Origin: Agelas oroides
Lineage: Eukaryota; Porifera; Demospongiae; Agelasida; Agelasidae
Assembly: GCA_949130485.1 (NCBI GenBank)
Contig: OX422193.1
Coordinates: 5,748,871 to 5,812,870, forward strand
Length of the DNA stretch: 64,000 bases
Direction: 5' to 3'
Positions 1 to 64,000 of the stretch are shown here, one piece after another. A model generated the notes under the pieces. The model was not told the origin of the DNA, ran no database searches, and saw only the letters and a list, made by a program, of their open reading frames with translations. Both the position numbers and the translations under genes were made by a program. Position 1 is the stretch's first letter, and every line of letters starts with the position of its first letter.

Positions 1-2700
1 GAGCCATGGTAGTGTAGAGTAGAGTCAAGTAGAGCAACGTAGAGTCATAGAAGTGTTTAGTAGAATCCAGTAGAGCTAGGTAGAGCAATGGTAAGGTGTA
101 GTAGACCCCAGAAGAGCTGAGTAGAACAATGGTAGAGTGTAGTAGAGCCAAGTAGAGACATGGTAGAGTGTAGTAGAGTCTTGTAGAGGAAAGTAGAGCA
201 ATGGTTGAGTGTAGTAGAGTCAAGTAGAGCTAAGTAGAGCATTGGTAGAGTGTAGTAGAGCCAAGTACAACCACTGTAGAGTGTAGTACAGTCCACTATA
301 GCTACGTAGAGCAATGGTAGAGTGGAGTAGAGTCAAGTAGAGCTAAGTAGAGCAAAGGTAGAGCGTAGTAGAGTCCAGTAGAGCTAGGTAGAGCAATGGT
401 AGAGTGTAGTAGAGCCAAGTAGAACCATGGTAGGGGGCACTAGTGTCATGTAGAGACAAGTAGAGCTATATGGTAGAGAATAGTAGAGTCCAGTACAGCT
501 AAGTAGAGTAATGGTAGAGTCAAGTAGAGCCAAGTAGAGCCATGGTAGAGAGTAGTAGAGTCCAGTAGAGTTAACTAGAGCAATAGTAGAGTGTAGAAGA
601 GTCAATTAGGGTCAAGTAGAGCCATGGTAGACAGTGTTAGAGTCCAGTAGAGCTAAGTAGAGTAATGGTAGAGCGTAGTAGAGCCAAGTAGAGACATTGT
701 AGGGGTCACTAGTGTCATGTAGTGACAAGTAGAGCCATGGTAGAGAGTAGTAGAGTCCAGTAGAGCTAAGTAGAGTAATGGTAGAGTGTAGTAGAACCAG
801 GAAGAGCCATGGTAGTGTGCAGTAGAGTCAAGTAGAGCCACGTAGAGCCATAGAAGTGTTTAGTAGCATACAGTAGAGCTAGGTAGAGCAATGGAAAGGT
901 GTAGTAGAATCCAGTAGAGCTAGGTAGAGCAATGGTAAGGTATAGTAGAGCCCAGTAGAGCTAAGTAGATAAATGATAGGGTGTAGTAGAGGCAAGTAGA
1001 GACATGGTAGAGTGTAGTAGAGTCTTGTAGAGGCAAGTAGGGCAATGGTATAGAGTGTAGTAGAGTCAAGTGGAGCTAAGTAGAGAAATGATAGAGTGTA
1101 GTAGAGGCAAGTAGAGCCATGGTAGTGTGCAGTAGAGTCAAGTAAAGCCAAGTATAGCCATGGTAGAGAGTAGTAAAGCCCAGTAGAGCTAACTGGAGCA
1201 ATGGTAGAGTGTAGAAGAGTCAATTAGTGTCAAGTAGAGCCATGGTAGTCAGTAGTAGAGTCCAGTAGAGCTAAGTAGAGTAATGGTAGAGTGTAGTAGA
1301 GCCAAGTAGAGATATGGTAGGGGGCACTAGTGTCATGTAGAGACAAGTAGAGCCATGGTAGAGAGTAGTAGAGTCCAGTAGAGCTAAGTAGAGTAATGGT
1401 AGAGTGTAGTAGAACCAGGAAGAGCCATGGTAGAGTGCAGTAGAGTCAAGTAGAGCCACGTAGAGCCATAGAAGTGTTTAGCAGAATCCAGTAGAGCTAG
1501 GTAGAGTAATGATAAGGTGTAGTAGAGTCCAGTAGAGCTAAGTTGAGCAACGGTAGAGTGTGGTAGAGCCAAGTATAGACATGGTAGGTGGCATTATAGT
1601 GTCATGTAGAGACAAGTAGTGCCATGGTAGAGTGTAGTAGAGTCCAGTAGAGCTAAGTAGAGTAATGGTAGAGTGTAGTACAACCATGAAGAGCCATGGT
1701 AGAGTAGAGTAGAGTCAAGTAGAGCAACGTAGAGTCATAGAAGTGTTTAGTAGAATCCAGTAGAGCTAGGTAGAGCAATGGTAAGGTGTAGTAGACCCCG
1801 GAAGAGCTGAGTAGAACAATGGTAGAGTGTAGTAGAGCCAAGTAGAGACATGGTGGAGTGTAGTAGAGTCTTGTAGAGGAAAGTAGAGCAATGGTAGAGT
1901 GTAGTAGAGTCAAGTAGAGCTAAGTAGAGCAATGGTAGAGTGTAGTAGAGCCAAGTAGAACCCCTGTAGAGTGTAGTACAGTCCACTATAGCTACGTAGA
2001 GCAATGGTAGAGTGGAGTAGAGTCCAGTAGAGCTAGGTTCAGCAATGGTAGAGTGTAGTAGAGCCAAGTAGAACCATGGTAGGGGGCACTAGTGTCATGT
2101 AGAGACAAGTAGAGCCATGGTAGAGAATAGTAGAGTCCAGTAGAGCTAGGTAGAGCAATGGTAGAGTGTAGTAGAGCCAAGTAGAACCATGGTAGGGGGC
2201 ACTAGTGTCATGTAGAGACAAGTAGAGCAATCGTAGAGCGTAGTAGAGTCCAGTAGAGCTAGGTAGAGCAATGGTAGTGTGTAGTAGAGCCAAGTAGAAA
2301 CATGGTAGGGGGCACTAGTGTCATGTAGAGACAAGTAGAGCCATGGTAGAGAATAGTAGAGTCGAGTAGAGCTAAGTAGAGTGTAGAAGAGTCAATTAGG
2401 GTCAAGTAGAGCCATGGTAGACAGTATTAGAGTCCAGTAGAGCTAAGTAGAGTAATGGTAGAGCGTAGTAGAGCCAAGTAGAGACATGGTAGGGGTCACT
2501 AGTGTCATGTAGTGACAAGTAGAGCCATGGTAGAGAGTAGTAGAGTCCAGTAGAGCTAAGTAGAGTAATGGTAGAGTGTAGTAGAACCAGGAAGAGCCAT
2601 GGTAGAGTGCAGTAGAGTCAAGTAGAGCCATGTAGAGCCATAGAAGTGTTTAGTAGCATCCAGTAGAGCTAGGTAGAGCAATGGAAAGGTGTAGTACAGT
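1..2700 (+). repeat. Higher-order repeat pairs, offsets 1,690 and 1,790 bp
   Basis: Positions 1-335 match 1,691-2,025 (offset 1,690), sharing unusual variants such as GTAGACCCC and CACTATAGCTACG. Positions about 600-900 match about 2,390-2,690 (offset 1,790), sharing the GTGTTAGAG or GTATTAGAG junction and AGTGACAAG. The change of offset shows units gained or lost inside one copy. Boundaries are approximate. Confidence 0.75.
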
Positions 2701-2764
2701 CCAGTAGAGCTATGTAGAGCAACTGTAGAGTGTAGTAGAGCCACGTAGAGACATGGTAGAGTGT

Positions 2765-2960
2765 AGTAGAGTCAAGTACAGCCAAGTGGAGCCAATTCAG
2801 GGTGCAGTATAGTGTCCAGTAGAGTCATGGTAGAGTGCAGTAGAATAAAGTAGAGCGAAGGAGAGCCATAGTAGAAAGTAGTATAGTCCAGTAGAGCTAA
2901 GTACAGTAATGATAGAGTGTAGTAGAGCTAAGTAGAACCATGGTAGTGTGCAGTAGAGTC
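2765..2960 (+). repeat. Divergent landmark block (GGGTGCAGTATAGTGTCC type)
   Basis: A distinctive variant stretch: GTACAGCCAAGTGGAGCC, AGGGTGCAGTATAGTGTCC, then AATAAAGTAGAGCGAAG and AGAAAGTAGTATAGTCC. Related copies begin near 7,047, 12,350, 17,917, 25,777, 30,729, 34,409, 35,519, 37,087, 43,395 and 46,284. I found none from 46.4 to 64.0 kb. It is a useful marker of higher-order units in the left two thirds of the window. Confidence 0.8.
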
Positions 2961-5900
2961 AAGTAGAGCCAAGTAGAGCCATGGTAGACAGTAGTAGAGT
3001 CCAGTAGAGCTAACTAGAGCAATGGTAGAATGTAGAAGAGTCAATTAGGGTCAAGTAGAGCCATGGTAGACAGTATTAGATTCCAGTAGAGCTAAGTAGA
3101 GTAATGGTAGAGTGTAGTAGAGCCAAGTAGAGACATGGTAGGGGGCACTAGTGTCGTGTAGAGACAAGTAGAACCATGGTAGAGAGTAGTAGAGTCCGGT
3201 AGAGCTAAGTAGAGTAATGGTAGAGTGTAGTAGAACCAGGAAGAGCCATGGTAGATTGCAGTAGAGTCAAGTAGAGCCACGTAGAGCCATAGAAGTGTTT
3301 AGCAGAATCCAGTAGAGCTAGGTAGAGTAATGATAAGGTGTAGTAGAGTCCAGTAGAACTAAGTTGAGCAACTGTAGAGTGTAGTAGAGCCAAGTAGAGA
3401 TATGGTAGGTGGCACTAGTGTCATGTAGAGACAAGTAGAGCCATGGTAGAGTGTAGTAGAGTCCAGTAGAGCTAAGTAGAGTAATGGTAGAGTGTAGTAC
3501 AACCATGAAGAGCCATGGTAGAGTGGAGTAGAGTCAAGTAGAGCAATGTAGAGTCATAGAAGTGTTTAGTAGAATCCAGTAGAGCTAGGTAGAGCATTGG
3601 TAAAGTGTAGTAGAGCCAAGAAGAGCTGAGTAGAACAATGTTAGAGTGTAGTAGAGCCAAGTAGAGACATGGTAGAGTGTAGTAGAGTCTTGTAGAGGAA
3701 AGTAGAGCAATGGTAGAGTGTAGTAGAGTCAAGTAGAGCTAAATAGAGCAATGGTAGAGTGTAGTAGAGCCAAGTAGAACCACTGTAGAGTGTAGTACAG
3801 TCCACTATAGCTACGTAGAACAATGGTAGAGTGGAGTAGAGTCAAGTAGAGCTAAGTAGAGCAACGGTAGAGCGTAGTAGAGTCCAGTAGAGCTAGGTAG
3901 AGCAATGGTAGAGTGTAGTAGAGCCAAGTAGAACCATGGTAGGGTGCACTAGTGTCATGTAGAGACAAGTAGAGCCATGGTAGAGAATAGTAGAGTCCAG
4001 TAGAGCTAAGTTGAGTAATGGTAGAGTCAAGTAGAGCCAAGTAGAGCCATGGTAGAGAGTAGTAGAGTCAAGTAGAGCTAACTAGAGCAATGGTAGAGTG
4101 TAGAAGAGTCAATTAGGATCAAGTAGAGCCATGGTAGACAGTCTTAGAGTCCAGTAGAGCTAAGTAGAGTAATGGTAGAGTGTAGTAGAGCCAAGTAGAG
4201 ACATGGTAGGGGTCACTAGTGTCATGTAGAGACAAGTGAGCCATGGTAGAGAGTAGTAGTGTCCAGTAGAGCTAAGTAGAGTAATGGTAGAGTGTAGAAG
4301 AACCAGGAAGAGCCATGGTAGAGTGCAGTAGAGTCAAGTAGAGCCACGTAGAGCCATAGAAGTGTTTAGCAGAATCCATTAGAGCTAGGTAGAGTAATGG
4401 TAAGGTGTAGTAGAGTCCAGTAGAGCTAGGTTGAGCAACAGTAGAGTGTAGTAGAGCCAAGTAGAGACATGGTAGGTGGCACTAGTGTCATGTAGAGACA
4501 AGTAGATCCAAGGTTGAGTGTAGTAGAGTCCAGCAGAGCTAAGTAGAGTAATGGTAGAGTGTAGTACAACCATGAAGAGCCATGGTAGAGTGGAGTAGAG
4601 TCAAGTAGAGCCACGTAGAGTCATAGAAGTGTTTAGTAGAATCCAGTAGAGCTAGATAGAACAATGGTAAGGTGTAGTAGAGCCCAGTAGAGCTGAGTAG
4701 AGCAATGGTAGAGTGTAGTAGAGCCAAGTAGAGACATGGTAGTGTGTAGTAGAGTCTTGTACAGGTAAGTAGAGCAATGGTTGAGTGTAGTAGAGTCAAG
4801 TAGAGCTAAGTAGAGCAATGGTAGAGTGTAGTAGAGCCAAGTAGAGCCACTGTTGAGTGTAGTACAGTCCAGTAGAGCTACGTAGAGCAATGGTAGAGTG
4901 GAGTAGAGTCAAGTAGAGCTAAGTAGAGTAATGGTAGAGTGTAGTAGAGTCCAGTAGAGCTAGTTAGAGCAATGGTAGAGTGTAGTAGATCCAAGTAGAG
5001 CCATGGTAGGGGGCACTAGTGTCACGTAGAGACAAGTAGAGCCATGGTGGAGAGTAGTAGAGTCTAGCAGAGCTAAGTAGAGTAATGGTAGAGTCAAGTA
5101 GAGCCATAGAAGTGTTTAGTAGAATCCAGTAGAGCTAGGTAGAGCAATGGTAAGGTGTAGTAGAGTCCAGTAGAGACATGGTAGAGTGTAGTAGAGTCAA
5201 GTAGAGATAAGTAGAGCATTGGTAGAGTGTAGTAGAGCAAAGTAGAGCCATTGTAGAGTGTAATAGAGTCCAGTAGAACTAAGTAGAGCAATGGTAGAGT
5301 GTAGTAGTGTCAAGTATAGATGTAAGTAGAGCAATGGTAGAGTGTAGTTGAGCCAAGTAGAGCAATGGTAGAGTGTAGTAGAGTCAAGTAGTGCCAAGTA
5401 GAGCCATGTTGGAGTGTAGTAGAGTCCAGTAGCGCTAACTAGAGCAATGGTAGAGTGTAGTAGAGCCAACTAGGATCAAGTAGAGCCATGATAGACAGTA
5501 GTAGTGTCCAGTAGAGCTAAGTAGAGTAATGGTAGAGTGTAGTACAACCATGAAGAGCCATGGTAGTGTGGACTAGAGTAAACTAGAGCCACGTAGAATC
5601 ATAGAAGTTTTTAGTAGAATCCAGTAGAGCTAGGTAGAGCAATGGTAAGGTGTAGTTGAGCCAAGTAGAGCTAAGTAGAGAAATGATAGAGTGTAGTAGA
5701 GGCAAGTAGAGACATGGTAGAGTGTAGTAGAGTCTTGTAGAGGAAAGTAGAGCAATGGTAGAGTGTAGTAGAGTCATGTAGAGCTAAGTAGAGCAATGGT
5801 AGAGTGTAGTAGAGCCAAGTAGAGCCACTGTAGAGTGTAGTACAGTCCAGTAGAGCTACGTAGAGCAATGGTAGAGTGTAGTAGAATCCAGTAGAGCTAG

Positions 5901-8000
5901 GTAGAGCAATGTTAGTGTGTAGTAGAGCCAAGGAGAGCCATGGTAGGGGGCACTAGTGTCATGTAGAGACAAGTAGAGCCATGGTAGAGAGTAGTAGAGT
6001 CCAGTTGAGCTAAGTAGAGCAATGGTACAGTCAAGTAGAGCCACTTAGAGCGATAGAAGTGTTTAATAAAATCCAGTAGAACTAGGTAGACCAATGGTAA
6101 GGTGTAGTAGAGTCCAGTAGAGCTAAGTAGAGCAATGGTAGAGTGTAGTAGAGCCAAGTAGAGACATGGTAGAGTGTAGTATAGAGTCTTGTAGAGCCAA
6201 GTAGAGCAATGGTAGTGTGTAGTAGAGTCAGGTAGACCCAAGTAGAGCCATGGTAGAGTGTAGTAGAGTCAAGTAGAGCCAAGTTGAGCCATGGTAGACA
6301 GTAGTAGAGTCCAGTAGAGCTAAGTAGAGTAATGGTAGAGTGTAGTAGAGCCAAGTAGAGACATGGTACGGTGCACTATTGTCATGTAGAGAGAAGTAGA
6401 GCTATGGTAGAGAGGAATAGAGTCCAGTACAGCTAAGTAGAGTAATGGTAGAGTGTAGTAGAACCTTGAAGAGCCATGGTAGAGTGCAGTAGAGCGAAGT
6501 AGAGCCACGTAGAGCTATAGAAGTGTTTAGCAGAATCTAGTAGAGCTAGGTAGAGCAATGGTAAGGTGTAGAAGAGTCCAGTAGAGCTAAGTAGAGTAAT
6601 GGTAGAGTGTAGTAGAACCAGGAAGAGCCATGGTAGAATGCAGTTGAGACAAGTAGAGCCACGTAGAGCCATACAAGCGTTTAGTAGAGCAATGGTAAGG
6701 TGTAGTAGAGTCCAGTAGAGCTAAGTAGAGCAATGGTAGAGTGTAATAGAGCCAAGTAGAGACATGGTAGGGGGCACTAGTGTCATGTAGAGACAAGTAG
6801 AGCAATGGTAGAGAGTAGTAGAGTCCAGTAGAGCTAAGTAGAGTAATGGTAGAGTGTAGTAGAACCAGGAAGAGCCGTGGTAGAGTGCAGTAGAGTCAAG
6901 TAGAGCCACGTAGAGCCATAGAAGAGTTTAGTAGAATCCAGTAGAGCTAGGTAGAGCAATAGTATGGTGTAGTAGAGTCCAGTAGAGCTAAGTAGAGCAA
7001 CGGTAGAGTGTAGTAGAGCCAAGTAGAGACATGGTAGAGTGTAGTGGATCCAATGCAGGGTGCAGTATAGTGTCCAGTAGAGTCAAGGTAGAGTGCATTA
7101 GAATAAAGTAGATCGAAGGAGAGGCTTAGTAGAAAGTAGTATAGTCCAGTAGAGCTAAGTAGAGTAATGATAGAGTGTACTAGAGCTAATTAGAGCCATG
7201 GTAGTGTGCAGTAGAGTCAAGTAGCGCCAAGTAGAGCCATGGTAGAGAGTAGTAGAGTCCAGTAGAGCTAACTAGAGCAATGGTAGAGTGTAGAAGAGTC
7301 AATTAGGGTCAAGTAGAGCCATGATAGACAGTAGTAGATTCCAGTAGAGCTAAGTAGAGTAATGGTAGAGTGTAGTAGAGACAAGTAGAGACATGGTAGG
7401 GGGTACTAGTGTCATGTAGAGACAAGTAGAGCCATGGTAGAGAGTAGTAGAGTCCAGTAGAGCTAAGTAGAGTAATGGTAGAGTGTAGTAGAACCAGGAA
7501 GAGCCATGGTAGAGTGCAGTAGAATCAAGTAGAGCCACGTAGATCCATAGAAGTGTTTAGCAGAATCTAGTAGAGCTAGATAAAGTAATCATAAGGTGTA
7601 GTAGAGTCCAGTAGAGCTAAGTTGAGCAACGCAAGAGTGTAGTAGAGCCAAGTAGAGACATTGTATGTGGCACTAGTGTCATGTAGAGACAAGTAGATCC
7701 ATGGAAGAGTATAGTAGAGTCCAGTACAGCTAAGTAGAGTAATGATAGAGTGTAGTACAACCATGAAGAGCCATGGTAGAGTGGAGTAGAGTCAAGTAGA
7801 GCCACGTAGAGTCATAGACGTGTTTAGTAGAATCCAGTAGAGCTAGGTAGAGCAATGGTAAGGTGTTGTAGAGCCCAGAAGAGCTGAGTAGAACAATGGT
7901 AGAGTGTAGTAGAGCCAAGTAGAGACATTGTAGAATGTAGTAGAGTCTTGTAGAGGAAAGTAGAGCAATGGTAGAGTGTAGTAGAGTCAAGGAGAGCTAA

Positions 8001-9668
8001 GTAGAGCAATGGTAGAGTGTAGTAGAGCCAAGTAGAACCACTGTATAGAGTGTAGTACTGTCCACTATAGCTACGTAGAGGAATGGTAGAGTGGAGTAGA
8101 GTCAAGTAGAGCTAAGTAGAGCAATGGTAGAGCGTAATAGAGTCCAGTAGAGCTAGGTAGAGCAATGGTAGAGTGTAGTAGAGCCAAGTAGAACCATGGT
8201 AGGGGGCACTAGTGTCATGTAGAGACAAGTAGAGCCATGGTAGAGAATAGTAGAGTCCTGTAGAGCTAAGTAGAGTTATGGTAGAGTCAAGTAGAGCCAA
8301 GTAGAGCCATGGTAGAGAGTAGTAGAGTCCAGTAGAGCTAACTAGAGGAATGGTAGAGTGTAGAAGAGTCAATTAGGGTCAAGTAGAGCCATGGTAGACA
8401 GTGTTAGAGTCCAGTAGAGCTAAGTAGAGTAATGGTAGAGTGTAGTAGAGCCATGTAGAGACATGGTAGGGGGCACTAGTGTCATGTAGAGACAAGTAGA
8501 GCCATGATAGGGTGTAGTAGAGTCCAGCAGAACTAAGTACAGTAATGGTAGAGTGTAGTACAACCATGAGGAGCCATGGTAGAGTGGAGTAGAGTCAAGT
8601 AGAGACTTGGTAGTGTGTAGTAGAGTCATGTAGAGGAAAGTAGGGAAATGGTAGAGTGTAGTAGAGTCAAGTAGAGCTAAGTAGAGCAATGGTAGAGTGT
8701 AGTAGAGCCAAGTAGAACCACTGTAGAGTGTAGTACAGTCCACTATAGCTACGTAGAGCAATGGTAGAGTGGAGTAGAGTCAAGTAGAGCTAAGTAGAGC
8801 AATGGTAGAGCGTAGTAGAGTCCAGTAGAGCTAGGTAGAGCAATGGTAGAGTGTAGTAGAGCCAAGTAGAACCACTGTATAGAGTGTAGTACTGTCCACT
8901 ATAGCTACGTAGAGGAATGGTAGAGTGGAGTAGAGTCAAGTAGAGCTAAGTAGAGCAATGGTAGAGCGTAATAGAGTCCAGTAGAGCTAGGTAGAGCAAT
9001 GGTAGAGTGTAGTAGAGCCAAGTAGAACCATGGTAGGGGGCACTAGTGTCATGTAGAGACAAGTAGAGCCATGGTAGAGAATAGTAGAGTCCTGTAGAGC
9101 TAAGTAGAGTTATGGTAGAGTCAAGTAGAGCCAAGTAGAGCCATGGTAGAGAGTAGTAGAGTCCAGTAGAGCTAACTAGAGGAATGGTAGAGTGTAGAAG
9201 AGTCAATTAGGGTCAAGTAGAGCCATGGTAGACAGTGTTAGAGTCCAGTAGAGCTAAGTAGAGTAATGGTAGAGTGTAGTAGAGCCATGTAGAGACATGG
9301 TAGGGGGCACTAGTGTCATGTAGAGACAAGTAGAGCCATGATAGGGTGTAGTAGAGTCCAGCAGAACTAAGTACAGTAATGGTAGAGTGTAGTACAACCA
9401 TGAGGAGCCATGGTAGAGTGGAGTAGAGTCAAGTAGAGACTTGGTAGTGTGTAGTAGAGTCATGTAGAGGAAAGTAGGGAAATGGTAGAGTGTAGTAGAG
9501 TCAAGTAGAGCTAAGTAGAGCAATGGTAGAGTGTAGTAGAGCCAAGTAGAACCACTGTAGAGTGTAGTACAGTCCACTATAGCTACGTAGAGCAATGGTA
9601 GAGTGGAGTAGAGTCAAGTAGAGCTAAGTAGAGCAATGGTAGAGCGTAGTAGAGTCCAGTAGAGCTAG
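8001..9668 (+). repeat. 834-bp tandem duplication, apparently identical copies
   Basis: 8,001-8,834 and 8,835-9,668 are the same over every stretch compared, including private variants: GTATAGAGTGTAGTACTG, GAGCGTAATAG, GTCCTGTAGAG, AGAGACTTGGTAGTG and TAGGGAAATGG. About 38 bp of shared sequence at the junction leaves the exact breakpoint uncertain. It is among the youngest events in the window, or maintained by conversion. Confidence 0.92.
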
Positions 9669-12600
9669 GTAGAGCAATGGTAGAGTGTAGTAGAGCCAAG
9701 TAGAACCATGGTAGGGGGCACTAGTGTCATGTAGAGACAAGTAGAGCCATGGTAGAGAATAGTAGAGTCCAGTAGAGCTAAGTAGAGTAATGGTAGAGTC
9801 AAGTAGAGCCAACTAGAGCCATGGTAGAGAGTAGTAGAGTCCAGTAGAGCTAACTAGAGCAATGGTAGAGTGTAGAAGAGTCAATTAGGGTCAAGTAGAG
9901 CCATGGTAGGCAGTGTTAGAATCCAGTAGAGCTAAGTAGAGTAATGGTAGAGTGTAGTAGAGTCAAGTAGAGACATGGTAGGGTCACTAGTGTCATATAG
10001 AGACAAGTAGAGCCATTGTAGCGAGAAGTAGAGTGCAGTAGAGCAAAGTAGAGTATTGGTAGAGTGTAGTATAACAAGGAAGAGCCATGGTAGAGTGCAG
10101 TAGAGTCAAGTAGTCCACGTAGAGCCATAGAAGTGTTTAGCAGAATCCAGTAGAGCTAGGTAGAGTAATGGTAAGGTGTAGTAGAGTCCAGTAGAGCTAA
10201 GTTGAGCAACAGTAGAGTGTAGTTGAGCCAAGTAGAGACATGGTAGGTGGTACTAGTGTCATGTAGAGACAAGTAGAGCCATGGTAGAGTGTAGTAGAGT
10301 CCAGTACAGCTAAGTAGAGTAATGGTAGAGTGTAGTACAACCATCAAGAGCCATGGAAGAGTGGAGTGGAGTCAAGTAGAGCCACGTAGAGTCATAGAAG
10401 TGTTTAGTAGAATCCAGTAGAGCTAGGTAGAGCAATGGTAAGGTGTAGTAGAGCCCAGAAGAGCTGAGTAGAACAATGGTAGAGTGTAGTAGAGCCAAGT
10501 AGAGACATGGTACAGTGTAGTAGAGTCTTGTAGAGGAAAGTAGAGCAATGGTAGATTGTAGTAGAGTCAAGTAGAGCTAAGTAGAGCAATGGTAGAGTGT
10601 AGTAGAGCCAAGTAGAACCACTGTAGAGTGTAGTACAGTCCACTATAGCTATGTAGAGGAATGGTAGAGTGGAGTAGAGTCAAGTAGAGCTAAGTATAGC
10701 AATGGTAGAGCGTAGTAGAGTCCAGTAGAGCTAGGTAGAGCAATGGTAGAGTGTAGTAGAGCCAAGTGGAACCATGGTAGGGGGCACTAGTGTCATGTAG
10801 AGACAAGTAGAGCCATGGTAGAGAATAGTAGAGTCAAGTAGAGCTAAGTAGAGTAATGGTAGAGTCATGTAGAGCCAAGTAGAGCCATGGTAGAGCGTAG
10901 TAGAGTCCAGTAGAGCTAACTAGAGCAAAGGTAGAGTGTAGAAGAGTCAATTAGGGTCAAGTAGAGCCATGGTAGACAGTGTTAGAGTCCAGTAGAGCTA
11001 AGTAGAGTAATGGTAGAGTGTAGTAGAGCCAAGTAGAGACATGGTTGGGGGCACTAGTGTCATGTAGAGACAAGTAGAGCCATGGTAGAGAGTAGTAGAG
11101 TCCAGTAGAGCTAAGTAGAGTATTGGTAGAGTGTAGTAGAACCAGGAAGAGCCATTGTAGAGTGCAGTAGAGTCAAGTAGAGCCACGTAGAGCCATAGAA
11201 GTGTTTAGCAGAATCCAGTAGAGCTAGGTACAGTAATGGTAAAGTGTAGTAGAGTCCAGTAGAGCTAAGTTGAGCAACAGTAGAGTGTAGTAGAGCCAAG
11301 TAGAGACATGGTAGGTGGCACTAGTGTCATGTAGAGACAAGTAGATCCATGGTAGGGTGTAGTAGAGTCCAGCAGAGCTAAGTAGAGTAATGGTAGAGTG
11401 TAGTACAACCATGAAGAGCCATGGTAGAGTGGAGTAGAGTCAAGTAGAGCCACGTAGAGTCATAGAAGTGTTTAGTAGTATCCAGTAGAGCTAGGTAGAA
11501 CAATGGAAAGGTGTAGTAGAGCCCTGTAGAGCTGAGTAGAACAATGGTAGAGTGTAGTAGAGCCAAGTAGAGACATGGCAGAGAGTAGTAGAGTCCAGTA
11601 GAGCTAAGTAGAGTATTGGTAGAGTGTAGTACAACCAGGAAGAGACATGGTAGAGTGCAGTAGAGTCAAGTAGAGCCACGTAGAGCCATAGAAGTGTTTA
11701 GCTGAATCCAGTAGAGCTAGGTAGAGTAATGGTAAGGTGTAGTAGAGTCCAGTAGAGCTAAGGTGAGCTACAGTAGAGTGTAGTAGAACCAAGTATAGAC
11801 ATGATAGGTGGCACTAGTGTCATGTAGAGACAAGTAGATCCATGATAGAGTGTAGTAGAATCCTGCAGAGCTATGTAGAGTAATGGTAGAGTGTAGTACA
11901 ACCATGAAGAGCCATGGTAGAGTGGAGTAGAGTCAATTAGAACCACGTAGAGTCATAGAAGTGTTTAGTTCGGCAAAGGTGAGGTGTAGTAGAGTCCAGT
12001 AGAGCTAAGTACAGCAATGGTGGAGTGTAGTACAGCCAGGTAGAGACATGGTAGGGGGCACTAGTGTCATGTAGAGACAAGTAGAGCAATGATAGAGAGT
12101 AGTACAGTCCAGTAAAGCTAAGTAGAGTAATGGTAGAGTGTAGTAGAACCAGGAAGAGCCATGGTAGAGTGCAGTAGAGTCAAGTAGAGCGACGTAGAGC
12201 CATAGAAGTGTTTAGTAGTATCCAGTAGAGCTAGGTAGAGCAATGGTAAGGTGTAGTAGAGTCCAGTAGAGCTAAGTAGAGCAACGGTAGAGAGTAGTAG
12301 AGCCAAGTAGAGACGTGGTAGTGTGTAGTAGAGTCAAGTACAGCGAAGTGTAGCCGATGTAGGGTGCAGTATAGTGTCCAGTAGAGTCATGGTAGAGTGC
12401 AGTAGAAGAAAGTAGAGCGAAAGAGAGCCATAGTAGAAAGTAGTATAGTCCATTAGAGCTAACTAGAGTAATGATAGAGTGTAGAAGAGCTAAGTAGAGC
12501 TATGGTAGTGTGCAGTAGAGTCAAGTAGAGCCTAGTACAGCCATGGTAGAGAGTAGTAGAGTCCAGTAGAGCTAACTAGTGCGATGGTAGAGTGTAGAAG

Positions 12601-12736
12601 AGTCAATTAGGGTCAAGTAGAGCCATGGTAGACAGTAGTAGATTCCAGTAGAGCTAAGTAGAGTAATGGTAGAGTGTAGTAGAGCCAAGTAGAGACATGG
12701 TAGGGGGCACTAGTGTCATGTAGAGACAAGTAGAGC

Positions 12737-15617
12737 CATGGTAGGGTGTAGTAGAGTCCAGCAGAGCTAAGTAGAGTAATGGTAGAGTGTAGTACAACCA
12801 TGAAGAGCCATGGTAGATTGGAGTAGATTCAAGTAGAGTCACGTAGAGTCATAGAAGTGTTTAGTAGAATCCAGTAGAGCTAGGAGAACAATGGTAAGAT
12901 GTAGTAGAGTCCAGTAGAGCTGCGTAGAGCAATGGTAGAGTGTAGTAGACCCAAGTAGACACATTGTAGAGTGTAGTAGAGTCTTGTAGAGGCAAGTAGA
13001 GCAATGGTTGAGTGTAGTAGAATCAAGTAGAGCTAAGTAGAGCAATTATAGAGTGTAGTAGAGCCAAGTAGTGCCACTGTAGAGTGTAGTACAGTCCAGT
13101 AAAGCTACGTAGAGCAATGGTAGAGTGGAGTAGAGTCAAGTAGAGCTAAGTAGAGCAATGGTAGAGTGTAGTAGAACCAGGAAGAGCCATGGTAGAGTGC
13201 AGTACAGTCAAGTAGAGCCAAGCAGAGCCATAGAAGTGTTTAGCAGAATCCAGTAGAGCTAGGTAGAGTAATGATAAGGTGTAGTAGAGTCCAGTAGAGC
13301 TAAATTGAGCAATGGTAGAGTGTAGTAGAGCCAAGTAGAGACATGGTAGGTGGCACTAGTATCATGTAGAGACAAGTAGAGCGATGGTAGAGTGTAGTAG
13401 AGTCCAGTAGAGCTAAGTAGAGTAATGGTAGAGTGTAGTACAACTATGAAGAGCCATGGTAGAGTGGAGTTGAGTCAAGTAGAGCCACGTAGAGTCATAG
13501 AAGTGTTTAGTAGAATCCAGTAGAGCTAGGTAGAGCAATGGTATAGTGTAGTAGAGCGCATAAGAGCTGAGTAGAACCATGGTAGAGTGTAGTAGAGCCA
13601 AGTAGAGACATGGTAGAGTGTAGTAGAGTCTTGTAGAGGAAAGTAGAGCAATGGTAGAGTGTAGTAGAGTCAAGTAGAGCTAAGTAGAGCAATGGTAGAG
13701 TGTAGTAGAGCCAAGTAGAACCACTGTAGAGTGTAGTACAGTCCACTATAGCTACGTAGAGCAATGGTAGAGTGGAGTGGAGTCAAGTAGAGCTAAGTAG
13801 AGCAATGGTAGAGCGTAGGAGAGTCCAGTGGAGCTAGGTAGAGGAATGGTAGAGTGTAGTAGAGCCAAGTAGAACCATGGTAGGGGGCACTAGTGTCATG
13901 TAGAGACAAGTAGAGCCTTGGTAGAGAATAGTAGAGTCCAGTAGAGCTAAGTAGAGTAATGGTAGAGTCAAGTAGAGCCAAGTAGAGCCATAGTAGAGAG
14001 TAGTAGAGTCTAGTAGTGCTAACTAGAGCAATGGTAGAGTGTAGAAGAGTCAATTAGGGACAAGTAGAGCCATGGTAGACAGTGTTAGATTGCAGTAGAG
14101 CTAAGTAGAGTAATGGTAGAGTGTAGTAGAGCCAAGTAGAGACATGGTACGGGGCACTAGTGTCATGTAGAGACAAGTAGAGCCATGGTAGAGAGTAGTA
14201 GAGTCCAGTAGATCTAAGTAGAGTATTGGTAGAGTGTAGTAGAACCAGGAAGAGCCATAGTAGAGTGCAGTAGAGTCAAGTAGAGCCACGTAGAGCCTTA
14301 GAAGTGTTTGGCAGAATCCAGTAGAGCTACGTAGAGTAATGGTAAGGTGTAGTAGAGTCCAGTAGAGCTAAGTTGAGCAACAGTAGAGTGTAGTAGTAGA
14401 GCCAAGTAGAGACATGGTAGGTGGCACTAGTGTCATGTAGAGACAAGTAGATCCATGGTAGGGTGTAGTAGAGTCCAGCAGAGCTAAGTAGAGTAATGGT
14501 AGAGTGTAGTACAACCATGAAGAGCCATGGTAGATTGGAGTAGATTCAAGTAGAGTCACGTAGAGTCATAGAAGTGTTTAGTAGAATCCAGTAGAGCTAG
14601 GAGAACAATGGTAAGATGTAGTAGAGTCCAGTAGAGCTGCGTAGAGCAATGGTAGAGTGTAGTAGAGCCAAGTAGACACATTGTAGAGTGTAGTAGAGTC
14701 TTGTAGAGGCAAGTAGAGCAATGGTTGAGTGTAGTAGAATCAAGTAGAGCTAAGTAGAGCAATTATAGAGTGTAGTAGAGCCAAGTAGTGCCACTGTAGA
14801 GTGTAGTACAGTCCAGTAAAGCTACGTAGAGCAATGGTAGAGTGGAGTAGAGTCAAGTAGAGCTAAGTAGAGCAATGGTAGAGTGTAGTAGAACCAGGAA
14901 GAGCCATGGTAGAGTGCAGTACAGTCAAGTAGAGCCAAGCAGAGCCATAGAAGTGTTTAGCAGAATCCAGTAGAGCTAGGTAGAGTAATGATAAGGTGTA
15001 GTAGAGTCCAGTAGAGCTAAATTGAGCAATGGTAGAGTGTAGTAGAGTAAAGTAGAGCTAAGTAGAGCAATGGTAGGGTGTAGTAGAGCCAAGTAGAACC
15101 ACTGTAGAGTGTGGTACAGTCCACTATAGCTACGTAGAGCAATGGTAGAGTGGAGTAGAGTCGAGTAGAGCTAAGTAGAGAAATGGTAGAGCGTAGTACA
15201 GTCCAGTACAGCTAGGAAGAGCAATGGTAGAGTGTAGTAGAGCCAAGTAGAACCATGGTAGGGGGCACTAGTGTCATGTAGAGACAAGTAGAACCATGGT
15301 AGAGAATAGTAGAATCCAGTAGAGCTAGGAGAACAATGGTAAGATGTAGTAGAGTCAAGTAGAGCTGCGTAGAGCAATGGTAGAGTGTAGTAGAGCCAAG
15401 TAGACACATTGTAGAGTGTAGTAGAGTCTTGTAGAGGCAAGTAGAGCAATGGTTGAGTGTAGTAGAATCAAGTAGAGCTAAGTAGAGCAATTATAGAGTG
15501 TAGTAGAGCCAAGTAGTGCCACTGTAGAGTGTAGTACAGTCCAGTAAAGCTACGTAGAGCAATGGTAGAGTGGAGTAGAGTCAAGTAGAGCTAAGTAGAG
15601 CAATGGTAGAGTGTAGT
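12737..15617 (+). repeat. 1,717-bp spaced duplicate with a third partial copy
   Basis: 12,737-13,328 matches 14,454-15,045 nearly perfectly (offset 1,717). A shorter third copy lies at about 15,309-15,617. All three carry the one-decamer-short variant GAGCTAGGAGAACAATGG and GCTGCGTAGAG. The first pair also shares ATTGGAGTAGATTCAAG. Confidence 0.85.
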
Positions 15618-18600
15618 AGAGTCCAGTAGAGCTAGGTAGAGCAATGGTAGAGTGTAGTAGAGCCAAGTAGAGCCATGGTAGGGGGCACTAGTGTCATGTA
15701 GAGACAAGTAGAGCCATAGTGTAGAGTAGTAGAGTCTAGTAGAGCTAAGTAGAGTAATGGTAGAGTCAAGTAGAGCCACGTAGAGCAATAGAAGTGTTTA
15801 GTAGAATCCAGTAGAACTAGGTAGACCAATGGTGAGGTGTAGTAGAGTCCAGTAGAGCTAAGTAGAGCAATGGTAGAGTGTAGTAGAGCCAAGTAGAGAC
15901 ATGGTAGAGTGTTGTAGAGTCTTGTTGAGCCAAGTAGAGCAATGGTAGCGTGTAGTAGAGTCAGGTAGAGCCAAGTAGAGCCATGGTAGAGTGTAGTAGA
16001 GTCAAGTAGAGCCAATTAGAGCCATGGTAGACAGTAGTAGAGTCCAGTAGAGCTAAGTAGAGTAATGGTAGAGTGTAGTAGAGCGAAGTAGAGACATGGT
16101 ACGGGGCACTAGTGTCATGTAGAGGGAAGTAGAGCTATGGTAGAGAGTAATAGAGTCCAGTACAGCTAAGTAGAGTAATGGTAGAGTGTAGTAGAGCCAT
16201 GAAGAGCCATGGTAGAGTGCAGTAGAGTCAAGTACAGCTACGTAGAGCCATAGAAGTGTTTAGTAGAATCTAGTAGAGCTAGGTACAGCAATGGTAAGGT
16301 GTAGTAGAGTCCAGTAGAGCTAAGTCGAGCAAAGGTAGAGTGTAGTAGAGCCAAGTACAGACATTGTAGGGGGCACTAGTGTCATGTAGAGTAAAGTAGA
16401 GCCATGGTAGAGAGTAGTAGAGTCCAGTAGAGCTAAGTAGAGTAATGATAGAGTGTAGTAGAACCAGGAAGAGCTATAGTAGAGTGCAGTAGAGTCAAGT
16501 AGAGCCACGTAGAGCCATTGAAGTGTTTAGTAGAGGAATGGTAAGGTGTAGTAGAGTCAAGTAGAGCTGAGTAGAGCAATGGTAGAGTGTAGTAGAGCCA
16601 AGTAGAGACATGGTAGAGTGTAGTAGAGTCTTCTAGAGGCAAGTAGAGCAATGGTAGAGTGTAGTAGAGTCAAGTAGAGCTAAGTAGAGCAATGGTAGAG
16701 TGTTGTAGAGCCAACTAGAGCCACTGTAGAGTGTAGTACAGTCCAGAAGAGCTACGTAGAGCAATGGTAGAGTGGAGTAGAGTCAAGTAGAGCTAAGTAG
16801 AACAATGGTAGAGTGTAATAGAGCCAAGTAGAACCATGGTAGGGGGCACTAGTGTCATGTAGAGACAAGTAGAGCCATGGTAGAGAGTAGTAGAGTCCAG
16901 TAGAGCTAAGAAGAGTAATGGTAGAGTCAAGTAGAGCCACGTAGAGCCGTAGAAGTGTTTATTAGAATCCAGTAGACCTAGGTAGACCAATCGTAAGGTG
17001 TAGTAGGGTCCAGTAGAGCTAAGTAGAGCAATGGTAGAGTGTGGTAGAGCCAACTAGAGGCATGGTAGAGTGTAGTAGAGTCTTGTAGAGCCAAGTAGAG
17101 CAATGATAGTGTGTATTAGAGTCAGGTAGAGCCAAGTAGAGCCATGGTAGAGTGTAGTAGAGTCAAGTAGAGCCAAGTAGAGCCATGGTAGACAGTAGTA
17201 GAATCCAGTAGAGCTAAGTAGAGTAATGGTAGAGTGTAGTAGAGCCAAGTAGAGACATGGTACGGGGCACTAGTGTCATGTAGAGAGAAGTAGAGCTATG
17301 GTAGAGAGTAATAGAGTCCAGTACAGCTAAGTAGAGTAATGGTAGAGTGTAGTAGATCCATGAAGAGCCATGGTAGAGTGCAGTAGAGTCAAGTAGAGCC
17401 ACGTAGAGCCATAGAAGTGTTTAGTAGGATCTAGTAGAGCTAGTTAGAGCAATGGTAAGGTGTAGTAGAGTCCAGTAGAGCTAAGTCGAGCAAAGGTAGA
17501 GTGTAGTACAGCCAAGTACAGACGTGATAGGGGGCAGTAGTGTCATGTAGGGACAAGTAGATCAATGGTAGAGAGTAGTAGAGTCCAGTAGATCTAAGTA
17601 GAGTGATTGTAGAGTGTAGAACTAGGAAGAGCCATGGTAGAGTGCAGTAGAGTCAAGTAGAGCAACGTAGAGCCATAGAAGTGTTTAGTAGAGCAATGAT
17701 AAGGTGTAGTGGAGTCCAGTAGAGCTAAGTAGAGCAATGGTAGAGTGTAGTAGAACCAGGAAGAGCCATGGTAGAGTGCAGTAGAGTCAAGTAGAGCCAC
17801 GTAGAGCCATAGAAGTGTTTAGTAGAATCCAGTAGAGCTAAGTAGAGCAACTGTAGAGTGTAGTAGTGCCAAGTAGAGACGTGGTAGAGTGTAGTAGAGT
17901 CAAGTACAGCCAAGTGGAGCCGATGTAGGGTGCAGTATAGTGTCCAGTAGAGTCATGGTAGAGTGCAGTAGAAGAAAGTAGAGCGAAACAGAGCCATAGT
18001 AGAAAGTAGTATAGTCCAGTAGAGCTAAGTAGAGTAATGATAGAGTGTAGTAGAGCTAAGTAGAGCCATGGTTGTGTGCAGTAGAGTCAAGTAGAGCCAA
18101 GTAGAGCCATGGTAGAGAGTAGTAGAGTCCAGTAGAGTTAACTAGAGCAATGGTAGAGTGTAGAAGAGTCAATTAGGGTCAAGTAGAGCCATGGTAGACA
18201 GTAGTAGATTCCAGTAGAGCTAAGTAAAGTAATGGTAGAGTGTAGTAGAACCAAGTAGAGACATGGTAGGGGGCACTAGTGTCATGTAGAGACAAGTAGA
18301 GCCATGGTAGAGAGTAGTAGAGTCCAGTAGAGCTAAGTAGAGTAATGGTAGAGTGTAGTAGAACCAGGAAGAGCCATGGTAGAGTGCAGTAGAGTCAAGT
18401 AGAGCCACGTAGAGCCATAGAAGTGTTTAGCAGAATCCAGTAGAGCTAGGTAGAGTAATGATAAGGTGTAGTAGAGTCCAGTAGAGCTAAGTTGAGCAAC
18501 GGTAGAGTGTAGTAGAGCCAAGTAGAGACATGGTAGGTGGCACTAGTGTCATGTAGAGACAAGTAGATCCATGGTAGAGTGTAGTAGAGTCCAGTAGAGC

Positions 18601-20835
18601 TAAGTAGAGTAATGGTAGAGTGTAGTACAACCATGAAGAGCAATGATAGAGTGGAGTAAAGTCAAGTAGAGCCACGTAGAGTCATAGAAGTGTTTAGTAG
18701 AATCCAGTAGAGCTAGGTAGAGCAATGGTAAGGTGTAGTAGAGCCCAGAAGAGCTGCGTAGAACAATGGTAGAGTGTAGTAGAGCCAAGTAGAGACATGG
18801 TAGAATGTAGTAGAGTCTTGTAGAGGAAAGTAGAGCAATGGTAGAGTGTAGTAGAGTCAAGTAGAGCTAAGTAGAGCAATGTTAGAGTGTAGTAGAGCCA
18901 AGTAGAACCACTGTAGAGTGTAGTACAGTCCACTATAGCTCCGTAGAGCAATGGTAGAGTGGAGTAGAGTCAAGTAGAGCTAAGGAGAGCAATGGTAGAG
19001 CATAGTAGAGTCCAGTAGAGCTAGGTAGAGCAATGGTAGAGTGTAGATGAGCCAAGTAGAACCATGGTAGGGGGCACTAGTGTCATGTAGAGACTAGTAA
19101 AGCCATGGTAGAGAATAGTAGAGTCCAGTAGAGCTAAGTAGAGTAATGGTAGAGTCAAGTAGAGCCAAGTAGAGCCATGGTAGAGAGTAGTAGAGTCCAG
19201 TAGAGCTAACTAGAGCAATGGTAGAGTGTAGAAGAGCCAATTAGGGTCAAGTAGAGCCATGGTAGACAGTGTTAGATTCCAGTAGAGCTAAGTTGAGCAA
19301 CAATAGAGTGTAGTAGAGCCAAGGAGAGACATGGTAGGTGGCACTAGTGTCATGTAGAGACAACTAGATCCATGGTAGAGTGTAGTAGAGTCCAGCAGAT
19401 CTAAGTAGAGTAATGGTAGAGTGCAGTACAACCATGAAGAGCCATGGTAGAGTGGAGTAGAGTCAAGTAGAGCCACGTAGAGTCATAGAAGTGTTTAGTA
19501 GAATCCAGTAGAGCTAGGTAGAGCCATGGTAAGGTGTAGTAGAGCCCAGAAGAGCTGAGTAGAACAATGGTAGAGTGTAGTAGAGCAAAGTAGAGACATG
19601 GTAGTGTGTAGTAGAGTCTTGTAGAGGAAAGTAGAGCAATGGTAGACTGTAGTAGAGTCACGTAGAGCTAAGTAGAGCAATGGTAGAGTGTAGTAGAGCC
19701 AAGTAGAACCACTGTAGAGTGTAGTACAGTCTACTATAGCTACGTAGAGCAATGGTAGAGTGGAGTAGAGTCAAGTAGTGCTAAGTAGAGCAATGGTAGA
19801 GCGTAGTAGAGTCCAGTAGAGCTAGGTAGAGCAATGGTAGAGTGTAGTAGAGCCAAGTGGAACCATGGTATAGGGGGCACTAGTGTCATGTAGAGACAAG
19901 TAGAGCCATGGTAGAGAATAGTAGAGTCCAGTAGAGCTAAGTAGAGTAATGGTAGAGTCAAGTAGAGCCAAGTAGAGCCATGGTAGAGAGTAGTAGAGTC
20001 CAGTAGAGCTAACTAGAGCAATGGTAGAGTGTAGAAGAGTCAATTAGGGTCAAGTAGAGCCATGGTAGACAGTGTTAGAGTCCAGTAGAGCTAAGTAGAG
20101 TAATGGTAGAGTGTAGTAGAGCGAACTAGAGACATGGTAGGGGGCACTAGTGTCATGTAGAGACAAGTAGAGCCATGGTAGAGAGTAGTAGAGTCCAGTA
20201 GAGCTAAGTAGAGTATTGGTAGAGTGTAGTAGAACCAGGAAGAGCCATGGTAGAGTGCAGTAGAGTCAAGTAGAGCCACGTAGAGCCATAGAAGTGTTTA
20301 GCAGAATCCAGTAGAGCTAGGTAGAGTAATGGTAAGGTGTAGTAGAGTCCAGTAGAGCTAAGTTGAGCAATGGTAGAGTGTAGTAGAGCCAAGTAGAGAC
20401 ATGGTAGGTGGCACTAGTGTCATGTAGAGACAAGTAGATCCATTGTAGAGTGTAGTAGAGCCCAACAGAGCTAAGTAGAGTAATGGTAGAGTGTAGTACA
20501 ACCATGAAGAGCCATGGTAGAGTGGAGTAGATTCAAGTAGAGCCACGTAGAGTCATAGAAGTGTTTAGTAGAATCCAGTAGAGCTAGGTAGAACAATGGT
20601 AAGGTGTAGTAGAGCACAGTAGAGCTGAGTAGAGCAATGGTAGAGTGTAGTTGAGCCAAATAGAGACATGGTAGAGTGTAGTAGAGTCTTGTAGATGCAA
20701 GTAGAGCAATGGTTGAGTGTAGTAGAGTCAGGTAGAGCTAAGTAGAGCAATGGTAGAGTGTAGTTGAGCCAAGTAGAGCCACTGTAGAGTGCAGTACAGT
20801 CCAGTAGAGCTACGTAGAGCAATGGGAGAGTGGAG

Positions 20836-23305
20836 TAGAGTCAAGTAGAGCTAAGTAGAGCAATGGTAGAGTGTAGTAGAGTCCAGTAGAGCTAGGTAGA
20901 GCAATGGTAGAGTGTAGTAGAGCCAAGTAGAGCCATGGTAGGGGGCACTAGTGTCATGTAGAGACAAGTAGAGCCATAGTGGAGAGTAGTAGAGTCTAGT
21001 AGAGCTAAGTAGAGTAATGGTAGAGTCAAGTAGAGCCACGTAGAGCAATAGAAGTGTTTAGTAGAATCCAGTAGAACTAGGTAGACCAATGGTGAGGTGT
21101 AGTAGAGTCCAGTAGAGCTAAGTAGAGCAATGGTAGAGTGTAGTAGAGCCAAGTAGAGACATGGTAGAGTGTTGTAGATTCTTGTTGAGCCAAGTAGAGC
21201 AATGGTAGCGTGTAGTAGAGTCAGGTAGAGCCAAGTAGAGCCATGGTAGAGTGTAGTAGAGTCAAGTAGAGCCAAGTAGAGCCATGGTAGACAGTAGTAG
21301 AGTCCAGTAGAGCTAAGTAGAGTAATGGTAGAGTGTAGTAGAGCGAAGTAGAGACATGGTACGGGGCACTAGTGTCATGTAGAGGGAAGTAGAGCTATGG
21401 TAGAGAGTAATAGAGTCCAGTACAGCTAAGTAGAGTAATGGTAGAGTGTAGTAGAGCCATGAAGAGCCATGGTAGAGTGCAGTAGAGTCAAGTACAGCTA
21501 CGTAGAGCCATAGAAGTGTTTAGTAGAATCTAGTAGAGCTAGGTACAGCAATGGTAAGGTGTAGTAGAGTCCAGTAGAGCTAAGTCGAGCAAAGGTAGAG
21601 TGTAGTAGAGCCAAGTACAGACATTGTAGGGGGCACTAGTGTCATGTAGAGTAAAGTAGAGCCATGGTAGAGAGTAGTAGAGTCCAGTAGAGCTAAGTAG
21701 AGTAATGATAGAGTGTAGTAGAACGAGGAAGAGCTATAGTAGAGTGCAGTAGAGTCAAGTAGAGCCATGTAGAGCCATAGAAGTGTTTAGTAGAGGAATG
21801 GTAAGGTGTAGTAGAGTCAAGTAGAGCCAAGTAGAGCCATGGTAGAGAGTAGTAGAGTCCAGTAGAGCTAACTAGAGCAATGGTAGAGTGTGGAAGAGCC
21901 AATTAGGGTCAAGTAGAGCCATGGTAGACAGAGTTAGATTCCAGTAGAGCTAAGTTGAGCAACAATAGAGTGTAGTAGAGCCAAGGAGAGACATGGTAGG
22001 TGGCACTAGTGTCATGTAGAGACAACTAGATCCATGGTAGAGTGTAGTAGAGTCCAGCAGATCTAAGTAGAGTAATGGTAGAGTGCAGTACAACCATGAA
22101 GAGCCATGGTAGAGTGGAGTAGATTCAAGTAGAGCCACGTAGAGTCATAGAAGTGTTTAGTAGAATCCAGTAGAGCTAGGTAGAACAATGGTAAGGTGTA
22201 GTAGAGCACAGTAGAGCTGAGTAGAGCAATGGTAGAGTGTAGTTGAGCCAAATAGAGACATGGTAGAGTGTAGTAGAGTCTTGTAGATGCAAGTAGAGCA
22301 ATGGTTGAGTGTAGTAGAGTCAAGTAGAGCTAAGTAGAGCAATGGTAGAGTGTAGTAGAGTCCAGTAGAGCTAGGTAGAGCAATGGTAGAGTGTAGTAGA
22401 GCCAAGTAGAGCCATGGTAGGGGGCATTAGTGTCATGTAGAGACAAGTAGAGCCATAGTGGAGAGTAGTAGAGTCTAGTAGAGCTAAGTAGAGTAATGGT
22501 AGAGTCAAGTAGAGCCACGTAGAGCAATAGAAGTGTTTAGTAGAATCCAGTAGAACTAGGTAGACCAATGGTGAGGTGTAGTAGAGTCCAGTAGAGCTAA
22601 GTAGAGCAATGGTAGAGTGTAGTAGAGCCAAGTAGAGACATGGTAGAGTGTTGTAGATTCTTGTTGAGCCAAGTAGAGCAATGGTAGCGTGTAGTAGAGT
22701 CAGGTAGAGCCAAGTAGAGCCATGGTAGAGTGTAGTAGAGTCAAGTAGAGCCAAGTAGAGCCATGGTAGACAGTAGTAGAGTCCAGTAGAGCTAAGTAGA
22801 GTAATGGTAGAGTGTAGTAGAGCGAAGTAGAGACATGCTACGGGGCACTAGTGTCATGTAGAGGGAAGTAGAGCTATGGTAGAGAGTAATAGAGTCCAGT
22901 ACAGCTAAGTAGAGTAATGGTAGAGTGTAGTAGAGCCATGAAGAGCCATGGTAGAGTGCAGTAGAGTCAAGTACAGCTACGTAGAGCCATAGAAGTGTTT
23001 AGTAGAATCTAGTAGAGCTAGGTACAGCAATGGTAAGGTGTAGTAGAGTCCAGTAGAGCTAAGTCGAGCAAAGGTAGAGTGTAGTAGAGCCAAGTACAGA
23101 CATTGTAGGGGGCACTAGTGTCATGTAGAGTAAAGTAGAGCCATGGTAGAGAGTAGTAGAGTCCAGTAGAGCTAAGTAGAGTAATGATAGAGTGTAGTAG
23201 AACGAGGAAGAGCTATAGTAGAGTGCAGTAGAGTCAAGTAGAGCCACGTAGAGCCATAGAAGTGTTTAGTAGAGGAATGGTAAGGTGTAGTAGAGTCAAG
23301 TAGAG
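20836..23305 (+). repeat. 1,479-bp spaced duplicate
   Basis: 20,836-21,826 matches 22,315-23,305 (991 bp, offset 1,479) with few differences. Shared variants include GAGCCATAGTGGAGAG, TTGTAGATTCTTGTTGAG, GTAGCGTGTAG and GAACGAGGAAGAGCTATAG. The sequence between the copies is the mosaic patch described for the larger block. Confidence 0.87.
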
Positions 23306-25080
23306 CTGAGTAGAGCAATGGTAGAGTGTAGTAGAGCCAAGTAGAGACATGGTAGAGTGTAGTAGAGTGTTCTAGAGGCAAGTAGAGCAATGGTAGAGTG
23401 TAGTAGAGTCAAGTAGAGCTAAGTAGAGCAATGGTAGAGTGTTGTATAGCCAACTAGAGCCACTGTAGAGTGTAGTACAGTCGAGAAGAGCTACGTAGAG
23501 CAATGGTAGAGTGGAGTAGAGTCAAAGAGAGCTAAGTAGAACAATGGTAGAGTGTAATAGAGCCAAGTAGAACCATGGTAGGGGGCACTAGTGTCATGTA
23601 GAAACAAGTAGAGCCATGGTAGAGAGTAGTAGAGTCCAGTAGAGCTAAGAAGAGTAATGGTAGAGTCAAGTAGAGCCACGTAGAGCCGTAGAAGTGTTTA
23701 TTAGAATCCAGTAGAACTAGGTAGACCAATGGTAAGGTGTAGTAGGGTCCAGTAGAGCTAAGTAGAGCAATGGTAGAGTGTGGTAGAGCCAAGTAGAGAC
23801 ATGGTAGAGTGTAGTAGAGTCTTGTAGAGCCAAGTAGAGCAATGATAGTGTGTAGTAGAATCAGGTAGAGCCAAGTAGAGCCATGGTAGAGTGTAGTAGA
23901 GTCAAGTAGAGCCAAGTAGAGCCATGGTAGACAGTAGTAGAATCCAGTAGAGCTAAGTAGAGTAATGGTAGAGTGTAGTAGAGCCAAGTAGAGACATGGT
24001 ACGGGGCACTAGTGTCATGTAGAGAGAAGTAGAGCTATGGTAGAGAGTAATAGAGTCCAGTACAGCTAAGTAGAGTAATGGTAGAGTGTAGTAGATCCAT
24101 GAAGAGCCATGGTAGAGTGCAGTAGAGTCAAGTACAGCTACGTAGAGCCATAAAAGTGTTTAGTAGAATCTAGTAGAGCTAGGTACAGCAATGGTAAGGT
24201 GTAGTAGAGTCCAGTAGAGCTAAGTCGAGCAAAGGTAGAGTGTAGTAGAGCCAAGTACAGACATTGTAGGGGGCACTAGTGTCATGTAGAGTAAAGTAGA
24301 GCCATGGTAGAGAGTAGTAGAGTCCAGTAGAGCTAAGTAGAGTAATGATAGAGTGTAGTAGAACGAGGAAGAGCTATAGTAGAGTGCAGTAGAGTCAAGT
24401 AGAGCCACGTAGAGCCATAGAAGTGTTTAGTAGAGGAATGGTAAGGTGTAGTAGAGTCAAGTAGAGCTGAGTAGAGCAATGGTAGAGTGTAGTAGAGCCA
24501 AGTAGAGACATGGTAGAGTGTAGTAGAGTCTTCTAGAGGCAAGTAGAGCAATGGTAGAGTGTAGTAGAGTCAAGTAGAGCTAAGTAGAGCAATGGTAGAG
24601 TGTTGTAGAGCCAACTAGAGCCACTGTAGAGTGTAGTACAGTCCAGAAGAGCTACGTAGAGCAATGGTAGAGTGGAGTAGAGTCAAGTAGAGCTAAGTAG
24701 AACAATGGTAGAGTGTAATAGAGCCAAGTAGAACCATGGTAGGGGGCACTAGTGTCATGTAGAGACAAGTAGAGCCATGGTAGAGAGTAGTAGAGTCCAG
24801 TAGAGCTAAGAAGAGTAATGGTAGAGTCAAGTAGAGCCACGTAGAGCCGTAGAAGTGTTTATTAGAATCCAGTAGAACTAGGTAGACCAATGGTAAGGTG
24901 TAGTAGGGTCCAGTAGAGCTAAGTAGAGCAATGGTAGAGTGTGGTAGAGCCAAGTAGAGACATGGTAGAGTGTAGTAGAGTCTTGTAGAGCCAAGTAGAG
25001 CAATGATAGTGTGTAGTAGAGTCAGGTAGAGCCAAGTAGAGCCATGGTAGAGTGTAGTAGAGTCAAGTAGAGCCATGGTA
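22841..25080 (+). repeat. 1,161-bp tandem duplication with an 82-bp deletion
   Basis: 22,841-24,001 and 24,002-25,080 match at offset 1,161. The second copy lacks about 82 bp (two 41-bp monomers) shortly before its end, so the next CGGGGCACTAGTG begins at 25,081. The deletion leaves the frame open and creates a 175-codon minus-strand frame at 24,693-25,220, the longest in the window, which is an artefact. Confidence 0.85.
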
Positions 25081-28000
25081 CGGGGCACTAGTGTCATGTA
25101 GAGAGAAGTAGAGCTATGGTAGAGAGTAATAGAGTCCAGTAGAGCTAAGAAGAGTAATGGTAGAGTGTAGTAGATCCATGAAGAGCCATGGTAGAGTGCA
25201 GTAGAGTCAAGTAGAGCCACGTAGAGCCATAGAAGTGTTTAGTAGGATCTAGTAGAGCTAGTTAGAGCAATGGTAAGGTGTAGTAGAGTCCAGTAGAGCT
25301 AAGTCGAGCAAAGGTAGAGTGTAGTACAGCCAAGTACAGACGTGATAGGGGGCAGTAGTGTCATGTAGGGACAAGTAGACCAATGGTAGAGAGTAGTAGA
25401 GTCCAGTAGAACTAAGTAGAGTAATTGTAGAGTGTAGAACTAGGAAGAGCCATGGTAGAGTGCAGTAGAGTCAAGTAGAGCAACGTAGAGCCATAGAAGT
25501 GTTTAGTAGAGCAATGATAAGGTGTAGTGGAGTCCAGTAGAGCTAAGTAGAGCAATGGTAGAGTGTAGTAGAACCAGGAAGAGCCATGGTAGAGTGCAGT
25601 AGAGTCAAGTAGAGCCACGTACAGCCATAGAAGTGTTTAGTAGAATCCAGTAGGGCTAGGTAGAGCAATGGTCAGGTGTAGTAGAGTCCAGTAGAGCTAA
25701 GTAGAGCAACTGTAGAGTGTAGTAGAGCCAAGTAGAGATGTGGTAGAGTGTAGTAGAGTCAAGTACAGCCAAGTGGAGCCGATGTAGGGTGCAGTATAGT
25801 GTCCAGTAGAGTCATGGTAGAGTGCAGTAGAAGAAAGTAGAGCGAAAGAGAGCCATAGTAGAAAGTAGTATAGTCCAGTAGAGCTAAGTAGAGTAATGAT
25901 AGAGTGTAGTAGAGCTAAGTAGAGCATTGGTTGTGTGGAGTAGAGTCAAGTAGAGCCAAGTAGAGCCATGGTAGAGAGTAGTAGAGTCCAGTAGAGCTAA
26001 CTAGAGCAATGGTAGAGTGTAGAAGAGTCAATTAGGGTCAAGTAGAGCCATGGTAGACAGTAGTAGATTCCAGTAGAGCTAAGTAAAGTAATGGTAGAGT
26101 GTAGTAGAACCAAGTAGAGACATGGTAGGTGGCACTAGTGCCATGTAGAGACAAGTAGAGCCATGGTAGAGAGTAGTAGAGTCCAGTAGAGCTAAGTAGA
26201 GTAATGGTAGAGTGTAGTAGAACCAGGAAGAGCCATGGTAGAGTGCAGTAGAGTCAAGTAGAGCCACGTAGAGCCATAGAAGTGTTTAGCAGAATCCAGT
26301 AGAGCTAGGTAGAGTGATGATAAGGTGTAATAGAGTCCAGTAGACCTAAGTTGAGCAACGGTAGAGTGTATTAGAGCCAAGTAGAGACATGGTAGGTGGC
26401 ACTAGTGTCATGTAGAGACAAGTAGATCCATGGTAGAGTGTAGTAGAGTCCAGTAGAGCTAAGTAGAGTAATGGTAGAGTGTAGTACAACCATGAAGAGC
26501 AATGGTAGAGTGGACTAAAGTCAAGTAGAGCCACGTAGAGTCATAGAAGTGTTTAGTAGAATCCAGTAGAGCTAGGTAGAGCAATGGTAAGGTGTAGTAG
26601 AGCCCAGAAGAGCTGCGTAGAACAATGGTAGAGTGTAGTAGAGCCAAGTAGAGACATGGTAGAATGTAGTAGAGTCTTGTAGAGGAAAGTAGAGCAATGG
26701 TAGAGTGTAGTAGAGTCAAGTAGAACCATGTTAGGGGGCACTAGTGTCATGTAGAGACTAGTAAAGCCATGGTAGAGAATAGTAGAGTCCAGTAGAGCTA
26801 AGTAGAGTAATGGTAGAGTCAAGTAGAGCCAAGTAGAGCCATGGTAGAGAGTAGTAGAGTCCAGTAGAGCTAACTAGAGCAATGGTAGAGTGTAGAAGAG
26901 CCAATTAGGGTCAAGTAGAGCCATGGTAGACAGTGTTAGATTCCAGTAGAGCTAAGTTGAGCAACAATAGAGTGTAGTAGAGCCAAGGAGAGACATGGTA
27001 GGTGGCACTAGTGTCATGTAGAGACAACTAGATCCATGGTAGAGTGTAGTAGAGTCCAGCAGATCTAAGTAGAGTAATGGTAGAGTGTAGTACAACCATG
27101 AAGAGCCATGGTAGAGTGGAGTAGAGTCAAGTATAGCCACGTAGAGTCATAGAAGTGTTTAGTAGAATCCAGTAGAGCTAGGTAGAGCAATGGTAAGGTG
27201 TAGTAGAGCCCAGAAGAGCTGAGTAGAACAATGGTAGAGTGTAGTAGAGCCAAGTAGAGACATGGTAGAGTGTAGTAGAGTCTTGTAGAGGAAAGTAGAG
27301 CAATGGTAGAGTGTAGGAGAGTCAAGTAGAGCTAAGTAGAGCAATGGTAGAGTGTAGTAGAGCCAAGTAGAACCACTGTAGAGTGTAGTACAGTCCACTA
27401 TAGCTACGTAGAGCAATGGTAGAGTGGAGTAGAGTCAAGTAGAGCTAAGTAGAGCAATGGTAGAGCGTAGTAGAGTCCAGTAGAGCTAGGTAGAGCAATA
27501 GTAGAGTGTAGTAGAGCCAAGTGGAACCATGGTAGGGGGCACTAGTGTCATGTAGAGACAAGTAGAGCCATGGTAGAGAATAGTAGAGTCCAGTAGAGCT
27601 AAGTAGAGTAATGGTAGAGTCAAGTAGAGCCAAGTAGAGACATGGTAGAGAGTAGTATAGTCCAGTAGAGCTAACTAGAGCAATGGTAGAGTGTAGAAGA
27701 GTCAATTAGGGTCAAGTAGAGCCATGGTAGACAGTGTTAGAGTCCAGTAGAGCTAAGTAGAGTAATGGTAGAGTGTAGTAGAGCGAACTAGAGACAAGGT
27801 AGGGGGCACTAGTGTCATGTAGAGACAAGTAGAGCCATGGTAGAGAGTAGTAGAGTCCAGTAGAGCTAAGTAGAGTATTGATAGAGTGTAGTAGAACCAG
27901 GAAGAGCCATGGTAGAGTGCAGTAGAGTCAAGTAGAGCCACGTAGAGCCATAGAAGTGTTTAGCAGAATCCAGTAGAGCTAGGTAGAGTAATGGTAAGGT

Positions 28001-29389
28001 GTAGTAGAGTCCAGTACAGCTAAGTTGAGCAATGGTAGAGTGTAGTAGAGCCAAGTAGAGACATGGTAGGTGGCACTAGTGTCATGTAGAGACAAGTAGA
28101 TCCATGGTAGAGTGTAGTAGACTCCAGCAGAACTAAGTAGAGTAATGGTAGAGTGTAGTACAACCATGAAGAGCCATGGTAGAGTGGAGTAGAGTCAAGT
28201 AGAGCCACGTAGAGTCATAGAAGTGTTTAGTAGAATCCAGTAGAGCTAGGTAGAACAATGGTAAGGTGTAGTAGAGCCCAGTAGAGCTGAGTAGAGCAAT
28301 GGTAGATTGTAGTAGAGCCAAGTAGAGACATGGTAGACTGTAGTAGAGTCTTGTAGAGGCAAGTAGAGCAATGGTTGAGTGTAGTAGAGTCAAGTAGAGC
28401 TATGTAGAGAAATGGTAGAGTGTAGTAGAGCCAAGTAGAGCCACTGTAGAGTGTAGTACAGTCCAGTAGAGCTACGTAGAGCAATGGTAGAGTGGAGTAG
28501 AGTCAAGTAGAGCTAAGTAGAGCAATGGTAGAGTGTAGTAGAGTCCAGTAGAGCTAGGTAGAGCAATGGTAGAGTGTAGTAGAGCCAAGTAGAGACATTG
28601 TAGGGGGCACTAGTGTCATGTAGAGACAAGTAGAGCAATGGTGGAGAGTATTAGAGTCTAGTAGAGCAAAGTAGAGTAATGATAGAGTCAAGTAGAGCCA
28701 CGTAGAGCCATAGAAGTGTTTAGTAGAATCCAGTAGAACTAGGTAGACCAATGGTTAGGTGTAGCAGAGTCCAGTAGAGCTAAGTAGAGCAATGGTAGAG
28801 TGTAGTAGAGCCAAGTAGAGACATGGTAGAGTGTAGTAGAGTTTTCTTGAGCCAAGTAGAGCAATGGTAGCGTGTAGTCGAGTCAGGTAGAGCCAAGTAG
28901 AGCCATGGTAGAGTGTAGTAGAGTCAAGTAGAGCCTAGTAGAGCCATGGTAGACAGTAGTAGAGTCCAGTAGAGCTAAGTAGAGTAATGGTAGAGTGTAG
29001 TAGAGACAAGTAGAGACATGGTACGGGGCACTAGTGTCATGTAGAGGGAAGTAGAGCTATGGTAGGGACTAAAAGAGTCCAGTACAGCTAAGTAGAGTAA
29101 TGGTAGAGTGTAGTAGAACCATGAAGAGCCATGGTAGAGTGGAGTAGAGTCAAGTAGAGCCACGTAGAGCCATAGAAGTGTTTAGTAGAAGAATGGTAAG
29201 GTGTGGTAGAGTCCAGTAGAGCTGAGTAGAGCAATGGTAGAGTGTAGTAGAGCCAAGTAGAGACATGGTAGAGTGTAGTAGAGTCTTCTAGAGGCAAGTA
29301 GAGCAATGGTAGAGTGTAGTAGAGTCAAGTAGAGCTAAGTAGAGCAATGGTAGAGTGTAGTAGAGCTACCTAGAGCCACTATAGAGTGT

Positions 29390-32300
29390 AGTACAGTCCA
29401 GTAAAGCTACGTAGAGCAATGGTAGAGTGGAGTAGAGTCAAGTAGAGCTAAGTAGAACAATGGTAGGGTGTAGTAGAGCCAAGTAGAACCATGGTAGGGG
29501 GCACTAGTGTCATGTAGAGACAAGTAGAGCCATGGTAGAGAGTAGTAGAGTCCAGTAGAGCTAAGAAGACTAATGGTAGAGTCAAGTAGAGCCACGTAGA
29601 GCCGTAGAAGTGTTTAGTAGAATCCAGTAGAACTAGGTAGACCAATGGTAAGGTGTAGTAGGGTCCAGTAGAGCTAAGTAGAGCAATAGTAGAGTGTGTT
29701 AGAGCCAAGTGGAGACATGGTAGAGTGTAGTACAGTCTTGTAGAGCCAAGTAGAGCAATGGTAGTGTGTAGTAGAGTCAGGTAGAGCCAAGTAGCGCCAT
29801 GGTAGAGTGTAGTAGAGTCAAGTAGAGCCAAGTACAGCCATGGTAGACAGTAGTAGAATTCAGTAGAGCTAAGTAAAATAATGGTAGAGTGTAGTAGAGC
29901 CAAGTAGAAACATGGTGCGGGGCACTAGTGTCATGTAGAGAGAAGTAGAGCTATGGAAGAGAGTAATAGAGTCCAGTACAGCTAAGTAGAGTAATGGTAG
30001 AGTGTAGTAGATCCATGAAGAGCCATGGTAGAGTGCAGTAGAGTCAAGTAGAGCCACGTAGAGCCATAGAAGTGTTTAGTAGAATCTAGTAGAGCTAGGT
30101 AGAGCAATGGTAAGGTGTAGTAGAGTCCAGTAGAGCTAAGTCGAGCAAAGGTAGACTGTAGTAGAGCCAAGTACAGACATGGTAGGGGGCACTAGTGTCA
30201 TGTAGGGACAAGTGGATCAATGGTAGAGAGTAGTAGAGTCCAGTAGAGCTAAGTAGAGTAATGGTAGAGTGTAGTAGAACTAGGAAGAGCCATGGTAGAG
30301 TGCAGTAGAGTCAAGTAGAGCCACGTAGAGCCATAGAAGTGTTTAGTAGAGCAATGGTAAGGTGTAGTAGAGTCCACTAGAGCTAAGTAGAGCAATGGTA
30401 GAGTGTAGTAGAGCCAAGTAGAGACATGGCAGGGGGCACTAGTGTCATGTAGAGACAAGTAGAGCAATGGTAGAGAGTAGTAGAGTCCAGTAGAGCTAAG
30501 TAGAGTAATGGTTGAGTGTAGTAGAACCAGGAAGAGCCATGGTAGAGTGCAGTAGAGTCAAGTAGAGCCACGTAGAGCCATAGAAGTGTTTAGTAGAATC
30601 CAGTAGAGCTAGGTAGAGCAATGGTAAGGTGTAGTAGAGTCCAGTAGAGCTAAGTAGAGCAACGGTAGAGTGTAGTAGAGCCAAGTAGAGACGTGGTAGA
30701 GTGTAGTAGAGTCAAGTACAGCCAAGTGGAGCCAATGTAGGGTGCAGTGTAGTGTCCAGTAGAGTCATGGTAGAGTGGAGTAGAAGAAAGTAGAGCGAAA
30801 CAGAGCCATAGTAGAAAGTAGTATAGTCCAGTAGAGCTAAGTAGAGTAATGATAGGGTGTAGTAGAGCTAAGTACAGCCATGGTACTGTTCAGTAGAGTC
30901 AAGAAGAGCCAAGTAGAGCCATGGTAGAGAGTAGTATAGTCCAGTAGAGCTAACTAGAGCAATGGTAGAGTGTAGAAGAGTCAATTAGGGTCAAGTAGAG
31001 CCATGGTAGACAGTAGTAGATTCCAGTACAGCTAAGTAGAGTAATGGTAGAGTGTAGTAGAACCAAGTGGAGACATGGTAGGGGGCACTAGTGTCATGTA
31101 GAGACAAGTAGAGCCATGGTAGAGAGTAGTAGAGTCCAGTAGAGCTAAGTAGAGTAATGGTAGAGTGTAGTACAACCACGAAGAGCCATGGTAGAGTGAA
31201 GTAGAGTCAAGTAGAGCCACGTAGAGTCATAGAAGTGTTTAGTAGAATCCATTAGAGCTAGGTAGAGCAATGGTAAGGTGTAGTAGAGCCCAGAAGAGCT
31301 GAGTAGAACAATGGTAGAGTGTAGTAGAGCCAAGTAGAGACATGGTAGAGTGTAGTAGAGTCTTGTAGAGGAAAGTAGAGCAATGGTAGAGTGTAGTAGA
31401 GTCAAGTAGAGCTAAGTAGAGCAATGGTAGAGCGTAGTAGAGTCCAGTAGAGCTAGGTAGAGCAATGGTAGAGTGTAGTAAAGCCAAGTAGAACCATGGT
31501 AGGGGGCACTAGTGTCATGTAGAGACAAGTAGAGCCATGGTAGACAATAGTAGAGTCCAGTAGAGCTAAGTAGAGTAATGGTAGAGTTAAGTAGAGCCAA
31601 GTAGAGCCATGGTAGAGAGTAGTAGAGTCCAGTAGAGCTAACTAGAGCAATGGTAGAGTGTAGAAGAGTCAATTAGGGTCATGTAGAGCCATGGTAGACA
31701 GTAGTAGATTCCAGTAGAGCTAAGTAGAGTAATGGTAGAGTGTAGTAGAGCCAAGTAGAGACATGGTAGGGGGCACTAGTGTCATGTAGAGACAAGTAGA
31801 GCCGTGGTAGAGAGTAGTAGAGTCCAGTAGAGCTAAGTAGAGTAATGGTAGAGTGTAGTACAACCATGAAGTGCCATGGTAGAGTGGACTAGAGTCAAGT
31901 AGAGCAACGTAGAGTCATAGAAGTGTTTAGTAGAATCCAGTAGAGCTAGGTTGAGGAATGGTAAGGTGTAGTAGAGTCCAGTAGAGCTAGGTAGAGCAAA
32001 GGTAGAGTGTTATAGAGCCAAGTAGAGCCATGGTAGGGGGCACTACTGTCATGTAGAGACAAGTAGAGCCATGGTGGAGAGTAGTAGAGTCTAGTAGAGC
32101 TGAGTAGAGTAATGGTAGAGTCAAGTAGAGCCACATAGAGCCATAGTAGTGTTTAGTCGAATCCAGTAGAACTAGGTAGACCAATGGTAAGGTGTAGTAG
32201 AGTCCAGTAGAGCTAAGTAGAGCAATGGTACAGTGTAGTAGAGCCAAGTAGAGACATGGTAGAGTGTAGTACAGTCCAGTAGAGCTACGTAGAGCAATGG

Positions 32301-33589
32301 TAGAGTGGATTAGAGTCAAGTAGAGCTAAGTAGAACAATGGTAGAGTGTAGTAGAGCCAAGTACAACCATGGTAGGGGGCACTAGTGTCATGTAGAGGCG
32401 AGTAGAGCCATGGTAGAGAGTAGTAGAGTCCAGTAGAGCTAAGAAGAGTAATGGTAGAGTCAAGTAGAGCCACGTAGAGCCGTAGAAGTGTTTAGTAGAA
32501 TCCAGTAGAACTAGGTAGACCAATGGTAAGGTGTAGTAGGGTCCAGTAGAGCTAAGTAGAGCAATGGTAGAGTGTGGTAGAGCCATGTAGAGACATGGTA
32601 GAGTGTAGTAGAGTCTTGTAGAGCCAAGTAGAGCAATGGTAGTGTGCAATAGAGTCAGGTAGAGCCAAGTAGAGCCATGGTAGAGTGTAGTAGAGTCAAG
32701 TAGAGCCAAGTAGAGCCATGGTAGACAGTAGTAGAATCCTGTAGAGCTAAGTAAAATAATGGTAGAGTGTAGTAGAGCCAAATAGAGACATGGTACGGGG
32801 CACTAGTGTCATGTAGACAGAAGTAGAGCTATGGTAGAGATTAATAGAGTCCAGTACAGCTATGTACAGTAATGGTAGAGTGTAGTAGATCCATGAAGAG
32901 CCATGGTAGAGTGCAGTAGAGTCAAGTAGAGCCACGTAGAGCCATAGAAGTGTTTAGTAGAATCTAGTAGAGCTAGGTAGAGCAATGGTAAGGTGTAGTA
33001 GAGTCCAGTAGAGCTAAGTCGAGCAAAGGTAGAGTGTAGTAGAGCCAAGTACAGACATGGTAGGGGGCACTAGTGTCATGTAGGGACAAGTAGATCAATG
33101 GTAGAGAGTAGTAGAGTCCAGTAGAGCTAAGTAGAGTAATGGTAGAGTGTAGTAAAACTAGGAAGAGCCATGGTAGAGTGCAGTAGAGTCAAGTAGAGCC
33201 ACGTAGAGCCATAGAAGTGTTTAGTAGAGCAATGGTAAGGTGTAGTAGAGTCCAGTAGAGCTAAGTAGAGCAATGGTAGAGTGTAGTAGAGCCAAGTAGA
33301 GACATGGTAGGGGGCACTAGTGTCATGTAGAGACAAGTAGAGCAATGGTAGAGAGTAGTAGAGTCCAGTAGAGCTAACTAGAGTAATGGTAGAGTGTAGT
33401 AGAACCAGGAAGAGCCATGGTAGAGTGCAGTAGAGTCAAGTAGAGCCACGTAGAGCCATAGAAGTGTTTAGTAGAAGCCAGTAGAGCTAGGTAGAGCAAT
33501 GGTAAGGTGTAGTAGAGTCCAGTAGAGCTAAGTAGAGCAACGGTAGAGTGTAGTAGAGCCAAGTAGAGACATGGTAGAGTGTAGTAGAG
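29390..33589 (+). repeat. 2,878-bp spaced duplicate
   Basis: 29,390-30,711 matches 32,268-33,589 (about 1,322 bp, offset 2,878). Shared variants are GCCGTAGAAGTGTTTAGTAG, GGGTCCAGTAG and AAGTAAAATAATGG. The match ends where one copy continues into the divergent landmark block and the other into GAGTCTTGTAGAGG. Confidence 0.85.
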
Positions 33590-36500
33590 TCTTGTAGAGG
33601 AAAGTAGAGCAATGGTAGATTGTAGTAGAGTCAAGTAGAGCTAAGTAGAGCAATGGTAGAGTGTAGTAGAGCAAAGTAGAACCACTGTAGAGTGTAGTAC
33701 AGTCCACTATAGCTACGTAGAGGAATGGTAGAGTGGAGTAGAGTCAAGTAGAGCTAAGTATAGCCATGGTAGACAGTAGTAGAGTCCAGGAGAGCTAAGT
33801 ACAGTAATGGTAGAGTGTAGTAGAGTCAAGTAGAGACATGGTACGGGGCACTAGTGTCATGTAGAGACAAGTAGAGCTATGGTAGAGAGTAATAGAGTCC
33901 AGTACAGCTAAGTAGAGTAATGGTAGAGTGTAGTAGAACCATGAAGAGCCATGGTAGAGTGCAGTAAAGTCAAGTAGAGCCACGTAGAGCCATAGAAGTG
34001 TTTAGTAGAATCTAGTAGAGCTAGGTAGAGCAGTGGTAAGGTGTAGTAGAGTCCAGTAGAGCTAAGTCGTGCAAAGGTAGAGTGTAGTAGAGCAAAGTAC
34101 AGACATGGTAGCGGGCACTAGTGTCATGTAGAGACAACTAGAGCAATGGTAGAGAGTAGTAGAGTCCAGTAGAGCTAAGCAGAGTAATTGTAGAGTGTAG
34201 TAGAACCAGGAAGAGCCATGGTAGAGTGCAGTAGAGTCAAATAGAGCCAAATAGAGGCATAGAAGTGTTTAGTAGAATCCAGTAGCGCTAGGTAGAGCAA
34301 TGGTAAGGTGTAGTAGAGTCCAGTAGAGGTAAGTAGAGCAACGGTAGAGTGTAGTAGAGCCAAATAGAGACATGGTAGAGTGTAGTAGAGTCAAGTACAG
34401 CCAAGTGGAGCCAATGTAGGGTGCAGTTTAGTGTCCAGTAGAGTCATGGTAGAGTGCAGTAGAATAAAGGTGAGCGAAGGAGAGCCATAGTAGAAAGTAG
34501 TATAGTCCAGTAGAGCTAAGTAGAGTAATGGTAGAGTGTAGTAGAGCTAAGTAGAGCCATGGTAGTGTGCATTAGAGTCAAGTAGAGCCAAGTAGAGCCA
34601 TGGTAGAGAGTAGTAGAGTCCAGTAGAGCTAACTAGAGCAATGGTAGAGTGGAGAAGAGTCAATTAGGGTCAAGTAGAGCCATGGTAGACAGTAGTAGAG
34701 TCCATTAGAGCTAAGTAGAGTAATGGTAGAGTGTAGTAGAGCCAAGTAGAGACATGGTGGGGGGCACTAGTGTCATGTAGAGACAAGTAGAGCCATGGTA
34801 GAGAGTAGTAGAGTCCAGTAGAGCTAAGTAGACTAATGGTAGAGTGTAGTAGAACCAGGAAGAGTCATGGTAGAGTGCAGTAGAGTCAAGTAGAGCCACG
34901 TAGAGCCATAGAAGTGTTTAGCAGAATCCAGTAGAGCTAACTAGAGTAATGGTAAGGTGTAGTACAGTCCAGTAGAGCTACGTTGAGCAACGGTAGAGTG
35001 TAGTAGAGCCAAGTAGAGACATGGTAGGTGTCACTAGTGTCATGTAGAGACAAGTAGAGCCATGGTAGAGTGTAGTAGAGTCCAGTAGAGCTAAGTAGAG
35101 TAATGGTAGAGTGTAGTACAACCATGAAGAGCCATGGTAGAGTGGAGTAGAGTCAAGTAGAGCCACGTAGAGTCATAGAAGTGTTTAGTAAAATCCAGTA
35201 GAGCTAGGTAGAGCAATGGTAAGGTGTAGTAGAACCCAGTAGAGCTGAGTAGAGCAATGATAGAGTGTAGTAGAGCCAAGTAGAGACATGGTAGAGTGTA
35301 GTGGAGTCTTGTAGAGGCAAGTAGAGCAATGGTAGAGTGTAGTAGAGTCAAGTAGAGCTAAGTAGAGCAATGGTAGAGTGTAGTAGAGCCAAGTAGAGCC
35401 ACTGTAGAGTGCAGTACAGTCCAGTAGAGCTACGTAGAGCAATGGTAGAGTGGAGTAGAGTCAAGTAGAGCGAAGTAGAGCAACGGTAGAGTGTAGTAGA
35501 GTCAAGTACAGCTAAGTGGAGCCAATGTAGGGTGCAGTATAGTGTCCAGTAGAGTCATGGTAGAGTGCAGTAGAATAAAGTAGAGGGAAGGAGAGCCATA
35601 GTAGAAAGTAGTATAGTCCAGTAAAGCTAAGTAGAGGAATGGTAGAGTGTAGTAGAGCTGAGTAGAGCCATGGTAGTGTGCAGTAGAGTCAAGTAGAGCC
35701 AAGTAGAGCCATGGTAGAGAGTAGTAGAGTCCAGTAGAGCTAACTAGAGCAATGGTTGAGTGTAGAAGGGTCAATTAGGGTCAAGTAGAGCCATGGTAGA
35801 CAGTAGTAGAGTCCAGTAGAGCTAAGTAGAGTAATGGTAGAGTGTAGTAGAGACAAGTAGAGACATGGTAGGGGACACTAGTGTCATGTAGAGACAAGTA
35901 GAGCCATGGTAGAGAGTAGTAGAGTCCAGTAGAGCTAAGTAGAGTAATGGTAGAGTGTAGTACATCCATGAAGAGCCATGGTAGAGTGGAGTAGAGTCAA
36001 GTAGAGCCACGTAGAATCATAGACGTGTTTAGTAGAATCCAGTAAAGCTAGGTAGAGCAATGGTAAGGTGTAGTAGAGCCCAGTAGAGCTAAGTAGAGAA
36101 ATGGTAGAGTGTAGTAGAGACAAGGAGGGACATGGTAGAGTGTAGTAGAGTCTTATAGAGGCAAGTAGAGCAATGGTAGAGGGTAGTAGAGTCACGTAGA
36201 GCTAAGTAAGGCAATGGTAGAGTGTAGTAGAGCCAAGTAGAGCCACTGTAGAGTGTAGTACAGTCCAGTAGAGATACGTAAAGCAATGGTATAGAGTGGA
36301 GTAGAGTCAAGTAGAGTTAAGTAGAGCAATGGTAGAGTGTAGTAGAGCCAAGTAGAGCCATGGTAGGGGGCACTAGTGTCATGTTGAGACAAGTAGAGCC
36401 ATGGTAGAGAGTAGTAGAGTCCAGTAGAGCTAAGTAGAATAATGGTAGGGTCAAGTAGAGCCACGTAGAGCCATAGAAGTGTTTAGTAGAATCCAGTAGA

Positions 36501-37684
36501 ACTAGGTCGACCAATGGGAAGGTGTAGTAGAGTCCAGTAGAGCTAAGTAGTGCAATGGTAGAGTGTAGTAGAGCCAAGTAGAGAAATGGTAGAGTGTAGT
36601 AGAGTCTTGTAGAGCCAAGGAGAGCAATGATAAGGTGTAGTAGAGTCAGGTAGAACCAAATAGAGGCATGGTAGTGTGTAGTAGAGTCAAGTAGAGCCAA
36701 GTAGAGCCATGGTAGACAGTAGTAGAGTCCAGTAGAGCTAAGTACAGTAATGGTAGAGTGTAGTAGACTCAAGTAGAGACATGGTACGGGGCACTAGTGT
36801 CAAGTAGAGACATGTAGAGCTATGGTAGAGAGTAACAGAGTCCAGTACAGCTAAGTAGAGTAATGGTAGAGTGTAGTAGAACCATGAAGAGCCATGGTAG
36901 AATGCAGTAGAGTCAAGTAGAGCCACGTAGAGCCATAGAAGTGTTTAGTAGAATCCAGTAGTGCTAAGTAGAGCAATGGTAAGGTGTAGTAGAGTCCAGT
37001 AGAGCTAAGTAGAGCAACGGTAGAGTGTAGTAGAGCCAAGTAGAGACATGGTAGAGTGTAGTAGAGTCAAGTACAGCCAAGTTGAGCCAATGTAGGGTGC
37101 CGTATAGTGTCCAGTAGAGTCATGGTAGAGTGCAGTAGAATAAAGGTGAGCGAAGGAGAGCCATAGTAGAAAGTAGTATAGTCCAGTAGAGCTAAGTAGA
37201 GTAATGGTAGAGTGTAGTAGAGCTAAGTAGAGCCATGGTAGTGTGCAGTAGAGTCAAGTACAGCCAAGTAGAGCCATGGTAGAGAGTAGTAGAGTCCAGT
37301 AGAGCTAACTACAGCAATGGTAGAGTGTAGAAGAGTCAATTAGGGTCAAGTAGAGCCATGGTAGACAGTAGTAGAGTCCAGTAGAGCTAAGTAGTGTAAT
37401 GGTAGAGTGTAGTAGAGCCAAGTAGAGACATGGTAGGGGGCACTAGTGTCATGTAGAGACAAGTGGAGCCATGGTAGAGAGTAGTAGAGTCCAGTAGAGC
37501 TAAGTAGAGTAATGGTAGAGTGTAGTAGAACCAGGAAGAGCCATGTTAGAGTGCAGTAGAGTCAAGTAGAGCCACGTAGAGCCATAGAAGTGTTTAGCAG
37601 AATCTAGTAGAGCTAGGTAGAGTAATGGTAAGGTGTAGTAGAGTCCAGTAGAGCTACGTTGAGCAACGGTAGAGTGTAGTAGAG

Positions 37685-38026
37685 GTTGTATGTCGAGTGG
37701 GGGAGCACCAACACCGCTGGCACATCGATGTTCAAAATTTCACACATACATAAAGTGTGAAGTTAAAACATAAAGGGAGATGGGGATGGGGCATTTATGG
37801 CTTAGATGGATGGGGCATTTTATGGCTTAAATGGGTGGGTGGGGCATTTATGGCTTAAATGGGTGGGGCATTTTATGGCTTAAATGGGTGTGGTATTTAT
37901 GACTTAAATGGGTGGGGCATTTATGGCTCAAATGGATGGGGCGGTTAGTTACTGTTTTTGGGAGATATGCTCAAAAAATACTGGTCTTCAGGGGAGTACC
38001 CTTTCCGGTCCTCGCATGACCACGGG
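37685..38026 (+). repeat. Left terminal direct repeat of the insertion
   Basis: 342 bp, beginning GTTGTATGTCGAG and ending GACCACGGG. It matches 40,098-40,439 without indels and with a single difference (A at 37,768, G at 40,181). Homology stops abruptly at both edges. The inner edge lies inside the 5-prime arm of an inverted repeat (CCACGGGT 38,020-38,027 with ACCCGTGG 38,049-38,056). Confidence 0.95.
37788..37937 (+). repeat. G-rich minisatellite inside the left terminal repeat
   Basis: About six imperfect units of 22 to 29 bp built on GGGGCATTTATGGCTTAAAT plus GGGT. Length changes come from an extra T in CATTTTATGG and from GGGT or GT additions. The same block lies in the right terminal repeat. 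Confidence 0.9.
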
Positions 38027-38056
38027 TTTCCGTCCCTTTGAACTCCCGACCCGTGG
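38020..38056. other. Inverted repeat at the inner edge of the left terminal repeat
   Basis: CCACGGGT (38,020-38,027) is perfectly complementary to ACCCGTGG (38,049-38,056), with a 21-base loop. The right terminal repeat ends after the first seven bases of the 5-prime arm, so the duplication breakpoint falls in this potential hairpin. Confidence 0.6.
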
Positions 38057-38234
38057 CCTACTACAGAAAGGGCGGGACCACTCCCCGCCTAAGGTTTGCT
38101 TTGAGGAGCCCAGCTTTTGGTTGGCACATAGTGCTATGGGCATTCACAGTGCTATAAATATTCAAATTACTAAACAAATTGGGGGTGGGGCTCAATGGGT
38201 GGAGTTATCATATTAGCTTATAATAACTACGGGG
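38057..38234. other. Unique sequence, TATA-like motif, no recognised gene
   Basis: Single-copy DNA between the inverted repeat and the CpG-dense stretch. It contains GCTATAAATATTC near 38,150, a TATA-like sequence about 80 bases upstream of the ATG at 38,235. A + strand open frame from 37,908 to 38,216 runs through it but begins inside the terminal repeat and resembles nothing I know. TATA-like strings are common by chance, so promoter function is only a suggestion. Confidence 0.3.
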
Positions 38235-38372
38235 ATGGGCGAACGGTTAACGTACGGGATTCTGGCTCGCTATCGTGTCGTCTTGGTGGAACGTCTGGGA
38301 GGCTTGTTCTTTGCTGGTAGGCGCTCCTGTACCGAAGATAATTCGGGTCTGTACTGCGGCGACCATCTCACG
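38235..38372 (+). other. Candidate first exon (46 codons) in CpG-dense DNA
   Basis: Seen: ATG at 38,235 with G at -3 and G at +4, 46 open codons, then ACG followed by GTGAGT (38,373-38,378), a close match to a eukaryotic 5-prime splice site, in phase 0. The frame stays open to 38,462 if unspliced. About 15 CpG dinucleotides lie within 38,225-38,375, unlike the CpG-poor satellite. The inferred peptide begins MGERLTYG, is arginine-rich, and resembles no family I recognise. Possible acceptors with a pyrimidine run (TCTTTTTGACTACAG) end at about 39,276 and 39,686. A join there reads only 11 more codons before a stop, which weakens a protein-coding model. A non-coding transcript or chance are alternatives. 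Confidence 0.2.
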
Positions 38373-38440
38373 GTGAGTATTATTAGTTGTTTGTGTGTGA
38401 TACTCGGTCGACGGGCTTTAAATGGGAGCGTGCTTCTCTT
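38373..38440. other. Unique sequence, nothing further recognised
   Basis: Short single-copy stretch between the candidate splice donor and the TAACGG array. No repeat, gene or structured element was found in it. Confidence 0.5.
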
Positions 38441-38512
38441 AGTAACGGCGTACCTATCCTAGTAACGGCATTGTTACGCTAGTTATGGCGTGCGCTTCAC
38501 TATAGTAACGGC
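38441..38512 (+). repeat. Four-unit array of AGTAACGGC
   Basis: AGTAACGGC starts at 38,441, 38,461 and 38,504, with a degenerate AGTTATGGC at 38,481. Spacings are 20, 20 and 23 bp. TAACGG fits the animal Myb recognition consensus YAAC(G/T)G, so a cluster of binding sites is possible. The match is short and function is not shown. Confidence 0.6.
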
Positions 38513-38517
38513 ACGCC
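38487..38517. other. 7-bp inverted repeat
   Basis: GGCGTGC (38,487-38,493) and GCACGCC (38,511-38,517) are perfectly complementary across a 17-base loop and overlap the end of the TAACGG array. There is no T-run after it, so nothing suggests a Pol III terminator. Confidence 0.5.
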
Positions 38518-38574
38518 CAGGGCTGTAGTCGGTTCCATAAGGCTGAGCTAGGGGTTGGGGCTGCTCTGTGTTAT

Positions 38575-39195
38575 CTGCGAGGCTCACTCACAGTGTGAAG
38601 CTCATTCACATTAAAAATTACAAGTGTGAGGCTCACTCACACTTGAGTTACTACTGTGAGGCTCACTCACAGTTACGCTACGGGTGTGAGGCTCACTCAC
38701 ACTTGAGTTACTACTGTGAGGCTCACTCACAGTTACGCTACGGGTGTGAAGCTCATTCACACTTGAGTTACCACTGTGAGGCTCATTCACTGTTACGTTA
38801 CGAGTGTGAAGCTCATTCACATTAAAAATTACGAGTGTGAGGCTCACTCACACTTGAGTTACTACTGTGAGGCTCACTCACAGTTACGTTATGAGTGTGA
38901 AGCTCATTCACACTTGAGTTACCACTGTGAGGCTCATTCACCGTTATGTTACGAGTGTGAAGTTCATTCACATTTTTAAATTATGAGTGTGAAGCTCATT
39001 CACACTTCAGTCACATGTACTACTGTGAGGCTCACTCACAGTTACGCTACGGGTGTGAAGCTCATTCACACTTGAGTTACTACTGTGAGGTTCACTCACA
39101 GTTACGTTACGAGTCTGAAGCTCATTCACACTTGAGTTACTACAGTTACGTTATGGGTGTGAAGCTCATTCGCATTTTAAATTACGAGTGTGAGT
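38575..39195 (+). repeat. 30-bp minisatellite with hairpin-forming units
   Basis: About 20 units, mostly exactly 30 bp. Two forms tend to alternate as a 60-bp dimer: TGTGAGGCTCACTCACA with a CTTGAGTTACTAC tail, and the same core with a GTTACGCTACGGG tail. Each core can fold as TGTGAG-GCTCA-CTCACA (6-bp stem, 5-base loop). A second version, TGTGAA-GCTCA-TTCACA, keeps the stem by changing both partners. Because 30 bp is ten codons, both strands show long repetitive open frames (a CEAHS repeat on +). I regard these as by-products of unit length. Units without spacers of varied sequence rule out CRISPR. Confidence 0.93.
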
Positions 39196-39480
39196 GTGTT
39201 AGGATGAGGGCTTTATACTTTATACACATGTATCTATGTGGAGATGGATAAAAACGGGGTCTTTTTGACTACAGCTGTCCTTCCTCTCGCAATTAAATAC
39301 ACTGTGGTAGCTAGGTGGAGATCCCCTGCGGACGGGGTTGCGGGCCTGGGTGGGTTGACTGTACAAGCACATTGCCTGAGCGGATACTCTCACTATCCAC
39401 CACCTCAGCCTCCGGCTCAATTATCTCTTCACCAAGGGGGTATCCTATGGTTAACTTTGGAAAATGGGAATGGGGCTGGG
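39195..39480 (+). repeat. Internal duplicated module, copy 1
   Basis: 286 bp matching 39,605-39,890 with offset 410 and no indels. I count six differences (at 39,206, 39,224, 39,253, 39,424, 39,444 and 39,461), about 98 percent identity. It contains TCTTTTTGACTACAG, which resembles a 3-prime splice site, and ATTAAA shortly after. A + strand frame from 39,238 stays open through the module, to 39,504, and is open in copy 2 as well. Of the four differences within it three change the residue, so there is no sign of protein constraint. Confidence 0.92.
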
Positions 39481-39604
39481 GGTTGTAAAGATGTATTCGA
39501 CTAAGCTGTGGAAGGCTTGCTTGTGACCTAGTTACAACAGTAAGCTCAGATACTAAAACCTCTCTGTGTGCATGCTGTAGGTTTCTCTACGGGCTGGGTC
39601 AGGC
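39481..39604. other. Spacer between duplicated modules
   Basis: 124 bp of single-copy sequence separating the two 286-bp modules. No repeat, RNA or coding signal was recognised. Confidence 0.6.
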
Positions 39605-39890
39605 TGTGTTAGGATAAGGGCTTTATACTTTATGCACATGTATCTATGTGGAGATGGATAAAGACGGGGTCTTTTTGACTACAGCTGTCCTTCCTCTCGC
39701 AATTAAATACACTGTGGTAGCTAGGTGGAGATCCCCTGCGGACGGGGTTGCGGGCCTGGGTGGGTTGACTGTACAAGCACATTGCCTGAGCGGATACTCT
39801 CACTATCCACCACCTCAGCCTCCGGCTCAATTACCTCTTCACCAAGGGGGTATACTATGGTTAACTTTGGGAAATGGGAATGGGGCTGGG
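39605..39890 (+). repeat. Internal duplicated module, copy 2
   Basis: Second copy of the 286-bp module, about 98 percent identical to 39,195-39,480. The + strand frame from 39,648 runs on into unique DNA to 39,986 (112 codons). A minus-strand frame with the stretch YPLGEEVIEPEAEVVDSESI is also open in both copies. Neither frame resembles a known family. The two copies differ more than the terminal repeats do, so this duplication predates the terminal one. Confidence 0.92.
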
Positions 39891-40097
39891 ACAAGGAATT
39901 ATTATTGGAGAGATATTCCTTCATGCACAGTGAGAAGTCTAGCCTGTTGCTTATTGTCATGCTGTTTAGGTCTAAGGCATGCCTGAGGTATTATGGTTGT
40001 TAGAACACGTGCGTCTTCGGGTGGATCCATTGAAGGATGCTGCGGGTTCCCCATTTGGCAAGGCTGACAGACTTTATCTGTACCTGCATGTTCAGAA
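39891..40097 (+). other. Unique sequence with a short unassigned open frame
   Basis: Single-copy DNA leading into the right terminal repeat. A + strand frame begins at 39,979 and ends at 40,173, inside the terminal repeat (64 codons; it includes DPLKDAAGSPFGKADRLY). The composition is protein-like, but the length, a stop inside the repeat and an equally open opposite strand argue against a real gene. It could be a remnant of a coding region. There is no polypurine tract just before 40,098. Confidence 0.25.
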
Positions 40098-40439
40098 GTT
40101 GTATGTCGAGTGGGGGAGCACCAACACCGCTGGCACATCGATGTTCAAAATTTCACACATACATAAAGTGTGAAGTTAAAGCATAAAGGGAGATGGGGAT
40201 GGGGCATTTATGGCTTAGATGGATGGGGCATTTTATGGCTTAAATGGGTGGGTGGGGCATTTATGGCTTAAATGGGTGGGGCATTTTATGGCTTAAATGG
40301 GTGTGGTATTTATGACTTAAATGGGTGGGGCATTTATGGCTCAAATGGATGGGGCGGTTAGTTACTGTTTTTGGGAGATATGCTCAAAAAATACTGGTCT
40401 TCAGGGGAGTACCCTTTCCGGTCCTCGCATGACCACGGG
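40098..40439 (+). repeat. Right terminal direct repeat of the insertion
   Basis: 342 bp, 341 identical to 37,685-38,026 (the difference is at 40,181). It is followed by one extra A (40,440) and then the satellite, CCAAGTAGAG. The distance between the two terminal repeats is 2,413 bp, so the insertion equals 1.14 turns of a 2,413-bp unit. Confidence 0.95.
40201..40350 (+). repeat. G-rich minisatellite inside the right terminal repeat
   Basis: The same roughly six-unit 22-29 bp minisatellite as at 37,788-37,937, with identical unit-length variants. Slippage has therefore not altered it since the terminal repeats were formed. Confidence 0.9.
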
Positions 40440-40788
40440 ACCAAGTAGAGACATGGTAGGTGGCACTAGTGTCATGTAGAGACAAGTAGAGCCATGGTAG
40501 AGTGTAGTAGAGTCCAGTAGAGCTAAGTAGAGTAATGGTAGAGTGTAGTACAACCATGAAGAGCCATGGTAGAGTGGAGTAGAGTCAAGTAGAGCCACGT
40601 AGAGTCATAGAAGTGTTTAGTAAAATCCAGTAGAGCTAGGTAGAGCAATGGTAAGGTGTAGTAGAGCCCAGTAGAGCTGAGTAGAGCAATGGTAGAGTGT
40701 AGTAGAGCCAAGTAGAGACTTGGTAGAGTGTAGTGGAGTCTTGTAGAGGCAAGTAGAGCAATGGTAGAGTGTAGTAGGGTCAAGTAGA

Positions 40789-41323
40789 GCTAAGTAGAGA
40801 AATGGTAGAGTGTAGTACAACCATGAAGAGCCAGGGTAGAGTGGAGTAGAGTCACGTAGAGCCACGTAGAGCCATAGAAGTGTTTAGCAGAATCCAGTAG
40901 AGCTAGGTAGAGTAATGGTAAGGTGTAGTAGACTCCAGTAGAGCTACGTTGAGCAACGGTAAAGTGAAGTAGAGCCAAGCTGAGACATGGTAGGTGGCAC
41001 TAGTGTCATGTAGAGGCAAGTAGAGCCATGGTAGAGTGTAGTAGAGTCCAGTAGAGCTAAGTAGAGCAATGGTAGAGTGTAGTACAACCATGAAGAGCCA
41101 GGGTAGAGTGGAGTAGAGTCACGTAGAGCCACGTAGAGCCATAGAAGTGTTTAGCAGAATCCAGTAGAGCTAGGTAGAGTAATGGTAAGGTGTAGTAGAC
41201 TCCAGTAGAGCTACGTTGAGCAACGGTAAAGTGAAGTAGAGCCAAGCTGAGACATGGTAGGTGGCACTAGTGTCATGTAGAGGCAAGTAGAGCCATGGTA
41301 GAGTGTAGTAGAGTCCAGTAGAG
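40789..41323 (+). repeat. 267-bp tandem duplication
   Basis: 40,789-41,056 and 41,057-41,323 are nearly identical, sharing GCCAGGGTAGAGTGG, GACTCCAGTAGAG, GTAAAGTGAAGTAG and CCAAGCTGAGAC. A third, shorter match runs to about 41,405. 267 = 113+113+41, a whole number of monomers. Confidence 0.88.
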
Positions 41324-43267
41324 CTAAGTAGAGCAATGGTAGAGTGTAGTACAACCATGAAAAGCCAGGGTAGAGTGGAGTAGAGTCAAGTAGAGCCACG
41401 TAGAGTCATAGAAGTGTTTAGTAAAATCCAGTAGAGCTAGGTAGAGCAATGGTAAGGTGAAGTAGAGCCCAGTAGAGCTGAGTAGAGCAATGGTAGAGTG
41501 TAGTAGAGCCAAGTAGAGACATGGTAGAGTGTAGTAGAGTCTTGTAGAGGCAAGTAGAGCAATGGTAGAGTGTAGTAGAGTGAAGTAGAGCTAAGTAGAG
41601 CAATGGTAGAGTGTTGTACAGCCAAGTAGAGCCACTGTAGAGTGTAGTACAGTCCAGTAGAGCTACGTACAGCAATGTTAGAGTGGAGTAGAGTCAAGTA
41701 GAGCAATGTAGAGCAATGGTAGAGTGTAGTAGAGTCCAGTAGAGCTAGGTAGAGCAATGGTAGAGTGTAGTAGAGCCAAGTAGAGCCATGGTAGGGGTCA
41801 CTAGTGTCATGTAGAGACAAGTAGAGCCATGGTAGAGAGTAGTAGAGTCCAGTAGAGCTAAGTAGAGCAATGGTAGGGTGAAGTCAAGTCACGTAGAGCC
41901 ATCGAAGTGTTTAGTAGAATCCAGTAGATCTAGGTAGACCAATGGTAAGGTGTAATAGAGTCCAGTATAGCTAAGTAGAGCAATGGTAGAGTGTAGTAGT
42001 GCCAAGTAGAGACATGGTAGAGTGTAGTAGAGTCTTGTAGAGCCAAGTAGAGCAATGGTAGTGTGTAGTAGAGTCAGGTAGAGCCAAGTAGAGCAATGGT
42101 AGAGTGTAGTAGAGTCAAGTAGAGCGAAGTAGAGCAATGGTAGACCGTAGTAGAGTCCAGTAGAGCTAAGTAGAGTAATGGTAGACTGTAGTAGAGCCAA
42201 GTAGAGACATGGTACGGGGCTCTAGTGTCATGTAGAGAGAAGTAGAGCTATGGTAGAGAGTAATGGAGTCCAGTACAGCTAAGTAGAGTAATGGTAGAGT
42301 GTAGTAGAACCATGAAGAGCCATGGTAGAGTGCAGTAGAGTCAAGTAGAGCCACGTAGAGCCATAGAAGTGTTTAGTAGAATCTAGTAGAGCTAGGTAGA
42401 GCAATGGTAAGGTGTAGTACAGTCCAGTAGAGATAAGTCGAGCAAAGGTAGAGTGTAGTAGAGCCAAGTACAGAGATGGTAGAGTGTAGTAGAGTCTTGT
42501 AGAGCCAAGTAGAGCAATGGTAGTGTGTAGTAGAGTCAGGTAGAGCCAAGTAGAGCCATTGTAGAGTGTAGTAGAATGTATAGCCAGGTAGAGCAATGGT
42601 AGACAGTAGTAGAGTCCAGTAGAGCTAAGTAGAGTAGTGGTAGACTGTAGTACAGCCAAGTAGAGACATGGTACGGGGCACTAGTGTCATGTAGAGAGAA
42701 GTAGAGCTATGGAAGAGAGTAATAGAGTCCAGTACAGCTAAGTAGAGTAAGGGTAGAGTGTAGTAGAACCGTGAAGAGCCATGGTAGAGTGCAGTAGAGT
42801 CAAGTAGGGCCACGTAGAGCCATAGAAGTGTTTAGTAAAATCTAGTAGAGCTAGGTAGAGCAATATATAGTCAAGTAGAGCCAAATAGAGCCATGGTAGA
42901 GAGTAGCAGAGTCCAGTAGAGCTAACTAGAGCAATGGTAGAGTGTAGAACAGTCAACTAGGGTCAAGTAGAGCCATGGTAGACAGTAGTAGAGTCCGGCA
43001 GAGCTAAGTAGAGCAATGGTAGAGTGTAGTAGAGTCAAGTAGAGACATGGTAGGGGACACTAGTGTCATGTAGAGACAAGAAGAGCAATGGTAGAGAGTA
43101 ATAGAGTCCAGTAGAGCTAAGTAGAGAAATGGTAGAGTGTAGTAGAACCGGAAAGAGCCATGGTAGAGTGCAGTAGAGTCAAGTAGAGCAATTGCACGTA
43201 GAGCCATAGAAATGTTTAGCAGAATGCAGTAGAGCTAGGTAGAGTAATGGTAGATTGTGTAGTGGAA

Positions 43268-43339
43268 CCAAGGAGAGCCTAGCCTCATCCCCATGGCAGG
43301 CTCTCTCCTCAAAACCGGCGGGGGAGGAGAAAGCCTTGG
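43268..43339. mobile_element. 72-bp fold-back insertion in the satellite
   Basis: GC-rich, non-satellite sequence. It starts CCAAGG (43,268-43,273) and ends CCTTGG (43,334-43,339), which are inverted repeats. Inside are two more stems: GAGAGCCT (43,273-43,280) with AGGCTCTC (43,298-43,305), and TCTCCTC (43,304-43,310) with GAGGAGA (43,324-43,330). The satellite reads GAACCAAG before and ACATGG after, as in a normal monomer with the element in between. It may be a miniature inverted-repeat element or a fragment of one; no family is assigned. Confidence 0.6.
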
Positions 43340-43699
43340 ACATGGCTAAGTACGGCTTTAGTAGAGTGTAGTATAGACTAGTACAGCAAAGGGGAGCCAA
43401 TGTACGGTGCAGTATAGTGTCCAGTAGACCCATGCTAGAGAGTAGTAGAGTCCAGTAGAGCTAAGTAGAGTAATGGTAGAGTGTAGAAAAGTCAACTAGG
43501 GTCAAGTAGAGCCATGGTAGACAGTAGTAGAATCCCGTAGAGATAAGTAGAGTAATGGTAGAGTGTAGTAGAGGCAAGTAGAGACATGATAAGGGGCACT
43601 ATAGTGTCATGTAGAACCAAGGAGAGCCATGGTAGAGAGTAGTAGAGTCCAGTAGAGCTAAGTAGAGAAATGGGAGAGTGTAGAAGAGCCAAGTAGAGC

Positions 43700-45500
43700 C
43701 ATGGTAGAGAGTAGTAGAGTCATGCAGAGGCAAGTGGAGCAATGGCAGAGTGTAGGAGAGTCAAGTAGAGCTATGTAGACCAATGGTCGAGTGTAGTAGA
43801 GCCAAGTAGAGCAATTGTAGAGTGTATAGTAGAGTCCAGTGGAGCTAAGTAGAGCAATGGTAGAGTGTAGTAGAATCTAAGTAGAGCAATGGTAGAGTGT
43901 AGCAGAGCCAAGTAGAGCCATGATAGAGTGTAGTAGAGTCAAGTAGAGCTAACTAGAGCAATGGTAGAGTGTAGTACAGTCAACTAGGGTTAAGTAGAGC
44001 CATGGTAGACAGTAGTAGAGTCCAGTAAAGCTAAGTAGATTAATGGTAGGGTGTAGTAGAACCAAGTAGAGACATGGTAGGGGGCACAATTGTAATGTAG
44101 AGACACGTAGAGCCATGGTAGAGAGTAGTAGAGTCCAGTAGAGCTAAGTAGAGTAATGGTAGTGTGTAGTAGAACCAGGAAGAGCCATGGTAGAGTGCAG
44201 TAGAGTCAAGTAGAGCTACGTAGAGCCATAGAAGTGTTTAGTAGAATCCAGTAGAGCTAGGTAGAGGAATGGTAAGGTGTAGTAGAGTCCAGTAGAGCTA
44301 AGTAGAGCAATAGTAGAGTGTAGTAGAGCCAAGTAGAGACATGGTAGAGTGTAGTAGACTCATGTAGAGCTACATAGAGCAATGGTATAGAGTGTAGTAG
44401 AGCCAAGTAGAGCCATGGTAGAGAGTAGTAGAGTCATGCAGAGGCAAGTAGAGCAATGGCAGAGTGTAGTAGAGTCAAGTAGAGCTATGTAGACCAATGG
44501 TCGAGTGTAGTAGAGCAAAGTAGAGCCATTGTAGAGTGTATAGTAGAGTCCAGTGGAGCTAAGTAGAGCAGTGGTAGAGTGTAGTAGAATCTAAGTAGAG
44601 CAATGGTAAAGTGTAGCAGAGCCAAGTAGAGCTATGGTAGAGTGTAGTAGAGTCAAGTAGAGCTAACTAGAGCAATGGTAGAGTGTAGTACAGTCAACTA
44701 GGGTTAAGTAGAGCCATGGTAGACAGTAATAGAGTCCAGTAGAGCTAAGTAGATTAATGGTAGAGTGTAGTAGAGCCAAGTAGAGACATGGTAGGGGGCA
44801 CTATTGTCATGTAGAGACAGGTAGAGCCATGGTAGAGAGTAGTAGAGTCCAGTAGAGCTAAGTAGAGTAATGGTAGAGTGTAGTAGAGCCAATTAGAGAC
44901 ATGGTAGGGTGCAGTAGAGCCAAGTAGAGCCACATAGAGCCATAGAAGTGTTAATAAAATCCATAGAAGTGTTTAGTAGAATCCAGTAGAGCTAGGTAGA
45001 GGAATGGTAAGGTGTAGTAGAGTCCAGTAGAGCTAAGTAGAGCAATGATAGAGTGTAGTAGAGCCAAGTAGAGACATGGTAGAGTGTAGTAGACTCATGT
45101 AGAGCTACATAGAGCAATGGTAGAGTGTAGTATAGCCAAGTAGAGCCATGGTAGAGAGTAGTAGAGTCATGCAGAGGCAAGTAGAGCAATGGCAGAGTGT
45201 ATTAGAGTCAAGTAGAGCTAAGTAGACAAATGGTAGAGTGTAGTAGAGCCAAGTAGAGCCATTGTAGAGTATATAGTACAGTCCAGTAGAGCTAAGTAGA
45301 GCAATGGTAGAGTGTAGTAGAGTCAAGTATAGATCTACGTAGAGCAATGGTACAGTGTAGCAGAGCCAAGTAGAGCCATGGTAGAGTGTTGTAAAGTCAA
45401 GTAGAGCGAACTAGAGCAACGGTAGAGTGTAGTAGAGTCAACTAGGGTTAAGTAGAGCCATGGTAGACAGCAGTAGAGTCCAGTAGAGCTAAGAACATTA
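43700..45500 (+). repeat. Zone-specific 714/733-bp higher-order repeat, three copies
   Basis: The marker GTCATGCAGAGGCAAGT, followed by AATGGCAGAGTG, occurs at about 43,719, 44,433 and 45,166 (spacings 714 and 733). The marker GTCAACTAGGGTTAAG accompanies it at about 43,979, 44,693 and 45,436. I did not see this combination elsewhere. Units here are more irregular, suggesting an older part of the array. Confidence 0.75.
44940..44981 (+). repeat. 21-bp micro-duplication
   Basis: CCATAGAAGTGTTAATAAAAT is followed directly by CCATAGAAGTGTTTAGTAGAA. The first unit has drifted to contain AATAAA, a chance polyadenylation-like hexamer with no transcript evidence. Confidence 0.65.
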
Positions 45501-47147
45501 ATGGTAGAGTGTAGTAGAGCCAAGTAGAGACATGGTAGGGGCCACTAGTGTCATGTAGAGACAAGTAGAGCAATGGTAGAGAGTAGTAGAGCCAAGAAGA
45601 GACATGGTAGGGGGCACTAGTGTCATGTTGAGACAAGTAGAGGAATGGTAGCGAGTAGTACATGGTAAGGTGTAGTAGAGTCCAGTAGAGATAAGTCGAG
45701 GAAAGGTAGAGTGTAGTAGAGCCAAGTACAGACATGGTAGGGGGCACTAGTGTCATGTAGAGACAAGTAGAGCAATGGTAGAGAGTAGTAGAATCCAGTA
45801 GAGCTAAGTAGAGTAATGGTAGAGTGTAGTAGAATCAGGAAGAGCCATGTTAGAGTGCAGTAGAGTCAAGTAGAGCCACGTAGAGCCATAGAAGTGTTTA
45901 GTATAGCGATGATAAGGTGTAGTACAGTCCAGTAGAGCTAAGTAGAGTAATGGTAGAGTGTAGTAGAGCCAAGTAGAGACATGGTAGGGGGCACTAGTGT
46001 CATGTAGAGACAAGTAGAGCAATGGTAGAGAGTAGTAGAGTCCAGTAGAGCTAAGTAGAGTAATGGTAGAGTGTAGTAGAACCAGGAAAAGCCATGGTAG
46101 AGTGCAGCAGAGTCAAGTAGAGCAACGTAGATCCATAGAAGTGTTTAGTAGAATCCAGTAGAGCTAGGTAGAGCAATGGTAAGGTGTAGTAGAGTCCAGT
46201 AGAGCTAAGTAGAGCAATGGTAGAGTGTAGTAGAGCCAAGTAGAGACATGGTGGAGTGTAGTATAGTCAAGTACAGCTAAGTGGAGCCAATGTAGGGTGC
46301 AGTATAGTGTCCAGTAGAGTCATGGTAGAGTGCAGTGGAATAAAGTAGAGCGAAGGAGAGCCATAGTACAAAGTAATATAGTCCAGTATAGCTAAGTAGA
46401 GTAATGGCAGAGTGTGGTAGAGCTAAGTACAGCCATGGTAGTGTGCAGTAGAGTCAAGTAGAGCTAAGTAGAGCCATGGTAGAGATTAGTAGAGTCCAGT
46501 AGACCTAACTAGAGCAATGGTAGAGTGTAGAAGAGTCAATTAGGATCAAGTAGAGTCATGGTAGACAGTACTATAGTCCAGTAGAGCTAAGTATAATGGT
46601 AGAGTGTAGTAGAGCCAAGTACAGACATGGTAGGGGGAACTAGTGTCATGTAGAGACAAGTAGAGCCATGGTAGAGAGTAGTAGAGTCGAGTAGAGCTAA
46701 GTAGAGTAATGGTAGAGTGTAGTAGAACCAGGAAGAGCCATGGTAGTGTGCAGTAGAGTCAAGTAGAGCCACGTAGAGCCATAGAAGTGTTTAGCAGAAT
46801 CTACTAGATCTAGGTAGAGTAATGGTAAGGTGTAGTAGAGTCCAGTAGAGCTAAGTTGAGCAATTGTAGAGTGTAGTAGAGCCAAGTAGAGACATGGTAG
46901 GTGGCACTAATGTCATGTAGAGACAAGTAGAGCCATGGTAGAGTTTAGTAGAGTCCAGTAGAGCTAAGTAGAGTAATGGTAGAGTGTAGTACAACCATGA
47001 AGAGCCATGGTAGAGTGGAGTAGAGTCAAGTAGAGCCACGTAGAGTCATAGAAGTGTTTAGTAGAATCCAGTAGAGCTAGGTAGTGCAATGGTAAGGTGT
47101 AGTAGAGCCCAGTAGAGCTGAGTGGAGCAATGGTAGAGTGTAGTAGA

Positions 47148-50100
47148 GCCAAGTAGAGACATGGTAGAGTGTAGTAGAGTCTTGTAGAGTCAAGTAGAGG
47201 AATGGTAGAGTGAAGTAGAGTCAAGTAGAGCTAAGTAGAGCAATGGTAGAGTGTAGTAGAGCCAAGTAGAGCCGCTGTAGAGTGTAGTACAGTCCAGTAG
47301 AGCTACGTAGAGCAATGGTACAGTGGAGTAGAGTCAAGGAGAGCTAAGTAGAGCAATGGTAGAGTGTAGTAGAGCCAAGTAGAGACATGGTAGACCGTAG
47401 TAGAGTCTTGTAGAGCCAAGTAGAGCAATGGTAGTGTGTAGTAGAGTCAGATAGTGCCAAGTAGAGCCATGGTAGAGTGTAGTAGAGTCAAGTAGAGTCA
47501 TGGTAGACAGTAGTAGAGTCCAGTAGAGGCAAGTAGAGTAATGGTAGACTGTAGTAGAGCAAAATAGAGACATGGTACGGGGCACTAGTGTCATGTAGAG
47601 AGAAGTAGAGCTATGGTAGAGTGTTATAGAGTCCAGTACAGCTAAGTACAGGAATGGTAGAGTGTAGTAGAACCAGGAAGAGCCATGGTAGAGTGCAGTA
47701 GAGTCATGTAGAGCAAAGTAGAGCCATAGAAGTGTTTAGTAGAATCTAGTAGAGCTAGGTAGAGCAATGGTAAAGTGTAGCAGAGTCCAGTAGAGCTAAG
47801 TCGAGCAAAGGTTGAGTGTAGTAGAGCCAAGTACAGACATGGTAGGGGGCACTAGTGTCATGTAGAGACGAGTAGAGCAATGGTAGAGAGTAGTAGAATC
47901 CAGTAGAGCTAAGTAGAGTAATGGTAGAGTGTAGTACAACCATGAAGAGCCATGGTAGAGTGGAGTAGAGTCAAGTAGAGCTACGTAGAGTCATACAATT
48001 GTGTAGTAGAATCCAGTAGAGCTAGGTAGAACAATGGTAAGGTGTAGTAGAGCCCAGTAGAGCTGAGTAGAGCAATGGTAGAGTGTAGGAGAGCCAATTA
48101 AAGACATGGTAGAGTGTAGTAGAGTCTTGTAGAGGGAAGTTCAGCAATGGTAGAGTGTAGTAGAGTCAAGTACCGCTAAGTAGAGCAATGGTAGAGTGTA
48201 GTAGAGTCCAGTAGAGCTAGGTAGAGCAATTGAAGAGTGTAGTAGAGCCAAGTAGAGCCACGGTAGGGGGCACTAGTGTCATGTTGAGACAGGTAGAGCC
48301 ATGGTAGAGAGTAGTAGAGTCAAGTAGAGCTAAGTAGAGTAATGGTAGAGTGTAGTAGAATCAGGAAGAGCCATGGTAGTGTGCAGTAGAGTCAAGTACA
48401 GCCACATAGAGCCATAGAAGTGTTTAGCAGAATCCTGTAGAGCTAGGTAGAGTAATCGTAAGTTGTAGTAGAGTCCAGTAGAGCTAAGTAGAGCAATGGT
48501 AGAGTGTAGTAGAGTCTTGTAAAGCCAAGTAGACCAATGGTAGTGTGTAGTAGAGTCAGGTAGAGCCATGTAGAGCCATGGTTGAGTGTAGTAGAGTCAA
48601 GTAGAGCCAAGTAGAGCCATGGTAGACAGTAGTAGAGTCCAGTAGAGCTAAGTACAGTAATGGTAGAGTGTAGTAGAGCCAAGTAGAGACATGGTAGGGG
48701 GCACTAGTGTCATGTAGAGACAAGTAGAGCAATGGTAGAGAGTAGTAGAGTCCAGTAGAGCTAAGTAGAGTATTGATAGAGTGTAGTAGAACCAGGAAGA
48801 GCCATGGTAGAGTGCAGTAGAGTCAAGTAGAGCCACGTAGAGCCATAGAAGTGTTTAGTAGAGCAATGGTAAGGTGTAGTAGAGTCCAGTAGAGCTAAGT
48901 AGAGCAATGTTAGAGTGTAGTAGAGCAAAGCAGAGACATGGTAGGGGGCACTAGGGTCATGTAGAGACAAGTAGAGCAATGGTAGAGAGTAGTAGAGTCC
49001 AGTAGAGCTAAGAGCAATGGTAGAGTGTAGTAGAGTCAAGTAGAGCTAAGTAGAGCAATGGTAGAGTGTAGTAGAGCGAAGTTGAGCCATGGCAGGGGGT
49101 ACTAGTGTCATGTAGAGACAAGTAGAGCCATGGTAGAGAGTAGTAGAGTCCAGTAGAGCCAAGTAGAGTAATGGTAGAGTCAAGTAGAGCCACGTAGAGT
49201 CATAGAAGTGTTTAGTAGAATCCAGTAGAACTAGGTAGACCAATGGTAAGGTGTAGTAGAGTCCAGTAGAGCTACGTAGAGCAATGGTAGAGTGGAGTAG
49301 ACTCAAGTAGAGCTAAGTAGTGCAATGGTAGAGTGTAGTAGCGTCCAGTAGAGCTCGGTAGAGCAATGGTAGAGTGTAGTAGAGGCAAGTAGAGCCATGG
49401 TAGGGGGCACTAGTGTCATGTAGAGACAAGTAGAGCCATGGTAGAGAGTAGTAGATTCCAGTAGAGCTAAGTAGAGTAATGGTAGAGTCAAGTAGAGCCA
49501 CGTAGAGCCATAGAAGTGTTTAGTAGAATCCAGTAGAACCAGGTAGACCAATGGTAAGGTGTAGTAGAGTCGAGTAGAGCTAGGTAGAGCAATGGTAGAG
49601 TGTAGTAGTGCCAAGTAGAGACATGGTAGACCGTAGTAGAGTCTTGTAGAGCCAAGTAGAGGAATGGTAGTGTGTAGTAGAATCAGGTAGAGCCAAGTAG
49701 AGCCATGGTAGAGTGTAGTAGAATCAAGTAGAGCCAAGTAGAGTCATGGTAGACAGTAGTAGAGTCCAGTAGAGGCAAGTAGAGTAATGGTAGAGTGTAG
49801 TAGAGCAAAGTAGAGACATGGTACGGGGCACTAGTGTCATGTAGAGAGAAGTAGAGCTATGGTAGAGAGTAACAGAGTCCAGTACAGCTAAGTAGAGTAA
49901 TGGTAGAGTGTAGTAGAACCAGGAAGAGCCATGGTAGAGTGCAGTAGAGTCAAGCAGAGCCACGTAGAGCCATAGAAGTGTTTAGTAGAATCTAGTAGAG
50001 CTAGGTAGAGCAATGGTAAGGTGTAGCAGAGTCCAGTAAAGCTATATCGAGCAAAGGTAGAGTGTAGTAGAGCCAAGTACAGACATGGTAGGGGGCACTA

Positions 50101-53100
50101 GTGTCATGTAGAGACAAGTAGAGCAATGGTAGAGAGTAGTAGAATCCAGTAGAGCTAAGTAGAGTAATGGTAGAGTGTAGTACAACCATGAAGATCCATG
50201 GTAGAGTGGAGTAGAGTCAAGTAGAGCCACGTAGAGTCATACAATTGTTTAGTAGAATCCAGTAGAGCTAGGTAGAGCAATGGTAAGGTGTAGTAGAGCC
50301 CAGTAGAGCTGAGTAGAGCAATGGTAGAGTGTAGTAGAGCCAATTAGAGACATGGTAGAGTGTAGTAGATTCTTGTAGAGGCATGTAGAGCAATGGTAGA
50401 GTGTAGTAGAGTCAAGTAGACGTAAGTAGAGCAATGGTAGAGTGTGGTAGAGTCCAGTGAAGCTAGGTAGAGCAATGATAGAGTGTAGTAGAACCAAGTA
50501 GAGACATGGTAGGGGGCACTAGTGTCATGTAGAGACAAGTAGAGCAATGGTAGAGAGTAGTAGAGTCCAGTAGAGCTAAGGAGAGTAATGGTAGAGTGTA
50601 GTAGAACCAGGAAAAGCCATGGTAGATTGCAGTAGAGTGAAGTACAGCCACATAGTGCCATAGAAGTGTTTAGCAGAATCCAGTAGAGCTAGATAGAGTA
50701 ATGGTGAGGTGTAGTAGAGTCCAGTAGAGCTAAATAGAGCAATGGTAGAGTGTAGTAGAACCAAGTAGAGACATGGTAGACTGTAGTAGAGTCTTGTAGA
50801 GCCAAGTAGAGCAATGGTAGTGTGTAGTAGAGTCAGGTAGAGCCATGTAGAGCCATGGTTGAGTGTAGTAGCGTCAAGTAGAGTCAAGTAGAGCCACGGT
50901 AGACAGTAGTAGTGTCCAGTAGAGCTAAGTAGTGTAATGGTAGAGTGTAGTAGAGCCAAGTAGAGAGATGGTACGGGGCACTAGTGTCATGTAGAGAGAA
51001 GTAGAGCTATGGTAGAGAGTAACAGAGTCCAGTACAGCTAAGTAGAGTAATGGTAGAGTGTAGTAGAACCAGGAAGAGCCATGGTAGAGTGCAGTAGAGT
51101 CAAGTAGAGCCACATAGAGCCATAGAAGTGTTTCGTAGAGCAATGGTTAGGTGTAGTAAAGTCCAGTAGAGCTAAGTAGAGCAATGGTAGAGTGTAGTAG
51201 AGCCAAGTAGAGATATGGTAGGGGGCACTAGTGTCATGTAGAGACAAGTAGAGCAATGGTAGAGAGTAGTAGAGTCCAGTAGATCTAAGTAGAGCAATGG
51301 TAGAGTGTAGTAGAGTCAAGTAGAGCTAAGTAGAGCAATGGTAGAGTGTAGTAGAGCCAAGTAGAGCCACTGTAGAGTGTAGTTCAGTCCAGTAGAGCTA
51401 CGTAGAGCAATGGTAGAGTGGAGTAGAGTCAAGTAGAGCTAAGTAGAGCAATAGTAGAGTGTAGTAGAGTCAAGTAAAGCTAGGTAGAGCAATGGTAAAG
51501 TGTAGTAGAGCCAAGTAGAGCCATAGTAGGGGGCACTAGTGTCATGTAGAGACAAGTAGAGCCATGGTAGAGAGTAGAAGAGTCCAGTAGAGCTAAGTAG
51601 AGTAATGGTAGAATCAAGGAGAGCCACGTAGAGCCATCGAAGTGTTTAGTAGAATCCAGTAGAACTAGGTAGACCAATGGTAAGGTGTAGTAGAGTCCAG
51701 TAGAGCTAGGTAGAGCAATGGTAGAGTGTAGTAGAGCCAAGTAGAGACATTGTAGACTGTAGTAGAATCTTGTAGAGTCAAGTAGAGCAATGGTAGTGTG
51801 TAGTAGAGTCTGGCAGAGCCAATTAGAGCCATGGTAGAGTGTAGTAGAGTCAAGTAGAGCCAAGTTGAGTCATGGTAGACAGTAGTAGAGTCCAGTAGAG
51901 CTAAGTAGAGCAATGGTAGAGTGTAGTAGAGTCCAGTAAAGCTAGGTAGAGCAATGGTAAAGTGTAGTAGAGCCAAGTAGAGCCATGGTTGGGGGCACTA
52001 GTGTCATGTAGAGACAAGTAGAGCCATGGTAGAGAGTAGTAGAGTCCAGTAGAGCTAAGTAGAGTAATGATAGAGTCAAGTAGAGCCACATAGAGCCATC
52101 GAAGTGTTTAGTAGAATCCAGTAGAACTAGGTAGACCAATGGTAAGGTGTAGTAGAGTCCAGTAGAGCTAGGTACAGCAATGGTAGAGTGTATTAGAGCC
52201 AAGTAGAGACATGGTAGACTGTAGTAGAATCTTGTAGAGCCAAGTAGAGCAATGGTAGTGTGTAGTAGAGTCTGGTAGAGCCAAGTAGAGACATGGTAGA
52301 GTGTAGTAGAGTCTTGTAGAGGCAAGTAGAGGAATGGTAGAGTGAAGTAGAGTCAAGTAGAGCTAAGTAGAGCAATGGTAGAGTGTAGTAGAGCCAAGTA
52401 GAGCCGCTGTAGAGTGTAGTACAGTCCAGTAGAGCTACGTAGAGCAATGGTACAGTGGAGTAGAGTCAAGGAGAGCTAAGTAGAGCAATGGTAGAGTGTA
52501 GTAGAGCCAAGTAGAGACATGGTAGACCGTAGTAGAGTCTTGTAGAGCCAAGTAGAGCAATGGTAGTGTGTAGTAGAGTCAGATAGTGCCAAGTAGAGCC
52601 ATGGTAGAGTGTAGTAGAGTCAAGTAGAGTCATGGTAGACAGTAGTAGAGTCCAGTAGAGGCAAGTAGAGTAATGGTAGACTGTAGTAGAGCAAAATAGA
52701 GACATGGTACGGGGCACTAGTGTCATGTAGAGAGAAGTAGAGCTATGGTAGAGTGTTATAGAGTCCAGTACAGCTAAGTACAGGAATGGTAGAGTGTAGT
52801 AGAACCAGGAAGAGCCATGGTAGAGTGCAGTAGAGTCATGTAGAGCAAAGTAGAGCCATAGAAGTGTTTAGTAGAATCTAGTAGAGCTAGGTAGAGCAAT
52901 GGTAAAGTGTAGCAGAGTCCAGTAGAGCTAAGTCGAGCAAAGGTTGAGTGTAGTAGAGCCAAGTACAGACATGGTAGGGGGCACTAGTGTCATGTAGAGA
53001 CGAGTAGAGCAATGGTAGAGAGTAGTAGAATCCAGTAGAGCTAAGTAGAGTAATGGTAGAGTGTAGTACAACCATGAAGAGCCATGGTAGAGTGGAGTAG

Positions 53101-56100
53101 AGTCAAGTAGAGCTACGTAGAGTCATACAATTGTGTAGTAGAATCCAGTAGAGCTAGGTAGAACAATGGTAAGGTGTAGTAGAGCCCAGTAGAGCTGAGT
53201 AGAGCAATGGTAGAGTGTAGGAGAGCCAATTAAAGACATGGTAGAGTGTAGTAGAGTCTTGTAGAGGGAAGTTCAGCAATGGTAGAGTGTAGTAGAGTCA
53301 AGTACCGCTAAGTAGAGCAATGGTAGAGTGTAGTAGAGTCCAGTAGAGCTAGGTAGAGCAATTGAAGAGTGTAGTAGAGCCAAGTAGAGCCACGGTAGGG
53401 GGCACTAGTGTCATGTTGAGACAGGTAGAGCCATGGTAGAGAGTAGTAGAGTCAAGTAGAGCTAAGTAGAGTAATGGTAGAGTGTAGTAGAATCAGGAAG
53501 AGCCATGGTAGTGTGCAGTAGAGTCAAGTACAGCCACATAGAGCCATAGAAGTGTTTAGCAGAATCCTGTAGAGCTAGGTAGAGTAATCGTAAGTTGTAG
53601 TAGAGTCCAGTAGAGCTAAGTAGAGCAATGGTAGAGTGTAGTAGAGTCTTGTAAAGCCAAGTAGACCAATGGTAGTGTGTAGTAGAGTCAGGTAGAGCCA
53701 TGTAGAGCCATGGTTGAGTGTAGTAGAGTCAAGTAGAGCCAAGTAGAGCCATGGTAGACAGTAGTAGAGTCCAGTAGAGCTAAGTACAGTAATGGTAGAG
53801 TGTAGTAGAGCCAAGTAGAGACATGGTAGGGGGCACTAGTGTCATGTAGAGACAAGTAGAGCAATGGTAGAGAGTAGTAGAGTCCAGTAGAGCTAAGTAG
53901 AGTATTGATAGAGTGTAGTAGAACCAGGAAGAGCCATGGTAGAGTGCAGTAGAGTCAAGTAGAGCCACGTAGAGCCATAGAAGTGTTTAGTAGAGCAATG
54001 GTAAGGTGTAGTAGAGTCCAGTAGAGCTAAGTAGAGCAATGTTAGAGTGTAGTAGAGCAAAGCAGAGACATGGTAGGGGGCACTAGGGTCATGTAGAGAC
54101 AAGTAGAGCAATGGTAGAGAGTAGTAGAGTCCAGTAGAGCTAAGAGCAATGGTAGAGTGTAGTAGAGTCAAGTAGAGCTAAGTAGAGCAATGGTAGAGTG
54201 TAGTAGAGCGAAGTTGAGCCATGGCAGGGGGTACTAGTGTCATGTAGAGACAAGTAGAGCCATGGTAGAGAGTAGTAGAGTCCAGTAGAGCCAAGTAGAG
54301 TAATGGTAGAGTCAAGTAGAGCCACGTAGAGTCATAGAAGTGTTTAGTAGAATCCAGTAGAACTAGGTAGACCAATGGTAAGGTGTAGTAGAGTCCAGTA
54401 GAGCTACGTAGAGCAATGGTAGAGTGGAGTAGACTCAAGTAGAGCTAAGTAGTGCAATGGTAGAGTGTAGTAGCGTCCAGTAGAGCTCGGTAGAGCAATG
54501 GTAGAGTGTAGTAGAGGCAAGTAGAGCCATGGTAGGGGGCACTAGTGTCATGTAGAGACAAGTAGAGCCATGGTAGAGAGTAGTAGATTCCAGTAGAGCT
54601 AAGTAGAGTAATGGTAGAGTCAAGTAGAGCCACGTAGAGCCATAGAAGTGTTTAGTAGAATCCAGTAGAACCAGGTAGACCAATGGTAAGGTGTAGTAGA
54701 GTCGAGTAGAGCTAGGTAGAGCAATGGTAGAGTGTAGTAGTGCCAAGTAGAGACATGGTAGACCGTAGTAGAGTCTTGTAGAGCCAAGTAGAGGAATGGT
54801 AGTGTGTAGTAGAATCAGGTAGAGCCAAGTAGAGCCATGGTAGAGTGTAGTAGAATCAAGTAGAGCCAAGTAGAGTCATGGTAGACAGTAGTAGAGTCCA
54901 GTAGAGGCAAGTAGAGTAATGGTAGAGTGTAGTAGAGCAAAGTAGAGACATGGTACGGGGCACTAGTGTCATGTAGAGAGAAGTAGAGCTATGGTAGAGA
55001 GTAACAGAGTCCAGTACAGCTAAGTAGAGTAATGGTAGAGTGTAGTAGAACCAGGAAGAGCCATGGTAGAGTGCAGTAGAGTCAAGCAGAGCCACGTAGA
55101 GCCATAGAAGTGTTTAGTAGAATCTAGTAGAGCTAGGTAGAGCAATGGTAAGGTGTAGCAGAGTCCAGTAAAGCTATATCGAGCAAAGGTAGAGTGTAGT
55201 AGAGCCAAGTACAGACATGGTAGGGGGCACTAGTGTCATGTAGAGACAAGTAGAGCAATGGTAGAGAGTAGTAGAATCCAGTAGAGCTAAGTAGAGTAAT
55301 GGTAGAGTGTAGTACAACCATGAAGATCCATGGTAGAGTGGAGTAGAGTCAAGTAGAGCCACGTAGAGTCATACAATTGTTTAGTAGAATCCAGTAGAGC
55401 TAGGTAGAGCAATGGTAAGGTGTAGTAGAGCCCAGTAGAGCTGAGTAGAGCAATGGTAGAGTGTAGTAGAGCCAATTAGAGACATGGTAGAGTGTAGTAG
55501 ATTCTTGTAGAGGCATGTAGAGCAATGGTAGAGTGTAGTAGAGTCAAGTAGACGTAAGTAGAGCAATGGTAGAGTGTGGTAGAGTCCAGTGAAGCTAGGT
55601 AGAGCAATGATAGAGTGTAGTAGAACCAAGTAGAGACATGGTAGGGGGCACTAGTGTCATGTAGAGACAAGTAGAGCAATGGTAGAGAGTAGTAGAGTCC
55701 AGTAGAGCTAAGGAGAGTAATGGTAGAGTGTAGTAGAACCAGGAAAAGCCATGGTAGATTGCAGTAGAGTGAAGTACAGCCACATAGTGCCATAGAAGTG
55801 TTTAGCAGAATCCAGTAGAGCTAGATAGAGTAATGGTAAGGTGTAGTAGAGTCCAGTAGAGCTAAATAGAGCAATGGTAGAGTGTAGTAGAACCAAGTAG
55901 AGACATGGTAGACTGTAGTAGAGTCTTGTAGAGCCAAGTAGAGCAATGGTAGTGTGTAGTAGAGTCAGGTAGAGCCATGTAGAGCCATGGTTGAGTGTAG
56001 TAGCGTCAAGTAGAGTCAAGTAGAGCCACGGTAGACAGTAGTAGTGTCCAGTAGAGCTAAGTAGTGTAATGGTAGAGTGTAGTAGAGCCAAGTAGAGAGA

Positions 56101-57411
56101 TGGTACGGGGCACTAGTGTCATGTAGAGAGAAGTAGAGCTATGGTAGAGAGTAACAGAGTCCAGTACAGCTAAGTAGAGTAATGGTAGAGTGTAGTAGAA
56201 CCAGGAAGAGCCATGGTAGAGTGCAGTAGAGTCAAGTAGAGCCACGTAGAGCCATAGAAGTGTTTCGTAGAGCAATGGTTAGGTGTAGTAAAGTCCAGTA
56301 GAGCTAAGTAGAGCAATGGTAGAGTGTAGTAGAGCCAAGTAGAGATATGGTAGGGGGCACTAGTGTCATGTAGAGACAAGTAGAGCAATGGTAGAGAGTA
56401 GTAGAGTCCAGTAGATCTAAGTAGAGCAATGGTAGAGTGTAGTAGAGTCAAGTAGAGCTAAGTAGAGCAATGGTAGAGTGTAGTAGAGCCAAGTAGAGCC
56501 ACTGTAGAGTGTAGTTCAGTCCAGTAGAGCTACGTAGAGCAATGGTAGAGTGGAGTAGAGTCAAGTAGAGCTAAGTAGAGCAATAGTAGAGTGTAGTAGA
56601 GTCAAGTAAAGCTAGGTAGAGCAATGGTAAAGTGTAGTAGAGCCAAGTAGAGCCATAGTAGGGGGCACTAGTGTCATGTAGAGACAAGTAGAGCCATGGT
56701 AGAGAGTAGAAGAGTCCAGTAGAGCTAAGTAGAGTAATGGTAGAATCAAGGAGAGCCACGTAGAGCCATCGAAGTGTTTAGTAGAATCCAGTAGAACTAG
56801 GTAGACCAATGGTAAGGTGCAGTAGAGTCCAGTAGAGCTAGGTAGAGCAATGGTAGAGTGTAGTAGAGCCAAGTAGAGACATTGTAGACTGTAGTAGAAT
56901 CTTGTAGAGTCAAGTAGAGCAATGGTAGTGTGTAGTAGAGTCTGGCAGAGCCAATTAGAGCCATGGTAGAGTGTAGTAGAGTCAAGTAGAGCCAAGTTGA
57001 GTCATGGTAGACAGTAGTAGAGTCCAGTAGAGCTAAGTAGAGCAATGGTAGAGTGTAGTAGAGTCCAGTAAAGCTAGGTAGAGCAATGGTAAAGTGTAGT
57101 AGAGCCAAGTAGAGCCATGGTTGGGGGCACTAGTGTCATGTAGAGACAAGTAGAGCCATGGTAGAGAGTAGTAGAGTCCAGTAGAGCTAAGTAGAGTAAT
57201 GATAGAGTCAAGTAGAGCCACGTAGAGCCATCGAAGTGTTTAGTAGAATCCAGTAGAACTAGGTAGACCAATGGTAAGGTGTAGTAGAGTCCAGTAGAGC
57301 TAGGTAGAGCAATGGTAGAGTGTATTAGAGCCAAGTAGAGACATGGTAGACTGTAGTAGAATCTTGTAGAGCCAAGTAGAGCAATGGTAGTGTGTAGTAG
57401 AGTCTGGTAGA
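47148..57411 (+). repeat. 5,132-bp tandem duplication
   Basis: 47,148-52,279 and 52,280-57,411 align at a constant offset of 5,132 with no indels seen. I found six differences: 47,190/52,322, 50,706/55,838, 51,114/56,246, 51,688/56,820, 52,090/57,222 and 52,175/57,307, about 99.9 percent identity. The junctions share GAGCCAAGTAGAGAC, a string common throughout the satellite, as expected for unequal crossing-over. Boundaries are good to within about 15 bp. Confidence 0.93.
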
Positions 57412-58424
57412 GCCAAGTAGAGCCATGGTAGAGTGTAGTAGAGTCAAGTAGAGCCAAGTTGAGTGAGGGTAGACAGTAGTAGAGTCCAGTAGAGCTAAGT
57501 AGAGTAATGGTAGTGTGTAGTAGAACCAGGAAAAGCCATGGTAGAGTGCAGTAGAGTGAAGTACAGTCACATAGTGCCATAGAAGTGTTTAGCAGAATCC
57601 AGTAGAGCTAGGTAGAGTAATGGTAAGGTGTAGTAGAGTCCAGTAGAGCTAAATAGAGCAATGGTAGAGTGTAGTAGAGCCAAGTAGAGACACGGTAGAC
57701 TGTAGTATAGTCTTGTAGAGCCAAGTAGAGCAATGGTAGTGCGTAGTAGAGTCAGGTAGAGCCATGTAGAGCCATGGTTGAGTGTAGTAGCGTCACGTAG
57801 AGCCAAGTAGAGCCATGGTAGACAGTAGTAGTGTCCAGTAGAGCTAAGTAGAGTAATGTTAGAGTGTAGTAGAGCCAAGTAGAGAGATGGTACGGGGCAC
57901 TAGTGTCATGTAGAGAGAAGTAGAGCTATGGTAGAGAGTAATAGAGTCCAGTACAGCTAAGTAGAGTAATGGTAGCGTGTAGTAGAACCAGGAAAAGCCA
58001 TGGTAGAGTGCAGTAGAGTCAAGTTGAGCCACGTAGAGCCATAGAAGTGTTTAGTAGAGCAATGGTAAGGTGTAGTAGAGTCCAGTAGAGCTAAGTTGAG
58101 CAATGGTAGAGTGTAGTAGAGCCAAGTAGAGACATGGTAGGGGGCACTAGTGTCATGTAGAGACAAGTAGAGCAATGGTAGAGAGTAGTAGAGTCCAGTA
58201 GAGCTAAGTAGAGCAATGGTAGAGTGTAGTAGAGTCAAGTAGAGCTATGTAGAGCAATGGTAGAGTGTAGTAGAGCCAAGTAGAGCCACTGTAGAGTGTA
58301 GTACAGTCCAGTAGAGCTACGTAGAGCAATGGTAGAGTGAAGTAGAGTCAAGTAGAGCTAAGTAGAGCAATGGTAGAGTGTAGTAGAGTCCAGTAAAGCT
58401 AGGTAGAGCAATGGTAAAGTGTAG

Positions 58425-59835
58425 TAGAGCCAACTAGAGCCATGGTAGGGGGCACTAGTGTCATGTAGAGACAAGTAGAGCCATGGTAGAGTGTAGTAGA
58501 GTCCAGTAGAGCTAAGTAGAGTAATGGTAGAGTGTAGTACAACCATGAAGAGCTATGGTAGAGTGGAGTAGAGTCAAGTAAAGCCACGTAGAGTCATAGA
58601 AGTGTTTAGTAGAATCCAGTAGAGCTAGGTAGAGCAATGGTAATGTGTAGTAGAGACCAGTAGAGCTGAGTAGAGCAATGGTAGAGTGTAGTAGAGCCAA
58701 GTAGAGATATGGTAGAGTGTAGTAGAGTCTTGTAGAGGCAAGTAGAGCAATGGTAGAGTGTAGTAGAGTCAAGTAGAGCTAAGTAGAGCAATGGGATAGA
58801 GTGTAGTAGTGCCAAGTAGAGCCACTGTGGAGAGTAGTACAGTCCAGTAGAGCTAAGCAGAGCAATGGTAGAGTGGAGTAGAGTCAAGTAGAGCTAAGGA
58901 GAGCAATGGTAGAGTGTAGTAGAGCCAAGTAGACCCATGGTAGGCGGCACTACTGTCATGTAGAGACAAGTAGAGCCATGGTAGAGAGTAGTAGAGTCCA
59001 GTAGAGCTAAGTAGAGTAATGGTAGAGTCAAGTAGAGCCACGTAGAGCCATAGAAGTATTTAGTAGAATCCAGTAGAACTAGGTAGACCAATGGTAAGGT
59101 GCAGTAGAGTCCAGTCGAGCTAAGGTGAGCTACAGTAGAGTGTAGTAGAGCCAAGTAGAGACATGGTAGGTGGCACTAGTGTCATGTAGAGACAAGTAGA
59201 GCCATGGTAGTGTGTAGTAGAGTCCAGTAGAGCTAAGTAGAGTAATGGTAGAGTGTAGTACAACCATGAAGAGCCATGGTAGAGTGCAGTAGAGTCAAGT
59301 AGAGCCACGTAGAGTCATAGAAGTATTTAGTAGAATCCAGTAAGGCTAGGTAGAGCAATGGTAAGGTGTAGTAGAGACCAGTAGAGCTGAGTAGAGCAAT
59401 GGTAGAGTGTAGTAGAGCCAAGTAGAGACATGGTTGAGTGTAGTAGAGTCTTGTAGAGGCAAGTAGAGCAATGGTAGGGTGTAGTAGAGTCAAGTAGAGC
59501 TAAGTAGAGCAATGGTATAGAGTGTAGTAGTGCCAAGTAGAGCCACTGTGGAGAGTAGTACAGTCCAGTAGAGCTAAGCAGAGCAATGGTAGAGTGGAGT
59601 AGAGTCAAGTAGAGCTAAGGAGAGCAATGGTAGAGTGTAGTAGAGCCAAGTAGACCCATGGTAAGCGGCACTACTGTCATGTAGAGACAAGTAGAGCCAT
59701 GGTAGAGAGTAGTAGAGTCCAGTAGAGCTAAGTAGAGTAATGGTAGAGTCAAGTAGAGCCACGTAGAGCCATAGAAGTATTTAGTAGAATCCAGTAGAAC
59801 TAGGTAGACCAATGGTAAGTTGTAGTAGAGTCCAG
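58425..59835 (+). repeat. 721-bp tandem duplication
   Basis: About 58,425-59,115 matches about 59,146-59,836 at offset 721. Shared private variants are GTAGAGACCAGTAGAGCTGAG, GCCACTGTGGAGAG, GCTAAGCAGAGC and GACCCATGGTA followed by GCGGCACTACTG. The region recurs once more from 63,100 to the window end as part of the 4,421-bp duplication. Confidence 0.87.
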
Positions 59836-62383
59836 TCGAGCTAAGTAGAGCGATGGTAGAGTATAGTAGAGCCAAGTAGAGACATGGTAGAGTGTAGTAA
59901 CAATGGTATAGGGTGTAGTAGAGTCAGGTAGAGCCAAGAAGAGCCATGGTAGAGTGTAGTAGAGTGAAGTAGAGCCAAGTAGAGCCATGGTAGACAGTAG
60001 TAGAGTCCAGTAGAGCTAAGTAGAGTAATGGTACAGTGTAGTAGAGCCAAGTAGAGACGTGGTAGGGGGCACTAGTGTCATGTAGAGACAAGTATAGCCA
60101 TGGTAGAGAGTAGTAGAGTCCAGTAGAGCTAAGTAGAGTAATGGTAGAGTGTAGTAGAACCAGGAAGAGCCATGGTAGAGTGCAGTAGAGTCAAGTAGAG
60201 CCACGTAGAGCCATAGAAGTGTTTAGCAGAATCCAGTAGAGCTAGGTAGAGTAATGGTAAGGTGTAGTAGAGTCCAGTAGAGCTAAGTTGAGCAACGGTA
60301 GAGTGTAGTAGAGCCAAGTAGAGACATGGTAGACTGTAGTAGAGTCTTGTAGAGCCAAGTAGAGCAATGGTAGTGTGTAGTAGAGTCAGGTAGAGCCATG
60401 TAGAGCCATGGTTGAGTGTAGTAGCGTCAAGTAGAGTCAAGTAGAGCCACGGTAGACAGTAGTAGTGTCCAGTAGAGCTAAGTAGAGTAATGGTAGAGTG
60501 TAGTAGAGCCAAGTAGAGAGATGGTACGGGGCACTAGTGTCATGTAGAGAGAAGTAGAGCTATGGTAGAGAGTAACAGAGTCCAGTACAGCTAAGTAGAG
60601 TAATGGTAGAGTGTAGTAGAACCAGGAAGAGCCATGGTAGAGTGCAGTAGAGTCAAGTAGAGCCACGTAGAGCCATAGAAGTGTTTCGTAGAGCAATGGT
60701 TAGGTGTAGTAAAGTCCAGTAGAGCTAAGTAGAGCAATGGTAGAGTGTAGTAGAGCCAAGTAGAGACATGGTAGGGGGCACTAGTGTCATGTAGAGACAA
60801 GTAGAGCAATGGTAGAGAGTAGTAGAGTCCAGTAGATCTAAGTAGAGCAATGGTAGAGTGTAGTAGAGTCAAGTAGAGCTAAGTAGAGCAATGGTAGAGT
60901 GTAGTAGAGCCAAGTAGAGCCACTGTAGAGTGTAGTTCAGTCCAGTAGAGCTACGTAGAGCAATGGTAGAGTGGAGTAGAGTCAAGTAGAGCTAAGTAGA
61001 GCAATAGTAGAGTGTAGTAGAGTCAAGTAAAGCTAGGTAGAGCAATGGTAAAGTGTAGTAGAGCCAAGTAGAGCCATAGTAGGGGGCACTAGTGTCATGT
61101 AGAGACAAGTAGAGCCATGGTAGAGAGTAGTAGAGTCCAGTAGAGCTAAGTAGAGTAATGGTAGAATCAAGGAGAGCCACGTAGAGCCATCGAAGTGTTT
61201 AGTAGAATCCAGTAGAACTAGATAGACCAATGGTAAGGTGCAGTAGAGTCCAGTAGAGCTAGGTAGAGCAATGGTAGAGTGTAGTAGAGCCAAGTAGAGA
61301 CATTGTAGACTGTAGTAGAATCTTGTAGAGTCAAGTAGAGCAATGGTAGTGTGTAGTAGAGTCTGGCAGTGCCAATTAGAGCCATGGTAGAGTGTAGTAG
61401 AGTCAAGTAGAGCCAAGTTGAGTCATGGTAGACAGTAGTAGAGTCCAGTAGAGCTAAGTAGAGCAATGGTAGAGTGTAGTAGAGTCCAGTAAAGCTAGGT
61501 AGAGCAATGGTAAAGTGTAGTAGAGCCAAGTAGAGCCATGGTTGGGGGCACTAGTGTCATGTAGAGACAAGTAGAGCCATGGTAGAGAGTAGTAGAGTCC
61601 AGTAGAGCTAAGTAGAGTAATGATAGAGTCAAGTAGAGCCACGTAGAGCCATCGAAGTGTTTAGTAGAATCCAGTAGAACTAGGTAGACCAATGGTAAGG
61701 TGTAGTAGAGTCCAGTAGAGCTAGGTAGAGCAATGGTAGAGTGTATTAGAGCCAAGTAGAGACATGGTAGACTGTAGTAGAATCTTGTAGAGCCAAGTAG
61801 AGCAATGGTAGTGTGTAGTAGAGTCTGGTAGAGCCAAGTAGAGCCATGGTAGAGTGTAGTAGAGTCAAGTAGAGCCAAGTTGAGTGAGGGTAGACAGTAG
61901 TAGAGTCCAGTAGAGCTAAGTAGAGTAATGGTAGTGTGTAGTAGAACCAGGAAAAGCCATGGTAGAGTGCAGTAGAGTGAAGTACAGCCACATAGTGCCA
62001 TAGAAGTGTTTAGCAGAATCCAGTAGAGCTAGGTAGAGTAATGGTAAGGTGTAGTAGAGTCCAGTAGAGCTAAATAGAGCAATGGTAGAGTGTAGTAGAG
62101 CCAAGTAGAGACACGGTAGACTGTAGTATAGTCTTGTAGAGCCAAGTAGAGCAATGGTAGTGCGTAGTAGAGTCAGGTAGAGCCATGTAGAGCCATGGTT
62201 GAGTGTAGTAGCGTCACGTAGAGCCAAGTAGAGCCATGGTAGACAGTAGTAGTGTCCAGTAGAGCTAAGTAGAGTAATGTTAGAGTGTAGTAGAGCCAAG
62301 TAGAGAGATGGTACGGGGCACTAGTGTCATGTAGAGAGAAGTAGAGCTATGGCAGAGAGTAATAGAGTCCAGTACAGCTAAGT

Positions 62384-62877
62384 AGAGTAATGGTAGCGTA
62401 TAGTAGAACCAGGAAAAGCCATGGTAGAGTGCAGTAGAGTCAAGTTGAGCCATGTAGAGCCATAGAAGTGTTTAGTAGAGCAATGGTAAGGTGTAGTAGA
62501 GTCCAGTAGAGCTAAGTTGAGCAATGGTAGAGTGTAGTAGAGCCAAGTAGAGACATGGTAGGGGGCACTAGTGTCATGTAGAGACAAGTAGAGCAATGGT
62601 AGAGAGTAGTAGAGTCCAGTAGAGCTAACTAGAGTAATGGTAGAGTGTAGTAGAACCAGGAAAAGCCATGGTAGAGTGCAGTAGAGTCAAGTTGAGCCAC
62701 GTAGAGCCATAGAAGTGTTTAGTAGAGCAATGGTAAGGTGTAGTAGAGTCCAGTAGAGCTAAGTTGAGCAATGGTAGAGTGTAGTAGAGCCAAGTAGAGA
62801 CATGGTAGGGGGCACTAGTGTCATGTAGAGACAAGTAGAGCAATGGTAGAGAGTAGTAGAGTCCAGTAGAGCTAAGT
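62384..62877 (+). repeat. 247-bp tandem duplication
   Basis: About 62,384-62,630 and 62,631-62,877 are near-identical, each with ACCAGGAAAAGCC, TCAAGTTGAGCCA and GCTAAGTTGAGCAATGG. The corresponding place in the previous 4,421-bp copy (57,963-58,210) has a single unit, so the gain occurred after that duplication. Confidence 0.88.
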
Positions 62878-64000
62878 AGAGCAATGGTAGAGTGTATAGT
62901 AGAGCCAAGTAGAGCCACTGTAGAGTGTAGTACAGTCCAGTAGAGCTACGTAGAGCAATGGTAGAGTGAAGTAGAGTCAAGTAGAGCTAAGTAGAGCAAT
63001 GGTAGAGTGTAGTAGAGTCCAGTAAAGCTAGGTAGAGCAATGGTAAAGTGTAGTAGAGCCAACTAGAGCCATGGTAGGGGGCACTAGTGTCATGTAGAGA
63101 CAAGTAGAGCCATGGTAGAATGTAGTAGAGTCCAGTAGAGCTAAGTAGAGTAATGGTAGAGTGTAGTACAACCATGAAGAGCCATGGTAGAGTGGAGTAG
63201 AGTCAAGTAAAGCCACGTAGAGTCATAGAAGTGTTTAGTAGAATCCAGTAGAGCTAGGTAGAGCAATGGTAATGTGTAGTAGAGACCAGTAGAGCTGAGT
63301 AGAGCAATGGTAGAGTGTAGTAGAGCCAAGTAGAGATATGGTAGAGTGTAGTAGAGTCTTCTAGAGGCAAGTAGAGCAATGGTAGAGTGTAGTAGAGTCA
63401 AGTAGAGCCAAGTAGAGCATTGGGATAGAGTGTAGTAGTGCCAAGTAGAGCCACTGTGGAGAGTAGTACAGTCCAGTAGAGCTAAGCAGAGCAATGGTAG
63501 AGTGGAGTAGAGTCAAGTAGAGCTAAGGAGAGCAATGGTAGAGTGTAGTAGAGCCAAGTAGACCCATGGTAGGCGGCACTACTGTCATGTAGAGACAAGT
63601 AGAGCCATGGTAGAGAGTAGTAGAGTCCAGTAGAGCTAAGTAGAGTAATGGTAGAGTCAAGTAGAGCCACGTAGAGCCATAGAAGTATTTAGTAGAATCC
63701 AGTAGAACTAGGTAGACCAATGGTAAGGTGTAGTAGAGTCCAGTCGAGCTAAGGTGAGCTACAGTAGAGTGTAGTAGAGCCAAGTAGAGACATGGTAGGT
63801 GGCACTAGTGTCATGTAGAGACAAGTAGAGCCATGGTAGTGTGTAGTAGAGTCCAGTAGAGCTAAGTAGAGTAATGGTAGAGTGTAGTACAACCATGAAG
63901 AGCCATGGTAGAGTGCAGTAGAGTCAAGTAGAGCCACGTAGAGTCATAGAAGTGTTTAGTAGAATCCAGTAGGGCTAGGTAGAGCAATGGTAAGGTGTAG

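Follow-up and report, generated by a model that had tools for sequence, protein, structure and literature searches.

The analysed window is a stretch of 64,000 nucleotides from Agelas oroides, and within it a long array of an AG-rich satellite is interrupted at positions 37,685–40,440 by 2.76 kb of apparently non-coding DNA. The features of this insert, of its two satellite flanks, and of the closest uninterrupted counterpart of the joined flanks are collected in Table 1.

Table 1. Features of the insert and of its satellite surroundings (positions in the window; TRF, as the source of the repeat call, is given under remarks).
Feature	Position	Strand	Remarks
Best-matching uninterrupted paralogue of the joined flanks	34609..35408	+	96.9%; junction 35008/35009
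Left satellite flank	37285..37684	+	ends ...GTAGTAGAG
Left terminal direct repeat	37685..38026		342 bp
24-bp minisatellite, 6.2 copies	37787..37942		TRF; within left repeat
Internal region, 2,071 bp	38027..40097		no family match above cut-off
30-bp (60-bp dimeric) array, about 18 copies	38592..39140		TRF
Internal 286-bp direct duplication, copy 1	39195..39480		period 410 bp
Internal 286-bp direct duplication, copy 2	39605..39890		period 410 bp
Right terminal direct repeat	40098..40439		342 bp; holds 24-bp minisatellite at 40200-40355
Extra base A	40440..40440		between right repeat and satellite; read as end-joining filler
Right satellite flank	40441..40840	+	begins CCAAGTAGAG...

A sequence-only reading of this DNA had described a clean insertion with near-identical 342-bp terminal direct repeats, and this description is borne out: the two repeats start 2,413 bp apart and are distinguished by a single A/G difference (1/342), while in 200 single-base shuffles of the insert, its first and last 400 bases never shared an exact word longer than 12 bp. 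Repeat identity breaks on both sides, with CAGAA versus TAGAG upstream and TTTCC versus ACCAA downstream. Each repeat runs from GTTGTATG to CCACGGG, i.e., GTTG...CGGG (CCCG...CAAC on the minus strand). The same reading placed the element end at 40,440, and so took in one base, an A, that lies beyond the repeat. This A is absent from both the terminal repeat and the satellite consensus, and GTAGTAGAGACCAAG, searched as a check on the extra base, has no occurrence in the window; without it, the insert measures 2,755 bp, or 2,413 + 342. In a BLAST comparison with the rest of the window, the insert found no match up to E = 10 and is therefore single copy there. A terminal inverted similarity between the start of the repeat and the reverse complement of its end, GTTGT-ATGTCGAG / GTGGTCATG-CGAG, appeared suggestive and was dropped, two null models placing it at chance level (p = 0.103 and 0.0996).

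The state of the site before insertion can be read from the satellite itself. Once joined, the 800-bp flanks match their closest paralogue without a gap (25 differences), so that the junction of an uninterrupted monomer falls where it had previously been placed, at 35,008/35,009; taken separately, flank identity is 290/300 at an offset of 2,676 and 296/300 at an offset of 5,432. Fifteen non-overlapping satellite copies match the joined flanks gap-free at 88–97%, counted at a threshold of 88% or better in a scan that by design detects ungapped copies only. Among the paralogue alignments, for which only rows spanning the junction were kept (n = 1,208), small gaps occur in several of the 25 listed. 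In the window, the 25-base sequence of the empty site is present 70 times, whereas the one that a 7-bp target duplication would leave has 0 occurrences, and the best ungapped identity over 600 bp is 0.977 without duplication versus 0.782 with it. The 7-bp AGTAGAG found on both sides was rejected as a target duplication, being the satellite's own subrepeat. No satellite base is lost or duplicated at the insertion site, a further claim of the sequence-only reading with which these string counts agree, and there is no sign of a staggered transposase cut. The site itself is G|C and not AT-rich. Elsewhere in the window, the satellite array contains a near-identical duplication of about 5.2 kb.

Inside the insert, tandem repetition is nested at four scales, namely 24 bp (six copies), 30-bp hairpins (18 copies), 410 bp (1.7 copies), and 2,413 bp (1.14 copies). 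Many units of the 30-bp array are able to form a short hairpin, the predicted DNA fold of 38,570–39,215 reaches z = -8.59 against 20 shuffles, and the 25 longest of the 90 listed inverted-repeat pairs lie mostly within or touching this array; the left terminal repeat, folded as either strand, and 37,940–38,110, folded as the plus strand, stay at shuffle level, with z of 0.05 to 0.65. The two 286-bp copies carry 6 differences between them. A minus-strand frame over this duplication looks protein-like for about 55 residues; when all 286 bp are followed, however, none of the six frames is free of stops in either copy, and the residue is changed in three of the six differing codons of the minus-strand frame, which was rejected as coding on the weak evidence of these stops and codon changes.

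All 41 stop-to-stop frames of at least 40 aa in and around the insert were scanned against Pfam, and every one stayed below the curated cut-offs (best, Amelogenin, E = 0.02), a result compatible with shorter or diverged remnants. Rfam returned no match up to E = 10 on 2,956 bases, and the order CTGANGA...GAAA of a hammerhead core is absent from both strands of the insert; CTGAAGA on the minus strand was considered as such a core and rejected, since no GAAA follows it in the right order. A tRNA scan of the window returned none. Pol III A-box-like matches are present, most of them within the 24-bp minisatellite, and a B box was found on neither strand. Words resembling poly-A signals occur on the plus strand at 38610, 38821, 39292, and 39702, and a bacterial promoter and terminator scan was uninformative. 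As for relatives, a phage collection gave two matches (best E = 0.8) that were taken as chance, a plasmid collection gave none up to E = 1, exact patterns from the insert and from the satellite had no occurrence in viral or prokaryote contigs, and satellite words had none in the papers searched. With no relative in phage, plasmid, viral, or prokaryote DNA, these negatives say little, as the collections are without eukaryotic genomes.

The insert is most simply read as a patch of some 2.4-kb repeat in a chromosome break, and we regard it as about an even call that it represents 1.14 units of a 2,413-bp DNA, tandem or multimeric-circular in form, that was end-joined into a double-strand break. 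In such an event, a break would open one satellite monomer between ...GTAGTAGAG and CCAAGTAGAG..., and a piece of DNA from elsewhere would be joined in and close it, the donor being the 2,413-bp sequence in the form of a tandem array or of a multimeric or rolling-circle extrachromosomal circle. Two arbitrary cuts in a multimeric donor would create terminal direct repeats automatically, because the fragment would span 1.14 units, and ligation by end joining would explain why neither a target duplication nor terminal motifs are present and why the right joint carries one untemplated A. The joints are such as end joining leaves, and a tandem build, seen at 24, 30, 410, and 2,413 bp, is what a fragment of tandem-repeat DNA should show. 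Between the two inferences put forward by the sequence-only reading, integrated extrachromosomal DNA (or another captured tandem-repeat piece) fits these findings best, whereas a new or non-autonomous mobile element is not established and is possible only, since the insert is single copy and has neither a family match nor a relative.

Class 2 templated sequence insertions are described as double-strand breaks repaired with a patch that comes from a remote part of the genome, and are contrasted with a class having target duplications (PMC5110952). The insert is like them in having neither a target duplication nor transposon ends, and unlike them in having terminal direct repeats (1.14 units) and a satellite array as its target. 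Chromosomal tandem repeats are described as forming circular multimers, and in the case of 5S rDNA and the 2.5-kb SstI satellite, structures were interpreted as rolling-circle intermediates (PMC3225859). The unit size is similar (2.4 kb here), and circles of such a unit could yield a fragment longer than one unit; the 2,413-bp unit itself is known here from the inserted fragment alone. Four observations weigh against the patch: the donor array or circle is known here only from the inserted fragment, with one copy in the window; near-identical repeats at both ends would equally be given by an LTR-type or a Penelope-type element; a repair in which every satellite base was kept is tidy for end joining; and a purine-rich tract (12/13) on the minus strand adjoins the left repeat in the manner of a polypurine tract.

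The main rival to the patch, which we consider unlikely, is a non-autonomous Penelope-like element (PLE) in which a full 2,413-bp copy and a truncated 342-bp copy would form a partial tandem with pseudo-LTRs, mobilised in trans by the reverse transcriptase and GIY-YIG endonuclease of a PLE. PLEs come as tandems or partial tandems whose overlap makes pseudo-LTRs (PMC8969392, PMC11167929), and the insert has this architecture, i.e., 1.14 tandem copies with terminal direct repeats and no target duplication, which some PLE copies also lack (PMC8969392, PMC3846280). In a bdelloid rotifer, the pLTRs of the quoted families measure 193–218 bp, some elements hold captured non-PLE sequence between their pLTRs, and one partial-tandem copy has no target duplication (PMC3846280), precedents that we count in favour of a Penelope-like origin. 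However, that duplication-free copy has a 5' junction formed via microhomology (PMC3846280), whereas the left joint of the insert shares no more than AGA, the adjoining last base being mismatched (AGAA versus AGAG), and the right joint shares nothing. Moreover, one studied PLE prefers AT-rich sites (PMC11167929), unlike the site occupied here. The Pfam scan of the 41 frames gave no reverse transcriptase or endonuclease match, and neither the Rfam search nor the core-order search gave a hammerhead ribozyme; no inverted pLTR was found, in further contrast to Penelope-like elements.

Less probable again is a non-autonomous LTR retroelement (TRIM- or LARD-like) whose linear cDNA would have been end-joined instead of being inserted by an integrase, leaving no target duplication. 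The near-identity of the two terminal direct repeats and their LTR-like length speak for it, as does AAAGGGACGGAAA, the complement of 38,027–38,039, which adjoins the left repeat on the minus strand with 12 of its 13 bases purines. In view of this tract, the earlier statement that a polypurine tract is missing is only partly right. The plus strand has no uninterrupted purine run of at least 10 bases; the two minus-strand runs of at least 10 purines both lie within the 286-bp copies and not beside a terminal repeat. The repeats end in GTTG...CGGG and not in TG...CA, as the sequence-only reading had observed, although TG...CA is obtainable in direct reading by dropping 4 and 2 bases from the repeat ends. 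The CCA end of a tRNA calls for a TGG-type primer site beside an LTR repeat; inspection by eye, with no tRNA set compared, revealed none directly beside either repeat in either orientation, in agreement with what had been reported. In addition, no gag or pol match was obtained in the 41 frames, and the target-site duplication of 4–6 bp that belongs to LTR integration is absent.

A new family of mobile elements with terminal direct repeats and blunt, duplication-free integration appears quite improbable. The intact-looking terminal repeats and clean joints of the insert, together with the absence of any Rfam or Pfam match to known families, would suit such a family, but the insert is single copy, no enzyme was found, and the internal make-up resembles tandem-repeat DNA. 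That it might exemplify an element family combining simple terminal direct repeats, a hairpin-array core, and blunt integration, free of both target duplication and loss, by an enzyme that has yet to be linked to such an architecture has only a slim chance. Of the tyrosine-recombinase elements named in the sequence-only reading, split-direct-repeat DIRS elements most commonly have the arrangement A1-internal-B1-A2-B2, other configurations also existing (PMC8969392). Like DIRS elements, the insert has no target duplication; unlike DIRS and Ngaro, it has one simple terminal repeat pair, its other repeats are internal, and its inverted ends are at chance. Helitrons integrate between an A and a T, or else upstream of a T (PMC8969392). 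Helitron or Helentron ends were sought as 5' TC/CTRR 3' or as 5' T ends, and the insert departs from both groups with its G|C site and its ends GTTG...GGG(A).

It is very improbable that the insert is an assembly join, in which the assembler would have placed non-satellite sequence in the satellite with the 342-bp repeats serving as a contig-joining repeat. Assemblers have difficulty with long satellite arrays, and the array in this window holds the 5.2-kb duplication described above; nevertheless, both joints share one phase of one monomer with nothing lost or gained except one A, and a close paralogue common to the two flanks lies at the same offset, a pattern that would not arise from a random misjoin. 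Least credible of all is a non-autonomous KolobokP-type DNA transposon (LTDR-INT-LTDR), which the insert matches in its overall architecture of direct repeat, internal region, and direct repeat and in its size class (non-autonomous oyster families of 1,738–3,261 bp; PMC9587614), but which is contradicted on four features. KolobokP is described with direct repeats about 450 or 660 bp long that carry short inverted ends (up to 18 bp), with 5'-RR...YY-3' termini, and with 3–5 bp target duplications (PMC9587614); here, the repeats measure 342 bp, there are no significant inverted ends (p about 0.10), the termini are GT...GG, and no target duplication is present.

If the insert is a break-repair patch, the satellite array, in which the target site persists intact dozens of times, makes the repair joints readable to the base. 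Further copies with the same ends would instead indicate an element moving without a staggered cut, its empty site being given in the same window. Without discriminating between a patch and an element, under either of which it fits a recent event, the divergence between the terminal repeats (1/342) is below that between the flanks and their nearest paralogue (25/800; Fisher p = 0.0018).

The satellite array, whose units near 10, 31, 41, 72, 113, 154, and 267 bp are reported end to end by Tandem Repeats Finder, fills the window except for the insert (the non-satellite stretch that interrupts it) and one small patch. A strong purine skew is found in the 1-kb windows outside 37–41 kb, and a search for 12-mers without a recurrence at least 3 kb away sharply flags ~37,675–40,439 as non-satellite; its only other strong signal in the window lies at ~43.2–43.5 kb. 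The sequence-only reading had bounded the insert at 37,685–40,440, and the interruption is real, but the final A at 40,440 lies outside both the terminal repeat and the satellite consensus. The 342-bp terminal direct repeats that it described are borne out; they stand 2,413 bp apart, differ by a single A/G, and lose their identity outside these limits.

Repeat features of the insert (window positions)
Feature	Position	Extent
Left terminal direct repeat	37,685–38,026	342 bp
Right terminal direct repeat	40,098–40,439	342 bp
30/60-bp array	38,592–39,140	~18 units, many hairpin-capable

As had been claimed, deletion of the insert restores a normal monomer, and the joined flanks match the empty paralogue at 34,609–35,408 with 96.9% identity over 800 bp, gap-free; 15 non-overlapping copies at 88% or above were recovered by a scan that detects ungapped copies only. 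When ungapped 300-bp placements above 85% are counted, overlapping ones included, 51 of 96 read exactly GTAGTAGAG|CCAAGTAGA at the joint, and GTAGTAGAGCCAAGTAGAGACATGG is found 70 times in the window. The heptamer AGTAGAG closes the left flank and reappears 3 bases into the right flank, and was rejected as a 7-bp target duplication: because it is the satellite's own subrepeat, because the site predicted by such a duplication, GTAGTAGAGACATGG, occurs 0 times in the window, and because the corresponding join scores 0.782 versus 0.977 without duplication, the insertion is one without target duplication or satellite loss, as first proposed. A site variant, GTAGTAGAACCAAG (9 occurrences), leaves a 1-bp ambiguity at the joint; if that variant had been the target, position 40,440 (A) would count as satellite, leaving a G at the left joint as the extra base.

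Tandem duplication occurs at four scales in the insert, up to the 2,413-bp unit at 1.14 copies; each terminal repeat contains a 24-bp minisatellite, and a 286-bp segment is present twice with 6 differences and a 410-bp period. The DNA fold of 38,570–39,215, spanning the hairpin array, gives z = -8.59 against 20 shuffles, a strong single-strand folding potential; within the array, the hairpin unit types GTGTGAAGCTCATTCACAC and CTGTGAGGCTCACTCACAG alternate with each other, and the spacers are of TTAC type. An inverted repeat, CCACGGGT...ACCCGTGG (38020–38056), crosses the boundary at which the left terminal repeat ends, and the right terminal repeat stops 7 bases into its would-be first 8-base arm. 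At 38153–38379, TATAAATA is followed ~210 bp further on by GGTGAGTA, together resembling the motifs of a putative promoter with first exon and splice donor.

We give about an even chance to the insert being a fragment of 2,413-bp tandem or multimeric DNA patched into a break. The donor would have carried the 2,413-bp sequence as a tandem array or as a multimeric circle; a fragment longer than one unit, thereby necessarily carrying terminal direct repeats, would have been cut from it, and end joining would have ligated this fragment into a double-strand break. Such joining would produce arbitrary ends and now and then an untemplated base, and no target duplication would form; the observations agree on all three points. 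Break repair in which the patch comes from a distant locus has been described as class 2 templated sequence insertion (PMC5110952), and in human cells tandem repeats, among them a 2.5-kb satellite, are described as forming circles (PMC3225859).

Among mobile elements, Penelope-like ones come closest: they form partial tandems with pseudo-LTRs, and target duplication can be missing (PMC8969392, PMC3846280, PMC11167929), but no reverse transcriptase, endonuclease, or ribozyme was detected in the insert. Rfam returned 0 matches up to E = 10, and none of the 41 stop-to-stop frames of at least 40 aa in the insert and its surroundings exceeded the Pfam cut-off. An LTR-type element is opposed by the absence of TG...CA ends and target duplication and by a primer site not being seen, as had been noted; the listing of a polypurine tract as missing, however, holds only in part, since on the minus strand a purine-rich tract (12 of 13) adjoins the left repeat and counts against the patch reading. 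KolobokP transposons share the insert's broad layout, but their repeat length, inverted ends, terminal bases, and target duplication set them apart from it (PMC9587614). The ends of the terminal repeats show no more inverted similarity than expected by chance. BLAST up to E = 10 found no match to the insert in the rest of the window, and a single copy does not allow a certain choice between mobile element and captured fragment. Prokaryote, phage, plasmid, and viral DNA collections yielded no relatives, which, given their content, says little about the source genome.

One difference in 342 sites separates the terminal repeats, versus 25 in 800 between the flanks and the nearest uninterrupted paralogue (Fisher p = 0.0018); if rates are equal, the insertion would be younger than the split of these satellite copies, which would explain why the paralogue is empty. 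The contrast with the internal 286-bp pair is weaker (p = 0.051). The insert has a CpG observed/expected ratio of 0.57, against 0.16 for the satellite to its left (1–37684); this may reflect methylation of the satellite together with an insert that is recent or differently treated.

The small second non-satellite patch (approximately 43268–43339) is GC-rich, sits in a monomer, is edged by the inverted repeat CCAAGG...CCTTGG, and contains an imperfect one, GGAGAGCCT...AGGCTCTCTCC; by BLAST it is unrelated to the insert, sharing short words only (best E = 0.68). Elsewhere in the array, 47129–52331 and 52261–57463 form a tandem duplication (offset 5,132 bp, 99.7% identity over ~5.2 kb), which suggests that unequal exchange has recently acted at the kilobase scale, and a further tandem duplication lies at 55785–58241 (offset 4,421, 99.2%).
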